NCBI GenBank assembly: GCA_902800905.1
Contig: CADCGC010000007.1
Coordinates: forward strand, 1 to 53,097
Source of the DNA: an uncultured Erysipelotrichaceae bacterium
GTDB lineage: Bacteria > Bacillota_I > Bacilli_A > RFN20 > CAG-826
DNA length: 53,097 nucleotides
Direction: 5' to 3'
Under the pieces are notes generated by a model. That model did not search any database. It saw only the letters and a program-made list of their open reading frames with translations, and was not told the DNA's origin. The position numbers and the translations under genes are program-made. This document shows positions 1 to 53,097 of the stretch, piece by piece. The number at the start of each line of letters is the position of its first letter. Positions within the stretch are counted from its first letter, which is position 1.

Positions 1-1374
1 GCTGCTAGTAAGTTATTTAATGTTGGTAATTACGAACGAAAAGAATATAAGTCTCTTGGATTTGAAAAAATGCCTAACTGGTATGATCAAAAGAAAAGAT
101 TAAAAGATAATATTTGGTATAAGTCTTTACCAAGTCAAACTTCTCAAGATGTTCTTGCTAGATTAGAAGAATCTTGGAAAAGTTATTTAACACTCCACCA
201 TAAATGGAATAAGAAAAAAGAACTAGGCAAATTAAAAGAAAACGAAGGAGAACCACAAGCTCCTTATTATAAAAAAGATGGATATCATATGAATATCAAA
301 TATCTTTCTGGTGGTTTTAAGATTATTGATGAAGCGATTCGTTTTTCTATACCTAAATCACTTAGAAACCACATTAAAGAAAAATATCAAATTGATAACA
401 CCTATTTTTATATCAAACTAAAAAAGAAATTTGACAAGATTAAACAAATTGAATTTTCGTATGTGAGTAACAGCAAATATAAGGTTTGTGTTATTTACGA
501 AAAGAATCCAAAAAACAAAGTTGCTGATAATAAGCATTATATAAGCATTGATATTGGAACAAAGAACCTGCTAACAGTCTATGACAATAAGGGAAAATCT
601 TTTATTATCTCAGGCCAATCTTTGTTGAACACCAATTATTACTTTTCTAAAAAGATTGCTTATTATCAATCTAAATATGATACTTGTTATCCAAATCATA
701 AGAAAGGAGAAACCACTAAAAGGATAAAAAGTCTATATGAATTAAAAAGAAAGAGAATCAATCTTATTTTACACACTGCAAGTAAGATGATTGTTGATTA
801 TTGCTTAGAAAACGATGTCTCTCGAGTAATCATTGGAGACCTTTCTGGCTTACTTAACGTTAAAAGAGAATTTGTTAATAGTAACGAGAGACACCGCTAC
901 AACCAAAACATTCGCGTAGTTTGTTTCAGCAAGATATACGACCAACTTTCTTACAAACTTTTGTTAAATGGAATGGAATTGATCAAAGTAAGTGAAGCTT
1001 ATACATCTTCATGCCTTCCAAACAGCAAAAACGTTTCAGAAGGATGTTCAAATAAGAAGCACCGAGTTAAAAGAGGTTTGATGAAATGTCATAACCATAT
1101 CTTTAATTCTGACTCAGTTGGAGCTTATAACATAATGAGAGTATATCAGCAATCAAGCGGAAAGAAATTTGAAACCCCATTAAAAGGATTATCGAATCCA
1201 AGAAGAGAATATATTCCTGTAACAGACCAGTTTTTAAATGAAGATTACATTAATTGGAATGGCAAAGCTGGGAACGTAGGGATATCGGGTAGGAACTACC
1301 CAACAGGATATGAACTTATTGAGACAATCAATCAGTCCATAACCAAGATGCTTGGTAATTCAATTGCCGAGTAA
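1..1374 (+). CDS. tnpB: IS200/IS605-type TnpB RNA-guided nuclease (5' end outside window)
   Basis: The frame is open back to base 1, so the Met at base 70 is internal and the true start lies outside the window. Counting from that Met, the RuvC-I motif is DIGTKN with Asp161, RuvC-II is IGDLSG at 255-260 (GDL in place of the more usual EDL), and RuvC-III is NSDSVGAYNI with Asp348. The zinc-finger region before RuvC-III (residues 310-347) has no clean CxxC pairs, so the metal site looks degenerate. TnpB is the RNA-guided nuclease encoded by IS605-family elements and cuts donor sites guided by an RNA from the element's right end. No TnpA is visible inside the window. The family call is firm; whether this copy is active is unknown. 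Confidence 0.88.
   Translation, partial: AASKLFNVGNYERKEYKSLGFEKMPNWYDQKKRLKDNIWYKSLPSQTSQDVLARLEESWKSYLTLHHKWNKKKELGKLKENEGEPQAPYYKKDGYHMNIKYLSGGFKIIDEAIRFSIPKSLRNHIKEKYQIDNTYFYIKLKKKFDKIKQIEFSYVSNSKYKVCVIYEKNPKNKVADNKHYISIDIGTKNLLTVYDNKGKSFIISGQSLLNTNYYFSKKIAYYQSKYDTCYPNHKKGETTKRIKSLYELKRKRINLILHTASKMIVDYCLENDVSRVIIGDLSGLLNVKREFVNSNERHRYNQNIRVVCFSKIYDQLSYKLLLNGMELIKVSEAYTSSCLPNSKNVSEGCSNKKHRVKRGLMKCHNHIFNSDSVGAYNIMRVYQQSSGKKFETPLKGLSNPRREYIPVTDQFLNEDYINWNGKAGNVGISGRNYPTGYELIETINQSITKMLGNSIAE
1287..1301 (+). other. Hairpin near the tnpB 3' end, possible right-end/omega-RNA stem
   Basis: GGGTAG and CTACCC form a perfect 6-bp stem around a GAA loop inside the last part of tnpB. In IS605-family elements the right-end hairpin and the guide-RNA scaffold overlap the tnpB 3' end, so this is the natural candidate. 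A TCAA tetranucleotide at 1328-1331 would be a plausible right-end cleavage site. If so, the last codons of the reading frame belong to flanking DNA. The role is inferred from position and structure only. Confidence 0.4.
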
Positions 1375-1568
1375 GTTCACTTAGTCTTGGTGAGAAACAT
1401 TTTACTGAAAAAGAGAAACAATTAATCAATAGCATTAAGTGGATGAAAATTGATGAAGCGATTGAATTTGAAGAAAAAACAAAAAGAACAAATATCTCTA
1501 CTTTGGTGATTAATCGTGAACTCCCAATCTTAAAGATTGCAAGAGACATGTTAAAAGCGAAGAAATAA
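1374..1568 (+). pseudogene. 3' remnant of an unrecognised gene interrupted at the IS605 element
   Basis: Directly after the tnpB stop, a different frame runs without a stop to TAA at 1566-1568. It encodes about 64 charged residues (SLGEKHFTEKEK at the start, RDMLKAKK at the end). The frame is closed by TAA at 1356-1358, and the only ATG (1443) has no ribosome site. It is best read as the tail of a host gene displaced by the insertion. The product is not recognised. It could alternatively be a short 41-residue gene starting at 1443. Confidence 0.4.
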
Positions 1569-1632
1569 CTTTACAAAAAGGTTATCTTTATATAAACTAT
1601 TCCTTGCGTTTGATAATAAAAACGTTATTCGT

Positions 1633-1709
1633 GGCGGATGTGGTGAAGTGGTTAACACACCTGGCTGTGAACCAGGCATTCGTCGGTTCAATTCCGATCA
1701 TCCGCCCCA
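1633..1709 (+). tRNA. tRNA-His (GTG)
   Basis: A complete cloverleaf: acceptor GCGGATG/CATCCGC, anticodon stem CCTGG/CCAGG with loop CTGTGAA (anticodon GTG), T arm GTCGG-TTCAATT-CCGAT, and an encoded CCA. The extra 5' G at 1633 faces C73, the His-specific G-1 identity element. It lies between two mobile-gene remnants, which fits use as an integration target, although no duplicated 3' end was found nearby. Confidence 0.95.
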
Positions 1710-1760
1710 TTCTCAAGATACTGAGAAAATGCGTAGCAAATTCTGAAATAGAATGAAAGA

Positions 1761-1783
1761 AACGGCAGAAATGTCGTTTTTTT
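1761..1783 (+). terminator. Rho-independent terminator after tRNA-His
   Basis: AACGGCA and TGTCGTT pair over 7 bp (one G-T) around a GAAA tetraloop and run into a T tract ending at 1783. The site is about 50 bases downstream of tRNA-His. Confidence 0.75.
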
Positions 1784-1930
1784 CTGTTTTTGGACATAAA
1801 AAATATTCTTTTTCTTATTCAAAAATGAATCGAACTATTGAACCTTCTTTGCATAATGAACCACGCACCCCAACCACCAGACGTGCGAGTTCGAACTTAC
1901 AATTTGTTGGTTCACATGCAAACAAAATAA

Positions 1931-1967
1931 TAAAAAAAGAAGAGCCGCGAGAGAATTCGACTCTTCT
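1931..1967 (-). terminator. Terminator of the recombinase remnant
   Basis: On the minus strand AGAAGAGTCG pairs with CGGCTCTTCT (10 bp, one T-G) around a 10-base loop, followed by seven T. It stands 16 bases beyond the stop of the minus-strand recombinase fragment. A conserved terminator suggests the gene was intact until recently. The 1784-1930 stretch before it shows no supported feature. Confidence 0.8.
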
Positions 1968-1982
1968 GAAATAGATGAGAAC

Positions 1983-2372
1983 CTACTTATTTATGTAGAT
2001 TCCGAATTGAGTGAGATAAGTCATTGATCGTTCTTTTCTTTGATAGGTTCCATTGAAGTGAGGAATAAGGGAATAAGGATTAAGTGGAACTTTGCTCATG
2101 TCTGCTGAGCCTATAACAAAGAGGAGCTTATCTCGATTAATCACAATCATGTTTTTGAATAGCTTTCTGAAATCGTAGTCTCCAATAGAATCAGCTTCTG
2201 GAGCTTTTCTTAATTCCTGGATTACCTCATCAGCGATAGATTCTGGTTTTAACAATGTTAAACGCTCGTTCTCAAGGACAATCTTCCTATTTTCATGTTC
2301 TTTTATTTGTTTCTTAATTTCAGCTCTTAAATAGTCGATTCCTTCAACTTCTAACGAATTACATTCTTCAAG
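1983..2372 (-). pseudogene. C-terminal remnant of a large serine recombinase
   Basis: About 129 codons are open on the minus strand, from just inside a TAG at 2373-2375 to TAA at 1983. The first half is a Lys/Glu-rich coiled-coil stretch, as found late in large serine recombinases. The second half (FKNMIVINRDKLLFVIG, then a strand ending TQFGIYINK) matches the usual C-terminal end of Firmicutes phage and transposon recombinases. The catalytic N-terminal resolvase domain and the zinc ribbon are absent, and no ribosome site precedes the TTG at 2255. The fragment marks a lost integrative element. The family call is from recall of the C-terminal signature, so moderate. Confidence 0.6.
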
Positions 2373-2375
2373 CTA

Positions 2376-2460
2376 CTAGTATACTAGAAGTCTTGTGGGA
2401 GCGCCACCAAAAGTTTTATTTGTTTTAGAACGATGACTAAAGCAAAAAACCATTCTAAAA
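2376..2460. repeat. Palindrome and inverted repeat at the recombinase remnant junction
   Basis: CTAGTATACTAG at 2376-2387 is a perfect 12-bp palindrome exactly where the recombinase remnant ends. TTTTAGAA (2423-2430) and TTCTAAAA (2453-2460) form an 8-bp inverted repeat 22 bases apart. AGCAAAAAAC occurs twice, at 2441 and 2461. Together they suggest the scar of an excised or rearranged element, but no specific attachment site can be assigned. Confidence 0.35.
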
Positions 2461-2494
2461 AGCAAAAAACACTTTAAATAAGATAAAGTGCTTA

Positions 2495-2521
2495 TTTATG
2501 TCCTAGTTAGTGTGATATTCT
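2495..2521 (+). promoter_or_regulatory. Shared regulatory motif upstream of the first nuclease gene
   Basis: TTTATGTCCTA, seven bases, then TGATATT. The same two words with the same 7-base gap occur at 5156-5180 in front of the next operon. TGATATTCT has the form of an extended -10 box (TGnTATTCT), so the block may be a promoter with a built-in operator. The WYL regulator encoded between the two copies is the natural candidate ligand-responsive binder. Confidence 0.5.
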
Positions 2522-2540
2522 ATTAATAGTGGAGGCAAAT

Positions 2541-3344
2541 ATGGAATCAAGTGTATACGATGAATTAATAATTAAAACTTTAGGATCTAGTCACATTAAA
2601 GAAGGAACTGTTTATTATGACGAGATTTATGAGGAAGCGCTAATAAAAAGCCTGAAAGAACATGGTGTTTATAAAAACTATAGAGGAGAATTAGGCAAAA
2701 ACTCAAAAGGAACAAAAATGTGTTCGATCGCATCAAGCTCGCGCTTTTGTTTTCTAGCCTCAAAAACAATTCTAAAGGATATTGATGAACACGAAAAAAC
2801 TGATTTAAAAAACGGATGTTGTATTCCTCATTTCGACGGATATGATAGTAAACACAATATTTATTACGAGTTTAAATGTCATGAGTTTTGTGAAAGAGAT
2901 GGCAGTATAAGCCATACTAAATTAACATCCATGGATTACATCCCTTTGTTGAAGAATATTTTTAACGTTGATTGTGATGATCCATCAACTTTAAAATTCT
3001 CTGATTTAAGGCTCTCAATTGATAACGATCCAATGATCAACAAAATCAATTTCGATTTTAAACAATTCCTTTGTCATATTATTGGTCTACTGAGCATCGC
3101 AACTAAAGAGAATAAACCAACGTTGAATTATGTATGGATTACTCCTTATGAACCAGACAATAAAGAATTAAACGAGTTTATTTCTTTTATGAAAAAACAA
3201 ATAAATGACATTTTTCTAAAAACCTCAGAACTTGATATCTTCACATCTAATGAAAAAGGAAAGATTAAAGACTTTATAAACTTCGCTTGCGATATTATTC
3301 CTGCCAACAATATCCCTGATTTTGTGTTGGAGAGCATTAAGTGA
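2541..3344 (+). CDS. PD-(D/E)XK-like putative restriction endonuclease, copy 1
   Basis: A 267-residue protein. ATG 2541 is chosen over the GTG at 2529 because a GGAGG site (2530-2534) stands 6 bases upstream. Asp99 (PHFDGYD), Glu110 and Lys112 (YYEFKCHE) form a D-x10-E-x-K pattern typical of PD-(D/E)XK nucleases. The SIASSSRFC block (62-70) and FDFKQFLCHI (171-180) recur in the gene at 4238, so the two are paralogues. The layout recalls stand-alone restriction-endonuclease-like proteins (PGN_0703-like), but that name is from memory. No methyltransferase is nearby. A WYL regulator follows after one base. The nuclease role is inferred from the motif. Confidence 0.6.
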   Translation: MESSVYDELIIKTLGSSHIKEGTVYYDEIYEEALIKSLKEHGVYKNYRGELGKNSKGTKMCSIASSSRFCFLASKTILKDIDEHEKTDLKNGCCIPHFDGYDSKHNIYYEFKCHEFCERDGSISHTKLTSMDYIPLLKNIFNVDCDDPSTLKFSDLRLSIDNDPMINKINFDFKQFLCHIIGLLSIATKENKPTLNYVWITPYEPDNKELNEFISFMKKQINDIFLKTSELDIFTSNEKGKIKDFINFACDIIPANNIPDFVLESIK

Positions 3345-3345
3345 T

Positions 3346-4245
3346 ATGTCAAAAATTAGCCAAGAATTAAAGGTTCTTCTTTATTTGAATCAACGATATA
3401 CAAGAACCAAATGGATAACTATTAGAGAAATAGCAGATTATCTTGAAGTTAGCGATAGACAAGCCAGGCGTTATCTTGAAGATTTAAACACCATTCCAGA
3501 AATTGACATTGAAACAAAACTCGGCCGTGATGGTGGATATCGTCTAAGAACGCCGTTAGATAAAGGCTTTGCGATGCCTGAAAATATTGTATTAGCTATG
3601 TCAATAGCGATGAAACACAACGAAAGAATAGAATCAGTTCTTTCGACATTGCCTAACTATGTTGTTACCAACACTGTTGTGGGTGATAACACTATTGATA
3701 ATAGAGTTCTAGACAACTTAGAATTATTGATTGCTGCTATAGAGAATCAAAAAGAAGTAATATTTACTTATTTAGGAAGGGATAACCAATATTATTGTCG
3801 ACCATATAAGATTTATTACACCAATAGGACATATTACCTATTATGTGCTAATAAGAACGATGAATATCGTCATCTCAATGTAGCAGGAATGACCGATATT
3901 AAACAACTAGGATCTTTTAAACTAGATAAAAAAATAGAAGAACAAGTACTAAAAGAAATAAATAGTTATGGAATCATAAGTGGTGGAGAAAGTACTTTAA
4001 GAGTTAAATGCAAAGATTTAGAGGCGTTATTAACCTTTGATAATTATTTTGAAGGTAAGGGAATAAAAAATCTTGAAGAATTAACTTATTCGGTTTCTAG
4101 TTACAGCGATAATCAACTTTATTATCCATTATTTAGAATAAGCACCAAGCGATATAAGTTTTTAGACGAAGAGTTTAAGAAGAAATATTTGTTTTATTTA
4201 AGAGCACAGATTAAGAGTATTGAGGAGGAAAATAAAAATGACTAA
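3346..4245 (+). CDS. WYL-domain HTH transcriptional regulator
   Basis: A 299-residue protein. ATG 3346 follows the TGA of the upstream gene directly. Residues 5-50 form a DeoR/HTH_11-like winged helix (ITIREIADYLEVSDRQARR), and a linker ends near residue 125. Residues 130-190 are a WYL domain, with the core reading RPYKIYYTNRTYYLL, and a C-terminal extension follows. WYL regulators (the CapW/BrxR type) often repress defence genes and respond to nucleic-acid or nucleotide signals. This one is embedded between two paralogous nuclease-like genes and overlaps the next by 8 bases, so it probably regulates them. The shared motif at 2495 and 5156 is its best candidate operator. Confidence 0.85.
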   Translation: MSKISQELKVLLYLNQRYTRTKWITIREIADYLEVSDRQARRYLEDLNTIPEIDIETKLGRDGGYRLRTPLDKGFAMPENIVLAMSIAMKHNERIESVLSTLPNYVVTNTVVGDNTIDNRVLDNLELLIAAIENQKEVIFTYLGRDNQYYCRPYKIYYTNRTYYLLCANKNDEYRHLNVAGMTDIKQLGSFKLDKKIEEQVLKEINSYGIISGGESTLRVKCKDLEALLTFDNYFEGKGIKNLEELTYSVSSYSDNQLYYPLFRISTKRYKFLDEEFKKKYLFYLRAQIKSIEEENKND

Positions 4246-5131
4246 AAAAAGAAATATTCCTGGATTAGAGAAGAGAAAAAGCAAATATGATGATTTGCTA
4301 AAAAATAATGAACACAGAGATCAAGATTTTCGTGATGATTTCGAAGTCTATTTTAAAGAAGAAGTGTTTGAGAATGAAATTATAAGTAAAATGCTTCCAG
4401 AACACAAAAAATCTTATGATGATGGTGCGGGATCAGAATTAAAAGAACATACATATAAAGGGAAAAAGTTACCTCCTTCTATGTCATCGGTTGCATCTTC
4501 ATCTAGGTTTTGTTATTTATCGTTAAAAGACAGTAATCTAAAAGTATTTGGGATAAATAATAAGAATCATAATATTAAATTTGAAGAAAAGCTTCCTATT
4601 TTAGAAGATAATGAAAAAGGTACTCCGCCACATATGGATGCTTTTTATGAGGATGAACTAAGTGGCTATTTTTTTGAATGTAAATGTCATGAACAATTTG
4701 ACTCACATAAAATAATGCTAAGAAAAACATATTTCGACAGCGATCGAATAGTGACCAAGATTGATAAAAAATATTATTTAGAATGCAATGATGATAAATA
4801 TTATAAAATTAATCCTTCTGCGTTTGGCTTGGTTGATAATCCGCGATTTGATATTAAACAATTCATGACACACATAATGGGCATACAAAAATGGATTGAA
4901 AAGAATAAAAAGAAAGCTGTGTTAATTTACTTTTATTTTATCCCTGATAACGTTCTTGAAGAAGATGATATTAAAGAAGTTATAAACGTTTTAGAAGAAG
5001 AAATATCAACAATTTTTTGCCATTCATTTTTTAAGCAACATGCATCTAATATAGAATTCAAATTATTCTTTCAAACAAGCGAGTGTGTTGAAGAGGCAAC
5101 CATTAAAAACACAAAAGAAAAACTTAAATAA
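4238..5131 (+). CDS. PD-(D/E)XK-like putative restriction endonuclease, copy 2
   Basis: A 297-residue protein. ATG 4238 is preceded by GAGGAGGA; the upstream TTG at 4220 reads straight through that ribosome site and is rejected. It shares with the 2541 product the SVASSSRFCYL block (84-94), PHMD with Asp134, the FFECKCHE strand with Glu147 and Lys149, and FDIKQFMTHIMG (204-215). It has a longer, charged N-terminus. Divergence is high outside these blocks, so this is not a recent duplication. Two different but related nucleases with one regulator could form a heterodimer or recognise two signals. The function is inferred. Confidence 0.58.
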   Translation: MTKKRNIPGLEKRKSKYDDLLKNNEHRDQDFRDDFEVYFKEEVFENEIISKMLPEHKKSYDDGAGSELKEHTYKGKKLPPSMSSVASSSRFCYLSLKDSNLKVFGINNKNHNIKFEEKLPILEDNEKGTPPHMDAFYEDELSGYFFECKCHEQFDSHKIMLRKTYFDSDRIVTKIDKKYYLECNDDKYYKINPSAFGLVDNPRFDIKQFMTHIMGIQKWIEKNKKKAVLIYFYFIPDNVLEEDDIKEVINVLEEEISTIFCHSFFKQHASNIEFKLFFQTSECVEEATIKNTKEKLK

Positions 5132-5155
5132 TTATATTTTTAATAAAACCGCCAT

Positions 5156-5180
5156 TTTATGTCCTATTTTACATGATATT
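5156..5180 (+). promoter_or_regulatory. Second copy of the shared regulatory motif
   Basis: TTTATGTCCTA, seven bases, TGATATT: identical in both words and in spacing to 2495-2519. It lies 35 bases before the ATG at 5215, in the only sizeable gap (5132-5214) between the nuclease block and the PolC-like operon. It is probably the promoter/operator of that operon. Confidence 0.5.
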
Positions 5181-5214
5181 TATATTATGTAGAGAAAACT
5201 AAAAGGATATTGAA

Positions 5215-5676
5215 ATGGCATTTTTATTAGGAAGAGGATTTACAGGTTTCTATCATTATGGACATCCATGCTTCATTCGTGAAGAATATGAAGCAGTTCA
5301 TAGCGGTGAATCCGAGCTTCAAAGATTAGAAGAAGCTTTAGGCATGTCTTTTTCTGATGCAACCACCGCAATGTATTACTGCTTAACTCATGCCAAATAC
5401 CAACTCTATCGACTCGAATCAGATGAAATTGATAATGAATTATTGAGAGGAAGAGATCCTTGGATTCAATTTAAAAGCGGTTGGGTTCACATTGTGACAG
5501 GTGAGTATGTACCTGATTCTATTAAGCCAAATTATGATTCGTATCCTTGTTGGAAGATAGAAAAACCAGCCTCTAGATATTTTGATTCACACTCTGTTGT
5601 TCAAATTAGCGGGTGGATAGGTTTAGGAGCTGTTCTTTTTGGTTTTCTCGCTGAAATGATGGGAGGAAAGAAATAA
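5215..5676 (+). CDS. Unrecognised small protein with C-terminal membrane helix
   Basis: A 153-residue protein. An AAAAGG site precedes ATG 5215. The soluble part (1-120) is rich in aromatic residues (GFTGFYHYGHPC near the N-terminus, DPWIQFKSGWVHIVTGEY near residues 82-99). Residues 128-149 form one hydrophobic helix (ISGWIGLGAVLFGFLAEMMG), so it may be tail-anchored. The family is not recognised. It is the first gene of a four-gene operon and overlaps the start of the PolC-like gene (TAATG), so the two are probably translationally coupled. It could be a membrane anchor or effector for the PolC-like partner. Confidence 0.6.
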   Translation: MAFLLGRGFTGFYHYGHPCFIREEYEAVHSGESELQRLEEALGMSFSDATTAMYYCLTHAKYQLYRLESDEIDNELLRGRDPWIQFKSGWVHIVTGEYVPDSIKPNYDSYPCWKIEKPASRYFDSHSVVQISGWIGLGAVLFGFLAEMMGGKK

Positions 5677-7079
5677 TGTTTAATGAAAAAGAATTTATTG
5701 AGTCTATTAAAAATAGAGCAAAAGAGAAGAATCTTCTTAAAGAAGCTGAGAAAGAACTAGAAACATACAAAAGGTTTAACCAGATTGAATATTTGTTTGT
5801 AGTCAAAGAGTTTGTAGAAACATTAACAAAAAGCAATGTTCCATATGTTTTGCTAAGAATGGCGGGAGCGTCTTCAGTAGTTGCTTATATTTTAGGAATT
5901 CATAAAATCAATCCGATTGAATATCAATTAACAAATTACTTCTTCTTTAATAATGAATATAAAGATGGTGGATTTGGACCGAGATTTGATTTATGCATTC
6001 CAACATCTCAAAAAGAAGAAGCAATTAGAATTTTAAATAAGATATCAAAGGTAAACCAATCAACATCGGATGCATCAATCATTCGCTTTGGAGAAAATGA
6101 TCAATATCGAATAGGAATATATGGAAACGGATTATTAGACATCTTGTTAGAGGGAATCAAGTTCCATATTAGCGATGATTATGCTAGATGGTGCAAAAAA
6201 GAATTATCAAAGATAAATGAGGATACTAGCTATAAAAAAATTATCGATTTCATGCTTGCACCCGACCAAAAAGGATATTGCCTTCCTAATTTAAATGGTT
6301 GTGTTTTTGGAATACCTAGCGAGATTTATGAACTAATGGAAGCTGTAGAGCCTAAAGATTTAACTGATTTAGCAAAGATTAATTGTCTTGTTAGAGGAAT
6401 CTATAAAAGCAAAAAGAAACTAATTGAGTGTATTAAAGAAAATGGTATAGATGGAACTATTTATAGTAGAGAACAACTCTTTAATCTTCTTGCTAATGTC
6501 TATGACATTGATGAGAATGAAGTCGCTCAGATAATTGATGACGTCATTCAAAGAAATAAACTTACCGAATGGGAAGAATTAACTCTTTCATCTCATGAGG
6601 TTCCAAATTACCTGATAAATCAATTTGAAAACATTAAATACCTTTATTACATGTCTACTTCTTTAGGAGAAATGCATATTGCCTACCATTTAGCAGAAAT
6701 CAAATGGTTAATTCCTGGAGATTTTGAAAAGTTCCTCCATGTACCTTATAAGAACTCTTTTGTTGGACCATTCTTCCATATTAATAAGAAGATTTATTCA
6801 TATAAGGATCCAATTGCTGAACATAACCCAAATGTGAGATTCTTTGATGCTCCAATGTCACATTTTGCTTTCTTTGAGAATTTAGGTATTGATGGTGATT
6901 ATGGCAACTACCCAAGAGGAAGAGTTATCTTTGATAATTTCCATAAAAGATTTGTTGTTTACTTGGATAAAGATTTATTAAAAGACGATATCAAAGCTGA
7001 AATTATCAAGGAATATAACTTAGAAGAAAGGCAAACTGTGTTTAGAAGAGATGTTCACTATACACATGATGGACTTTAA
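5676..7079 (+). CDS. PolC-derived, catalytically dead polymerase-like protein fused to a C-terminal domain
   Basis: A 467-residue protein of mosaic relationship to the PolC replicative polymerase. RMAGASSVVAYILGIHKINP (61-80) matches the PolC palm block that normally reads GSVGSSFVAT..ITEVNPL. The FGPRFDL segment (100-106) falls where PolC has its catalytic DIDLNFSGEYQ. FGENDQYRIGIYG (138-150) matches PolC FGEDNVYRAGTIG. Residues 212-345 follow the PolC fingers up to the AHAAAYVLMA helix, here MHIAYHLAE. The first catalytic Asp is replaced, and the roughly 100-residue stretch with the third Asp is missing. Residues 350-467 are a different domain (YPRGRVIF, then RFVVYLDKD, then DVHYTHDG). The exonuclease, OB and PHP regions are absent. 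The relationship is by eye from several colinear blocks. Confidence 0.6.
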   Translation: MFNEKEFIESIKNRAKEKNLLKEAEKELETYKRFNQIEYLFVVKEFVETLTKSNVPYVLLRMAGASSVVAYILGIHKINPIEYQLTNYFFFNNEYKDGGFGPRFDLCIPTSQKEEAIRILNKISKVNQSTSDASIIRFGENDQYRIGIYGNGLLDILLEGIKFHISDDYARWCKKELSKINEDTSYKKIIDFMLAPDQKGYCLPNLNGCVFGIPSEIYELMEAVEPKDLTDLAKINCLVRGIYKSKKKLIECIKENGIDGTIYSREQLFNLLANVYDIDENEVAQIIDDVIQRNKLTEWEELTLSSHEVPNYLINQFENIKYLYYMSTSLGEMHIAYHLAEIKWLIPGDFEKFLHVPYKNSFVGPFFHINKKIYSYKDPIAEHNPNVRFFDAPMSHFAFFENLGIDGDYGNYPRGRVIFDNFHKRFVVYLDKDLLKDDIKAEIIKEYNLEERQTVFRRDVHYTHDGL

Positions 7080-7081
7080 TT

Positions 7082-7321
7082 ATGTTTGAATTAATTTGTA
7101 TGTCACTTCTTGGTGTTGCGTATGTTAATGCCTGCATTGAAGAAGCAAAAGAAGAAAAAGCATTAAAAGAAAAGGAAAGATTCCGAGATTTAAAAATATC
7201 GGTTTTCTGCTATGCAGTTAGACATGGTCTTAAATATAACGAAGTAGTAAAGATGATTCAGAACAAGAAATTGACTTTTGAAGATATAGAAAAGGATGCA
7301 AAAGAATATGAAGGAAAGTAG
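7082..7321 (+). CDS. Unrecognised 79-residue protein of the PolC-like operon
   Basis: ATG 7082 follows the previous stop by two bases. A short hydrophobic N-terminus (FELICMSLLGVAYVNAC) leads into a strongly charged helical stretch (about 18-35), then a basic region and an acidic end. It could be a small adaptor held at the membrane or packed on its PolC-like neighbours. No family is recognised. Its end overlaps the start of the next gene by 14 bases, so it is part of the same transcript. Confidence 0.55.
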   Translation: MFELICMSLLGVAYVNACIEEAKEEKALKEKERFRDLKISVFCYAVRHGLKYNEVVKMIQNKKLTFEDIEKDAKEYEGK

Positions 7322-7940
7322 AGAACAGTTAAAAAAGAGAATCATTGATGACTTGAAAGACATTAGAAAAAAAGGGATTGCACGGATTCAAAAAGAATAT
7401 GGTATTGGCTTTGCTTTAGCTAAAGAAGTTTATTATGAAGCAGGAGAAAGCGTTGAGGATTATGAACACATTTTCTTTAGAAAAAGATATCCACTTGATT
7501 TCTTTGCTTCCTATCTTGATGCATATTGTATGTACTATCACGAATTTGATTTATCACTAATAAACGTAAGCATAGAAGCACTTATTAAAGAGATAAATTC
7601 AAAACAAGAAGAATATAAGTTATTAAGTGATCATGATAAAAAATATAGTTCTTTACCATCAAAAATAAGAGTTCTTAAAATACAAGCATTAATGAATGTT
7701 GAAGGTATTAAGATGTCCAAACCAGATATTTATAAAAGTGCAGCTGAAAAAATTATTATTGATCGTGATAAGAGAATATACCTTTTGCCTTTGGCGTGTC
7801 TTTTTAGTTCTAATTATTTAAATAAAGTAGTGGAAGAAAGAGAAAAGAATAAATTTACTTCATTTGAAGATTTGAGAAGAAGAACTGGAATACCAGCAGA
7901 AAGAATCGAGTGGTTAATTGATAATGGATATATCTTATAA
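7308..7940 (+). CDS. Protein resembling the C-terminal part of PolC, without the clamp-binding tail
   Basis: A 210-residue protein. ATG 7308 is preferred to 7296 because the AAAAGG at 7290-7295 abuts the earlier ATG. Residues 60-70 (RYPLDFFASYL) match PolC at the segment after the fingers (YPLxYYAxYF), and HEFDLS (79-83) matches EDFDLD. From 118 on, SKIRVLKIQALMNVEGIKM, PDIYKSAA, a PL..CLFSSNY turn and REKNKFTSFEDLRRRTGI (178-195) follow PolC in order, including the final EWLIDNGYI. PolC then ends in a QxSLF clamp-binding motif, absent here. Residues 1-55 differ from PolC. With the 5676 product it covers about half of a polymerase core, split and rearranged. Confidence 0.62.
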   Translation: MKESREQLKKRIIDDLKDIRKKGIARIQKEYGIGFALAKEVYYEAGESVEDYEHIFFRKRYPLDFFASYLDAYCMYYHEFDLSLINVSIEALIKEINSKQEEYKLLSDHDKKYSSLPSKIRVLKIQALMNVEGIKMSKPDIYKSAAEKIIIDRDKRIYLLPLACLFSSNYLNKVVEEREKNKFTSFEDLRRRTGIPAERIEWLIDNGYIL

Positions 7941-8134
7941 GGAGCATTTTTGAGAGATACATACCATTTTCTAAGTTCAAAAGTGTTGGGTTGTTCACAG
8001 CCAAGTGCTCGAAATTATCTTAACGTTTGTTAAAAAATTAGCGGAAATCTTAGAAAAACACCCATTTTCTGAGTTCCACTTTAGAAATCGGACCCATTTT
8101 TCCGGTATCTAAAGCCCATTCAATAAAATATTAG
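7941..8134. other. Gene-free spacer with repeated CCATTTT-containing motif
   Basis: No open frame is supported in this stretch. CCATTTTCTAAGTTC (7964-7978) and CCATTTTCTGAGTTC (8062-8076) differ by one base. Shorter relatives are CCATTTTTCC at 8094-8103 and GACCCGTTTTTT at 8147-8157. CTTAGAAAA and TTTTCTGAG flank 8050-8073 as an imperfect inverted repeat. Multiple short terminal repeats are typical of some IS ends (the IS21 type, for example), so this may be the eroded edge of the island. Confidence 0.3.
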
Positions 8135-8159
8135 AACGTGTCGTCTGACCCGTTTTTTT
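8135..8159 (+). terminator. Probable terminator closing the island operon
   Basis: AACGTGTC and GACCCGTT pair with one mismatch around GTCT and run into seven T. It separates the PolC-like operon from thiS. It may instead be part of the repeated element described just upstream. Confidence 0.55.
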
Positions 8160-8216
8160 GTTTACTAATAAGTTGTTCAAATAGATATTTGTCATTTTTA
8201 ATTTCTATTCATATCG

Positions 8217-8225
8217 TGGTAAGAT
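8217..8225 (+). promoter_or_regulatory. Extended -10 promoter of the thiS operon
   Basis: TGGTAAGAT is a TGn extended -10 box. It ends 9 bases before ATG 8235, no Shine-Dalgarno sequence is present, and the predicted leader is only a few bases. Confidence 0.5.
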
Positions 8226-8234
8226 ATAAGAAAC

Positions 8235-8441
8235 ATGAAACTTAAAGTCGATTATGTCGTCTCAAATGAGTACCCAGATGATTTAACTATACAAGGATTA
8301 CTCGACTATAAGGATATAGAAGCAGTACCTTGGTTAGTGATTTCAGTTAATGGTGTTTTTGTTAAGCGTGACAAATTCAAAGAATATGTTCTTCACGATG
8401 ATGATGTGGTCGAATTAGTTTATATTCGAGGTGGCGGATAA
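8235..8441 (+). CDS. ThiS/MoaD-like sulfur-carrier protein
   Basis: A 68-residue beta-grasp-size protein ending in Arg-Gly-Gly-Gly. The terminal Gly-Gly is the residue pair that the partner E1 enzyme adenylates and thiocarboxylates. The hydrophobic pattern (LKVDYVV, PWLVISVNGVFV, DDVVELVYI) matches ThiS. The ThiF-like E1 starts two bases downstream. No thiazole synthase (ThiG), ThiH or MoaE is present here, so the end product of the sulfur relay is unknown. It could serve thiamine, a cysteine pathway, or a ubiquitin-like protein tag. Confidence 0.75.
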   Translation: MKLKVDYVVSNEYPDDLTIQGLLDYKDIEAVPWLVISVNGVFVKRDKFKEYVLHDDDVVELVYIRGGG

Positions 8442-8442
8442 T

Positions 8443-9111
8443 ATGGATAGATATGAAAGATTATTAGAATTAGAAACATTCTCAAAAGAAAAACTTGCTC
8501 TTATTCAAAGCAAAAATGTTTTAGTTATTGGCGCTGGCGGTGTTGGCCAACATATTTCAGCATACTTAATCACTAATGGTGTGACGCGTATCACTTTAGT
8601 GGATTTTGACAAAGTTGAAATTAGTAATTTAAACCGTCAAATCCTTTTAACTGAGGATGATATCGGAAAGAACAAAGTCGATGTTGTTAGAGAGACTTTG
8701 TTTAAGAAAAATAGAGACGCTAGAGTGTCATTAATACGCAAGAAAGTTGATGAAAGTAACGCAAAAGAGCTTGTGAGTGGCTATGATTTAGTCATTGACT
8801 CTGTTGATAATTGGGATGCAAAGCTCGCTGTTAGTGATGCTTGTGCTGAATTAAAGATTCCATTCCTCCACGTCGGTGTTGATGGAAGCAAAGGACAATA
8901 TTGCTTATTCGTTGAGAAGTCACTTAGAGATGTTGTTGATGATTCAATCAGATCTGAATCTCGTGATGGTGTATTAGGACCAATGGTGGGCTTAATTTCT
9001 TCTTTAGCGAGCTTACTTGCGATTAAATTCCTAACTAACGACAATCCAGAAGTTGATACTTTGTATCATTTCGATAGTGAGAAGACTCATTTAGGAAAGA
9101 TGAAATTATAA
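8443..9111 (+). CDS. ThiF/MoeB-like E1 adenylating enzyme
   Basis: A 222-residue protein. ATG 8443 is chosen because GAGGTGG (8429-8435) is well placed and the GTG at 8431 lies inside the thiS gene. The nucleotide site is VIGAGGVGQH. NLNRQILL carries the usual Arg, GKNKVD the Lys, and IDSVDN the acidic end. GVLGPMVGLISSLASLLAIK is the classic MoeB/ThiF C-terminal helix. The zinc-binding CxxC pairs of MoeB are absent; only the Cys near GQYCLF remains where a catalytic Cys might sit. It presumably adenylates the adjacent sulfur carrier. It could also be a TcdA-like tRNA enzyme, but the paired carrier argues against that. Confidence 0.82.
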   Translation: MDRYERLLELETFSKEKLALIQSKNVLVIGAGGVGQHISAYLITNGVTRITLVDFDKVEISNLNRQILLTEDDIGKNKVDVVRETLFKKNRDARVSLIRKKVDESNAKELVSGYDLVIDSVDNWDAKLAVSDACAELKIPFLHVGVDGSKGQYCLFVEKSLRDVVDDSIRSESRDGVLGPMVGLISSLASLLAIKFLTNDNPEVDTLYHFDSEKTHLGKMKL

Positions 9112-9112
9112 A

Positions 9113-10006
9113 ATGACAAAGTATATCTTTAAAACCAAATTCGTTAAGAATGCGAAAGAATATTTACAAGCATCTAAAAAGCATTATCAGGTAATCCAAT
9201 TTCCTGATGAAAAAAGAAAGTCAATTCTTGCTGCTTTAAAAAAGCATAGTAATGACTCATTAGAAGATTTGTATGAGTATTATTTGATTTTATCAAATAG
9301 AAAGAAAAGCAAATATAATAAAATCAACAAAGAATGTTTTGAAGTTTGTCAAAAACTTGCTGAAAACGAGTCTGTACGTGGTATAGCTGGCTTAGGATAT
9401 TGCTACTATGTAGGATGCGCTGTTGAATCTGATTTAAGAAAAGCGCTTATCTATCTTCGTATAGCGGCACAAGAAGGCTTTGCTCCTGCACAGTTTAATC
9501 TTTATCATTTGCTTAAACAAAAGGGAGCATATCAAGATTTGGAAGAGGCTAATAAATGGGTGAGGATTGCAGCAGAACAAGAATACGCTAAAGCGGAATT
9601 TGCTTTAGGTAGAGATTTATATATGAACGACAACGAAGAATCACTTAAGTGGTTCTTAAAAGCATATAAGCAAAAATGGATGGACGCTTCTTATTATATT
9701 GGCGATATCTACGCAATGCGCGGAGAAGATGAAAAAGCTATACCATATTTTAAAAAAGCAGTTAGTCAAGGTTACGATGTATATGGAGAATTAGGTGTTA
9801 TATACATGAAACGTAAAGAAGAGAAGACTGCTATATCATGGTTTAAAAGAGGTGCTGACCTTGGCAGTCACGGTTGCTGTGTCCATTTAGGAAAATATTA
9901 CGCTCCAACAAATCCTAAATTAGCGAGAAAATATTTCAACAAGGCCCTCAATATGGAACTAGATTACACCAACGATTACGAAGTATTCTTCAAGGATTCA
10001 AAATAA
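9113..10006 (+). CDS. Sel1-repeat (TPR-like) protein
   Basis: A 297-residue soluble protein starting one base after thiF. Residues 1-90 are a Lys-rich helical head. From about 95 to 285, Sel1-type repeats follow one another (GIAGLGYCYYVG, ALIYLRIAAQEGFAPAQFNL, ANKWVRIAAEQEYAKAEFAL, AIPYFKKAVSQGYD, AISWFKRGADLGSHGC). Sel1 repeats are protein-interaction scaffolds. Membership in the ThiS-ThiF operon suggests it binds a client or target of that pathway. There is no signal peptide, so it should be cytosolic. The exact partner cannot be named. Confidence 0.75.
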   Translation: MTKYIFKTKFVKNAKEYLQASKKHYQVIQFPDEKRKSILAALKKHSNDSLEDLYEYYLILSNRKKSKYNKINKECFEVCQKLAENESVRGIAGLGYCYYVGCAVESDLRKALIYLRIAAQEGFAPAQFNLYHLLKQKGAYQDLEEANKWVRIAAEQEYAKAEFALGRDLYMNDNEESLKWFLKAYKQKWMDASYYIGDIYAMRGEDEKAIPYFKKAVSQGYDVYGELGVIYMKRKEEKTAISWFKRGADLGSHGCCVHLGKYYAPTNPKLARKYFNKALNMELDYTNDYEVFFKDSK

Positions 10007-10007
10007 T

Positions 10008-11414
10008 ATGAGCTACACAAGAGAACAAATTACTGAAATTGTAAACAAGCAAAAAGAATTCTTTTTAAGCAAACAAACATTAAATGTTTCTTTTAGAATT
10101 GAACAACTTAAAAAACTTAGAGAAGCTATCTTAGCTCATCAAGAAAAAATTGAAAAAGCATTATATGAAGATTTAGGAAGACATGATGCAGAAGCATACT
10201 TCTGTGATATTGGTTCAATTATTTTAGAAATTAATGAATACATTAAAGGCGTTAAAAAATGGTCTAAACCAGAAAGACATTTCTCTGGCTTTGCTTGCTT
10301 CCCAAGCATGACCACTAAGGTATACAAAATGCCTTATGGTGTATCGTTAATAATTTCTCCATTTAACTTCCCATTCTTATTATCGTTAGGTGTTTTGGCG
10401 GCTTCTATTGCTGGAGGAAACACTGCGATTATTAAGGCTAGTAGCAAATCAAAATCTAGCACTGAAGTATTAAAAGAGTTGATTTCTTGCACGTTTAATG
10501 AAGATTATTGTGTTGTTATCGATGGTGGACATGATGTCGCTGATTTCTGCCTAGAACAAAAAGTCGACAAGATCTTCTACACTGGTTCTCCAAACGTTGG
10601 TAAACATGTTATGGAAATGGCTAGCAAGAATTTAATTCCTGTTACTTTAGAGTTAGGTGGAGAAACTGGAAACTGGGCAATTGTTAGAAAAGACGCAAAT
10701 TTAAAAGATGCGGCAAGAAAAATCGCTTTCTTTAAGATTTGCAATTCTGGACAAATTTGTATCAATATTAACCAAGTTGCAGTAGATGAAGAAGTATCCG
10801 ATCAATTTGTTGAAGAACTTAAGAAAGAGATAATTCGTCAAATTGGTGACAAAGCATATCTTAATGATGAATATCCAAAACTCATTACCTTAAGAGCGTA
10901 TGACAATATCGCTAACGAAGCCGAACAATATAGAGACAGAATTGTTTTTGGTGGCGAAGGTGAGAAAGAAAGACAAAAATATTCTCCAACCATCATTTAT
11001 CCAGTCGATATTAATGAGCCAATTGTGAATCATGAAATCTTTGGTCCATTGCTTCCTATCGTTAAATATAAAGAAGAAGAACTCGATAAATTACTAGACA
11101 CAATCGCTAGAAGAGAACATGGTTTAGCGTTATATCTATTTACAAAAGATAAACACTGGGCTGAAAAAGTTATGCAAGAGCAACAATATGGTGGTGGATG
11201 TGTCAATGAAGTTTGTCTTCACCTAATGGTCAAAGGTGTTCCATTTAATGGAACTGGACATTCTGGTATGGGTGCATATCATGGCATTTGGGGATTTAGA
11301 GAATTCACTCATCCTTCATCAGTTTTATATGGTAAGACTCATATGAATCTTTCATTAAGAGAGCATCCATATAAACCAATCAAAAAGAAGCTGTTTGGCA
11401 AATTCTTAAAATAA
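10008..11414 (+). CDS. NAD(P)-dependent aldehyde dehydrogenase (class-3-like)
   Basis: A 468-residue protein of the length of the short ALDH3/YwdH-type enzymes. Asn120 lies in the ISPFNFPF motif, and the general base Glu215 is in LELGGE. The catalytic nucleophile Cys251 is in NSGQIC, and HEIFGPLLPIV is near residue 345. It oxidises an aldehyde to a carboxylic acid; such enzymes often act on fatty or aromatic aldehydes. The start lies one base after the Sel1 stop, and a strong terminator follows. The short-chain dehydrogenase downstream could supply or remove the aldehyde. The natural substrate cannot be read from the sequence. Confidence 0.9.
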   Translation: MSYTREQITEIVNKQKEFFLSKQTLNVSFRIEQLKKLREAILAHQEKIEKALYEDLGRHDAEAYFCDIGSIILEINEYIKGVKKWSKPERHFSGFACFPSMTTKVYKMPYGVSLIISPFNFPFLLSLGVLAASIAGGNTAIIKASSKSKSSTEVLKELISCTFNEDYCVVIDGGHDVADFCLEQKVDKIFYTGSPNVGKHVMEMASKNLIPVTLELGGETGNWAIVRKDANLKDAARKIAFFKICNSGQICININQVAVDEEVSDQFVEELKKEIIRQIGDKAYLNDEYPKLITLRAYDNIANEAEQYRDRIVFGGEGEKERQKYSPTIIYPVDINEPIVNHEIFGPLLPIVKYKEEELDKLLDTIARREHGLALYLFTKDKHWAEKVMQEQQYGGGCVNEVCLHLMVKGVPFNGTGHSGMGAYHGIWGFREFTHPSSVLYGKTHMNLSLREHPYKPIKKKLFGKFLK

Positions 11415-11423
11415 TTTAAGAAG

Positions 11424-11446
11424 GCGTTGCAAAAGCAACGCTTTTT
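11424..11446 (+). terminator. Terminator of the thiS-ALDH operon
   Basis: GCGTTGC and GCAACGC form a perfect 7-bp stem with an AAAA loop followed by five T. Its presence shows that a TTG start at 11427 for the next gene would lie inside the terminator and is wrong. Confidence 0.92.
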
Positions 11447-11477
11447 CTTTACACTATTTCAAAAAGGAAAAAGCAAT

Positions 11478-12254
11478 ATGGAAAAATATACACTCATTAC
11501 TGGAGGCGCTAGTGGATTAGGCCTTGAACTATCAAAATTATTTGCACAAGATGGAAACAATTTATTTCTAGTTTCATCTAACATTAAAAATTTAGAATCT
11601 GCTAAAGAATTAATTGAAAAAGATAGTGGTGTTAAAGTCCATATTTTAGCAGTCGATTTAACTAATCCAGGCAACTTCCTACAAGTTAAAGAGTATTCTG
11701 ACAAAAATGATTTGTTTATAAATAACCTAGTTAACTGTGCTGGATTTGGAGATCGAACAGACTTTAAAGATATGGATATCGATCGTCAAATAAAAATGGT
11801 GGAACTTAACTGTAACGCTCCTTTATATCTCATGAGAGTTTATTTAGATAATATGCTTAAATACGAAGAAGGACATATTTTAAATATTTCTTCAATTGCG
11901 GCTTTTTATCCAGGACCATATATGTGTACTTATCACGCTACAAAAGCTTTCTTATTAAATATCTCTGAAGCAATCGAAAGAGAATTAAAAGGAACTAAGA
12001 TTAAACTAACAACAGTTTGCCCAGGTCCATTTGAATCTGGGTTTGTTGAAAAGGCAAAGAACAACTATACCTTTAAGAAAATAAAACCAATTTCTACTAA
12101 AAAAGCTGCTGATATTACTTATACAGCTTTCAAAAAGAATAAATCTTTGAAGGTGATTGGATTTGGCAATCAACTAACTGCTTTTGTATCTAGATTCTTC
12201 CCAAGAAAATTCATTACTAACGTTTCTGTTACCAATATCAAAAAAGAAGCATAA
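11478..12254 (+). CDS. Short-chain dehydrogenase/reductase
   Basis: A 258-residue protein. ATG 11478 is used, with AGGA about 10 bases upstream. The Rossmann motif is TGGASGLG (8-15), followed by the NCAG variant of NNAG. The catalytic Ser is in ISSIAAF, and YHATK supplies the Tyr and Lys. CPGPFESGF is the usual segment after the active site. The C-terminal basic, hydrophobic tail (SRFFPRKFI) may touch the membrane, as in the YqjQ/DltE-like reductases. It interconverts alcohols with aldehydes or ketones using NAD(P)H. Its position after the aldehyde dehydrogenase hints at a shared lipid or aldehyde substrate, but a terminator separates them. Confidence 0.88.
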   Translation: MEKYTLITGGASGLGLELSKLFAQDGNNLFLVSSNIKNLESAKELIEKDSGVKVHILAVDLTNPGNFLQVKEYSDKNDLFINNLVNCAGFGDRTDFKDMDIDRQIKMVELNCNAPLYLMRVYLDNMLKYEEGHILNISSIAAFYPGPYMCTYHATKAFLLNISEAIERELKGTKIKLTTVCPGPFESGFVEKAKNNYTFKKIKPISTKKAADITYTAFKKNKSLKVIGFGNQLTAFVSRFFPRKFITNVSVTNIKKEA

Positions 12255-12259
12255 ATAAA

Positions 12260-12290
12260 TTGTTAATATAATTAACTAAGGTGTTATAAT
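12260..12290 (+). promoter_or_regulatory. Promoter of the YhhN gene, leaderless arrangement
   Basis: TTGTTA and TATAAT are separated by 19 bases, and a TGn extension precedes the -10. The -10 ends 7 bases before ATG 12298, so transcription should begin at or next to the A of the start codon. Confidence 0.65.
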
Positions 12291-12297
12291 AGTAAAG

Positions 12298-13017
12298 ATG
12301 ATTGCATGTTTAGTATTACTTGTTGTTGGTTTCGCTGTATCTATTGTTTTTATTGTTGATAAAGTTAGACATTATTCTTTAAGGTCGATTATCATCAAAA
12401 CTGTGGCAGGACTATTTTTTGTTGCATTAGCCATCACTGCTGTTTGTTTAAATGAATCAGACGATTTGACTTATGAATTACTTATTTTGTTTGGGCTATT
12501 TTTTGGTCTACTAGGAGATATATTCCTTGGATTCAAATATATCTCAAAACGTAAAAAATTATTTATTGCATTAGGACTCTTCTCCTTTGCGTGTGGTCAT
12601 GTTTTATACTCAGTCGCTTTATACACTAGATACTATATTGCTGGTGATTGGCTCTCTGCTACTTTACCAGTCTCAATAGCGGTTTCAGCGGCTTTCTTAT
12701 ATGTTTTATACTCAAAAAAGTTTGGTTTAGAGTTTGGAAAATTAAAGCCAGCAGTGTTCTTCTATATTTCTGTTTTACTCCTTATGGCGTCATGTCCGTT
12801 ATTCTTAATGGTTATTAATACTAGAGAACCTGTGACATTATTGATGTTTGTTCCAGCAGGAATTAGTTTTGCTATTTCAGACTTCATGTTGTCTGGTTCA
12901 TATTTTGGAAAACACGAAAAATCAAAAGCTTATCAAGCAACATATAGTGTTTTCTACTACATTGCGCAATTTATAATTGCGTTCTCACTTCTTTATTTAC
13001 CTATAACTTTATTATAG
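12298..13017 (+). CDS. YhhN/TMEM86-family membrane protein (lysoplasmalogenase-like)
   Basis: A 239-residue protein of about eight hydrophobic segments. The family motifs are present: GLLGDIFLGF near 76-85, LFSFACGHVLY near 94-104 and GISFAISDFML near 187-197. Their acidic residues and His form the active site of TMEM86-type lysoplasmalogenases, which cleave vinyl-ether lysolipids to an aldehyde and a glycerophospho head group. If the activity is conserved, the aldehyde dehydrogenase upstream would be a logical partner. No ribosome site precedes the ATG; the promoter predicts a leaderless message. Confidence 0.75.
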   Translation: MIACLVLLVVGFAVSIVFIVDKVRHYSLRSIIIKTVAGLFFVALAITAVCLNESDDLTYELLILFGLFFGLLGDIFLGFKYISKRKKLFIALGLFSFACGHVLYSVALYTRYYIAGDWLSATLPVSIAVSAAFLYVLYSKKFGLEFGKLKPAVFFYISVLLLMASCPLFLMVINTREPVTLLMFVPAGISFAISDFMLSGSYFGKHEKSKAYQATYSVFYYIAQFIIAFSLLYLPITLL

Positions 13018-13044
13018 TGAAATATAAAATTAGGAGGTTCATTA

Positions 13045-14025
13045 ATGAAGAAAAAACTCTTTTCTTTCTTAGCAGCGTCACTAATAAGTTTAACTTCTTG
13101 TAACGCTTCTAATGTGCATCACGAAATTAGTGAATACCTTGTTGGGACAATTCCTTATACCAACAACTTCCGTATTCTCCAATTAACTGATGTCCATATT
13201 GGTGATAAGGATGATCAAGACATCCATTACAAATTTATGCAAAACACAATCAATCACGCTAACGCAGATATGATTATTGTGACTGGTGATTTATTTACCT
13301 ATGCATCAAAAACTACAATCACAAGATTCTTTGATTTCATGGATTCACAAGGAAAACCGTGGACTGTTACATGGGGCAACCATGATGAACAAATTTATGC
13401 CTCTATCGATTGGATGACTGGTGTTCTTAATAATTATGGTTCACATTGTCTGTTCAAAGATATTCAAGATGATGATGTTTTTGGAAACGCAAATTTTGCA
13501 ATTGATTTGATGGATGGTACTGACGTTTTTGAAAGACTAATCATTATGGATTCAAATCGTTATCATTATGGATTTGATTACAATGGATACGATTATTTCC
13601 ATCAAGACCAAATCGATTGGTATAAAGAAATGGTTAATTACAAGAAGGGTGCTAACCCAATTAAATCCTTGATGTTCTATCACATCCCTCTTCCAGAAGT
13701 TAATGATGCATGGGAATATGCGTTGAATAATCCTGGCGCAAAAGAATATGGTGAAAGAAATGAAAATCCATGTCCACCAAAATATAATTCTGGATTCTTT
13801 GATGTTATCAAAGCAGAACAATCAACAACAGCGATGTTCTTTGGCCATGACCACATTAATGACTTTAGAGTAACTTATGAAGGTGTTACATTCTCTTATG
13901 GCATTAAAGCTACTAATAGAATTTATCATAGCGAAGAAATGCTTGGTGGTCAGGTTATCGTTTTAAAGAATGATCATACACTTGATTACGAGCCACTTTT
14001 ATTCAAATATTCGGAGGTAATCTAA
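13045..14025 (+). CDS. Lipoprotein metallophosphoesterase
   Basis: A 326-residue protein with a strong AGGAGG site. A signal peptide ends in the lipobox LTSC (Cys19), so the mature protein is a surface lipoprotein. Calcineurin-type motifs appear in order: LTDVHIGD, VTGDLF, TWGNHDE, the YHIPLP histidine and GHDH. These residues bind two metal ions and hydrolyse phosphomonoesters or diesters. Similar Bacilli proteins belong to the YkuE/Icc-like branch. Its stop is followed after one base by the next gene, a membrane protein. The substrate is unknown; an extracellular nucleotide or lipid head group is plausible. Confidence 0.86.
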   Translation: MKKKLFSFLAASLISLTSCNASNVHHEISEYLVGTIPYTNNFRILQLTDVHIGDKDDQDIHYKFMQNTINHANADMIIVTGDLFTYASKTTITRFFDFMDSQGKPWTVTWGNHDEQIYASIDWMTGVLNNYGSHCLFKDIQDDDVFGNANFAIDLMDGTDVFERLIIMDSNRYHYGFDYNGYDYFHQDQIDWYKEMVNYKKGANPIKSLMFYHIPLPEVNDAWEYALNNPGAKEYGERNENPCPPKYNSGFFDVIKAEQSTTAMFFGHDHINDFRVTYEGVTFSYGIKATNRIYHSEEMLGGQVIVLKNDHTLDYEPLLFKYSEVI

Positions 14026-14026
14026 T

Positions 14027-14896
14027 ATGAGTAGAATGAAAACATTAATCATTTTGATTATCACCGCAATTATTGGAGTACCTTTAGCAATTTTAGGTAC
14101 TGACATGCTTTTATCAGACTTAGTCAATAAAGGCGCTCAATTACTTATTTTCTCATCATTAACCAGCGCTCTTCTTGGAGCCGTTGTTGTAACAGTATTT
14201 ATTGGTGTTATTAGACTCTATTTGAGACCAAATACACGCAAGAAAGCCACTAAAAACTACACAATCATTGTTTTGATTTTATCTAGTGTAGGATTCATTT
14301 CATCCATCCTTTCTGGCATTATTGAATATCAATCATTAGTTAAACCATATCCATTCCCAGGATTCTTGATTATCTTTATGATTGCTCATCTTCTTGTTAT
14401 AGCGTCCTGTGTCTATGGCTTAGTGTTCTGCATTAAGAAAATGCCTGAAGATCAAGAAGCATTCAAAGTTACTGTTGGACATGTTTTCAAGACCATTGGT
14501 TGGTTCTTATTCGTTTCATTAACACTAAATAGATTTGGCATGTTTGTTATTTCTCCTCTTTACATTGAGTGGAGAACATTTGGAATGACATTTGTGTTCT
14601 ATCTTTACTTATTAGTCCCACTTGCTTTAGGTATTTACAAAGTGCTAAAACTCCTAGGCTTTATTGGGGAAGGATTAGGAAATACAATTTTTGCGATTTC
14701 AATGGAAGTTATTAATCTTGCATTATGTGCAGTTATTGTTATTTTAGGATCTACTCATTCAGAATTTATTTCTGCTGTTTCTCCAGCAATGGGCCTTGAA
14801 AGAATTTCATCAATGCCATTTGAAATTATCATTCATTTCGCAAGCTACACTGGCGTTGTGACAATGATGTTGGTACAATCATTAAAAAGAAAATAA
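14027..14896 (+). CDS. Polytopic membrane protein of unknown function
   Basis: A 289-residue protein with roughly seven hydrophobic segments (about 5-25, 35-62, 78-100, 112-135, 153-175, 182-208, 218-245). Short Arg/Lys-rich loops follow the second segment. No catalytic motif is visible and the family is not recognised. It starts one base after the lipoprotein phosphoesterase, so it is probably co-transcribed with it and could anchor or assist it. A terminator follows. Confidence 0.7.
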   Translation: MSRMKTLIILIITAIIGVPLAILGTDMLLSDLVNKGAQLLIFSSLTSALLGAVVVTVFIGVIRLYLRPNTRKKATKNYTIIVLILSSVGFISSILSGIIEYQSLVKPYPFPGFLIIFMIAHLLVIASCVYGLVFCIKKMPEDQEAFKVTVGHVFKTIGWFLFVSLTLNRFGMFVISPLYIEWRTFGMTFVFYLYLLVPLALGIYKVLKLLGFIGEGLGNTIFAISMEVINLALCAVIVILGSTHSEFISAVSPAMGLERISSMPFEIIIHFASYTGVVTMMLVQSLKRK

Positions 14897-14916
14897 TTTC
14901 TTTACAAAAACCATTA

Positions 14917-14948
14917 AAGAGGCAATTCGTTACTGAATTGTCTTTTTT
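14917..14948 (+). terminator. Terminator of the phosphoesterase operon
   Basis: GGCAATTC and GAATTGTC pair (one G-T) around GTTACT, flanked by AAGA and TCTTTTTT, which extend the stem and supply the T tract. Confidence 0.8.
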
Positions 14949-14984
14949 ATAATTTGCTGAATTATTCTCAACAAATTTAATAAT

Positions 14985-15014
14985 TTGATATGGAGAATTA
15001 CACGCATATATAGT
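14985..15014 (+). promoter_or_regulatory. surE promoter
   Basis: TTGATA, 18 bases, TATAGT. The -10 ends 11 bases before the ATG at 15026 and no Shine-Dalgarno sequence lies in between, so the leader is only about five bases. Confidence 0.6.
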
Positions 15015-15025
15015 AAATTAATTGT

Positions 15026-15703
15026 ATGAACATTCTTTTAACCAATGACGATGGATATAGCATGAATGGTTTAAAAGTTGTCTTTGACATATTGTCAAAA
15101 AAACACAACGTAGTGGTGGTTGCTCCTAATGAAGTGATGTCGGCAAAATCGGTTTCAATCATTATTGGTAGTCCAATTGAAGTTAAAAAAATCGATGAAC
15201 ACACTTATTCATGTTCAGGAACTCCTGCTGATTGTGTGGCTTTTGGTTTATCAAGTCTAGACACTAAATTTGACCTCGTTATATCTGGTTGCAATCATGG
15301 GCTTAATGTCTCTTATGACACGATGTATAGCGGAACCGTTGGAGCGTGTTTACAAGCTCTTACATATCGAGTTCCCGCAATTGCGTTAAGCTGTGATAGT
15401 AACTTCGCCATTGTTGAAAAGTATTTAGATTCAGTTCTCGATTACATCAACGATAATAATCTTCTTTCTAAAGAATATCTCCTTAATGTCAATTTTCCAT
15501 TAGGTGATTATGCTTCAGAAATCAAAATGACACATGTTTATTATCGAAAAGAAGTGACTTACTATTCGAAAACCGGTGAAAATCTCTATCTCGCTTTAAG
15601 AGATATCGATGATGAGAATTGCACCGATACCGATAGTGATGTTTACGCTGTTTATCATCATCAAATATCAATTACAAAAATGAAAAAAACTTTCGATATA
15701 TAG
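15026..15703 (+). CDS. surE: 5'/3'-nucleotidase SurE
   Basis: A 225-residue protein. The N-terminal NDDG (7-10) supplies the metal-binding Asp pair. GTPADCVAFGL and VISGCNHGLNVSYDTMYSGTVGA are the two further SurE signature blocks. SurE is a cytosolic metal-dependent phosphatase that removes phosphate from nucleoside 5'- and 3'-monophosphates and short polyphosphates. The usual length is about 250, so the C-terminus is slightly short. A good AGGAGG for the next gene lies at its end, suggesting read-through into the surface-protein genes. Confidence 0.92.
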   Translation: MNILLTNDDGYSMNGLKVVFDILSKKHNVVVVAPNEVMSAKSVSIIIGSPIEVKKIDEHTYSCSGTPADCVAFGLSSLDTKFDLVISGCNHGLNVSYDTMYSGTVGACLQALTYRVPAIALSCDSNFAIVEKYLDSVLDYINDNNLLSKEYLLNVNFPLGDYASEIKMTHVYYRKEVTYYSKTGENLYLALRDIDDENCTDTDSDVYAVYHHQISITKMKKTFDI

Positions 15704-15715
15704 GAGGGCTATATT

Positions 15716-18700
15716 ATGGGAGAAATTACATTAAAAAATGGTAAAGAGTTACCTAAGAATCCGAATTTAAAGAAAAAACATTATTGGTGGAAATACCTTT
15801 TGTTCTTCTTTGGTGGTTTTTTGACATGTATTGGCGTCATCGTTGGTGGTACCGCTGTTACTGGCACAATGTTTAAAACACGAGATGTTTTAACAATGAT
15901 GGGCCAAAATCCAGATGAAGTTTTAGGAATTGAATACCAAAATGACACAATTTTGAGTATGGTTATGAAACTCACTCAACAAAAATTCGAAACTTTAGGA
16001 GATATTGATAGAGTAACTCCTTTGGTGTCTAAGACAGTAAATGAAACACTCAACCCAATCTTGAGTGAAAATTTACATTACGAATTTGACTGGAATGAAT
16101 TGAAGACCAAACCATTTGCTTTAGACCCTTCAAGCACACGTCCTGAAGAAGAATATGATCACACTGAGTCAATTGGCGATTATATTCCAAGAGCCCTAAA
16201 ATCTGGCATTACTATTGCCAGCTTCTTACAAGGAGAAATAAATACAATTGTTAAATATTTCTTATACCCACAAAATCCAGATGGATCTTTTGATACCGAG
16301 CATCCTTATAGCATTAACGATTTATTGAGCTCAGGTTCATCGTTCTTTAATGATATTATCAATAAAATTAAGATTGGCGATATTATCGATACATCTGGCA
16401 ACCCATTCTTAAGTCAAATTGCTGATTGGGGTGTCAATGATTTTACTGATGCAAAAATCAGGTCTTTAGAAATCGCACCTTTATTTGACCAAGAAACAAT
16501 TAACAATAATCCATTATTATCCGCGATTGCCTCTCATAATTGGACTATCGCAGATTTATCTAATATGGACAATATTAATACATTAAAAATTGGCGAACTT
16601 ATCGACACTTCTGGTATGACTAGTGGTATTGTCTATGCCTTAAAAGATAAGTCTATCGCTGATTTACAAGCCCCTGGATTTATTAACACAATCGCCTTGG
16701 GCGATATCTTCAATACTACAGAAGGTATTATGGGAATTCTTGTCTCTAAAGGATTCACCGTTGGTGATTTAAGTGATGATTCAAAAATCAAAGCTTTAAC
16801 ACTTGATGAAATCTTAGGAGGAATTCCAACCGATAGCATCTTATATCAATTTAGAAACACTGCTCTACAAGATGTTAATAACATTGATGTCTCATCTGTC
16901 AAATTGACCGCTGTTTTAGATTTAGAGACACAAATTAAACCAAACAATATATTGAACGCTATTTGGGAAGCTGATCATAATGTTACTGTTGGAGATTTAA
17001 GCGACCCAGATTTAATTAACGGACTTAAATTAAAAGCAGTATTCCCATCCGCAACCGGTGTTCTTAAAACTTTAGCAGATAAGAATTACACAATCGGTGA
17101 CCTCTCTAATGGTTCAGTTATTGACAACTTAACTCTAGATGATGTTGTTGGCCCGATTGATGAAAACAGCATTCTTTATAGTTTTAAAGACACAAAATTA
17201 AGCGCTGTCGACACAATTGACATTGCTAGCGTCAAGCTAACACAAGTGTTAGATTTAGAAACAGAAATCAAAACCAACAAGATTCTTAATGCTTTATGGT
17301 CAAGCAATCACGATGTTACTATCGGAGATTTAAAGAGCGAATCAACCATTACCGGACTTCTCATATCTGATATTTTCCCATCCGCAACCGGTGTCTTAGC
17401 GGTTTTAGCAGGGAAAGGATATACAATTAACGATTTAACCAATGCTTCAACAATTGACAATTTAACTCTTGATGAAGTCTTGGGCGGTATTTCCTCTGAT
17501 AGTGTTCTTTATGAATTTAGAACAAAAACACTTAGTGAACTTGATGATATTGATATATCTTCCGTCAAATTGACATCCGTTTTAGATTTAGAAACTCAAA
17601 TCAAAACTAATAATATTTTGAACGCCATTTGGGAAGACAATAATGATGTTACAATAGGCAATTTAAGTGACCCAGATTTAATTAATGGTCTTAAATTATC
17701 TGCAGTATTCCCATCTGCCACTGGCATTTTAAAAACCTTAGCAGATAAGAATTATACAATTGGAGATTTATCTGATGGTGGTGTTATTGATAACTTAACC
17801 CTTGATGATGTTGTTGGTCCAATTGATAGCAGCAATATTCTCTTTAATTTTAAAGATACTCCACTTAATGAAGTTGACACAATCGACATCGCAACTGTCA
17901 AACTAACACAAGTGCTAGATTTAGAAACTGAAATTAAGACAAACAAAATTCTTAATGCCTTATGGGAAAATGACCATGATATCACTGTCGGCGGTTTGAA
18001 GAACGAAAACATTATTATGAACCTTCTTATTTCTGATATTTTCCCATCCGCTACAGGTGTTATGGGTGTTTTAGCGGCAGAAGGATATACAATTAATGAT
18101 TTAACTAATGCCTCAACAATTGATAACTTAACACTTGATCAAATTTTGGGCGGAATTAGTGCAGATAATGTTTTATATCAATATAGAGACACAAAATTAG
18201 GTGAAATTGATTCGATTGATTTTAAAGCTGCCAAACTTACTTCCCTTTTAGATTTAGAAACCGAAATCAAAACCAACAAGATTCTTAATGCTTTATGGGA
18301 GAGCAACCACGATATTACTGTTGGTGAATTATGTGAACCTGATACAATTTTTGGCTTAGCAATTGACGATGTCATTAATTGTAGTGGAAGCCAAGTCTTA
18401 GAATCTTTAGCCGCTAAGGGAGCCACAATTGAAACATTAGGTGAAAAAATTGAAGAACTCACTTTAGTGGACGTTGTTGATGTTGGAACTGATCCAACTT
18501 CAATCATTTACAAAATTGCTCACTCAACCGCATTATCTGGAAAACCAATTACTGAAATTGGTAGTTGCTTTGAAAATCTCCTTATTGGAGATATCCTCAA
18601 TGTTTCATCGACATCACCAACAGTCTTAAAGACATTACAAAACGTTGCCTTAAAAGACTTAGGAGCAAGAATGACTCATTTAACTGCCAAAGAAGTTATT

Positions 18701-19528
18701 GATATTGATACAAGCCCATCTTCTACCGATCCTCTTAAAGCAATCGCTGATGTTGAAATTAACGATGGTGCCTCACTAATGAGCGCTCTTAAGAGCGGAC
18801 TTAAATTAAAAGATGTTACGACTATTAATGGAAGCTCTCCTGAAGTTTTACAATCTCTTGCAGAATGCACATTAGATGAGATTCCAACTGTTTTAACAAC
18901 TTTGTCTTTAAAAGAAGTTATCTCAATCGATTTAACTGACCCATCAACTCCACAAATCTTAAAATCACTTGCGGATGTTACTGTTTTCGGTACTGGAACA
19001 AACAATCTTAACTATAAGTTAACTCACTTAAAGTTTAATGATTACTTTACTGAAAGTGATTGTTCTTCAGGAATCTTAAAAGTTCTTTGGGATAGCACAA
19101 CTCCTGGAGGAGACTTTGGAATTGACGAAGTTGCTTCAAAGATTAATGGTCTTAAACTTGTTGATGTTTTGGGTGACAAGATTTATGAAGATGAAGATCC
19201 AACTAAACAAATTACTGGTACATGGTGGTATTTGTTAACTGAATATGGTGAAACATTTACTCCTTCTGAATATCGTTACACTCTTAAAAAAGGTGCAACC
19301 TACACAATTAATGATATGGATAAACTCGTTAAGAATATGGAAGACCATATGAAGAACGATAAGATTCGTGACTTAGTGGATGCTGGATTTATCACTATAA
19401 GTGATCCGAGCAAGCTTAATGATCCAATTCAAATTAAATATTATGGATCAACCATTCAACCATTTGGCTCTAAGCTTCTTGGTGATTACACATTGAATGA
19501 AATCTTTGCTTTATTCATGAGTGTCTAA
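15716..19528 (+). CDS. Giant repeat surface protein with N-terminal membrane anchor
   Basis: A 1270-residue protein. A short basic cytosolic N-terminus is followed by one transmembrane helix (about 26-48) and then a long extracellular part. From about residue 190 to 1150 it is built of hydrophobic sub-repeats of 35-39 residues that end in phrases such as TIGDL and LTLDDV. Three sub-repeats form a 111-residue unit (LDLETxIKxNxILNALW at its start). Five unit starts occur at 333-base intervals from base 16916. The C-terminal 120 residues are non-repetitive. The fold is probably a solenoid. No enzyme motif is present; an adhesive or structural envelope role is inferred. A downstream membrane protein is probably co-expressed. 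Confidence 0.8.
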   Translation: MGEITLKNGKELPKNPNLKKKHYWWKYLLFFFGGFLTCIGVIVGGTAVTGTMFKTRDVLTMMGQNPDEVLGIEYQNDTILSMVMKLTQQKFETLGDIDRVTPLVSKTVNETLNPILSENLHYEFDWNELKTKPFALDPSSTRPEEEYDHTESIGDYIPRALKSGITIASFLQGEINTIVKYFLYPQNPDGSFDTEHPYSINDLLSSGSSFFNDIINKIKIGDIIDTSGNPFLSQIADWGVNDFTDAKIRSLEIAPLFDQETINNNPLLSAIASHNWTIADLSNMDNINTLKIGELIDTSGMTSGIVYALKDKSIADLQAPGFINTIALGDIFNTTEGIMGILVSKGFTVGDLSDDSKIKALTLDEILGGIPTDSILYQFRNTALQDVNNIDVSSVKLTAVLDLETQIKPNNILNAIWEADHNVTVGDLSDPDLINGLKLKAVFPSATGVLKTLADKNYTIGDLSNGSVIDNLTLDDVVGPIDENSILYSFKDTKLSAVDTIDIASVKLTQVLDLETEIKTNKILNALWSSNHDVTIGDLKSESTITGLLISDIFPSATGVLAVLAGKGYTINDLTNASTIDNLTLDEVLGGISSDSVLYEFRTKTLSELDDIDISSVKLTSVLDLETQIKTNNILNAIWEDNNDVTIGNLSDPDLINGLKLSAVFPSATGILKTLADKNYTIGDLSDGGVIDNLTLDDVVGPIDSSNILFNFKDTPLNEVDTIDIATVKLTQVLDLETEIKTNKILNALWENDHDITVGGLKNENIIMNLLISDIFPSATGVMGVLAAEGYTINDLTNASTIDNLTLDQILGGISADNVLYQYRDTKLGEIDSIDFKAAKLTSLLDLETEIKTNKILNALWESNHDITVGELCEPDTIFGLAIDDVINCSGSQVLESLAAKGATIETLGEKIEELTLVDVVDVGTDPTSIIYKIAHSTALSGKPITEIGSCFENLLIGDILNVSSTSPTVLKTLQNVALKDLGARMTHLTAKEVIDIDTSPSSTDPLKAIADVEINDGASLMSALKSGLKLKDVTTINGSSPEVLQSLAECTLDEIPTVLTTLSLKEVISIDLTDPSTPQILKSLADVTVFGTGTNNLNYKLTHLKFNDYFTESDCSSGILKVLWDSTTPGGDFGIDEVASKINGLKLVDVLGDKIYEDEDPTKQITGTWWYLLTEYGETFTPSEYRYTLKKGATYTINDMDKLVKNMEDHMKNDKIRDLVDAGFITISDPSKLNDPIQIKYYGSTIQPFGSKLLGDYTLNEIFALFMSV
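16916..18358 (+). repeat. 333-bp in-frame tandem repeats in the giant surface protein
   Basis: Unit starts lie at 16916, 17249, 17582, 17915 and 18248, exactly 333 bases apart; the fifth unit degenerates after about 110 bases. Units 1 and 3 share SDPDLINGLKL, and units 2 and 4 share NLLISDIFPSATGV-type text. The array is therefore a 666-base higher-order repeat duplicated once. Confidence 0.9.
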
Positions 19529-19564
19529 TTTCAAACAGATTTGCTACAACAAAAGGAGGGAAAA

Positions 19565-20800
19565 ATGAAAACTATAATTAGAATTTTTAATATTATAATT
19601 ATGGCTTTATCTGCTGCGGCAGCGGTGTGCCTATTTGCTGTCCCAGCAATGACATTCAAGTCCAATATTGCGCTTAATGTTAAAACTTTTTCCAAATTTA
19701 TTCCATCAACAGATTACACAACAGACATTAACATTCCTCAACTTTTAGGAACCGATGTCATTCATGTCGGTATATCTTTCACGATGGATTCTGAGGGAAT
19801 GAGAAAAGCAATGAATGGTGATAAAGCCACAATTGATGATATGTTTATTAACAATAATGTTAAAGACATATGTAACACCCTTCATGAGCCAATTGATTTA
19901 ATTACCGATTTCACAATTAGATCGGTTATCAAAAAGGCTGTTAGACAAGAGATTACCGCTCAAGTGGAAGCAGCAGTTGAAGAAGCTGGAACTGGTAACG
20001 CTCAAGAAATCGTTGAAGACGAACTTGGTGATGTCTATTTCACTAATTTCGCTAACGCTTTATATGATTCTGCTAATGAAGATGACGCAACCATTGACTC
20101 TGTCAGTAACGTTTTATACTGGCAAATTGATGAAGCGTTAAAGAAAGCTGATAATGGCTCGGGTTTATATAGTTCCAAATTCGATGATAGTAAAAAAGAA
20201 GAGATTAAAAATAATCTTGTTAATACTTTGGATGGCTTAAAACTAGTGGAGCCTGATGGAAAGTTAAAAAAGATTGGCTATTTATCTTATATTTATATTT
20301 CTGATTATTTGAAACAAGAACTTCAATCAAAAGTTAGCGATCCAACTACTTTAGAACAAGGAGCAACAGAATCGCTTCCTACATACGCGGATAGATTACT
20401 AAATCTATTTGTATTAACGATGATGCCAGATATGTTCTATCAAATCATTGGATACGTTTCTTTAGGTTTATACATTGGATTATATGTATTCGCTGGTATT
20501 TGGGGCATTTTATTCCTCATCACTTTAATTAAAACGTTTACCAAGAAACCTTGGACTTTATTTGGTCCATGGTTCTGGTTCTTTGGTTCTTTACAATTAA
20601 TTATTGGATTAGGATTAACAATCGTTGGTAAATTCGTTATTCCTGGTCTAGATATTGCTTTTACTGGTTTACCAATTAGGAGCATCATTTTAGCGCCTAG
20701 AACATACACTTTGATTCCATCAATCATTTATGTGGTGTGTATTGTAATTGCAATTGTTTACGCCATCTTTAAGAGCGCTGCTAAGAAGGAGGCTAATTAG
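19565..20800 (+). CDS. Membrane protein with large extracellular loop, partner of the repeat protein
   Basis: A 411-residue protein. ATG 19565 has AAAGGAGGG upstream; the TTG at 19541 precedes that site and is rejected. One helix lies at the N-terminus (about 5-27), followed by an extracellular domain of about 260 residues with acidic helices (EAAVEEAGTGNAQEIVEDEL). Three C-terminal helices are near 290-325, 335-365 and 378-405. No known family is recognised. It lies 36 bases behind the giant repeat protein and directly before a lipoprotein esterase. It may be the membrane platform or exporter-like partner for the repeat protein. Confidence 0.72.
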   Translation: MKTIIRIFNIIIMALSAAAAVCLFAVPAMTFKSNIALNVKTFSKFIPSTDYTTDINIPQLLGTDVIHVGISFTMDSEGMRKAMNGDKATIDDMFINNNVKDICNTLHEPIDLITDFTIRSVIKKAVRQEITAQVEAAVEEAGTGNAQEIVEDELGDVYFTNFANALYDSANEDDATIDSVSNVLYWQIDEALKKADNGSGLYSSKFDDSKKEEIKNNLVNTLDGLKLVEPDGKLKKIGYLSYIYISDYLKQELQSKVSDPTTLEQGATESLPTYADRLLNLFVLTMMPDMFYQIIGYVSLGLYIGLYVFAGIWGILFLITLIKTFTKKPWTLFGPWFWFFGSLQLIIGLGLTIVGKFVIPGLDIAFTGLPIRSIILAPRTYTLIPSIIYVVCIVIAIVYAIFKSAAKKEAN

Positions 20801-20802
20801 TT

Positions 20803-22086
20803 ATGAAAAAGAAGATTTTATTACCTCTATTATTAGTTGGTTGCTCATTAGCCCTAACATCATGTAATTACATCCATTCATTATTTAATGATGATGATAT
20901 GGAAATAGTAAATAACTATAACCCATCAACTCCAAGCGAAGAGATTCCTGCTAATGCAGTTATCGCTGGTGGAGTAGTTGCAAGAGACAATTCAGCGGTT
21001 AGTAACGCTTATTGTTTTAAGAATATTCACTATGGTGAAAATGGAGTTATCACTAACTCATATAAAACTGGAGTGTACGCTGAATATGATGTTAATAGTG
21101 GACAAGATTATCAAGCAAATGGAGACATTAACAATTTTGATTTATACGTTCCTAAAAATCTTGTTAAAAACAATAAGCACACTGTTATTCTCTTTATTCA
21201 TGGTGGTGCATGGGTTAGTGGATTTAAATCAGATGTTAATCCATATGTCTATGAATTCGCTAATAGAGGATATATCACAGCGACAATTAAATACACTTTA
21301 CTTAGTAAAGATATGAATAATCGTTCCCTATCTATTTTTAGAGATTTAGATGAAATTGATGCTTGTATTAAGGCAATTAAATCTGCTCTTAATGATTTAG
21401 ATTTTGATACAACTAAAACAAATTTAGTTATCGGAGGAGCGTCAAGTGGATCCCATTTAGCGATGCTATATTCATACTCAAGAGGACAAAATAGCTCGAT
21501 ACCTATCAGTTTTGTGGTAAACGCAGTCGGTCCAGTTGATATCAAACCAGATTCTTGGAAGGCGTTTGCTAATCCAACAGATGAAGCGCTTGATGGAAGA
21601 CTTACTGCCTCTTCAATCGCCACTCAAGAGTCAAACGGAAATATCACCGAACTTAGAGTTGCAGGAGAAGAATATAACTGGAATGAATATCAAACTATGC
21701 GTATCGCAAATGGAATGTGTGGTATTCCAAATACTTTAGAAGATGTTGAGGCAAGCACTGATAGTTCTAAGACTTCTATCACTAATCCAAACGCTGCATC
21801 AACATTAATGACTAAAGTTGGTGGAGGAGAAGATTTACTCTCAGTTACTTATTGGATTAATAACAGCACAAATAACTACAAGATGGTCTGTGCTTATGCT
21901 GGCAAAGATTCTATCGTTGGTATTGGACAATACGCAAGACTCCAAACCGCGTTAGAAGCTAAAGGTATAGAGCACGAATATTTCTATTTTAGAAATAGCA
22001 ACCACACTGAAATCAGTGAAAAAGCTGATGCGACAGCGTATAACGGATTCGTTAACCAAGTTGATTCTTGGTGCGAAACAATTTGA
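20803..22086 (+). CDS. Lipoprotein alpha/beta-hydrolase (carboxylesterase-like)
   Basis: A 427-residue protein. The signal peptide ends in LTSC (Cys21), so it is lipid-anchored on the outer face. HGGAWVSG is the oxyanion-hole motif of the hormone-sensitive-lipase/BD-FAE group. GGASSGSH carries the nucleophilic Ser (G-x-S-x-G), AGKDSIVG the Asp and NSNHTE the His. It hydrolyses esters of small acyl or acetyl groups, possibly from host glycans or peptides. The gene starts two bases after the membrane protein, placing it in the same surface-protein operon. Confidence 0.82.
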   Translation: MKKKILLPLLLVGCSLALTSCNYIHSLFNDDDMEIVNNYNPSTPSEEIPANAVIAGGVVARDNSAVSNAYCFKNIHYGENGVITNSYKTGVYAEYDVNSGQDYQANGDINNFDLYVPKNLVKNNKHTVILFIHGGAWVSGFKSDVNPYVYEFANRGYITATIKYTLLSKDMNNRSLSIFRDLDEIDACIKAIKSALNDLDFDTTKTNLVIGGASSGSHLAMLYSYSRGQNSSIPISFVVNAVGPVDIKPDSWKAFANPTDEALDGRLTASSIATQESNGNITELRVAGEEYNWNEYQTMRIANGMCGIPNTLEDVEASTDSSKTSITNPNAASTLMTKVGGGEDLLSVTYWINNSTNNYKMVCAYAGKDSIVGIGQYARLQTALEAKGIEHEYFYFRNSNHTEISEKADATAYNGFVNQVDSWCETI

Positions 22087-22122
22087 TTATCATATTTATA
22101 TACAATAATTTTAAAATAATTG

Positions 22123-22128
22123 TATAAT
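22123..22128 (+). promoter_or_regulatory. -10 box of the aldolase gene
   Basis: TATAAT lies 25 bases before the start codon, with GGAAAAGGAAG as the ribosome site in between. No clear -35 is seen; the upstream 30 bases are almost pure A/T. Confidence 0.6.
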
Positions 22129-22153
22129 AACAACGGAAAAGGAAGTAAAAAAA

Positions 22154-23128
22154 ATGCCATTAGTTAACACAAAAGAAATGTTTGAAAAAGCATATAAAGG
22201 TGGCTACGCCATCGGTGCTTTTAACTGCAACAACATGGAAATCGTTCAAGCGCTTACCGAAGCTGCGAAAGAATGCAATTCTCCAGTTATTCTTCAAGTT
22301 TCTGCTGGAGCTAGAAAATATGCGAAACCAGTCTATTTAAAGAAGATGGTTGAAGCTGCTGTTGAAGACACAGGTTTACCAATCGTCTTACACTTAGACC
22401 ACGGCGCAGATTTCGAAATTTGTAAAGATTGTATCGATGGTGGTTTCACCAGCGTCATGATTGACTGCTCAAGTAAACCATTCGAAGAAAACATCGCTAT
22501 CACACGTAAGGTCGTTGAATACGCTCACGCACACGTTCCATATGTCACAGTTGAAGCTGAACTCGGAACTTTAGCGGGTATTGAAGACGAAGTTAAAGTT
22601 GAACATGGTAACGAAAGTTACACCAGACCAGAAGAAGTCGAAGAATTCGTTCGTAGAACTGGTGTTGATAGCTTAGCTATCGCTATCGGAACAAGCCATG
22701 GTGCTTACAAATTCAAACCAGAACAATGTACAAGAGATCCAAAAACCGGAAAACTCTTACCACCTCCATTAAGATTTGACATCTTAGAAGAAGTTAGCAA
22801 GAGACTCCCAGGATTCCCAATCGTGTTACACGGTAGTAGCTCAGTCAACCAAGAATACGTTGATATCATCAACGCTCATGGTGGTGCCTTAAAAGACGCT
22901 GTTGGTGTCCCAGAAGAACAATTAAGACAAGCCGCTAGAATGGCAGTTTGTAAGATTAATATTGATAGTGACCTCCGTTTAGCAATGACTGCTGGTATCA
23001 GAGAACACTTCGAAGAACATCCAGATCACTTCGATCCACGTCAATATATTGGCGATGGTCGTGCTTATGTCAAACAACTCGTTAAACATAAGATTACTGA
23101 TGTCCTTGGTTCAAACGACAAACTTTAA
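22154..23128 (+). CDS. fba: Fructose-bisphosphate aldolase, class II
   Basis: A 324-residue protein. The zinc-site motif LHLDHGADFE (about 78-87), the VEAELGTLAG active-site loop and VLHGSSSV with a further His are typical of class II aldolases. KINIDSDLRLA near the C-terminus is the phosphate-binding block. It splits fructose 1,6-bisphosphate into dihydroxyacetone phosphate and glyceraldehyde 3-phosphate in glycolysis and runs in reverse for gluconeogenesis. The codon choice (more CTC, GTC and AAC) differs from its neighbours, as expected for a highly expressed gene. It is monocistronic with its own promoter and terminator. Confidence 0.96.
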   Translation: MPLVNTKEMFEKAYKGGYAIGAFNCNNMEIVQALTEAAKECNSPVILQVSAGARKYAKPVYLKKMVEAAVEDTGLPIVLHLDHGADFEICKDCIDGGFTSVMIDCSSKPFEENIAITRKVVEYAHAHVPYVTVEAELGTLAGIEDEVKVEHGNESYTRPEEVEEFVRRTGVDSLAIAIGTSHGAYKFKPEQCTRDPKTGKLLPPPLRFDILEEVSKRLPGFPIVLHGSSSVNQEYVDIINAHGGALKDAVGVPEEQLRQAARMAVCKINIDSDLRLAMTAGIREHFEEHPDHFDPRQYIGDGRAYVKQLVKHKITDVLGSNDKL

Positions 23129-23154
23129 TATTAATTAATAAATTAATAAACAAG

Positions 23155-23175
23155 AAGACCTTTCGAGGTCTTTTT
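23155..23175 (+). terminator. Terminator of fba
   Basis: AAGACC and GGTCTT pair over 6 bp around TTTCGA and enter a T tract. The T tract merges with the extended -10 of the next gene. Confidence 0.85.
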
Positions 23176-23183
23176 GTTATACT
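23175..23183 (+). promoter_or_regulatory. Extended -10 promoter of the phosphatase gene
   Basis: TGTTATACT (TGn plus TATACT) ends 6 bases before ATG 23190, with no room for a Shine-Dalgarno site; a leaderless message is predicted. Confidence 0.65.
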
Positions 23184-23189
23184 AGACAC

Positions 23190-23633
23190 ATGAATATTAT
23201 CTTTATATGTCATGGAAATATATGTCGTTCTCCAGTTGGAGAAATATTGCTGAAGAAACTTGTCCAAGAGAATGGTCTTGAAGATAAAATCTATGTCTTA
23301 TCTCGTGCAACTTCTTTAGAAGAAATAGGTAATGATATTTATCAACCGATGAAAAGAGTGCTTCTTATCCATAACATAAGCTTTGATAGGCATTATGCGA
23401 CAAGAATTACTACTAAAGAGTTTGAAGAAGCTGACTATATTTTCTATATGGATAGTAATAATTTATATTACTTAAGAAGAATGTTTGGTGATTCGCCTAA
23501 ATTCCACCTTATTTCAGAATATGATGATGGATTTGAGGTTGAAGATCCATGGTATACAGGAAGATTTGAATTAGTGTTCTCTTTAATAAAGAGATACGTT
23601 GAAACGATATACAAAAAAGTGGCCAATGAATGA
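23190..23633 (+). CDS. Low-molecular-weight protein tyrosine phosphatase
   Basis: A 147-residue cytosolic enzyme of normal family length. The P-loop CHGNICRS at residues 7-14 gives Cys7-x5-Arg13-Ser14, and the acid Asp lies in VEDPWYTG near residue 113. It removes phosphate from phosphotyrosine or, in some bacteria, from phosphoarginine (the YwlE type). Residue 11, which discriminates these, is Ile where the arginine-specific enzymes have Thr, so tyrosine-type specificity is more likely. The gene stands alone with a convergent mscL downstream. Confidence 0.88.
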   Translation: MNIIFICHGNICRSPVGEILLKKLVQENGLEDKIYVLSRATSLEEIGNDIYQPMKRVLLIHNISFDRHYATRITTKEFEEADYIFYMDSNNLYYLRRMFGDSPKFHLISEYDDGFEVEDPWYTGRFELVFSLIKRYVETIYKKVANE

Positions 23634-23644
23634 CCACTTGTTTT
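23613..23644. terminator. Bidirectional terminator between the phosphatase gene and mscL
   Basis: AAGTGG and CCACTT form a 6-bp stem around an 11-base loop that contains the phosphatase stop codon. The minus strand leaves into six T (ending mscL) and the plus strand into TTGTTTTG. Confidence 0.65.
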
Positions 23645-23662
23645 GTAAGGAAGCTAGAAGAA

Positions 23663-24157
23663 TTATTTCTCTTCTTTCTTTTCTTCTTGTTTTCCTTCGA
23701 CTTTTTCTTCTAATTTAGCTTTTGCTTCTTGTCCTGCTTTATGTACATTATTAATTGTTTTAATAATGATGAAGAGGATGAGAGCAACTAATAAGAAGTT
23801 AATAACGGCGGAGATGAATGAACCCCAATCAATGTAGATTGTGGATGCCCAATCAACTGCATAGCCATCTGGAAGAACGTGGTAGGCGTTTAAATCCCAA
23901 AGCATTGTAGTAGTGCCATTGGAAATAACTGCTTCACCTAAAACGGTTCTAGCGGATTCTAAGTTACCATTTGCGATTTTAGCAATGATAAAGTTGATGA
24001 TCGGTTGAAGAATTCCGGATGTTAACGCTGTAACAATAGCAGTGAAAGCGCCACCAATGATGACACCAACAGCCATGTCTAAGACATTACCACGTGTGAT
24101 GAATTCTTTAAATTCGCCAAAGAAGCCCTTTTTATTTGGATCTTTTTTTCTGCACAT
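23663..24157 (-). CDS. mscL: Large-conductance mechanosensitive channel MscL
   Basis: A 164-residue protein. The N-terminal FKEFITRGNVLDMAVGVIIG (16-35) is the diagnostic first helix. A second helix is near 112-132 (INFLLVALILFIIIKTI). It is about 30 residues longer than the 130-140 usual for the family: the periplasmic loop is longer, and the C-terminal tail is a Lys/Glu-rich helix that ends EEKKEEK. The channel opens under membrane tension to release solutes during osmotic downshock. The gene is monocistronic on the minus strand. Confidence 0.93.
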   Translation of the reverse strand: MCRKKDPNKKGFFGEFKEFITRGNVLDMAVGVIIGGAFTAIVTALTSGILQPIINFIIAKIANGNLESARTVLGEAVISNGTTTMLWDLNAYHVLPDGYAVDWASTIYIDWGSFISAVINFLLVALILFIIIKTINNVHKAGQEAKAKLEEKVEGKQEEKKEEK

Positions 24158-24221
24158 AATGATTTATGAATTCCTTTCGTTTTAATGATAATTCAAACGA
24201 CTTCGTTTTAAAATAGTTTTT

Positions 24222-24234
24222 TATAATGTATAAT
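24222..24234 (+). promoter_or_regulatory. -10 boxes of the adenosine deaminase gene
   Basis: Two TATAAT hexamers overlap the same stretch (24222-24227 and 24229-24234), one base apart. The downstream one suits the start at 24252, which has a GGAG ribosome site at 24241-24244. Confidence 0.55.
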
Positions 24235-24251
24235 TTTCACGGAGAAAAATT

Positions 24252-25256
24252 ATGATTGATTTACACTTGCATTTAGACGGCTCTCTTTCATTAGAGGACT
24301 TTAAATTTTTATCAGAATATAATCATGTTGAACTAGGAGATGATTTCCCTAAAAATGTATACGTTCCTGAAGGATGTACTAGTCTAGAAGAATACCTTAC
24401 TAGATTTGACCTACCATGTTCATTGCTTCAAAATGAGTTCTCTTTAGCGTATGCGACTAAGAGTTTAGTTAATAGACTATATGAAGCAGGATATGTTTAC
24501 GCTGAAATCAGATTCGCTCCTCAACTCCATACTTTGAAAGGAATGAGCCAAGAAGATGCGGTTATTTCTGCTCTTAGTGGGCTCAAGAGTGCTCTTAAGG
24601 ATAAAGAGAACTTTGACGCTAATTTGATTTTGTGCTGTATGAGACAAGCAGACTACGAAACAAATAGGGAAACGGTTAAATTGGCAGTAAAGTATAAAAA
24701 CGATAAGGTTTGTTGCGTCGATTTAGCGGGACCAGAAGCCTTCCATACAGGTGACTTCTATAAGGAATTATTTGATGAAGCTAAAGAAGGTGGAGCAAAT
24801 ATTATCATTCACGCCGGAGAAGCTTGCGGTAGTGAAGAAGTTATTAGAGCGATTGATTTATTACACGCAAAAAGAATTGGACATGGTGTCCATCTTGATC
24901 TCACTAGAGAGAATGTTAGAAAAGTGACAGAGAATAGAATTGCATTTGAATTTTGTCCTACAAGTAATCTTCAAACAACATCGCTTCCTAACTATGAAAC
25001 GGTACCTCTAAGTGACTTTTTGAAGAATGGTATTCTCGTTACAATTAACTCCGATAATATGACAGTTAGTAACACTGATGTATTGAAGGAATATCGTCAT
25101 TTATTCAAAGTATTTAAATTTGCAAAATATGAAGTAAGACATTTGTTGATGAATTCGTTAGACGCTGCATTTATCTCTCCTGAATTGAGATCAAAACTAG
25201 CGGTGGAAGTCGACAAAAAACTAGATAGCTTCTATCAAAAAGTAATTGAGTATTAA
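24252..25256 (+). CDS. add: Adenosine deaminase
   Basis: A 334-residue protein. The metal ligands are His5 and His7 (DLHLHLDG), His187 (IIHAGE, with catalytic Glu190) and Asp268 (INSDN). His211 lies in RIGHGVHL, and CPTSNLQT is the family signature near 235. It deaminates adenosine or deoxyadenosine to inosine in purine salvage and acts in the cytosol. DeoC elsewhere in the window uses the deoxyribose side of nucleoside breakdown. It is monocistronic, and its terminator is shared with the convergent lipoprotein gene. Confidence 0.93.
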   Translation: MIDLHLHLDGSLSLEDFKFLSEYNHVELGDDFPKNVYVPEGCTSLEEYLTRFDLPCSLLQNEFSLAYATKSLVNRLYEAGYVYAEIRFAPQLHTLKGMSQEDAVISALSGLKSALKDKENFDANLILCCMRQADYETNRETVKLAVKYKNDKVCCVDLAGPEAFHTGDFYKELFDEAKEGGANIIIHAGEACGSEEVIRAIDLLHAKRIGHGVHLDLTRENVRKVTENRIAFEFCPTSNLQTTSLPNYETVPLSDFLKNGILVTINSDNMTVSNTDVLKEYRHLFKVFKFAKYEVRHLLMNSLDAAFISPELRSKLAVEVDKKLDSFYQKVIEY

Positions 25257-25277
25257 AAAACTGGCATTGCCAGTTTT
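25257..25277. terminator. Bidirectional terminator between add and the thioredoxin-like lipoprotein gene
   Basis: AAAACTGGC, ATT loop, GCCAGTTTT: a perfect 9-bp stem with A and T tracts on either side. It overlaps the first base pair of the minus-strand stop codon. Confidence 0.9.
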
Positions 25278-26403
25278 ATTTTGTGTATTTGTCCAAGAAT
25301 AGATTTAAGATTGGACGATGTCTTTCAACTTGGGCGGAATTATCTGGATAACCCCATCTGCCGATTTCATCATTCTTAAGAGCAATTCCATCGAGAACAT
25401 ATTTTGTTCCTGTTCCTTCAAGGAATTTCATTTTGCTAACTCTATCAGCGGTGAAATATGAACTAACTATGTTGTTTGTTCCGCTTACAAGGGAATCGTT
25501 TAATATTACCGCCATATCATCAATTACATTTCCAATTCTATGTTGGAAGGTTGGAACAGCACCGGTACTAAATCCTAAATCAGGATTATTTTTTGTGCTT
25601 AATCCATATTGATCTTTGACACCTTGGTAGATTTCGTTTTTGCGATTATACTCAATTACATCCTCGCGAGCATTGTATTGTTCGTCAGATTCGCCTTCTG
25701 CCTTTTTAGGTTTACGACCTGGATGATATTCTTGGATATCAAAGATATATAATGGGTTTCTTGCGCTTTCTACATTCTTATTCCAATCATTTAGGATTGT
25801 TGAATTAACTGTATTACAGTCTCCACACTCACTTCTTGCGACATATAAATTAAAGTCTTTATTAGTGGATATATATGAATCAAGAGTGCTTCTTGCGACA
25901 TAATACATTTTTGGCAACACAGCGTTTTCAAAGAAGAACTTTTCAAATTCTTTACCTGTTGTATCGGTAAAAATGTCTTTTGATGCGCCTCTATAAATAG
26001 CTTGTCTAATGAGGCTTCCATTTGAGAAGAAGGCAACGCTTGGTGTTTCAACTCCAACAATATGGAGTCCATATTTGTTTCTTCCTTCTTTTTCAAATTC
26101 AGTGTAGTCAATATGCTTTATATCTAAATTATATCTATAGTTAAATTCAGCGAGAATTGGTTCAAATGATTTCCAACATGTACAACCCTCGTTTGAAAGA
26201 ACGAAAGCGAAAGATTGTTTAAAGTCGCCCTCAACTAAACTAGATATTTCATCGTAAGAGATTTCACTAACTCTTTCTGGCTTACTTTCATGGACCTTTC
26301 CAAAATGCAAAAACACTTTTCCAGAGCCTTCATTTTGAGTACAACTTACTGGCCCTAAAAGCAGTAGTGGAATTAGTGTGAATAATAGTAATTTTTTCTT
26401 CAT
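25276..26403 (-). CDS. Lipoprotein with two thioredoxin-like halves
   Basis: A 375-residue protein. Its signal peptide ends at Cys21 (GPVSC), giving a surface lipoprotein. The first half has Cys74-x-Cys76 (GCTCW) where thioredoxins have CxxC, with a cis-Pro candidate in ETPSVAFF near 121. The second half has Cys193-x2-Cys196 (ECGDC). Both lie after a beta-strand of the expected pattern. A CxC followed by a CxxC within one chain could pass electrons between the halves. An exported thiol oxidoreductase role is inferred; no known family is recalled. It is monocistronic. Confidence 0.6.
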   Translation of the reverse strand: MKKKLLLFTLIPLLLLGPVSCTQNEGSGKVFLHFGKVHESKPERVSEISYDEISSLVEGDFKQSFAFVLSNEGCTCWKSFEPILAEFNYRYNLDIKHIDYTEFEKEGRNKYGLHIVGVETPSVAFFSNGSLIRQAIYRGASKDIFTDTTGKEFEKFFFENAVLPKMYYVARSTLDSYISTNKDFNLYVARSECGDCNTVNSTILNDWNKNVESARNPLYIFDIQEYHPGRKPKKAEGESDEQYNAREDVIEYNRKNEIYQGVKDQYGLSTKNNPDLGFSTGAVPTFQHRIGNVIDDMAVILNDSLVSGTNNIVSSYFTADRVSKMKFLEGTGTKYVLDGIALKNDEIGRWGYPDNSAQVERHRPILNLFLDKYTK

Positions 26404-26659
26404 ATTTTTCTAACTATTTGTTTAAGTATAATTCTTAAGCGTTTTTCTGTCAAAAAAAGTGATAAAAAATACGCAAATTTTTATTTTGAAAAAAATTAGA
26501 TACAATCAAGAAAAAGTCAAAATTTTCAAACGTTGAAAAACCGATTTGAATTTTGATGCAAAAATTTTTGTTTGTTTTTTCTATGTTTTTTATATATATT
26601 TTTTCACGAAATATTGAATAAATATTCTCACTCGTTTTATGAAAGGTTAGGGATACATT
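26404..26659. other. AT-rich leader of the polyamine transporter operon
   Basis: No gene is supported here. Long A and T tracts surround an imperfect inverted repeat: TCAAAATTTTCAAACG at 26517-26532 faces CGATTTGAATTTTGA at 26542-26556. It could form an RNA stem of about 15 bp in the potA leader. A -10 cannot be picked with confidence among several AT-rich hexamers. AAAGGTTAGGG precedes the potA ATG. Confidence 0.35.
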
Positions 26660-28189
26660 ATGGCAGAAAAAGACTATATTATCTCACTTCAAGGTGTTAC
26701 AAAATCATTTGGCAATAACACAGTCGTCGATGATTTCAACCTTGATATTGCTAAGGGCGAATTCGTTACGTTCTTAGGGCCATCAGGTTGTGGCAAAACT
26801 ACAACGCTCCGTATGATCGCAGGCTTTGAGACTCCAACCAGCGGACAAATTTTATTAAATGGTGAGGATATCACCCGCATTCCTCCACACAAAAGACCAA
26901 TTAACACGGTCTTCCAACGTTATGCATTATTCCCACACTTAGATGTTTACGATAATGTCGCGTTTGGTTTAAAACTTAAAAAGATTCCTTATGAAAAGGT
27001 AAACAAAAAGGGTGAAACAGTTACTAAATATCGTCACTTCACACGTCAAGAAATTGATGAAAAAGTGATGAGAGCGTTAAAAATCATTGATTTAGAAGAT
27101 CTTGAAAATCGTGATATTTCCACTCTTTCAGGTGGACAACAACAACGTGTTGCCATTGCAAGAGCGATTGTTAACGAACCAGAAATTCTTCTTCTTGATG
27201 AACCATTAGGGGCATTAGACCTCAAAATGAGAAAAGAAATGCAACTCGAATTAAAGGATATGCATAAGAAGATTGGCATTACCTTTATTTATGTTACACA
27301 CGACCAAGAAGAAGCTTTAACAATGAGTGACACAATCGTTGTTATGAAAGATGGTGTTATCCAACAAGTTGGAAACCCAATTGATATTTATAACGAACCT
27401 GTTAACGCATTCGTTGCTAACTTCATTGGTGAAAGCAATATTTATAACGCTACAATGGTGGGAAAACTTAAAGTTAAATTCTTAAATCGTGTATTCGATT
27501 GTATTGACGACTTCCCACTTAATGAAAAAGTTGATGTTGTTGTCCGTCCAGAAGACGTTGAAATGACACCAGTTAAGGGTGAAGGTGATGATTCAAGACT
27601 CAAAGGCAAAATTGTCACCAAAATATTCAAAGGTATTCATTATGAATACGTATTAATGGTGGGCAAATCTGAAATCGTTGCCCAATCAACAAAAGATTAC
27701 GCACAAGATTCATTTGTTTATATCGATGTTGAACCAGAAAACATTCAAATCATGAAGAGAAGCTCAACTGAAAACGTTTATCCAGAAGCTTATCTTGATA
27801 AGAATAACAAACTCATTATTTCTGACGCCGAATTTGATGTTGATATCACTCAACTATTAAAAGGCAGCCATGTTGATGATGCGTTATACCTTATTGGCCC
27901 AGATGGCAAAAAATATGATTTAGATGACGCTGATGTCATCGCATCAATTGACTTTAATGATGTTCAAATTGTCGATGGTCATGATAATGGTAATGTTAAC
28001 GGAACAGTTGTTGAAACAATTTATAAAGGTGACCACTATGCAGTTTTGGTTAGAACTGCTGAAGAAGAAGATTATATTCTTGCAACTGACGATACTTGGA
28101 ATGAGGGAGACCTTGTTTCAGTTATCGTTGATCCAAGCAAAATTCGCTTGGTGTTGAAAGGTGACTTAAGTAAATATGAAGTCGAATGA
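26660..28189 (+). CDS. potA: Spermidine/putrescine ABC transporter ATP-binding protein
   Basis: A 509-residue protein. Walker A is GPSGCGKTT (near 38-46), the ABC signature [14 protein letters not shown] is near 157-170, and Walker [12 protein letters not shown] follows. After the nucleotide domain (about 1-250), a TOBE-type region follows from 265. The C-terminal half (380-509) contains a second similar strand-rich block. Typical PotA proteins have about 360-380 residues, so this one is extended, as in several Mollicutes. It energises polyamine import with PotB and PotC, encoded directly downstream. The C-terminal extension may give regulation by the substrate. Confidence 0.9.
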
Positions 28190-29057
28190 GGCCGCGACAA
28201 AAACACCAAAGGCTGATAAAAAAGCAAAGGCCAAAAGATTCTTTGCTTTACAAAGAAAATATCTTTGTATTCCTTATATTATCTTCTTCATTTTGTTCAT
28301 CTTCGCACCTATTGTAATCATTTTATTCTATGCGTTTACATATGAAGTTGTTGATCCAGCAACTCACACTGCGCATTTCGAATTTAGCTGGCAACCACTC
28401 GTTAATTTCTTTACTGACCCAAGTAAGATTAACGTCTTGTTTGTCTCATTATTTATCGCAACTATTACAACATTAATTTGTTTAATTATTGGTTTCCCTC
28501 TTGCTTATTTCTTAGCGGACAAGAAAATTAATAAAAACGCAGTTCTTGTTACTTTGTTTGTTGCTCCAATGTGGATTAACTTCGTGTTAAGAACTGGTGC
28601 AACTAGAGACTTATTAACATGGTTTGGTATCAATGGTGGTACCCATCCATATTTAGCGACTATCATCGGTATGGTTCAAAACTACTTACCATTTGTCATT
28701 TTGCCTTTATACACAACAATGACAAAGCTTGATAAGTCTCAAATAGAGGCTGCTGGTGATTTGGGTGCAAACCCAGCACAAGTCATGTTTAAAAACATCA
28801 TTCCTCAAGCAATTCCAGGAATTGTTTCTGCTTGCTTGATGACATTTATGCCTACAATGTCAAGCTATGTCATTTCTGATGTCTTATCAGAAGGCAAGAT
28901 TACATTATTTGGCAATTACATCGAACTCGAATTCACTAATAAAGCATGGAACGATGGTTCATTTATGGCGTTTGTCATGTTGTTATTCATTGCTGTTACT
29001 ATGTTTATTTCTCAAAAATTCGGTAAAGACGATGAGAAGGAGGCAGGACAATGGTAA
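28176..29057 (+). CDS. potB: Spermidine/putrescine ABC transporter permease PotB
   Basis: A 293-residue protein whose start lies 14 bases inside potA. A Lys-rich N-terminus precedes about six transmembrane helices. The EAA loop that docks to the ATPase reads [20 protein letters not shown] (residues 192-211), as in PotB. It forms the membrane channel with PotC. It overlaps potC by 7 bases at its end, so the two are translated together. Confidence 0.9.
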
Positions 29058-29887
29058 AGAAAATTATTGGTCGTTGTTACATCTACCTCATTCTTATCTT
29101 GATGTATCTTCCTGTTCTCGTTTTAATCGCTTTCTCTTTTACTGAAGCGACAAACGTTGGTGAATGGACAGGCTTCTCATTCAATTTATTCCCTCGCTTA
29201 TTCCAAAGTGAAGAAATAATGACTGCTCTTGCTAATACAGTAATTATTGCTATCACTTCTGCTTTAGCCGCTACTATTTTAGGTACATTAGGTGCTATTG
29301 GTGCCTTCTATTCTAAAAAAAGAGCGAGAGAAGCGATTGATTTAGCGACACAGATTCCTGTTGTTAACGCTGAAATCGTCGTTGCGTTCTCTTTAACAGT
29401 TATGTTTGTGTTTATTGGTAACATTATCAATGTCTATATGTTCTCTTTCTGGACATTACTTGTTGGTCATATTTGTTTATCAATTCCATTTGTTTACACA
29501 TCTGTTAAACCAAAATTACAACAAATGGATCCAAGTTTATATGAAGCTGCTTTGGATTTAGGTGCTTCTCCAAGTAAAGCTCTTGGCAAAGTTATTATTC
29601 CTGAAATTATGCCAGGTGTCTTCTCTGGATTCTTATTATCAATCACCTTATCTTTAGATGATTTCATTGTTACCGCCTTTACTCGTGGTAGTGGACTTCT
29701 TTCAGGAGAAAAGAAGATTGAAACATTATCAACATTAATTCAAGCAAAAATTAAGAAAGGACCAATCCCACCAGAAATGAGAGCGTTAACAACAATCTTA
29801 TTTGTTGTCGTTATTCTTGCGGTTATTGGTGTCTCTATTTATAAAAATCGTCAAGACAAAAAAGAAAAAACAAGGAGGGCCTTCTAA
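29051..29887 (+). CDS. potC: Spermidine/putrescine ABC transporter permease PotC
   Basis: A 278-residue protein with six predicted transmembrane helices. Its EAA loop is EAALDLGASPSKALGKVIIP (residues 163-182), and LSLDDFIVTAF after it is typical for PotC. It pairs with PotB in the polyamine importer. The start overlaps potB, and the stop is fused to the potD start (TAATG), giving tight coupling of all four subunits. AGGAGGG just before potD serves that gene. Confidence 0.9.
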   Translation: MVKKIIGRCYIYLILILMYLPVLVLIAFSFTEATNVGEWTGFSFNLFPRLFQSEEIMTALANTVIIAITSALAATILGTLGAIGAFYSKKRAREAIDLATQIPVVNAEIVVAFSLTVMFVFIGNIINVYMFSFWTLLVGHICLSIPFVYTSVKPKLQQMDPSLYEAALDLGASPSKALGKVIIPEIMPGVFSGFLLSITLSLDDFIVTAFTRGSGLLSGEKKIETLSTLIQAKIKKGPIPPEMRALTTILFVVVILAVIGVSIYKNRQDKKEKTRRAF

Positions 29888-31770
29888 TGAATAAGAAAAT
29901 GAAATGGTTAGCAGTTGCTCCTCTTATCTTTGCGGCTTCTAGTGGCTTAACTAGTTGCTCTGATGCTTCTGGATATCTTCTTTTAAGAGTTATTAACAGT
30001 GAAGATTACATTTATCTTCAAGAAGATGAATCTGAACCAGAAGATATGGTGGTTCAATTCGAAAAGAGTGAGGCTGTTCAAAATTATTTAGATGAATTAG
30101 CCACTCAAGAAGGAAAACACTATAAAGGTGTTAAGGTCATTTATGATACTAGTGACACTAATGAAACTCTATATAGCGAACTTCAAACAGGAAAATCTCA
30201 TTATGATTTAATGAACGTTTCCGATTATATGGCGCAAAAGATTGTCTCTGGAAAGATGGCGATTCCTTTATATCAAAACGGAAACACAATTCCTAAATAT
30301 GAAACTTATGCTAGTGCAAGTGTTAAAGGCATTTTAGACGCAATTAAGGCTCCTCAATATGATAAACCAGATATCGTTCTAGCTGATTACGCAGTGGGAT
30401 ATATGTGGGGAACTCTCGGGCTTCTTTTCAATCCTGATTATCCTGGATTTAGCGGTCTTGAATTCGATGAGATTATTAATGACATGCAAAGTGTTGAAGC
30501 GTTATGGAATTCTAAATATAAGGGTACCATCTCTGTTAAAAACTCAATGCGTGATACTTATGCTTTAGGTGTCTTATATACATATAAAGATGAATTTGCT
30601 GAAATCAAAACCAAATATGAAAACGGCACAATGACTTTACAACAATATAAAGATGCATTCTCTGATATCTTTAATAGATGTGATGAAAAATCTGTTAGTG
30701 AAGTTAAATTATCTTTGGATGCTTTAAAGGAGAATGTCTTTGGTCTTGAAGTCGATAGTGGTAAACAAGATATTATCACTAAGAAAATTGGCATCAACTT
30801 CGCTTGGAGTGGTGATGCGGTTTATTCGATGGATCAAGGTGAAGACTTAACTCAAGTTAGTGAAGAAGTTGAACTTTATTATTCTGTCCCAGAATTAGGT
30901 TCTAACGTTTGGATGGATGTTTGGGTGATGCCTGATTGTGATCGCTCAGAAGAACAATATAAGTTAGCTCATATGTTCTTAGATTTCCTTTCTGACCCAG
31001 TTAACGCTGCTCAAAACATGAATTACACTGGATACACTTCATTTGTCGCTGGCGATTCAATTCTTGAATTAGTTCGTGACTGGTATGACTATAGAACTGG
31101 TGAAATCTACGTTGATGAAGAATTCCAAGTCTATTCTTATGATGCGGTGAGTGGTGATATCGCTGCGATTGATTATTCTGACTTCTCTAGAGATAACAAT
31201 GATAGAGATAATGAACTACTCTATTATTCCGAAGAAGAATTAGAAGATGTTCCAACTACAGTTGATGATTTATTACCGGTTATGGTTGAAGAAGAAGACG
31301 AAGAAGGGAATATCGTTGAAGTTCATAAGACTTATGGCATGCTCTCAAATGTCACTGAAATGGTGGCGGCTGGAGAATTAGAAGCCGTTGATCTTAGATA
31401 TTTCTTTAAAGATACTATTGAAGAATATGATCTTGACGCTGACGCTATCTTCTATAGCGATTGTTATCTTCCATTCACATATGAAGACGAAGAAGGTGTT
31501 GAGCATCAAAACATTTCTGTTGGTAGACAATTCTTCTGCCAATATCCTAATGAAGAGACATTAAATCGTTGCGCTGTAATGAAAGATTATGGCGATAACA
31601 ATAAATATGTCATGAAAATGTGGGAGAATTTCAAGAGTAACAATCTTCCTACTTGGGCAACAGTACTATTTATAGTAATTATTGCTGGAGCGGTTGCTTT
31701 AATATCATATTTCGTCATTAATTCTCTTATGAAAAAATCAACAAGAAAAAAGAGAATTGAAAATAATTAA
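29887..31770 (+). CDS. potD: Polyamine-binding lipoprotein PotD, extended and with a C-terminal membrane helix
   Basis: A 627-residue protein. The N-terminal signal peptide ends in LTSC (Cys24). The middle resembles PotD solute-binding proteins (YDLMNVSDYMAQKIV, VGYMWGTLGLLFNP, then the WMDVWVMP hinge). Residues 395-590 form an acidic extension not found in the usual 350-residue PotD. A hydrophobic helix near 597-617 (VLFIVIIAGAVALISYFVI) with a basic tail follows. The protein is therefore held at both ends, by lipid at the N-terminus and by a helix at the C-terminus. The double anchoring resembles the larger, fused substrate subunits of Mollicutes. Substrate specificity is inferred from the operon. 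Confidence 0.82.
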   Translation: MNKKMKWLAVAPLIFAASSGLTSCSDASGYLLLRVINSEDYIYLQEDESEPEDMVVQFEKSEAVQNYLDELATQEGKHYKGVKVIYDTSDTNETLYSELQTGKSHYDLMNVSDYMAQKIVSGKMAIPLYQNGNTIPKYETYASASVKGILDAIKAPQYDKPDIVLADYAVGYMWGTLGLLFNPDYPGFSGLEFDEIINDMQSVEALWNSKYKGTISVKNSMRDTYALGVLYTYKDEFAEIKTKYENGTMTLQQYKDAFSDIFNRCDEKSVSEVKLSLDALKENVFGLEVDSGKQDIITKKIGINFAWSGDAVYSMDQGEDLTQVSEEVELYYSVPELGSNVWMDVWVMPDCDRSEEQYKLAHMFLDFLSDPVNAAQNMNYTGYTSFVAGDSILELVRDWYDYRTGEIYVDEEFQVYSYDAVSGDIAAIDYSDFSRDNNDRDNELLYYSEEELEDVPTTVDDLLPVMVEEEDEEGNIVEVHKTYGMLSNVTEMVAAGELEAVDLRYFFKDTIEEYDLDADAIFYSDCYLPFTYEDEEGVEHQNISVGRQFFCQYPNEETLNRCAVMKDYGDNNKYVMKMWENFKSNNLPTWATVLFIVIIAGAVALISYFVINSLMKKSTRKKRIENN

Positions 31771-31778
31771 ATCTTTTC

Positions 31779-31807
31779 TTGATAGAAAAAGTCTGCAGTG
31801 ATACAAT
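31779..31807 (+). promoter_or_regulatory. Promoter of the Cys-Arg-Pro tRNA cluster
   Basis: TTGATA, exactly 17 bases, TACAAT. The first tRNA begins 18 bases after the -10, a normal distance for a processed tRNA transcript. Confidence 0.8.
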
Positions 31808-31825
31808 ACATAACGCTGCAGATAT

Positions 31826-31900
31826 GGTTCCATAGCCAAGTTGGTAAGGCAGTTGACTGCAACTCAATAATCGATGGTTCAAGTCCGTCTGGAACCTCCA
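31826..31900 (+). tRNA. tRNA-Cys (GCA)
   Basis: Acceptor GGTTCCA/TGGAACC, anticodon stem GTTGA/TCAAT with loop CTGCAAC (anticodon GCA), T arm GATGG-TTCAAGT-CCGTC, discriminator T and an encoded CCA. Confidence 0.93.
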
Positions 31901-31915
31901 ATTCTATCTAGAATT

Positions 31916-31945
31916 GTCGGGTTGAAGATTAATCATCAATCCGAC
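31916..31945 (+). other. Stem-loop between tRNA-Cys and tRNA-Arg
   Basis: GTCGGGTTGA pairs with TCAATCCGAC (10 bp, one G-T) around a 10-base AT-rich loop in the tRNA spacer. It has no T tract, so it is not a terminator. It may steer processing of the tri-tRNA precursor. Confidence 0.5.
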
Positions 31946-31950
31946 TGCAT

Positions 31951-32027
31951 GCGCTAGTAGCTCAGTTGGATAGAGTATCACACTACGAATGTGAGGGTCA
32001 CGTGTTCGAATCATGTCTAGCGCGCCA
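31951..32027 (+). tRNA. tRNA-Arg (ACG)
   Basis: Acceptor GCGCTAG/CTAGCGC, anticodon stem TCACA/TGTGA with loop CTACGAA (anticodon ACG, normally edited to ICG by TadA), T arm ACGTG-TTCGAAT-CATGT, and an encoded CCA. Confidence 0.94.
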
Positions 32028-32032
32028 AAAAC

Positions 32033-32109
32033 CGGGACGTAGCGTAGCTTGGTATCGCGTCTGCTTTGGGAGCAGAAGGGCGCAGGTTCAAATCCTGTCG
32101 TCCCGACCA
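32033..32109 (+). tRNA. tRNA-Pro (TGG)
   Basis: Acceptor CGGGACG/CGTCCCG, anticodon stem TCTGC/GCAGA with loop TTTGGGA (anticodon TGG), and an encoded CCA. It starts five bases after tRNA-Arg. Part of its 3' half (32072-32087) reappears inverted just beyond the terminator. Confidence 0.94.
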
Positions 32110-32122
32110 GGATTTAAAGAAT

Positions 32123-32152
32123 ATAGTCTTTCTTAGGAAAGGCTATTTTTTT
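32123..32152 (+). terminator. Terminator of the tRNA cluster
   Basis: ATAGTCTTTC and GAAAGGCTAT pair over 10 bp (one T-G) around TTAG, followed by six T. Confidence 0.9.
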
Positions 32153-32194
32153 ACCTGCGCCTTTCTGCAAAATAGACCTTTGAACCTAGTTCTT

Positions 32195-32260
32195 TTATTC
32201 TTTTTTGTTAAGAAAAGCAATCATTTCATCTTCGTGTAGTAGGCCTTTGTTGACAGGCAT
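32195..32260 (-). CDS. 21-residue small protein with a strong ribosome site
   Basis: On the minus strand AAAGGAGG stands 9 bases before an ATG that opens 21 codons (starts MPVNKGLLHEDEM, ends NKKE) and closes with TAA. The helical, charged composition (about five Lys, four Glu/Asp) suits a small cytosolic peptide. Upstream, a TATACC hexamer and an AT-rich stretch behind a terminator could be its promoter. No family is recognised. The ribosome site and its isolation between terminators make chance less likely, but the call is tentative. Confidence 0.45.
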   Translation of the reverse strand: MPVNKGLLHEDEMIAFLNKKE

Positions 32261-32298
32261 AATAAATGTCCTCCTTTATGATTCCTATGATGGTATAG

Positions 32299-32334
32299 AA
32301 AAACCCTCTCACTTTAATAAGAGGGCGATTTTTT
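32299..32334. terminator. Bidirectional terminator after the minus-strand membrane protein gene
   Basis: CCCTCT and AGAGGG pair around a 10-base loop. A five-A run precedes it (T on the minus strand), and CGATTTTTT follows on the plus strand. It ends the transcript of the gene at 32390 and isolates the 21-codon gene. Confidence 0.8.
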
Positions 32335-32389
32335 GATTTTCTTATTTTTTTCTTAAAAGTATTTGTTATTAACTATGTTAATAAAAATT

Positions 32390-32911
32390 TTATGAATTCT
32401 GTTCGTCTTCTGGCTTTTGCTCTTCAACTGTTTCAGCCTCAACTACTTCTGCTTCGACAGCTTTCTCTTTCTCTTCTTTCGCTAATTTCTCTTCTTCGAT
32501 AGCCTGTAAAAGTAGTGGGATTGGTCGATAGTAGTGATACACGCCTTGGAAGGCATAAGCACAAGCGATATAGAAGAAAGCGATTGGCACTCCGATTTGA
32601 TAATACTCATATGGTCTAGCGACTACAAATCCCGCAATGTCGAATGAATATAAATAGACCGCGAGTGGGAGCATGATGATTTTATCTAAGATATCGTTAT
32701 TTGCTTTCTTTTTTGGGCTTAATAAAGTCCAAAGGAAATCGACAACTAACCAAGTAGCGCCAACCATAGTGACGATTTTAAAGATTAATTGAAAACGATC
32801 GCTTAAAACGATTACTTTAAGAAGCTCAAGGATTCCTAAAACAAGGAATGTGATGGAGAAGAATAATAGTTCTCCTGAGTAAATCAATTTATTTTTCTTT
32901 TCAATTGTCAT
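32390..32911 (-). CDS. Four-helix membrane protein with acidic C-terminal tail
   Basis: A 173-residue protein. Hydrophobic segments lie near 10-32, 42-65, 78-98 and 104-122. The last 35 residues are almost entirely Glu, Lys, Ala and Val (EEEKLAKEEKEKAVEAEVVE) and should form a cytosolic charged helix. The family is not recognised. Its ATG overlaps the TAA of the aldo/keto reductase by one base, so the two are co-transcribed. Confidence 0.7.
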   Translation of the reverse strand: MTIEKKNKLIYSGELLFFSITFLVLGILELLKVIVLSDRFQLIFKIVTMVGATWLVVDFLWTLLSPKKKANNDILDKIIMLPLAVYLYSFDIAGFVVARPYEYYQIGVPIAFFYIACAYAFQGVYHYYRPIPLLLQAIEEEKLAKEEKEKAVEAEVVEAETVEEQKPEDEQNS

Positions 32912-33774
32912 TATTTTTTAGTCCTGTTCTTTTTGTTATAGACTGGCCATAGTGAGATTAAGCCATAATCAATTTCGTTTAATTTCATCAATTTTATCAT
33001 ATCTTCTTCACTAATTGTGAAGTCGAGTTTAGTGTTATCTCTAATATGTTCTTCACTAGACGCTTTTGGAATGGAGACTGTTTCAAGTTGCAATGTGAAC
33101 TTAATACATAATTGTGGAACTGAAACATTATATTTATTTGCCATTTCGACAATTGCGTTGTTATTTAACGCTCTTCCGTGAGCGATAGGAGAATATGATT
33201 CAACGACAATATCGTTTTCTGAACAAAATTTGATAATATCAACTGGTACTTCGCCAATATGGATTAAGATTTGATTAACCATTGGTTTGATTTCGCAGTG
33301 ATCAAGGATATTTTGAAGGTCTTCGATATTGAAGTTAGAAACTCCAATAGCCTTAACTTTACCTTCTTTATATGCTTCCTCTAACGCTCTCCAAACTTCA
33401 ATGTTTTCTTTGAAATATTTGTTCTTTCCTCTAAAGAGGGCCCATGGTTGTGGGCAGTGGATTAGCATTAAATCAATATAATCTAATCCTAAATCTTTCA
33501 AAGATTTATCAATCGATTTTTTGGCTTTATCATATGATTTGATTTCCGCCATAACTTTGGAAGTGACATATATTTCTTCTCTGGGAAGTCCAGAAGCTCT
33601 AATACCTTCTCCTACTCCCTTTTCATTTCCATACGCTTGAGCGGTATCAATATGACGATAACCATATTTCAACGCCAATTGAACACATTTAGAAGCGTCT
33701 TTGTTATTAATTAACCAAGTACCATACGCTAATGAAGGGATTTTTTGGTCATTATTAAGAATTAAATAATCCAT
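32911..33774 (-). CDS. Aldo/keto reductase
   Basis: A 287-residue protein. ATG 33774 is chosen because AGGTGAG stands just upstream; the longer TTG frame from 33858 reads through the promoter region. The catalytic tetrad is visible: Asp43 and Tyr48 (HIDTAQAYGNE), Lys73 (VTSKV) and His106 (LIHCP). IPKAS near the C-terminus binds the NADPH phosphate. It reduces aldehydes or sugars, as in the YvgN/2,5-diketogluconate reductase group. It lies divergent from a zinc-ribbon membrane protein, with a palindrome between them. Confidence 0.9.
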   Translation of the reverse strand: MDYLILNNDQKIPSLAYGTWLINNKDASKCVQLALKYGYRHIDTAQAYGNEKGVGEGIRASGLPREEIYVTSKVMAEIKSYDKAKKSIDKSLKDLGLDYIDLMLIHCPQPWALFRGKNKYFKENIEVWRALEEAYKEGKVKAIGVSNFNIEDLQNILDHCEIKPMVNQILIHIGEVPVDIIKFCSENDIVVESYSPIAHGRALNNNAIVEMANKYNVSVPQLCIKFTLQLETVSIPKASSEEHIRDNTKLDFTISEEDMIKLMKLNEIDYGLISLWPVYNKKNRTKK

Positions 33775-33852
33775 ACTTTTCTCACCTATTCTTAAACATT
33801 GTATCAAAATATAAAGAATATTTTTATATTTCTTTGAATGAAGTAATAATTC

Positions 33853-33869
33853 ATGCAATAATATTGCAT
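33853..33869. promoter_or_regulatory. 17-bp palindrome in the divergent promoter region
   Basis: ATGCAATA, A, TATTGCAT is a perfect inverted repeat. It overlaps the candidate -10 (TAATAT at 33859) of the plus-strand gene, with TTGAAT 19 bases upstream as the -35. It sits between divergent genes, so it is likely an operator. The protein that binds it is unknown. Confidence 0.55.
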
Positions 33870-33885
33870 AGGAAAAGAGAAAAAA

Positions 33886-34323
33886 ATGCCTGTTTGTAAA
33901 AATTGTAATTCAAGAATTGATAAATTTAATAAAGATAGATGTCCAATATGTGGTGTTGAACGTCCTTTTGAAGGTGTCAGTAGTGACACAGTTGAAGTGA
34001 CTTCAAGAATTGATTCTGGTGATGTAAAGATTGATTACCATCCACGTAAAAGAAAAACACTTTTAACATTATTTGTTTTATGTGGCTTCTTAGGCATCCC
34101 TTTCTTCTATTTAAGAAAACATGTTGCTGGTATTATTTATGGATTAATTAATTCCGCAGTATTAGCTACCGCTATTGTTTTATTAATTTTATTAACTCCA
34201 CTTCATATCGCAGTGGCAATTGTTCTTCCAATCGTTGTCTTTGTTTTCTTTAATACCTTAGTTGGACTATATTACTACAATTCAGCAAACCTCAAAGACG
34301 GACACGGAGTGTTCCTAGTTTAA
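33886..34323 (+). CDS. Zinc-ribbon membrane protein
   Basis: A 145-residue protein. CKNC near the N-terminus and CPIC 15 residues later form a zinc ribbon. The middle is a hydrophilic stretch (DSGDVKIDYHPRKRK). Two to three hydrophobic segments follow (about 64-80, 86-106 and 108-130), and the C-terminus is short. It is similar in layout to TM2/zinc-ribbon proteins of unknown function. It is followed after one base by rsmE, so it leads the rsmE-mtaB operon. Confidence 0.65.
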   Translation: MPVCKNCNSRIDKFNKDRCPICGVERPFEGVSSDTVEVTSRIDSGDVKIDYHPRKRKTLLTLFVLCGFLGIPFFYLRKHVAGIIYGLINSAVLATAIVLLILLTPLHIAVAIVLPIVVFVFFNTLVGLYYYNSANLKDGHGVFLV

Positions 34324-34324
34324 T

Positions 34325-35038
34325 ATGCAAAGATATTTTGCCTCTATTATCAATAACAAAGTCATCTTGAATAAAGATGATATTTTTCATTTAACAAAAG
34401 TGATGCGCGCTAAAAATGGAGACAATATCGAAGTAGTGGATGAAAAGCAAAATGTCTATCTTGCATTTATAAAAAACACCAACCCATTATTAATTGAAAT
34501 TCAAGAACCAATTCTTAAAAATAGCGAACTTCCTACAAGTGTTACGTTATTTTTTGGCTTAGCAAAGTCAGACAAAATTGAATTTGTGATTCAAAAAACT
34601 ACTGAACTAGGAGCTTCAAAAATAGTGCTCTTCCAAGGGAAAAGATCAGTTGTTAAGTTTGATAATAATGACTTTGATAGAAAACTTCCAAGATATATGA
34701 GCATCGCTAAAGAAGCAGCGGAACAATGTCATAGAGAAAAGATTCCTTCTATCGAATTTGAGAAATCAATTGAAGGAGTTAAAAAACATCTTTGTGAACT
34801 CAATTTATTCGCGTACGAACTAAACGCTGGTGAGACCAACAATTTTGAAAATTATTTAAAAGAAAATCATCAATCTATATCAGTAATAATTGGTCCTGAG
34901 GGTGGGTTTGATGAAAAGGAAGCTAACTTCTTAGTTAATAATGGATTCAAAACAATATCTTTAGGAAAAAGGATATTAAGATGCGAAACCGCAGCAGTGT
35001 ACGCTTTAAGCGTAATTGCCTTTAATTTAGAAAAATAA
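34325..35038 (+). CDS. rsmE: 16S rRNA (uracil1498-N3)-methyltransferase
   Basis: A 237-residue protein of normal family length. The N-terminal PUA-like domain (1-70) contains HLTKVMRAKNGDNIEVVD. The SPOUT domain has FFGLAKSDKIEFVIQKTTELG, the knot motif IGPEGGF (about 188-194) and SLGKRILRCETA near the C-terminus. It methylates U1498 of 16S rRNA with S-adenosylmethionine. The next gene, mtaB, starts one base behind the stop, a pairing common in Bacilli. Confidence 0.93.
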   Translation: MQRYFASIINNKVILNKDDIFHLTKVMRAKNGDNIEVVDEKQNVYLAFIKNTNPLLIEIQEPILKNSELPTSVTLFFGLAKSDKIEFVIQKTTELGASKIVLFQGKRSVVKFDNNDFDRKLPRYMSIAKEAAEQCHREKIPSIEFEKSIEGVKKHLCELNLFAYELNAGETNNFENYLKENHQSISVIIGPEGGFDEKEANFLVNNGFKTISLGKRILRCETAAVYALSVIAFNLEK

Positions 35039-35039
35039 T

Positions 35040-36296
35040 ATGAAAAGTTACACAACTATTTCTTTAGGATGCAAAGTTAATTCGTATGAAATTAACTCTT
35101 TAATCGCGTCTTTAAAAGAAAGAGGATATGTTGAAGATAACGAAAACCCAACTGTGGCGATTATTAATACTTGCTCAGTAACTGCAACCGCTGATCAAAA
35201 ATCAAGACAACATATTAGAAAACTCATAAACAATTATCCAAACGCAATCGTAGTAGTTATGGGTTGTTATTCTCAAGGGCAACACAAATTCATCACTAAT
35301 GATATTAAACCAAATATTGTTACTGGTACTTCTAATAGAAACAAGTTAATTGATTTAATTGAAAACTATAAACCAGGCGAAGTTATTGATATCACTGACG
35401 ACAAACCAAGATTATATCAATACGAAGAACTAGGCATCACAACATACTCTGAAAATGTTAGAGCGTACCTCAAAATCCAAGATGGTTGTGATAACTTTTG
35501 TAGTTATTGTCTAATTCCATATCGAAGAGGTAGATCAAGAAGTAGAGACCATGAAACAATTCTAAAAGAGGCCACTTCTTTGGTGAAAAACGGTTATCAA
35601 GAGATAGTGTTGACTGGTATCCATGTCGGTGGATATGGCAAAGATTTAGAGAGCGATTCTTTCTCTTCTTTAGTAAAAGATTTGCTTGATATCAAAGACT
35701 TATATCGATTAAGAATTTCCTCTATCGAAGAAAGTGAAATTGATGATGAGATGATTGATTTAATCAATAATTGTGATAACCTCGCTAATCATTTTCATAT
35801 TCCTCTTCAATCAGGAAGTGACACAGTTCTTAAAAGAATGAGCCGCAAATATAACAAAGAACAATTTTTGAACAAAATAAGAATGATTCAAAAAGCGTGT
35901 CCTAATGTTGCAATCACCACAGATGTTATTGTGGGATTTCCTGGAGAAACAGAGGAAGAATTTTTAGAAACATATGAATTCATTAAAGAATGTGGATTCA
36001 ACATGTTGCATGTCTTTCCGTTCTCAAGTAGAGAAGGAACTGTAGCAAGTAGAATGCCAAATCAAATAGATCCACGAATTAAAAAAGAAAGAACTCTTAA
36101 ACTCATTGAACTATCAAATAAGTTATGGGATGAATACACAAAAAAATTTGTTAATAAAGAAGTTGAGGTGTTAATTGAACAATATGACAACAAAAACCAA
36201 TTAAATATTGGTCACACCTCTAACTATTTAGAAGTGAAAATCCCTGATTTAGAAAATAAAACAGGAAAAATAGTAAGAGTTACATACAAAAAGTAA
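35040..36296 (+). CDS. mtaB: tRNA t6A37 methylthiotransferase MtaB
   Basis: A 418-residue protein. The UPF0004 domain supplies three Cys for one iron-sulfur cluster (LGCKVNSYE, NTCSVTA, GCYSQG). The radical-SAM site is CDNFCSYC near 149-156, and VIVGFPGETEEEF and the C-terminal TRAM strands follow. The length and the SLGCKVN start distinguish it from MiaB and RimO. It adds a methylthio group to N6-threonylcarbamoyladenosine at position 37 of tRNAs for ANN codons, so translation fidelity depends on SAM and iron. Confidence 0.93.
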   Translation: MKSYTTISLGCKVNSYEINSLIASLKERGYVEDNENPTVAIINTCSVTATADQKSRQHIRKLINNYPNAIVVVMGCYSQGQHKFITNDIKPNIVTGTSNRNKLIDLIENYKPGEVIDITDDKPRLYQYEELGITTYSENVRAYLKIQDGCDNFCSYCLIPYRRGRSRSRDHETILKEATSLVKNGYQEIVLTGIHVGGYGKDLESDSFSSLVKDLLDIKDLYRLRISSIEESEIDDEMIDLINNCDNLANHFHIPLQSGSDTVLKRMSRKYNKEQFLNKIRMIQKACPNVAITTDVIVGFPGETEEEFLETYEFIKECGFNMLHVFPFSSREGTVASRMPNQIDPRIKKERTLKLIELSNKLWDEYTKKFVNKEVEVLIEQYDNKNQLNIGHTSNYLEVKIPDLENKTGKIVRVTYKK

Positions 36297-36344
36297 GACA
36301 CAATCAATAAAAATAGAGATTTTTTAGAAGATGTCCAAAAAATA

Positions 36345-36374
36345 TTGATTTAGTTTCATTAAATGAAATATAAT
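36345..36374 (+). promoter_or_regulatory. rpmF promoter with palindrome in the spacer
   Basis: TTGATT, 18 bases, TATAAT. The spacer contains TTTCATT, A, AATGAAA (36354-36368), a perfect 15-bp inverted repeat that ends right at the -10. A repressor bound here would block polymerase. AAGGAGG precedes the ATG at 36407. Confidence 0.7.
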
Positions 36375-36406
36375 ATTCACCGGTAAAAACAAGGAGGAAG
36401 TCCAAA

Positions 36407-36688
36407 ATGGCAGTCCCACAAAGAAGAATTAGTAAAACACGTAAAAGAATGAGAAGAACTCACTTCAAACTCAACGTTGAAGGATTAGTTACATGCCCAA
36501 ACTGTGGCGAAATGATTAAATCACATCACGTTTGCCCAAAATGTGGATATTACGCTGGTAAGGCACAAGTATTAGACGGCAAGGTTGTTAAACCAGAAGT
36601 CAAAAAGGAACCAGCAAAGAAAACTCCAGCCAAAAAAGCTCCAGCTAAGAAAACCACAAAGAAAGCTGCAACTGAAGAAGCAAAATAA
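36407..36688 (+). CDS. rpmF: 50S ribosomal protein L32 with a long basic tail
   Basis: A 93-residue protein. Residues 1-50 are standard L32 ([18 protein letters not shown]). A zinc ribbon uses Cys30, Cys33, Cys43 and Cys46 (CPNC, CPKC), the zinc-dependent form. L32 usually ends near residue 60. Here a further 30 residues of Lys, Ala and Pro ([18 protein letters not shown]) follow, similar to histone-like tails. The tail could reach rRNA or stabilise binding. The gene stands alone between its own promoter and terminator. Confidence 0.94.
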
Positions 36689-36707
36689 GGTCGCTATGAC
36701 CTTTTTT
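36687..36707 (+). terminator. rpmF terminator
   Basis: AAGGTC, loop GCTAT, GACCTT, then a T tract. The stem overlaps the last bases of the stop codon. Confidence 0.85.
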
Positions 36708-36710
36708 GTT

Positions 36711-36719
36711 TGCTATAAT
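36711..36719 (+). promoter_or_regulatory. Extended -10 of deoC
   Basis: TGCTATAAT (TGn plus TATAAT) directly behind the rpmF terminator. TAGGAG supplies a ribosome site before ATG 36746, about 14 bases away. Confidence 0.6.
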
Positions 36720-36745
36720 AATGGATAGGAGAAAAAAACTAAAAT

Positions 36746-37381
36746 ATGTCATACAATAAACTAATTGATCACACTCTTTTAAAACAAGATGCTACACCAG
36801 AACAAATCGTTAAACTCTGCGAAGAAGCCAAACAATTTGACTTTATGTCAGTTTGTGTTAATCCAGCATATGTTCCTCTTGCAGCAGAATGCTTAAAAGG
36901 AAGCGATGTTAAAGTTTGTACAGTTATCGGATTCCCACTAGGAATGAACTTAACAAGAACTAAAGTTGATGAAGCTAAATTATGTATCGCTCAAGGCGCT
37001 CAAGAAATTGATATGGTTATCAATGTTGGAATGCTTAAGGCCGGACATGATGATTATGTTAGAGAAGAGATTAGACTTCTTAAAGAAGTAGCAGGAAAAT
37101 TAGTTCTCAAAGTTATTATCGAAACATGCTTATTAACTGATGAAGAAAAAGTTAGAGCGTGCCAACTTTCTAAGGAAGCAGGCGCTGACTTTGTTAAGAC
37201 CTCAACTGGATTCTCTACTGGTGGAGCAACCGCTCACGATGTCAAACTCATGAGAGAAACAGTCGGACCAGAAATGGGAGTTAAAGCAAGTGGCGGAGTT
37301 AGAACTCACGAAGATTTAATTGCAATGGTTGAAGCTGGTGCAAATAGAATTGGTACTTCTAACGGAACCAAAATCATCTAA
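36746..37381 (+). CDS. deoC: Deoxyribose-phosphate aldolase
   Basis: A 211-residue protein of normal length. Lys151 in FVKTSTGF forms the Schiff base. Asp90 (EIDMVINVG) and Lys180 (VKASGGVR) complete the active site. It splits 2-deoxyribose 5-phosphate into acetaldehyde and glyceraldehyde 3-phosphate, joining deoxynucleoside salvage to glycolysis. The nearby adenosine deaminase and SurE act in the same catabolic direction. The acetaldehyde could be handled by the aldehyde dehydrogenase in this window, though that is inference. Confidence 0.95.
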
Positions 37382-37403
37382 TTAATCATTTAATTAACTT
37401 AAG

Positions 37404-37423
37404 AGCGTCTTCGGACGCTTTTT
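37404..37423 (+). terminator. deoC terminator
   Basis: AGCGTC, TTCG tetraloop, GACGCT, then five T. Confidence 0.92.
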
Positions 37424-37446
37424 ATATAATAAAAATGAAAAAGTTG

Positions 37447-37476
37447 TTGACTTGTTTATAAATAAACTAGTAACAT
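37447..37476 (+). promoter_or_regulatory. rpsU promoter
   Basis: TTGACT, 18 bases, TAACAT. AAGGAGGTGA, a near-complete match to the 16S tail, follows before the ATG at 37508. Confidence 0.7.
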
Positions 37477-37507
37477 ATTAAAGCGCAATCGCAAGGAGGT
37501 GAATATC

Positions 37508-37684
37508 ATGCCAAAAGTAGTCGTTCGTGAAAATGAATCATTAGATGATGCACTTCGTCGTTTCAAACGCCAAGTGAATAAAGCTGGTACGATCCAAGAA
37601 GCGAAGAAAAGAGAATTCTACCTTAAACCAGGTTTAAAGAGAAAACTCAAATCTGAAAACGCAAGACGTAAAAACCGTAAGTAA
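37508..37684 (+). CDS. rpsU: 30S ribosomal protein S21
   Basis: A 58-residue protein. ATG 37508 is used because the AAGGAGGTGA site ends 6 bases before it; an ATG frame from 37499 would start inside that site. [20 protein letters not shown] is the S21 signature at the N-terminus, and [14 protein letters not shown] and the Lys/Arg-rich end follow. S21 helps base-pairing of the mRNA with 16S rRNA during initiation. The initiator tRNA gene lies 25 bases downstream. Confidence 0.95.
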
Positions 37685-37709
37685 TTCAGTGCCTACGGAC
37701 GTCTGACAT

Positions 37710-37786
37710 CGCGGGGTAGAGCAGTTGGTAGCTCGTCAGGCCCATAACCTGGAGGTCATGCGGTTCAAGTCCCATCCCCGCAACCA
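37710..37786 (+). tRNA. Initiator tRNA-fMet (CAT), irregular T stem
   Basis: The acceptor has C1 facing A72 (the initiator hallmark) over a GCGGGG/CCCCGC stem. The anticodon loop is CCCATAA, with CAT. An encoded CCA follows A73. The anticodon stem is TCAGG/CCTGG, with A-T where initiators usually have a third G-C. The T arm reads ATGCGG-TTCAAGT-CCCAT: pairing works only if one C is bulged (ATG, C, GG against CCCAT). The D loop is one base shorter than in Bacillus, so the total is still 77. It may be a divergent second copy or a decaying gene. Confidence 0.8.
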
Positions 37787-37799
37787 GATGCAACTAATT

Positions 37800-37830
37800 A
37801 GACTGATACATCTAGTGTCAGTCTTTTTTA
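37800..37830 (+). terminator. Terminator after tRNA-fMet
   Basis: AGACTGA and TCAGTCT form a 7-bp stem followed by a T tract. A second inverted repeat, AGTTGTC/GACAACT, follows at about 37832-37856. Confidence 0.75.
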
Positions 37831-37834
37831 TAAG

Positions 37835-37999
37835 TTGTCTCCAATTTGTGGACAACTGAAATTATATGCTGCTGATGGCAAAAAGTATGTCTCCGACGTT
37901 ATCAATGAAAGTGGTGTTAGATTGCTTTTGACTATCGCCTCATCTAAATGTAAAAAAACAAATATTAGATTGGATAACAGGCCTACTCGATCCTATTGA
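37835..37999 (+). pseudogene. Remnant of a Bro-N-type phage regulator
   Basis: A frame with no start codon reads QLKLYAADGKKYVSDVINES followed by GVRLLLTIASSK, then becomes non-homologous and stops at 37997-37999. The first part resembles the Bro-N/antirepressor segment that usually reads QLKLxAxDGKxYxTDV and then LRLIQSIPSPK. Downstream of the tRNA, this is debris of a phage or toxin module. Identification is from a short match only. Confidence 0.45.
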
Positions 38000-38419
38000 T
38001 GAGCAAAGCAAAAAAAGCATATCAACTATACAAGACCAATTTAATAACTAGTGAAGAAATTGGCAAAACAATATCTTTGCAAAAAATACACGCTTATTTG
38101 TTTGAAGGCTTGTATGACTTTGCAGGAATAATAAGAACAAAAACAATCTCTAAAGGTGGATTTATTTTTTCTAATGGTGATTTCTTACCACAAACCCTAT
38201 AAAATGCCTCAATCTACTTTTGATGAAATTGTGGAAAAATATATAGAGATGAATATTGCTCATCCATTCATGGAAGGAAATGGACATGCAACCAGGATTT
38301 GGCTTGATTTAATATTAATTAAAGAACTATTAAAAGACACTTTAACTGACGAAATCAATAATAGGGAATTATTCCTAAAGGGGATTGATACTTCTTGCTA
38401 TTATGAAGAAATTGAATAG
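37999..38419 (+). pseudogene. Decayed Fic-domain (AMP-transferase) gene
   Basis: Two frames carry consecutive Fic pieces. 37999-38202 gives the N-terminal helices (KKAYQLYKTN, LFEGLYDFAG) and ends at a stop after NGDFLPQTL. 38207-38419 resumes in another frame with [20 protein letters not shown] and the catalytic HPFMEGNGH. That motif normally reads HPFxxGNGR, so the Arg is also lost. About 40 residues are missing before ALTDDINN-type text, here TLTDEINN. A frameshift, an internal deletion and motif decay show the gene is dead. Fic enzymes transfer AMP or similar groups to target proteins, often as toxins. Confidence 0.75.
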
Positions 38420-38469
38420 TGGCATTCAATATTAATCAATAAAACATCTACTTTTAAACAAAAACAAAT

Positions 38470-38475
38470 TATAAT
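38470..38475 (+). promoter_or_regulatory. -10 box of the DtxR-type regulator gene
   Basis: TATAAT ends 10 bases before ATG 38486. There is no Shine-Dalgarno site, so only a few bases of leader are expected. The GTG at 38477 would lie against the -10 and is rejected as the start. Confidence 0.55.
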
Positions 38476-38485
38476 AGTGGTAATT

Positions 38486-38857
38486 ATGAAACGATTAGAG
38501 TCCCAAGAAGATTATTTAGAAAAGATATTACAGATTTCTCAAAAGAAAGAAAGCGTTCATGCGATTGATATTGCTAGAGAAATGTCTTTTTCTAAACCTT
38601 CTGTTTCAGTAGCAATGAATAAGCTCAAAGAAGCCGGATATATTTTAATTAATGAAAAAGGTGAAATCACATTAACTGAAAGTGGACTTCAAATTGCTGA
38701 AAAGACATTAGAAAAGCATATTATCTTAACAAAAATGCTCATGTCTCTTGGCGTTGATGAAGAAACAGCAATGGAAGATGCGTGTAAAATGGAACACGAT
38801 ATTTCAGATAAAACTTGGGAAGCAATCAAAAAACACGCAGAACTAATGAACAAATAA
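38486..38857 (+). CDS. DtxR/MntR-family metal-dependent regulator
   Basis: A 123-residue protein. The N-terminal winged helix contains EDYLEKILQI, IDIAREMSFSKPSVSVAM (recognition helix) and LTESGLQIAEK. The dimerisation helix ends in ACKMEHDIS, the ExxH metal-site motif of this family. No SH3-like third domain is present, as in MntR. Lying immediately upstream of feoA-feoA-feoB, it likely senses iron or manganese and represses iron uptake. Its operator is probably the palindrome GTTAGT-N4-ACTAAC seen on both sides of the gap to feoA. Confidence 0.88.
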   Translation: MKRLESQEDYLEKILQISQKKESVHAIDIAREMSFSKPSVSVAMNKLKEAGYILINEKGEITLTESGLQIAEKTLEKHIILTKMLMSLGVDEETAMEDACKMEHDISDKTWEAIKKHAELMNK

Positions 38858-38890
38858 ATAATATATTTATATTTAAAGAATAATAAGGTT

Positions 38891-38913
38891 AGTTAGTCTA
38901 AACTAACTTTTTT
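38891..38913 (+). terminator. Palindrome acting as terminator of the regulator gene
   Basis: AGTTAGT, CTAA, ACTAACT then T6. The inner 16 bases (GTTAGT-CTAA-ACTAAC) match the operator-like palindrome at 38950-38965 in both arms, so it may be a regulator-binding site as well. Confidence 0.7.
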
Positions 38914-38914
38914 A

Positions 38915-38965
38915 TTTACATTGAAAATGATAAGAGTATAATAATGTTGGTTAGTTGAGACTAAC
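38915..38965 (+). promoter_or_regulatory. feo promoter with downstream operator
   Basis: TTTACA, 16 bases, TATAAT (38937-38942). GTTAGT-TGAG-ACTAAC (38950-38965) covers the expected start of transcription. Binding of the adjacent DtxR-type repressor there would block initiation. AAAGGAGG before ATG 38987 gives strong translation. Confidence 0.7.
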
Positions 38966-38986
38966 TATGTAAAGGAGGAAGATGAT

Positions 38987-39199
38987 ATGCCAATTGGATT
39001 AGCACCAATCAACACCGAAATGAGAGTAGTGAGAGTACTCACCGATGAAAAGACCAAAAAGCATCTTGAAAGTCTTGGCATTTTAGTTAATTCCTCAATT
39101 ACTGTTATTTCCTCAATTAATGGTGGTGTGGTCATCGCCGTTAAAGAAGGAAGACTAGCATTAGATCGCTCGATTGCTAGCAAAATTCTAGTAGCGTAG
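38987..39199 (+). CDS. feoA: FeoA-like protein, first copy
   Basis: A 70-residue SH3-like protein. MRVVRVLTDEKTKKHLESLG and the later hydrophobic strands (SITVISSINGGVVIAVKEGRLALD) match FeoA. FeoA binds to and aids the FeoB iron transporter at the cytosolic face. A second FeoA gene follows. It is first in the iron operon, directly behind the operator palindrome. Confidence 0.88.
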   Translation: MPIGLAPINTEMRVVRVLTDEKTKKHLESLGILVNSSITVISSINGGVVIAVKEGRLALDRSIASKILVA

Positions 39200-39212
39200 A
39201 AAGGTAGGAATT

Positions 39213-39452
39213 ATGCTAAAAAGACTAGATGAATTTAAAATAGGCGAGACTGGCCTAATTAAGAAAGTAGAAGGTGAAGGTCGCCTTCGTAGAAGACTAT
39301 TTGATATGGGTGTGACTCCAGGAGCAACAGTCTATCTACGTAAAAAAGCTCCTTTAGGAGATCCTCTTGAAGTCACAATTAGAGGCTATGAATTAACACT
39401 TCGTAAATCAGAAGCATGCTTAGTAGTCTTAGAAGTTAAGGAGGACCAATAA
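39213..39452 (+). CDS. feoA: FeoA-like protein, second copy
   Basis: A 79-residue protein of the same fold. IGETGLIKKVEGEGRLRRRL, FDMGVTPGATVYLRKKAPLGDPLEV and the C-terminal ELTLRKSEACLVVL fit the standard FeoA better than the first copy does. Tandem FeoA proteins with separate roles are common in Firmicutes. AGGAGG at its end serves feoB two bases downstream. Confidence 0.92.
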   Translation: MLKRLDEFKIGETGLIKKVEGEGRLRRRLFDMGVTPGATVYLRKKAPLGDPLEVTIRGYELTLRKSEACLVVLEVKEDQ

Positions 39453-39453
39453 T

Positions 39454-41754
39454 ATGAAACGTTTCGCATTAGCGGGTAATCCTAACTGTGGTAAAACCAC
39501 ATTATTCAATAACTTAACTGGTAGTACCGCTCACGTTGGTAACTGGCCAGGCGTTACAGTCGAAAAGAAAGATGGTGTTTATAAGAAACTCGAAGAGAAT
39601 ATCGCCATTATCGACTTACCAGGTATTTATTCATTATCACCATATACAAACGAAGAAGTAATTTCTAGAAATTACATTCTCGATGAAAAACCTGACTGTG
39701 TCATTAATATCGTTGACGCAACAAACTTAGAGAGAAACCTTTATTTAACTACTCAACTATTAGAAATTGATGTTCCTGTTGTTATCGCTATCAATATGAT
39801 GGATGTCTTAGAAAAAGCTGGTGATACGTTAGATGAAAAACTCTTACAAGAAAAATTAGGAGTCCCTGTTGTTAAAATCAGTGCTTTAGAGGAATCAAAC
39901 CTCAAAGAACTTATGGAAGCTGCTTATAACGCTAGTAAATCACCAAGACAAGGTCACACAATTGTTTATAACAAAGACTTAAAACACCTCATTGGTGATG
40001 TGACTATTGCCTTTAAAGGCAAGAATGTTGAAAACCCATTATTCCACGCGGTTAAACTCGTTGAGAATGATGAGATTGAATCAAAAATGCATGAAGATCT
40101 TCTCCCAATGGTTGAAGAATTCAAAAAAACATTTAATGATGAAACATTTGGTGATGATATCGAAGCAATCATCGCTGATGAAAGATATAACTATATCTCT
40201 GATAACTTCTCAAGCGCGATTACAAGACACGTTGAGGAAGAAGAATCAAAAGTTAAAGAGACTAAATCAGATAGAATTGATAAGGTCTTGACACACAAAG
40301 TGTGGGGCTTAGTTATCTTTGCCGCTATCTTATTCTTAGTCTTCCACTTAACATTCTCCGAAAACTTCCTATTCTTAAAACAAGCATTTGAGGCTAACGG
40401 AGTTGCTCCTTGCTTTGAAGGAACAATTTATGAAGGATTGTTCTGGACTGATGCTGGTATTAATTCTCCAGGTGTCATCCTCTTTAATTTCTTCGATATG
40501 TCATTTAGCGCAATCATTGATGCTGTTAATGGCGCAATGGTGGGTGCATTAGGTGATGGACATTGGTTAACTGGATTTATCTGTGATGGTGTCCTTTCTG
40601 GCTTATTTGCTATCTTAGGATTCTTACCTCAAATCTTAGTTTTGTTCCTATTCTTCTCTATCATGGAAGATACAGGATATATGGCTCGTGTTGCCTTTAT
40701 TCTAGATAGAATCTTTAGAAAATTTGGTTTATCTGGTAGAGCGTTCATTCCAATGATTATGGGATTTGGTTGTTCGGTTCCTGCAATGATCAACACCAGA
40801 ACTCTCGCTGATGAAAATGAAAAAATCTCCACAATTAGAGTAATTCCGTTCTTCTCTTGTGGCGCGAAGCTTCCAATCTTAGTCGCTATCGCTGGTGGTG
40901 CTTGTGAAGTATTTGGATTCGCTCACGTTGATTTGATTACATACTTAATGTATGTATTTGGTGTTGTTGTCGCGATTGTTGCGGTCTTATTCTTAAGACA
41001 CACAACCCTTAAAGGTGACGCTGCTCCATTCATTATGGAGTTACCACAATATCACTGGCCACAATTCAAGGCTTTGATGATTCACCTTTGGGACAAAGCT
41101 AAACACTTCGTTAAGAAAGCATTTACCATCATCTTAGCTTCCACAATCGTTATTTGGTTCTTATCGAACTTCGGTTGGAACTGGCAAATGGTGGACAGTA
41201 TGCAAGATTCCATCCTTGCTTCAATCGGTATGTTTATTCAACCATTATTTACACCTCTTGGTTTTGGCTCTCTCTTATCACCAATTGGTTGGGTATTCGC
41301 TGTTGCGGCAATCACTGGTTTAATTGCAAAAGAAAACGTTATTGCGACATTTATTACCTTAGGTGCAGTTGCTGTTAGTGATCCTGCAATCATTGAAGCA
41401 ATTGAAGCTGATGAAGAAGGTATTACCGCGGTTGTTCAAATGATTAACGCCACTGGTATTTCTTGGCAAGGTTGTATCGCATTTATTGCCTTCAACATGC
41501 TAACCATTCCTTGCTTTGCTGCTTGTGCTACTGCTAAAGCAGAACTCAAGAAAGGTACATTCAAATACACCTTACTCTTCTGGATTATCACCTCATATAT
41601 TGGTTCATGCTTCGTTTATGTATTCTTATCATGCTTTGATGTCAATACACTCGCGTGGGCACTTCCAGTAACCTTAGGTTTAATTATTGCTGGAGTTATT
41701 ACAGTTGTTGGTATTCGTGTTTATAACAAAAAGAAGAATGTCGCGAGGGCGTAA
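39454..41754 (+). CDS. feoB: Ferrous iron transporter FeoB
   Basis: A 766-residue protein. The N-terminal G domain has GNPNCGKTT (8-16), NWPGVTVEKK, IDLPGIYSL and NMMD. A cytosolic helical region precedes about eight membrane helices. GYMARVAFILDRIFRKFGLSGRAF is the first Gate motif, and FFSCGAKLP carries the conserved Cys of the second half. FeoB imports Fe2+ coupled to GTP. The codon choice is rich in C-ending codons, which suggests good expression. A small Cys-rich membrane protein follows after two bases. Confidence 0.97.
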   Translation: MKRFALAGNPNCGKTTLFNNLTGSTAHVGNWPGVTVEKKDGVYKKLEENIAIIDLPGIYSLSPYTNEEVISRNYILDEKPDCVINIVDATNLERNLYLTTQLLEIDVPVVIAINMMDVLEKAGDTLDEKLLQEKLGVPVVKISALEESNLKELMEAAYNASKSPRQGHTIVYNKDLKHLIGDVTIAFKGKNVENPLFHAVKLVENDEIESKMHEDLLPMVEEFKKTFNDETFGDDIEAIIADERYNYISDNFSSAITRHVEEEESKVKETKSDRIDKVLTHKVWGLVIFAAILFLVFHLTFSENFLFLKQAFEANGVAPCFEGTIYEGLFWTDAGINSPGVILFNFFDMSFSAIIDAVNGAMVGALGDGHWLTGFICDGVLSGLFAILGFLPQILVLFLFFSIMEDTGYMARVAFILDRIFRKFGLSGRAFIPMIMGFGCSVPAMINTRTLADENEKISTIRVIPFFSCGAKLPILVAIAGGACEVFGFAHVDLITYLMYVFGVVVAIVAVLFLRHTTLKGDAAPFIMELPQYHWPQFKALMIHLWDKAKHFVKKAFTIILASTIVIWFLSNFGWNWQMVDSMQDSILASIGMFIQPLFTPLGFGSLLSPIGWVFAVAAITGLIAKENVIATFITLGAVAVSDPAIIEAIEADEEGITAVVQMINATGISWQGCIAFIAFNMLTIPCFAACATAKAELKKGTFKYTLLFWIITSYIGSCFVYVFLSCFDVNTLAWALPVTLGLIIAGVITVVGIRVYNKKKNVARA

Positions 41755-41756
41755 TT

Positions 41757-41945
41757 ATGTTTACAAACCCAAACACATTATGGATTGAAATCTTAGTAGT
41801 TATCGCTGTCATTGCTTTCTTAGCAACACTTATCGGCGTTTATATCTATAGGAAAGCACATCATCTTCCAACAGGTGATTGTGCGTGCTGTCACAAAAGT
41901 AAAGAACAACTACTTAAGGAATATCACAAGTATTATTCAAAATAA
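41757..41945 (+). CDS. FeoB-associated Cys-rich membrane protein
   Basis: A 62-residue protein: one transmembrane helix (about 10-31), then a cytosolic basic end with CACC (residues 43-46). Such small proteins stand at the end of feo operons in Firmicutes and are thought to replace FeoC. They may deliver or sense iron at the FeoB gate. A terminator follows. Confidence 0.82.
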   Translation: MFTNPNTLWIEILVVIAVIAFLATLIGVYIYRKAHHLPTGDCACCHKSKEQLLKEYHKYYSK

Positions 41946-41956
41946 TAACCACAAAT

Positions 41957-41988
41957 AACAGTATCGATTTATTTCGGTACTGTTTTTA
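41957..41988 (+). terminator. Terminator of the feo operon
   Basis: AACAGTATCGA and TCGGTACTGTT pair over 11 bp (one T-G) around a 6-base loop, and T5 follows. Confidence 0.85.
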
Positions 41989-42016
41989 TTGACTCCTGTA
42001 ATACAAGTGGTACAAT
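41989..42016 (+). promoter_or_regulatory. Promoter of the AbrB-ABC operon
   Basis: TTGACT, 16 bases, TACAAT with a TGG extension. Downstream, 42018-42043 is a run of three 9-base repeats (GTAAGAAAA, GTAGGAAAA, GTAAGACTA) that includes the ribosome site. Confidence 0.6.
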
Positions 42017-42044
42017 TAGTAAGAAAAGTAGGAAAAGTAAGACT

Positions 42045-42242
42045 ATGAAAAAAAATATGGAAGGCAGATTTATCGTCAGTGTTAAAGTCGGTCCCAAAGG
42101 TCAAATCACCATTCCTAAAGAAGCTAGAGAAATGTTTGACATTAAGGAAGGCGAAACGCTTATGGTGTTAGGCGATAAAGAAAGAGGAATCGCTATTGTT
42201 AAAGCGAATTCCTTATATGACATAATAGGAGGACAAAAATAA
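42045..42242 (+). CDS. AbrB/SpoVT-type DNA-binding regulator
   Basis: A 65-residue protein. SVKVGPKGQITIPKEAREMF followed by GETLMVLGDKERGIAIV is the swapped-hairpin AbrB fold, as in many transporter-linked regulators. It is the first gene of a three-gene operon with an ABC ATPase and a permease, so it probably autoregulates the transporter. Its stop overlaps the start of the next gene (TAATG). Confidence 0.85.
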   Translation: MKKNMEGRFIVSVKVGPKGQITIPKEAREMFDIKEGETLMVLGDKERGIAIVKANSLYDIIGGQK

Positions 42243-43111
42243 TGGAATGTGTCCTTAAAATCGAATCGCTCAACAAGAAATATCCAACGTTTGAATTAAA
42301 AGATGTTTCTTTTGAAGTGAAACCAGGAGAGATTATGGGCTTTATTGGCCGTAATGGTGCTGGGAAAACCACAACACTTAAAAGCATTATGAATCTCATT
42401 CATTATGAAAGTGGAAAGATATCTGCTTTTGATTTAGATATGACTGAGCACGAACTTGAAAACAAACAAAGAATCGGTTTTGCGTTAAGTGAACTTAACT
42501 ATTATCCAAATAAGACTATTAGACAATTAATGAATGTGACAAAGAAATTCTATAAGAATTTCGATGAGAAAAAATTCAATGAAGTATGTAACTTATTTAA
42601 CTTAAATTTAGATAAAAAATTAGAAGAATTATCAAGTGGCATGAAAGTTAAATACTCTGTCGCCATTGCTTTGTCACACAAAGCGGAATTATTAATTCTT
42701 GATGAGCCAACATCAGGACTTGATCCAGTTTCTAGAGATGAGATATTAGATATTTTCCGTGAGATTGTTAAAAACAAAGATCGTGCGATTCTCTTCTCAA
42801 CACATATTACAAGTGACCTAGACAAATGTGCATCTAATATTACTTATATCCATAATGGAGAAATTCTCTTTTCTGGAATGAAGAAAGACTTCGTTAGTGG
42901 TTACCTCTTTGTCAAAGACAGAACCAAAAATAAAGAGTTAGAAAAAGAATATATCGCCTTTAAAGAATTAGAAGATTTCACTGAAGGATTAATCGATATT
43001 AGTAAAAGAGACATATTTGTTAAAAATGGTGTAGAGCCACAAGAACCAGACCTTGAACAAATTATGGTCTATTTAGAAAGGAGCAAGAGCCATGAAAGCT
43101 TTGCTTTATAA
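42242..43111 (+). CDS. ABC transporter ATP-binding protein
   Basis: A 289-residue protein. Walker A is IGRNGAGKTT (near 33-42), the signature is LSSGMKVKYSVAIALSH and Walker B is LLILDEPTSGLDP. The exporter-type sequence resembles ATPases linked to small ABC-2 permeases of antibiotic or lipid transport (the YtrB/BcrA-like group). A permease overlaps its last 20 bases. The substrate is unknown; such systems often respond to cell-envelope stress, and here the regulator is AbrB-like rather than GntR-like. Confidence 0.92.
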   Translation: MECVLKIESLNKKYPTFELKDVSFEVKPGEIMGFIGRNGAGKTTTLKSIMNLIHYESGKISAFDLDMTEHELENKQRIGFALSELNYYPNKTIRQLMNVTKKFYKNFDEKKFNEVCNLFNLNLDKKLEELSSGMKVKYSVAIALSHKAELLILDEPTSGLDPVSRDEILDIFREIVKNKDRAILFSTHITSDLDKCASNITYIHNGEILFSGMKKDFVSGYLFVKDRTKNKELEKEYIAFKELEDFTEGLIDISKRDIFVKNGVEPQEPDLEQIMVYLERSKSHESFAL

Positions 43112-43796
43112 AGAATTCAAATTAGCGATGCACCCAATCTGCTATGTCTTTATTTGCATTTTCCCATTAATGATTCTCATTCCATCTTATCCAATTGCAG
43201 TGGGATTCATCTACATTCTTAGTTGTTATCCAATCATTTTCTTGGGTGCTAATAAGGGACAACAAAGCAACGATTTACTCTATTCCACCTTACTCCCTGT
43301 TCGTAAAAAGGATATTGTGCTTGCTAGAATCTTGACTATTTCAATCATTCAATTTGTTTTTATTGCAATTATGTCATGCTTATATCCAGTTGCGGTTTTG
43401 ATTAATCAAAATATCCCTCTAACCGAAGAACAAATCACTCAAGGATTAACATCAACAATTCCAGGTATTCCTTTAGAAGGATATGTCTCAATCTTAGCAA
43501 TTGCAATTCTTGGTTATGCGATTGCGGATATTATCTTCTTCCCTATTTATTACAAAAACGGAAAATCAATCGTGATGTCGACATTATTTACAATTTTTGG
43601 ATTTATATTCTATCTTGCGATATTCACAATCGTTCTCCCATATATACCAGTTATTGGAGAAGCATATAAAGGATTCCTATGTGGAGAACTTTGGATTCAA
43701 TTTACTCTCCTCGCTGGAGCGTTATTAATCTACGTTGGAATTCACTTCTTAGTGTATAAGATATCCTCTGAAAGATTAGAAAAAGTTGACTTTTAA
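43092..43796 (+). CDS. ABC-2-type permease
   Basis: A 234-residue protein with six hydrophobic segments (about 14-28, 33-50, 74-100, 128-148, 160-180 and 205-225). MKALLYKEFKLAMHP at the start and NDLLYSTLLPVRKKDIVLAR (residues 57-76) fit the ABC-2 permeases that pair with GntR or AbrB operons. It forms the membrane part of the exporter with the ATPase encoded upstream. A terminator overlaps its stop codon. Confidence 0.82.
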   Translation: MKALLYKEFKLAMHPICYVFICIFPLMILIPSYPIAVGFIYILSCYPIIFLGANKGQQSNDLLYSTLLPVRKKDIVLARILTISIIQFVFIAIMSCLYPVAVLINQNIPLTEEQITQGLTSTIPGIPLEGYVSILAIAILGYAIADIIFFPIYYKNGKSIVMSTLFTIFGFIFYLAIFTIVLPYIPVIGEAYKGFLCGELWIQFTLLAGALLIYVGIHFLVYKISSERLEKVDF

Positions 43797-43808
43797 GTCA
43801 ATTTTTTT
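43786..43808 (+). terminator. Terminator of the AbrB-ABC operon
   Basis: TTGACTT and AAGTCAA form a 7-bp stem that spans the permease stop codon, followed by seven T. Confidence 0.88.
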
Positions 43809-43837
43809 GTATTGTTTTAAAGTCAGGAGATTTAATT

Positions 43838-44695
43838 ATGACAAATTTTCAAGTCTATAGAAAAGTTTTATCGTTTTCGTTTTTGATGTTTCTAGTTGAT
43901 TTATTTGGACTAATCCTTCTTGGAGGCTCTGCAACTGCCGGATATTTCATTGCAAATAAATCATCAGATATGGCCTTAATTGGCTTAACAGTTGGTTTTG
44001 TTATTGGGATTATCTTAGCGGTCTTAGTTAATATTTTTATCGCTAGTAGAATTAAAGCCGCTCAAATCGCGATGATGGTTAAAGGTGTTACAGAAGGCTC
44101 TTTACCAGACAATACTTTCTCAGCAGGTTTTGCTGAAATTAAAGGAAGATTTGGAAGTATTATTGCGTTTTATCTTGTTACTAACGCGATTAAAGCAATC
44201 TTCAATCAAATCAGTAGAGGCATTAATAAAATTGGCACTGCATTAGGTGGACAAACTGGTAATGCGATTACATCCACAATTGACTCTGCTATTCAAACAT
44301 TACTTAGTTATCTTTGTGATTGTTGCTTAGGATGGATTTTATATCGTAAGGATGTCAGTACTGCTAAGGCAGGATGCGAAGGTGCTGTTATCTTCTTCAA
44401 ACACGGCAAAACTTTAATTCGCAATATTGGTAGAATCTTTGGTATGGGATTCTTATCACTCATTCTTATTGGTGGAGCGTTCTTTGGAATAGCAACGTTC
44501 ATGATTATTGCCGCAGCTTTTGTTGGCATTGCACTTTGGGCTATCCTTCATAGTGTACTTATTAGACCATTTATTTTAACTGGTGTTATGCGTAACTATA
44601 TGGCGTCTGGTATTGCGGATATTCCAACTGAAAAAGACTTCGCTGAACTTGATAGTAAATCACCAAGATTCGCTAAACTACACAGAAATATTTAA
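43838..44695 (+). CDS. Polytopic membrane protein of unknown function
   Basis: A 285-residue protein with AGGAG before the ATG. Hydrophobic segments lie near 10-38, 46-70, 106-118, 150-166, 198-215 and 218-245. The middle loops are Gly-rich (ISRGINKIGTALGGQTGNAI). The C-terminus is polar (PTEKDFAELDSKSPRFAKLH). It has the look of small glycerophospholipid-associated or YihY-like proteins, but no family is certain. It is monocistronic with a strong terminator. Confidence 0.65.
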   Translation: MTNFQVYRKVLSFSFLMFLVDLFGLILLGGSATAGYFIANKSSDMALIGLTVGFVIGIILAVLVNIFIASRIKAAQIAMMVKGVTEGSLPDNTFSAGFAEIKGRFGSIIAFYLVTNAIKAIFNQISRGINKIGTALGGQTGNAITSTIDSAIQTLLSYLCDCCLGWILYRKDVSTAKAGCEGAVIFFKHGKTLIRNIGRIFGMGFLSLILIGGAFFGIATFMIIAAAFVGIALWAILHSVLIRPFILTGVMRNYMASGIADIPTEKDFAELDSKSPRFAKLHRNI

Positions 44696-44712
44696 CAATG
44701 TCAAATATAATG

Positions 44713-44737
44713 AAAAGATGGCAGCTTGCCATCTTTT
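44713..44737. terminator. Bidirectional terminator between convergent genes
   Basis: AAAAGATGGCA, loop GCT, TGCCATCTTTT: a perfect 11-bp stem with A and T tracts, ending at the stop codon of the minus-strand gene. Confidence 0.93.
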
Positions 44738-46730
44738 AATTTTGCTTTGTTATTTCGCTTACGAAATCGCGATATTTATTTAAATCAGAATTCATTTGTT
44801 TAAAGTTTGTTTCAATCCATAATCCATAATCATCATTCACCAGATTAATTTGCTTCGCTAACTGATTATATTTAGTTTCGTCAAAATGATAATAATCTGA
44901 TAAAAGCATATTGATGTTATTAGAATCGGTTAGATGCCATTTGTTATCTTCTTTTATTAAATATAAATTTAATAAGTCGTTAGATTTTCCAAGCACTATG
45001 TCAGTGTAAATCTTGATATATTCATCATTTTCTTCAATTCTTCTTACTAGTGGTGAAGTTAAAACACTAGCTTTTAATAAATCGTTATCATTTGCAATTT
45101 TAAAGGAATTAACCGCTGATTTATTGAATGATCGCTTTGCGTATCCTCGTGTTGAATTAAGCGAATCCATCAATAACTTATTTGCGTCTTCTTCGTTCTT
45201 TCCTTCAAATAGATAAGCGTTCTTAAGAGCTTTAGCGAAATTAATTAAAGATATTGGTTCTCCCTTTGGATAATCCTTTTTGATGATGTCTCTTGCTAGA
45301 GGATATAAGGAAATGTTTATAATTTTGTTGATGATTGAAACAAGATTGCAATATTTCTCTTTTTCAACAACCCATTCTTCAAAAGGCAAGTTCTCGTTTA
45401 ATTTAAATGGATCTTCAACGCTTCTTCTATCAAGTTCTGGATATGGTTTGTTGATTTCTTTATCTTCCATTGACTCAAGTTTATCTAATAAGCGATAGAT
45501 ATCTTGACTTCGATAATACGGGAGAATTTCTCCTGATAATGGTCCAAGCTCTCGATTTAATGGCTTTTCTTTATGCTTAAGCAATTGTTTAACTCCAAAC
45601 TCCACAAAATTGGTGGATTTAGGATTGAAACATAAGACCGCCACAAAGAATGTTAAGGTTGAACCAAAAGGAACGTTTAAACAAAGGTCATATACATCTG
45701 ATGGAACAAAATGTTCTTTTAATATTTCTCTAACTTTTTGAATCGCATATTTTCGGTTTTTCAAATATAAATTCATTGCAACTTTAAAAGAATTTTGAAC
45801 TTGCTTTTGAATGCCAAGAATTCCTTCGCCATAACTTTCAAGATATTCATAATAATATGGTGGAAGAACACAAACATTTCTTCCGACAAGATCATAATTT
45901 TCTGCATCACATACTTTAAGAAGAGCGTTCTTTACATCGTAGAACAAATGAAAGAATGGCATTACATCAATTGCAGTTCCAATTCGATAAGCATCATCTA
46001 ATGGAATTAAACAGAAAGTATAAGTTCTCTCTTTTTCATTTGCCATAGAACTGTCCCAAGTGACATCACTATAAAATAGTCCATGAACATTATATTTATC
46101 GTCATCGATATACACTAAATTGTTAGCGTGCAAATTGCATTCGTTGTTATTTACTGAAAGATATTGATTAAAACATTTGATTCCGACGTTTTTACATAGA
46201 TATGTCATCAAATTGGCGTATCCTTCACAAACGATATAATCAGTATTCATCACCGAAAGAATATCTCTAGAGATATGAACTTCAGGAGAATCGGTATCTC
46301 TATCTTCCATTTTGTATTTCTTCTTTGCTAAATAATCATATATAGCAAGATATCTTTCTAATGGAGACAAAGAAGAAGCATTTAATTTATCGATGAGTTC
46401 ATCGAGAATCTTGTCAGCATTCATCAAATCTTGAATGGTGTAATCTCTTTTATACCCATCACTGAATTTTAAATGATAATTAATCTTTTTTAATTCGTTT
46501 TCTAAAATGATAAAGAAACCTAATTCTAAGTCAGTAAAGTTCCTTCCTTCAGCGTTTACGGAAATAGAAAAATTAATTCCCTCATTTTTGAGTCTTTCAA
46601 ATTGACTAACAATGAGAGGAATATCATTTCCGTCATATGTTTTAAAATCAATCAAATATAGAAGTCCATCTTTTTCTAAATCTTCGACCGCTACAATTTG
46701 ACTGATTTCATTAACAGTTACAGTTCTCAT
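44736..46730 (-). CDS. Cytosolic transglutaminase-like cysteine protein
   Basis: A 664-residue protein without a signal peptide or membrane helix. Cys168 in IVCEGYANLM, His201 in CNLHANNL and Asp222 in YSDVTWDSS match the Cys-His-Asp triad of the transglutaminase/peptidase-like fold. The domain covers about 110-240. Residues 1-105 and 260-664 match nothing I recognise; the C-terminal part is helical with many Asn and Lys. Enzymes of this fold are usually exported or peptidoglycan-linked, so a long cytosolic form is unusual. The promoter has a TATTAT box 6 bases before the ATG, so a leaderless message is predicted. Confidence 0.65.
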   Translation of the reverse strand: MRTVTVNEISQIVAVEDLEKDGLLYLIDFKTYDGNDIPLIVSQFERLKNEGINFSISVNAEGRNFTDLELGFFIILENELKKINYHLKFSDGYKRDYTIQDLMNADKILDELIDKLNASSLSPLERYLAIYDYLAKKKYKMEDRDTDSPEVHISRDILSVMNTDYIVCEGYANLMTYLCKNVGIKCFNQYLSVNNNECNLHANNLVYIDDDKYNVHGLFYSDVTWDSSMANEKERTYTFCLIPLDDAYRIGTAIDVMPFFHLFYDVKNALLKVCDAENYDLVGRNVCVLPPYYYEYLESYGEGILGIQKQVQNSFKVAMNLYLKNRKYAIQKVREILKEHFVPSDVYDLCLNVPFGSTLTFFVAVLCFNPKSTNFVEFGVKQLLKHKEKPLNRELGPLSGEILPYYRSQDIYRLLDKLESMEDKEINKPYPELDRRSVEDPFKLNENLPFEEWVVEKEKYCNLVSIINKIINISLYPLARDIIKKDYPKGEPISLINFAKALKNAYLFEGKNEEDANKLLMDSLNSTRGYAKRSFNKSAVNSFKIANDNDLLKASVLTSPLVRRIEENDEYIKIYTDIVLGKSNDLLNLYLIKEDNKWHLTDSNNINMLLSDYYHFDETKYNQLAKQINLVNDDYGLWIETNFKQMNSDLNKYRDFVSEITKQN

Positions 46731-46736
46731 ACACTA

Positions 46737-46742
46737 ATAATA
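46737..46742 (-). promoter_or_regulatory. -10 box of the transglutaminase-like gene
   Basis: On the minus strand TATTAT ends 6 bases before the ATG (TAGTGT in between). There is no ribosome site. Confidence 0.5.
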
Positions 46743-46765
46743 ATTAGAATTAACCTATTAAAGCA

Positions 46766-46790
46766 ACAAAAAAAGGAGCATTTGCTCCTT
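46766..46790 (-). terminator. Terminator of the TerB-like gene
   Basis: On the minus strand AAGGAGCA, AA, TGCTCCTT then seven T. Confidence 0.9.
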
Positions 46791-46808
46791 CTTATGCTAA
46801 ATTGATAA

Positions 46809-47231
46809 TTAAGCTTCTAAACGTTTGAATAACGCGATTTCTTTTTCTCCGAGGTGATTGTCGGCTGCAAAGAAGACAGCAGCAAATCTTAAAGCAGCTT
46901 CTTTTGCATCTTTTTCGAGTGAATCAACGATTTCATCGATTGCACTGATGAAAGATTCATCGTGAGCGTTCTTGGTCATTGAAGCAAATTCATATTCATC
47001 GGTGTCAACACCAGTGGCGGCTTCAAATAAATCTAATTCTTCTTTTGTTCCAAAACGATCAGCACCAGCAGCGAGTCTCACTAACATTGTTGCGAAAGCG
47101 ACGACTTCTTTCTTGCCATAACCTGCTCTATCCATTTTTTCGCCAAAAGCAGCGTATGCTTCACGTCCTTTTTCGATCAATTGTTCTTTTCTTAAACCTT
47201 TGTATTCTTCAAATAATTGTTCGATTTTCAT
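46809..47231 (-). CDS. TerB-like all-helical protein
   Basis: A 140-residue acidic helical protein with AGGAG before the ATG. VAFATMLVRLAAGADRFGTKEE (about 43-64) and the C-terminal AVFFAADNHLGEKEIALFKR have the two-fold helical hairpin and acidic-loop pattern of TerB-type domains. TerB-like proteins act as metal- or membrane-linked regulators in stress operons, but no Ter neighbours are present. It is monocistronic with its own terminator. The function is not known. Confidence 0.5.
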   Translation of the reverse strand: MKIEQLFEEYKGLRKEQLIEKGREAYAAFGEKMDRAGYGKKEVVAFATMLVRLAAGADRFGTKEELDLFEAATGVDTDEYEFASMTKNAHDESFISAIDEIVDSLEKDAKEAALRFAAVFFAADNHLGEKEIALFKRLEA

Positions 47232-47302
47232 TTTTTATCTCCTATCGGTTTCGCGATATATTATAAAATATATTTTTTCTTTTGACTACAACAAATATTA
47301 TT

Positions 47303-47330
47303 AAAAAAGAACCAAGGTTAAACTTGGTTC
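47303..47330 (-). terminator. Terminator of the FAD oxidoreductase gene
   Basis: On the minus strand GAACCAAG, TTTAAC, CTTGGTTC then six T. Confidence 0.92.
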
Positions 47331-47349
47331 AATTTTGTTTGATATTAGA

Positions 47350-48813
47350 TTAGAAGAATCTTCCAATGATATCTTTGCTAGCAGCACAGGTATCTTCCAT
47401 ATCACCGAAGGAGATAATTTCACCTGCGTAATATGTATTCTTGTTACCTTGTAAAGCTTCAAGTTTGTCATACCAACCATCTGCGTAATCTTTAGCAGAA
47501 ACGTGTGGGCAGTAGTAGACTTCTTGTGGATATAACTTCTCTTTGATTGGGAAGCCGACTTTTTCCATATCTTCGTCCATGGTCTTTTGTGCGAATTCAT
47601 AGGTGACATCAGGTGTACCAGTGTGGTTCGCTAAAGCGTAGACGGTGACTGGGCAGTCATTACCAAGATGTTGCCATCTATTGTAATAGACCATTGCGTG
47701 TCCGAGTTTTTCTGGGACCATGTTTTCAACAAGGTAACCGGAGATAACTGGGCTCTTGCCTTCTTCGAAGGTGGCGATATAGTCGATATATCTTTCGTGG
47801 ATGATTCTGCCGAATAAGTCTTTTTCTTCTTCGGTTGCGTCAGCGTATTTCGCAAAGAGATCAAGTGGTGTGGTGACGATTAAGTTATCGAATTCCTCGA
47901 CCTTTTCTTTTCCGTCTTTACCTTTAACAGTAACTTTAATCTTTGCGCCTTCTGGACGTTCAACTTTTACAACTTCAGTTTGTAACACGGCTGGATGTTG
48001 TAATTTATCATTAACGTGAACATAGATTTGTTGAGTTCCATCTTGCCATGTCCATAATTGCATATTGACGAATTCTAACGCAGTAGTGACGTCGAGATAT
48101 TTCATGACTAATGCGGTTGGAATTTCATCAAAGAAGCCATAACCGAATGAAGTGAATGGGGCAATCCAAATTCTTTGGACTTCTTCAACACCGTTGAGTT
48201 TGCAGAATTCTGCAAATGGTAAGGCTAAATCTTTAAGATTTGGGTTTGTTCCTTTAATGTAATTTGGGAATGATGTTTCTTTAGTAGCACCACAGTGTCC
48301 ATCAACACCTTTAGAGATACCGAAGTATTCACCTTTAGCGACACCTAAGTGTCCATAGCAGTCGTAGCCGACATATTTTGTTTGCATTAACTTGTTAAGT
48401 TTTTTCATTTGTTTCTTTAACTTAACTAAGCCAAGTAACTTCTTAATTGAGAAGTCAACTTTTGGTTCAAATGGATGATCGATTTCACCAGTGGCTTTAC
48501 GGAACTCTCTTCTCATATTTGGTTCGCCTGGTTTGAAATCTGGACCTTTGTGGTAGTAGCCACCAAATTCTTCCATTTCACTAACAGCATGATAGGTGAT
48601 AGCACCCATAATAGCGCCGGTTTCGAAGCTTCTTTCTTCTTCGACACCATTGTGTTTTACTTTAATTTTTGGTGACCAACATTTTCCACCGACTTTGTTT
48701 AATTTTTCGTAAATAACATAGTTAGTGTATCCTTTTTTCTCAAGATACATAGCAGCAGAAAGACCAGCAGGTCCTGCACCAATAATACAGATTCTCTGTT
48801 TTAAATCGCTCAT
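47350..48813 (-). CDS. FAD-dependent amine-oxidase-type oxidoreductase
   Basis: A 487-residue protein. IIGAGPAGLSAAMYLEKKG (10-28) is the dinucleotide-binding fold, and VGGKCWSP follows as in the flavin amine oxidase/desaturase superfamily. DNLIVTTPLDLF and the C-terminal TYYAGEIISFGDMED match the FAD-closing segment. It acts in the cytosol, oxidising or rearranging an unknown substrate. An AAGGAGC ribosome site precedes the ATG. Codon use is rich in C-ending codons, which suggests high expression. The amine versus carotenoid-like substrate cannot be decided. Confidence 0.82.
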   Translation of the reverse strand: MSDLKQRICIIGAGPAGLSAAMYLEKKGYTNYVIYEKLNKVGGKCWSPKIKVKHNGVEEERSFETGAIMGAITYHAVSEMEEFGGYYHKGPDFKPGEPNMRREFRKATGEIDHPFEPKVDFSIKKLLGLVKLKKQMKKLNKLMQTKYVGYDCYGHLGVAKGEYFGISKGVDGHCGATKETSFPNYIKGTNPNLKDLALPFAEFCKLNGVEEVQRIWIAPFTSFGYGFFDEIPTALVMKYLDVTTALEFVNMQLWTWQDGTQQIYVHVNDKLQHPAVLQTEVVKVERPEGAKIKVTVKGKDGKEKVEEFDNLIVTTPLDLFAKYADATEEEKDLFGRIIHERYIDYIATFEEGKSPVISGYLVENMVPEKLGHAMVYYNRWQHLGNDCPVTVYALANHTGTPDVTYEFAQKTMDEDMEKVGFPIKEKLYPQEVYYCPHVSAKDYADGWYDKLEALQGNKNTYYAGEIISFGDMEDTCAASKDIIGRFF

Positions 48814-48898
48814 ATAAAAATATGCTCCTTGTATAATTAAATGATAACCCCGTTATTTAAAAAAATGAATAAATATTTTTCTTTAAAGAAAATAGGAC

Positions 48899-48904
48899 TA
48901 TAAT
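48899..48904 (+). promoter_or_regulatory. -10 box of mntP, leaderless arrangement
   Basis: TATAAT ends 7 bases before ATG 48912. No Shine-Dalgarno sequence or manganese riboswitch can fit in the gap. Confidence 0.6.
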
Positions 48905-48911
48905 ACGGAAT

Positions 48912-49547
48912 ATGACTTTAGAGATTTTACTTCAAATATTTTTTCTAGGAATTGGCTTATCTGCGGATGCTTTTTCTGTTGCTTTAACGGACGGACTTAC
49001 CTACAAAGATATCAATGTAAAGAAATCATTCTTTATTGCTTTTGTTTTCGGATTCATGCAGGCTCTTATGCCTTTAATTGGTTTCTGGCTTGTCGAAGTA
49101 GTGGAAATTATCGCTGGAGAAGTTGCTGGAGCGGAAGCTGGAATTGTGACCGCAAAAGTTGTTACTTGGCTAGCGTTTGCTCTTCTTTTATTCATTGGAG
49201 GAAAGATGCTCATTGAATCAATCCTTGAGATGAGAAAACCAAAAGAAGAAAAGAAAGATAGATTGTTCTCTATTAAAGAAGTCATATTTTATGGTTTCGC
49301 TACTGCGATTGACGCTTTAGCAGCTGGAGTAGCGTTACACGCTGGATTATCAGATCAAACAACCGTATGGTTACATACTTCAATGATTTTGGTGTTAACG
49401 TTCTCAATTTCTTTAGTTGGATTATTCTTAGGAAAACAAATCGTTAAACTCCTAAGAGGAAAATATGAAATATCTGGTATCGTTGGTGGCATCATCCTTA
49501 TCCTATTAGCGGTTTGGGTAGTAGTGTCTCACTATACAGGAATCTAA
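48912..49547 (+). CDS. mntP: Manganese efflux pump MntP
   Basis: A 211-residue protein with six membrane helices. The paired signature motifs are GLSADAFSVALTDG (14-27) and FATAIDALAAGVALH (128-142), each with the Asp needed for Mn2+ export. A cytosolic charged loop separates the halves. It protects against manganese excess. The feo regulator in this window is MntR-like, but its palindrome is not found here, so they need not be linked. Confidence 0.94.
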   Translation: MTLEILLQIFFLGIGLSADAFSVALTDGLTYKDINVKKSFFIAFVFGFMQALMPLIGFWLVEVVEIIAGEVAGAEAGIVTAKVVTWLAFALLLFIGGKMLIESILEMRKPKEEKKDRLFSIKEVIFYGFATAIDALAAGVALHAGLSDQTTVWLHTSMILVLTFSISLVGLFLGKQIVKLLRGKYEISGIVGGIILILLAVWVVVSHYTGI

Positions 49548-49548
49548 T

Positions 49549-49569
49549 AAGAGCTAGATGCTCTTTTTC
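49549..49569 (+). terminator. mntP terminator
   Basis: AAGAGC, TAGAT, GCTCTT then T tract. Confidence 0.85.
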
Positions 49570-49571
49570 TG

Positions 49572-49601
49572 TTGATTTAAGAACTGGTTTCCTTATATTA
49601 T
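49572..49601 (+). promoter_or_regulatory. Promoter of the acyltransferase gene
   Basis: TTGATT, 18 bases, TATTAT. The -10 ends 7 bases before ATG 49609 with no ribosome site, so it is predicted leaderless. Confidence 0.6.
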
Positions 49602-49608
49602 AAATATA

Positions 49609-50904
49609 ATGAAAAAGAAACAACAAACTATTGCAGAAGAATTAAACACAAAAGAGATTAATAGGCCTAATCGTCTATTTTATGGTGTCCTTAAGATTGT
49701 TGCTAGAACAGTACTCAAATGGCAATATAATCCAAAGATCTTTTGGAAAGATAATTTTTCAAAAGTCAAAGGCCCATATATTTTGATCTCTAATCACGCT
49801 TCAAGAGCGGACTACCTTTTTAACTCTGCCTATCTCAAAGAAAGAGTGAACCATGTTCTTGGGTATAACGAATTTTTCCGTTCGCATCTTTCTGGCACAG
49901 TTAATGGAGTGAGCTGCATTCCTAAAAAGAACTTTGTTTTTGAAGTCAAACCAATGATGAGAATGAAAAGAATTATTGAACAAGGCGGAGTTGTTTCTAT
50001 CTATCCTGAAGGGATGAGTTCAATCAGCGGAGCGAATCAACCGGTGGCCTCTGGAACTGGCAATTTTCTTAAAAAGATGGGAGTTCCTGTTTATTATTCA
50101 TTAATTAAAGGTGGCTATCTCTCTTGTCCAAAATATAACACAACTGATCGACCAGGCACTGTTGAATCGGTGTTAGACATTATGTTTACAGTTGATGATT
50201 TAGAAAGAATGAGTGCTGAAGAAATTGAAGACCGAGTGAATGAACTTCTCTATCATGATGACTACGAATGGAACAAAAAGAAGAAATATCACTATAAGAC
50301 AAAAGGCAAAGCCGCTGAAGGATTAGACACACTTCTATATTATTGTCCAAAATGTAAAAAGGACTATGTCATGAGAAGCGAAGGAGATAAAATCTATTGT
50401 TCTGAATGTGGGAATGGCGCTACTCTTGATGATACATACGAGATGCATCCATTTAGTAAAGAATGCGTGATTCCTGCTACTCAAACCAAATGGTTTAGAA
50501 TACAAAGAGAAAACGCGAAAGAAGAAGTTAAAGATCCAAATTTTGAAATCAAAGTTAAAGTTAAATTAGGAATGCTTCCTGATTATGAACTTCTTAAAAA
50601 CAAAGAAACATCCGAAATAGTAGGAGAAGGAGAACTTACTCTTAATCGAAGCGGATTAACATATGTTGGAACTAGAAAAGGTGAAGAAGTGACATTAAAT
50701 GTCAAATTAGCGGACTTACCAACATATGGTATGTGCACTGATGTGACAAGATTCTATACTTTCTTTGATGGAATATTCCATGAATTCTATCCAGAACATA
50801 ACATAGTTATGAAATGGTTCTTATTAACTGAAGAACTTCATCGACTTATGGGTGGGAAGTGGCAAGACTTCAAATTTGATGTCGAAAGTATTGATAGCAA
50901 GTAG
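49609..50904 (+). CDS. PlsC-type acyltransferase with an added zinc ribbon
   Basis: A 431-residue protein. The PlsC domain has His63-x4-Asp68 (SNHASRAD), the substrate loop near VSCIPKKNF and YPEG at 132-135 (motif III). The following MGVPVYYSLIKGGY is motif IV. A zinc ribbon uses Cys246, Cys249, Cys264 and Cys267. The last 150 residues are strand-rich and unassigned. PlsC-type enzymes add fatty acids to glycerol-phosphate lipids; PlsC itself is about 240 residues, so the second half is an addition. The next gene is a DegV fatty-acid-binding protein, which fits a shared lipid role. The fusion is seen; its purpose is unknown. Confidence 0.8.
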   Translation: MKKKQQTIAEELNTKEINRPNRLFYGVLKIVARTVLKWQYNPKIFWKDNFSKVKGPYILISNHASRADYLFNSAYLKERVNHVLGYNEFFRSHLSGTVNGVSCIPKKNFVFEVKPMMRMKRIIEQGGVVSIYPEGMSSISGANQPVASGTGNFLKKMGVPVYYSLIKGGYLSCPKYNTTDRPGTVESVLDIMFTVDDLERMSAEEIEDRVNELLYHDDYEWNKKKKYHYKTKGKAAEGLDTLLYYCPKCKKDYVMRSEGDKIYCSECGNGATLDDTYEMHPFSKECVIPATQTKWFRIQRENAKEEVKDPNFEIKVKVKLGMLPDYELLKNKETSEIVGEGELTLNRSGLTYVGTRKGEEVTLNVKLADLPTYGMCTDVTRFYTFFDGIFHEFYPEHNIVMKWFLLTEELHRLMGGKWQDFKFDVESIDSK

Positions 50905-50915
50905 AAATACGTTAT

Positions 50916-50944
50916 TTGACAAACCATATATTTGAGCATATTAT
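50916..50944 (+). promoter_or_regulatory. Promoter of degV
   Basis: TTGACA, exactly 17 bases, TATTAT. It is the closest to consensus in the window. GTGAGGG before the ATG at 50991 is the ribosome site. Confidence 0.85.
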
Positions 50945-50990
50945 TTAACCTTGCAAATTTAATATTTGCAGAGAAAGTGAGGGTAAGTAA

Positions 50991-51872
50991 ATGGCTGTTA
51001 AGATTATTGCTGACGCAGTTAGCAACTTATTTGACTACATTAGAAAAGATAAAAATTTAGACATAAAAATCATGAGCCTCCATTTAACAATCGGAAGTCA
51101 TGAATATTTATGCTACGAAGATAAAATTGATATTAAAGAATTCTCTAAGAAATATTACGAATTGATGGCGGAAGGTGAAGAAGTTAAAACTTCTTTAGTC
51201 GGCCCAGGACAATTTGAAGAAGCTTTTAGAGAAGAAGTAGAAAAAGGCAACAAAGTCGTTTGTTTTACTATGGCGAAAGGCATCTCTGGAACCTATAACT
51301 CTGCCTGTGTTGCTAGAGACGCTATTAACGAAGAGAAGAAAGAAAAAGTCGTGGAAGTCATCGACTGTATGACCGCTGGACTAGGCGAAGGCTTACAAGC
51401 GATTCACGCTTATGAACTTGCTCAAGAAGGCAAATCATTTGAAGAAATCGTCGAAGAAGCTGAATCATTTAAACATTTCGTGAGAAGTGATTTCACTGTT
51501 GATAACATTAAATACCTTCTTAAAACCGGAAGAGTTGGCAAGGCTTTAGCAAGATTTGTAAAAATCTTAAATATTAAGATTCTTCTTAAAAGAAATGAAG
51601 AAAGCAAGATTGCTTTTGCTGGTTCTGCAATTGGCACTAATAACGCGATTAAGCAACTTTCAAAAGTTGTCATTGAAAATATTGATATGGACAAAGATCA
51701 AATTGTCTATATCACCCACTGTAATGTTATGGATAACGCGCTTAGATTAAAAGACGCATTAAATAATGCTGGAATCAATAATATTGAGATTTATGATTAT
51801 GATTTAATCAGTGGAGCACATATCGGTCCAGGCTCACTTGCAGTATTCTACGTTGCAAAAGACCAGTATTAA
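50991..51872 (+). CDS. DegV-family fatty-acid-binding protein
   Basis: A 293-residue protein. VKIIADAVSNL at the N-terminus, KTSLVGPGQF (fatty-acid tail contact), ISGTYNSA and the C-terminal GAHIGPGSLAVFY fit DegV/FakB proteins. The SQPS-like loop that contacts the carboxylate reads TSLVGP here. FakB hands fatty acids to FakA for phosphorylation, and PlsX/PlsY/PlsC use the product. Its location behind a PlsC-type gene and before an acyltransferase supports this. A DegV partner kinase is not in the window. Confidence 0.9.
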   Translation: MAVKIIADAVSNLFDYIRKDKNLDIKIMSLHLTIGSHEYLCYEDKIDIKEFSKKYYELMAEGEEVKTSLVGPGQFEEAFREEVEKGNKVVCFTMAKGISGTYNSACVARDAINEEKKEKVVEVIDCMTAGLGEGLQAIHAYELAQEGKSFEEIVEEAESFKHFVRSDFTVDNIKYLLKTGRVGKALARFVKILNIKILLKRNEESKIAFAGSAIGTNNAIKQLSKVVIENIDMDKDQIVYITHCNVMDNALRLKDALNNAGINNIEIYDYDLISGAHIGPGSLAVFYVAKDQY

Positions 51873-51873
51873 T

Positions 51874-51882
51874 TGTTAAAAT
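51874..51882 (+). promoter_or_regulatory. Extended -10 of the acyltransferase-3 gene
   Basis: TGTTAAAAT (TGn plus TAAAAT) ends 7 bases before ATG 51890. It starts just behind the degV stop, and there is no ribosome site. Confidence 0.5.
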
Positions 51883-51889
51883 TAATCAA

Positions 51890-52915
51890 ATGTTAACTAA
51901 AAAAAGATATAACAACTTATCACTTTATCGTATTGTCGCTGCAATTTTAGTGTTACAGTTTCATATCTTTTTTGTTTGCTATCCAGAAAATATTGCTGGT
52001 TCAATCTATTTGAGCAAATTTGTTCAAGGATTAACTGCGTTATCTGGATTTATGCTTTCTCAAAAAATCATCTTAAATGTGAAAGGCTTTTACTCTATCA
52101 AATTTAGAAAAGCTTTAATTCCCGCTTTGATTATTATTCTAAGCGTTACATTTTGGAATTTGATTTGGATGTTTATCAGCCAAGATTTCAATTTCTTTCA
52201 ACACTTTGTTGGATATCGTGCATATAATGGAAGACTTCTAATTCAATTTGGGAATTATTACTATATCTTCTATTTGCTATTTTGCTATTTAATTACTCCA
52301 TTACTCCAAAAGAGTAAAATTGGCGGGTTCTTCATTTTCTTAGTTGCCGCTTTTGTTGAGACCAGTGTTTCAAAATGGATTGCTCCTTTATATATTGTCA
52401 GTGCTTATATTCTAGGCTATTACATTGGTAAAGTGGCTTATCGAAGTTACACCGGGAAATATCGTTGGACAGATTTGATTCATTTTTCAATTTCTTTAAC
52501 TGCAACAATATTAACAATTATCTATTCAATTAAGCTATCAGCGTTACCATCTACAACAACAATCCTCATCGGTGTAAATGCTTTGTACACTTTATTTGGA
52601 GTGTTCTCTATGCTTGCGTTCTTAATGCTATTTAAGTTTTGCAATAGCTTACCTGAAATTAGAATCGACAAGCTTTCTTACATGTTTTTCCTCTTCAATC
52701 AAATCTTTATGGTGGGGGCAACAGACATCACAAAAGTCATGTCAAATCCATTTGAAATGAATGTTGTCGTTCTTCTATTAGTTACAGTCTTTTCTATCAT
52801 CTTCTACTACCTATATAAACGTATTGAATCTCAAGCGACAAAGAAAAAGAAAATTATTATCACTAACAAAGATATTGAATTACAAAACCGCAAAATAGTA
52901 GTGGAATCTAGATAA
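51890..52915 (+). CDS. Acyltransferase-3 family membrane protein
   Basis: A 341-residue protein of about ten membrane helices. Arg14 and His25 (YRIVAAILVLQFH) are the conserved catalytic pair of the OafA/acyltransferase-3 family, and GFMLS near 54-58 follows. Such proteins O-acetylate or succinylate surface sugars or peptidoglycan with an acyl-CoA donor. The C-terminal Lys-rich tail is cytosolic. The family identity is fair; the acceptor is unknown. Confidence 0.72.
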   Translation: MLTKKRYNNLSLYRIVAAILVLQFHIFFVCYPENIAGSIYLSKFVQGLTALSGFMLSQKIILNVKGFYSIKFRKALIPALIIILSVTFWNLIWMFISQDFNFFQHFVGYRAYNGRLLIQFGNYYYIFYLLFCYLITPLLQKSKIGGFFIFLVAAFVETSVSKWIAPLYIVSAYILGYYIGKVAYRSYTGKYRWTDLIHFSISLTATILTIIYSIKLSALPSTTTILIGVNALYTLFGVFSMLAFLMLFKFCNSLPEIRIDKLSYMFFLFNQIFMVGATDITKVMSNPFEMNVVVLLLVTVFSIIFYYLYKRIESQATKKKKIIITNKDIELQNRKIVVESR

Positions 52916-52918
52916 GAA

Positions 52919-52937
52919 AAAGAGGCATAGCCTCTTT
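52919..52937. terminator. Bidirectional terminator between convergent genes
   Basis: AAAGAGGC, ATA, GCCTCTTT with A tract upstream and TATT downstream. It overlaps the stop codon of the minus-strand gene. Confidence 0.85.
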
Positions 52938-53097
52938 ATTCATTTTCAGCCTTTTGGTCAGCTTCATCAAATTTTCTAAGAAGATCCTCAACTGTGAGCT
53001 TCTTTTTTTCTTCGCCTCTCACATCATAGATGATATGACCGAGGTGGAACATAATGAGACGGTCACCGTAAGTAATTGCGTCCTTCATATTATGAGT
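52936..53097 (-). CDS. C-terminal end of an ABC transporter ATP-binding protein (5' part outside window)
   Basis: Fifty-three codons plus the stop are visible. THNMKDAITYGDRLIMFHLG is the H-loop segment (switch His at the second residue) of an ABC ATPase. IIYDVRGEEKKKLTVEDLLR is the usual tail of the ATPases of tryptophan- or lipoprotein-type ABC importers (ABC.X4 or YcjV-like). The substrate and the rest of the operon lie to the right of the window. Confidence 0.85.
   Translation of the reverse strand, partial: THNMKDAITYGDRLIMFHLGHIIYDVRGEEKKKLTVEDLLRKFDEADQKAENE

Follow-up and report, generated by a model that had tools for sequence, protein, structure and literature searches.

The window analysed here comprises 53 kb of contig C7 from a 1.85 Mb genome (G000). 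Its forward strand carries a cassette with a WYL-domain regulator, two nuclease-like genes, two leader elements and two genes, here called A and C, with homology to the replicative DNA polymerase PolC (Table 1). The open reading frames of genes A and C lie where the sequence-only reading had placed them, on one strand and separated by a 79-aa gene; the regulator, the nuclease-like genes, the leader elements and the differing dissections of PolC in related cassettes go beyond that reading. Since G000 also contains a full-length PolC (1490-aa ORF, C5) and a complete DnaE (1013-aa ORF, C30), genes A and C are not the polymerase of the host, and the intact host polC agrees with the earlier view that the pair did not arise by its decay.

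Table 1. Features of the cassette in the 53-kb window (contig C7, genome G000).
Feature	Position	Strand	Remarks
Leader element P1	2497..2519	+	First promoter region; exact TATGTCCTA-N7-TGATATT
Nuclease-like gene 1	2541..3344	+	Likely start ATG 2541; paralogue of the 4238-5131 protein
WYL-domain regulator with HTH_11	3346..4245	+	Pfam and PADLOC profiles
Nuclease-like gene 2, predicted PD-(D/E)XK nuclease	4238..5131	+	Listed ORF start TTG 4220
Leader element P2	5158..5180	+	Second exact copy, upstream of the 153-aa gene and gene A
153-aa protein, function not assigned	5215..5676	+	Conserved in L024 and L094
Gene A, 467 aa	5676..7079	+	PolC-type palm and fingers with added C-terminal DYGNYPRG domain
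79-aa protein	7082..7321	+	Between genes A and C; weak DUF3791 match under cut-off
Gene C, 214 aa	7296..7940	+	N-terminal stretch and PolC-type C-terminal region with helix-hairpin-helix

Other genes flank the cassette. A 434-aa ORF at 70-1374, with a tRNA-His gene nearby at 1634-1709, matched the PADLOC profiles Csx1 (E 1.6e-13) and Cas12f (E 7.5e-12) and is likely a TnpB-type transposon protein. On the 3' side (8235-10006) lie a ThiS-like gene (68 aa) and a ThiF/MoeB-like gene (226 aa), a small carrier protein/activating enzyme pair, together with Sel1-repeat genes.

Profile comparisons provide support for the proposal that the pair derives from PolC. Gene A matched Pfam PF07733 over aa 12-122 (E 5e-11). 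Among NCBIfam models, those of the C-family matched at aa 11-120 (best E 3.2e-10), and those of PolC gave a weak match at aa 219-342 (E 0.001). In a pairwise profile alignment, aa 23-353 were collinear with residues 875-1335 of the PolC of the same genome (E 5.3e-13), to which gene A is 18% identical; the control versions, one reversed and eight column-shuffled, all gave E 0.31 or worse. Gene C matched TIGR01405 polC_Gram_pos over aa 60-209 (E 4.3e-15) and HHH_6 (E 4.5e-8), and its aa 59-211 aligned by the same approach with residues 1322-1471 of the same PolC (E 3e-13). The exact pairing of FGENDQYRIGIYG with FGEDNVYRAGTIG drawn in the sequence-only reading was not reproduced, because hhalign puts that stretch out of register. 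A profile of gene A relatives found matches in 352 of 395 genomes of the class; among the matches listed, those to the palm part were mostly in frames of ~1000 aa and those to the fingers part in frames of ~1450 aa, which we take as DnaE and PolC, respectively. In a phylogenetic tree, all 12 sampled rows of the inactive group fell on the PolC side of a branch with 100/100 support that separates the five DnaE sequences.

Gene A can be divided into a palm (~aa 1-165), fingers (~aa 185-352) and the DYGNYPRG domain (aa 358-467), the last being the separate domain that had been noted as an addition to the first protein. Both its sequence and its structural model show the palm and fingers fold of C-family polymerases. 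No PHP, exonuclease or OB domain was detected by Pfam in gene A or C at E values up to 1, as had been anticipated. The clamp-binding motif QxSLF, which stands near the C-terminus in eight of nine sampled PolC, was absent from the 10 cassette proteins scanned, including gene C, whose missing tail had also been pointed out. At its other end, gene C has a helix-turn-helix-like stretch (aa 5-53) common to the 496-aa proteins described below. On this sequence and model evidence, we assign genes A and C as the palm-fingers and C-terminal pieces of PolC.

A survey of C-family polymerases describes three catalytic Asp residues as absolutely conserved (PMC3919608). Gene A does not have this set of three. 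Its aa 102-107 read PRFDLC where PolC has PDIDLN, so that the first Asp is replaced by Arg103 and the second is retained; the replacement reported earlier therefore stands, and the loss of the whole Asp pair does not. The block with the third Asp has no counterpart in the gene A alignment, in agreement with its reported deletion. Among 36 aligned gene A rows, eight are without a palm, leaving 28 for site counts. The position of E. coli D401 is occupied by Arg (22), Thr (2), Ile (2), His (1) or Glu (1), never by Asp, and the second position by Asp in 22 of 28; because most rows retain this residue, one metal ligand remains. The 496-aa type, represented by 33 rows, has Ser (32) or Pro (1) at the first position, Asp (28), Glu (4) or Asn (1) at the second, and Asn (31), His (1) or Thr (1) at the third. 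The corresponding positions of a 710-aa form, read by eye from hhalign, are Ala, Tyr and Asn. The nine PolC and five DnaE controls retain their Asp. With two of three catalytic Asp lost, we deduce from sequence that genes A and C are catalytically dead, as had been claimed. Since the survey discarded sequences and fragments without an intact active site (PMC3919608), a dead PolC group would have escaped its view. Overall, the pair differs from PolC in lacking the first Asp and the third-Asp block, in its division between two genes, and in the missing PHP, exonuclease and OB domains and clamp motif, and has in addition the DYGNYPRG domain and the gene C N-terminus.

Relatives of gene A number 41 proteins, 31 of 448-485 aa and eight of 315-333 aa; in the eight shorter aligned rows the palm is absent and the fingers and DYGNYPRG domain are present. 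A genome scan gave seven loci. The WYL regulator was found in 12 of 279 genomes of the order (the window genome included). Its cassette contains a PolC-derived piece in 11 of the 12; five different dissections of PolC occur among them, and the finger-only cassettes are assigned by homology to the gene A fingers. In the twelfth genome, G148, the WYL match is partial and remote; no PolC-derived piece occurs in the 7.6 kb upstream, and the contig ends downstream.

These dissections differ in which parts of PolC are present. Loci L026-L029 encode a gene A-like protein of 188 aa followed by a protein of 495-496 aa, which matches PolC at E 5.7e-27 and combines a gene C-type N-terminal stretch with a palm-like part and the fingers of PolC. 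In the protein database, 32 clusters belong to this type, with identities of 68-95% and lengths of 495-497 aa in 30 cases; the search gave scores only to candidates sharing most words. An 866-aa form in G143 and G147 matches PolC at E 1e-27 and has a PHP remnant, for which the Pfam match is sub-threshold. G200 has the 710-aa form, with PHP and palm and the fingers missing (PolC E 5.6e-96), adjoined by a homologue of the 153-aa gene of the window. The 496- and 866-aa forms are 25% identical to the PolC of the window genome, and the 710-aa form is 37% identical to it over 699 columns. G089 and G090 have finger pieces only, and in G206 (locus L093) the finger piece spans ~60 residues of a 171-aa protein. 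The 153-aa protein of the window is 92% identical to its counterpart in L024 and 68% to that in L094.

Two side observations concern these forms. The 710-aa protein of L094 (8206-10338, - strand) has retained its PHP domain (Pfam E 1.9e-25), in which HLH, TDH and GDVH stretches resemble those of the PolC of the window genome, and because these stretches are present it may be an active PHP nuclease. The finger-only cassettes L090 and L095 encode proteins of 189 aa and 212 aa, both resembling PolC fingers, and L090 also encodes a 79-aa FtsK-gamma-like protein.

The 79-aa gene overlaps gene C by 26 nt. Its position is conserved: in the window, L024 and L025 it comes after gene A, and in L093 after the 171-aa protein. 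In the three other loci, among those read, no intact gene C is seen, given that the copy in L024 (G193, the nearest relative) is broken by an internal stop, that in L025 is a remnant with 78 residues matched and a stop inside, near a contig end, and that in L093 has 36 residues matched. The sequence-only reading had asked whether the pair might be decayed fragments without conserved homologues; for gene A this does not hold, and for gene C it holds in part because of the broken G193 copy.

The two nuclease-like genes are paralogues (E 9e-9; 2e-25 with the profile of gene 2). The listed GTG start of gene 1 at 2529 falls in a ribosome-binding-like stretch, and the ATG at 2541 is preferred. Gene 2 has the Asp and Glu-x-Lys motif of PD-(D/E)XK enzymes: D140, E153 and K155 are invariant in 105 rows and are the putative catalytic residues. 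It matched no Pfam family at E values up to 1, comparison with the PD-(D/E)XK core gave a weak fold match, and PADLOC rows for the nuclease-like genes were weak (E 0.002 and 0.0066); in these respects gene 2 differs from restriction and Shedu-type PD-(D/E)XK nucleases. A nuclease-like gene was recognised by eye in all 11 cassettes with a PolC-derived piece; the gene 2 profile supports it in G000, G118, G206, G089, G090, G143 and G147, and Pfam matches in G193, G213, G101 and G200 are weak or absent. Away from these cassettes, the DYGNYPRG domain (by profile) is fused behind a nuclease-like part (by eye) in L068 (2671-3960), L069 (8309-9556) and L070 (9674-10915). Pfam was silent on the nuclease part of the two fusions scanned, and the stretches read around the three contain no WYL cassette. 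These fusions suggest that the domain may go with nucleases.

The regulator has the HTH and WYL domains of BrxR/CapW-type proteins (Pfam WYL E 2.4e-7, HTH_11 E 2.9e-6; PADLOC WYL E 6.5e-14). The leader pattern TATGTCCTA-N7-TGATATT was derived from sites upstream of the WYL gene (P1), and apart from its two exact copies, neither strand of the window has a site with three mismatches or fewer (mean of 0.6 sites in five Markov shuffles). Seven other loci carry it in both promoter places, namely L024, L026, L027, L028, L029, L093 (one mismatch each) and L094 (two each), with one mismatch in the second copy of L027 and a third copy before the nuclease gene of L029. A second copy was also seen in L025, L095 (two mismatches) and L090 (three). 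Stray sites at two to three mismatches occur as well, one of them in L068; no element was found in L066, L096, L098, L091, L069 or L070. The leader is likely the operator of the WYL protein. BrxR-type WYL regulators adjoin defence systems (PMC9122601), and the cassette shares with BrxR/CapW loci an HTH-WYL regulator in an accessory setting, here with conserved leader elements (PMC9122601). No PADLOC-DB system is named for genes A and C, each of which matched none of the PADLOC-DB 2.0.0 families at E values up to 1; the 36 gene A rows gave one match to PDC-M24B (E 9e-4) and one to a CARF profile (E 0.004).

Between the window and L024 (G193), dN/dS is 0.14 for gene A, 0.154 for the WYL gene, 0.118 for the 153-aa gene, 0.165 for the 79-aa gene and 0.187 for gene C, the last measured up to the L024 stop; six pairs of the 496-aa type gave 0.16-0.32. 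G193 belongs to another genus, and identities of 96% (WYL) and 94% (gene A), set against 56% for PolC, suggest recent transfer. L026 is placed behind phage tail and holin genes, L024 and L029 have cytosine methylases and type II restriction enzymes as neighbours, and L090 has a type I restriction subunit. Given the low dN/dS, the two leader places, the likely transfer and the prophage-side copy, the data suggest a mobile, defence-like cassette, in line with the accessory setting proposed earlier. The PolC pair is not a local relic.

We tentatively favour, at somewhat under even chances, a reading in which genes A and C provide the DNA-recognition part of the predicted PD-(D/E)XK nuclease, which would cleave the DNA of phages or other invaders. 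Both leader elements would be under the control of the WYL protein, the pieces of PolC would bind each other and DNA, perhaps a primer-template or fork as PolC does, and this binding would load or license the nuclease on a target that would be foreign. The parts fit such a complex: a regulator, a predicted nuclease, a dead polymerase fold and a helix-hairpin-helix. The absence of the palm from the finger-only cassettes is a point against it, and the loss or reduction of gene C in relatives and the second Asp retained by most rows count against it as well. A more specific version, possible and somewhat less probable, is a new kind of immune system in which pseudo-PolC reads the primer-template or fork of a replicating invader and passes it to an exchangeable PD-(D/E)XK nuclease, while the WYL switch opens the two promoters on an invader signal.

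The pair may instead serve as a decoy, a sensor of phage replisomes or an inhibitor of replication, as proposed earlier. In a guard or decoy reading, the dead PolC could mimic the host replicase, so that PolC-attacking phage proteins bind it and release the nuclease or another effector. In its favour, catalysis is dispensable, the PolC surfaces retained differ from cassette to cassette (467+214, 496, 866 and 710 aa, and finger-only), and defence or prophage genes adjoin some of the loci. We consider this doubtful: identity to PolC of 18-25%, except for the 37% of the 710-aa form, makes mimicry of a binding surface questionable, and no partner is known.

A damage-inducible repair complex, with the dead polymerase as scaffold and the nuclease processing DNA, seems unlikely to us. 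WYL regulators such as PafBC sense ssDNA and DNA damage (PMC11804915), and the Y-family offers a precedent for dead polymerase scaffolds (PMC12926913) in ImuB of the mutasome; against this stand the missing clamp motif in the scanned cassette proteins, the patchy distribution, the signs of transfer and the restriction or prophage neighbours of some loci. It is improbable that the dead polymerase acts alone as an abortive-infection effector, occupying primer ends or the replisome and blocking synthesis when induced. The retained C-terminal region and the modelled palm and fingers would suit such an inhibitor, which would have to work without the clamp-binding motif of most sampled PolC and, in the window form, without a PHP domain, and finger-only forms occur. 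Finally, the broken gene C of G193, its reduction in L025 and L093 and the variation of fragments among cassettes might point to functionless remains of a duplicated or captured polC, which is hardly credible against 41 gene A relatives in tight size classes, 32 clusters of the 496-aa type, a dN/dS of 0.14 for gene A and the recurrence of gene order and leader elements.

Among the closest described systems are ImuB and other inactive Y-family proteins, likewise polymerase homologues that have lost catalysis and sit in accessory operons (PMC12926913, PMC3919608). Gene A is not of this type: its fold is C-family, and its cassette has nuclease-like genes and a WYL regulator and no detected clamp motif, whereas ImuB is a Y-family protein that occurs with DnaE2 and a RecA-like protein. 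Y-family homologues and PHP domains that have lost activity are described in PMC12926913, and an inactive C-family polymerase is not among the proteins in the portion concerned. A search of the open full-text PMC literature, in such text as it returned, found neither a dead C-family polymerase nor such a cassette, and within that literature a dead, accessory use of PolC is not described. For the C-family, a dead replicase retained and re-cut several ways within a single, apparently mobile cassette would be without precedent. If it is true that dead PolC steers a nuclease to replicating DNA, this would offer a route to tell foreign from host replication.
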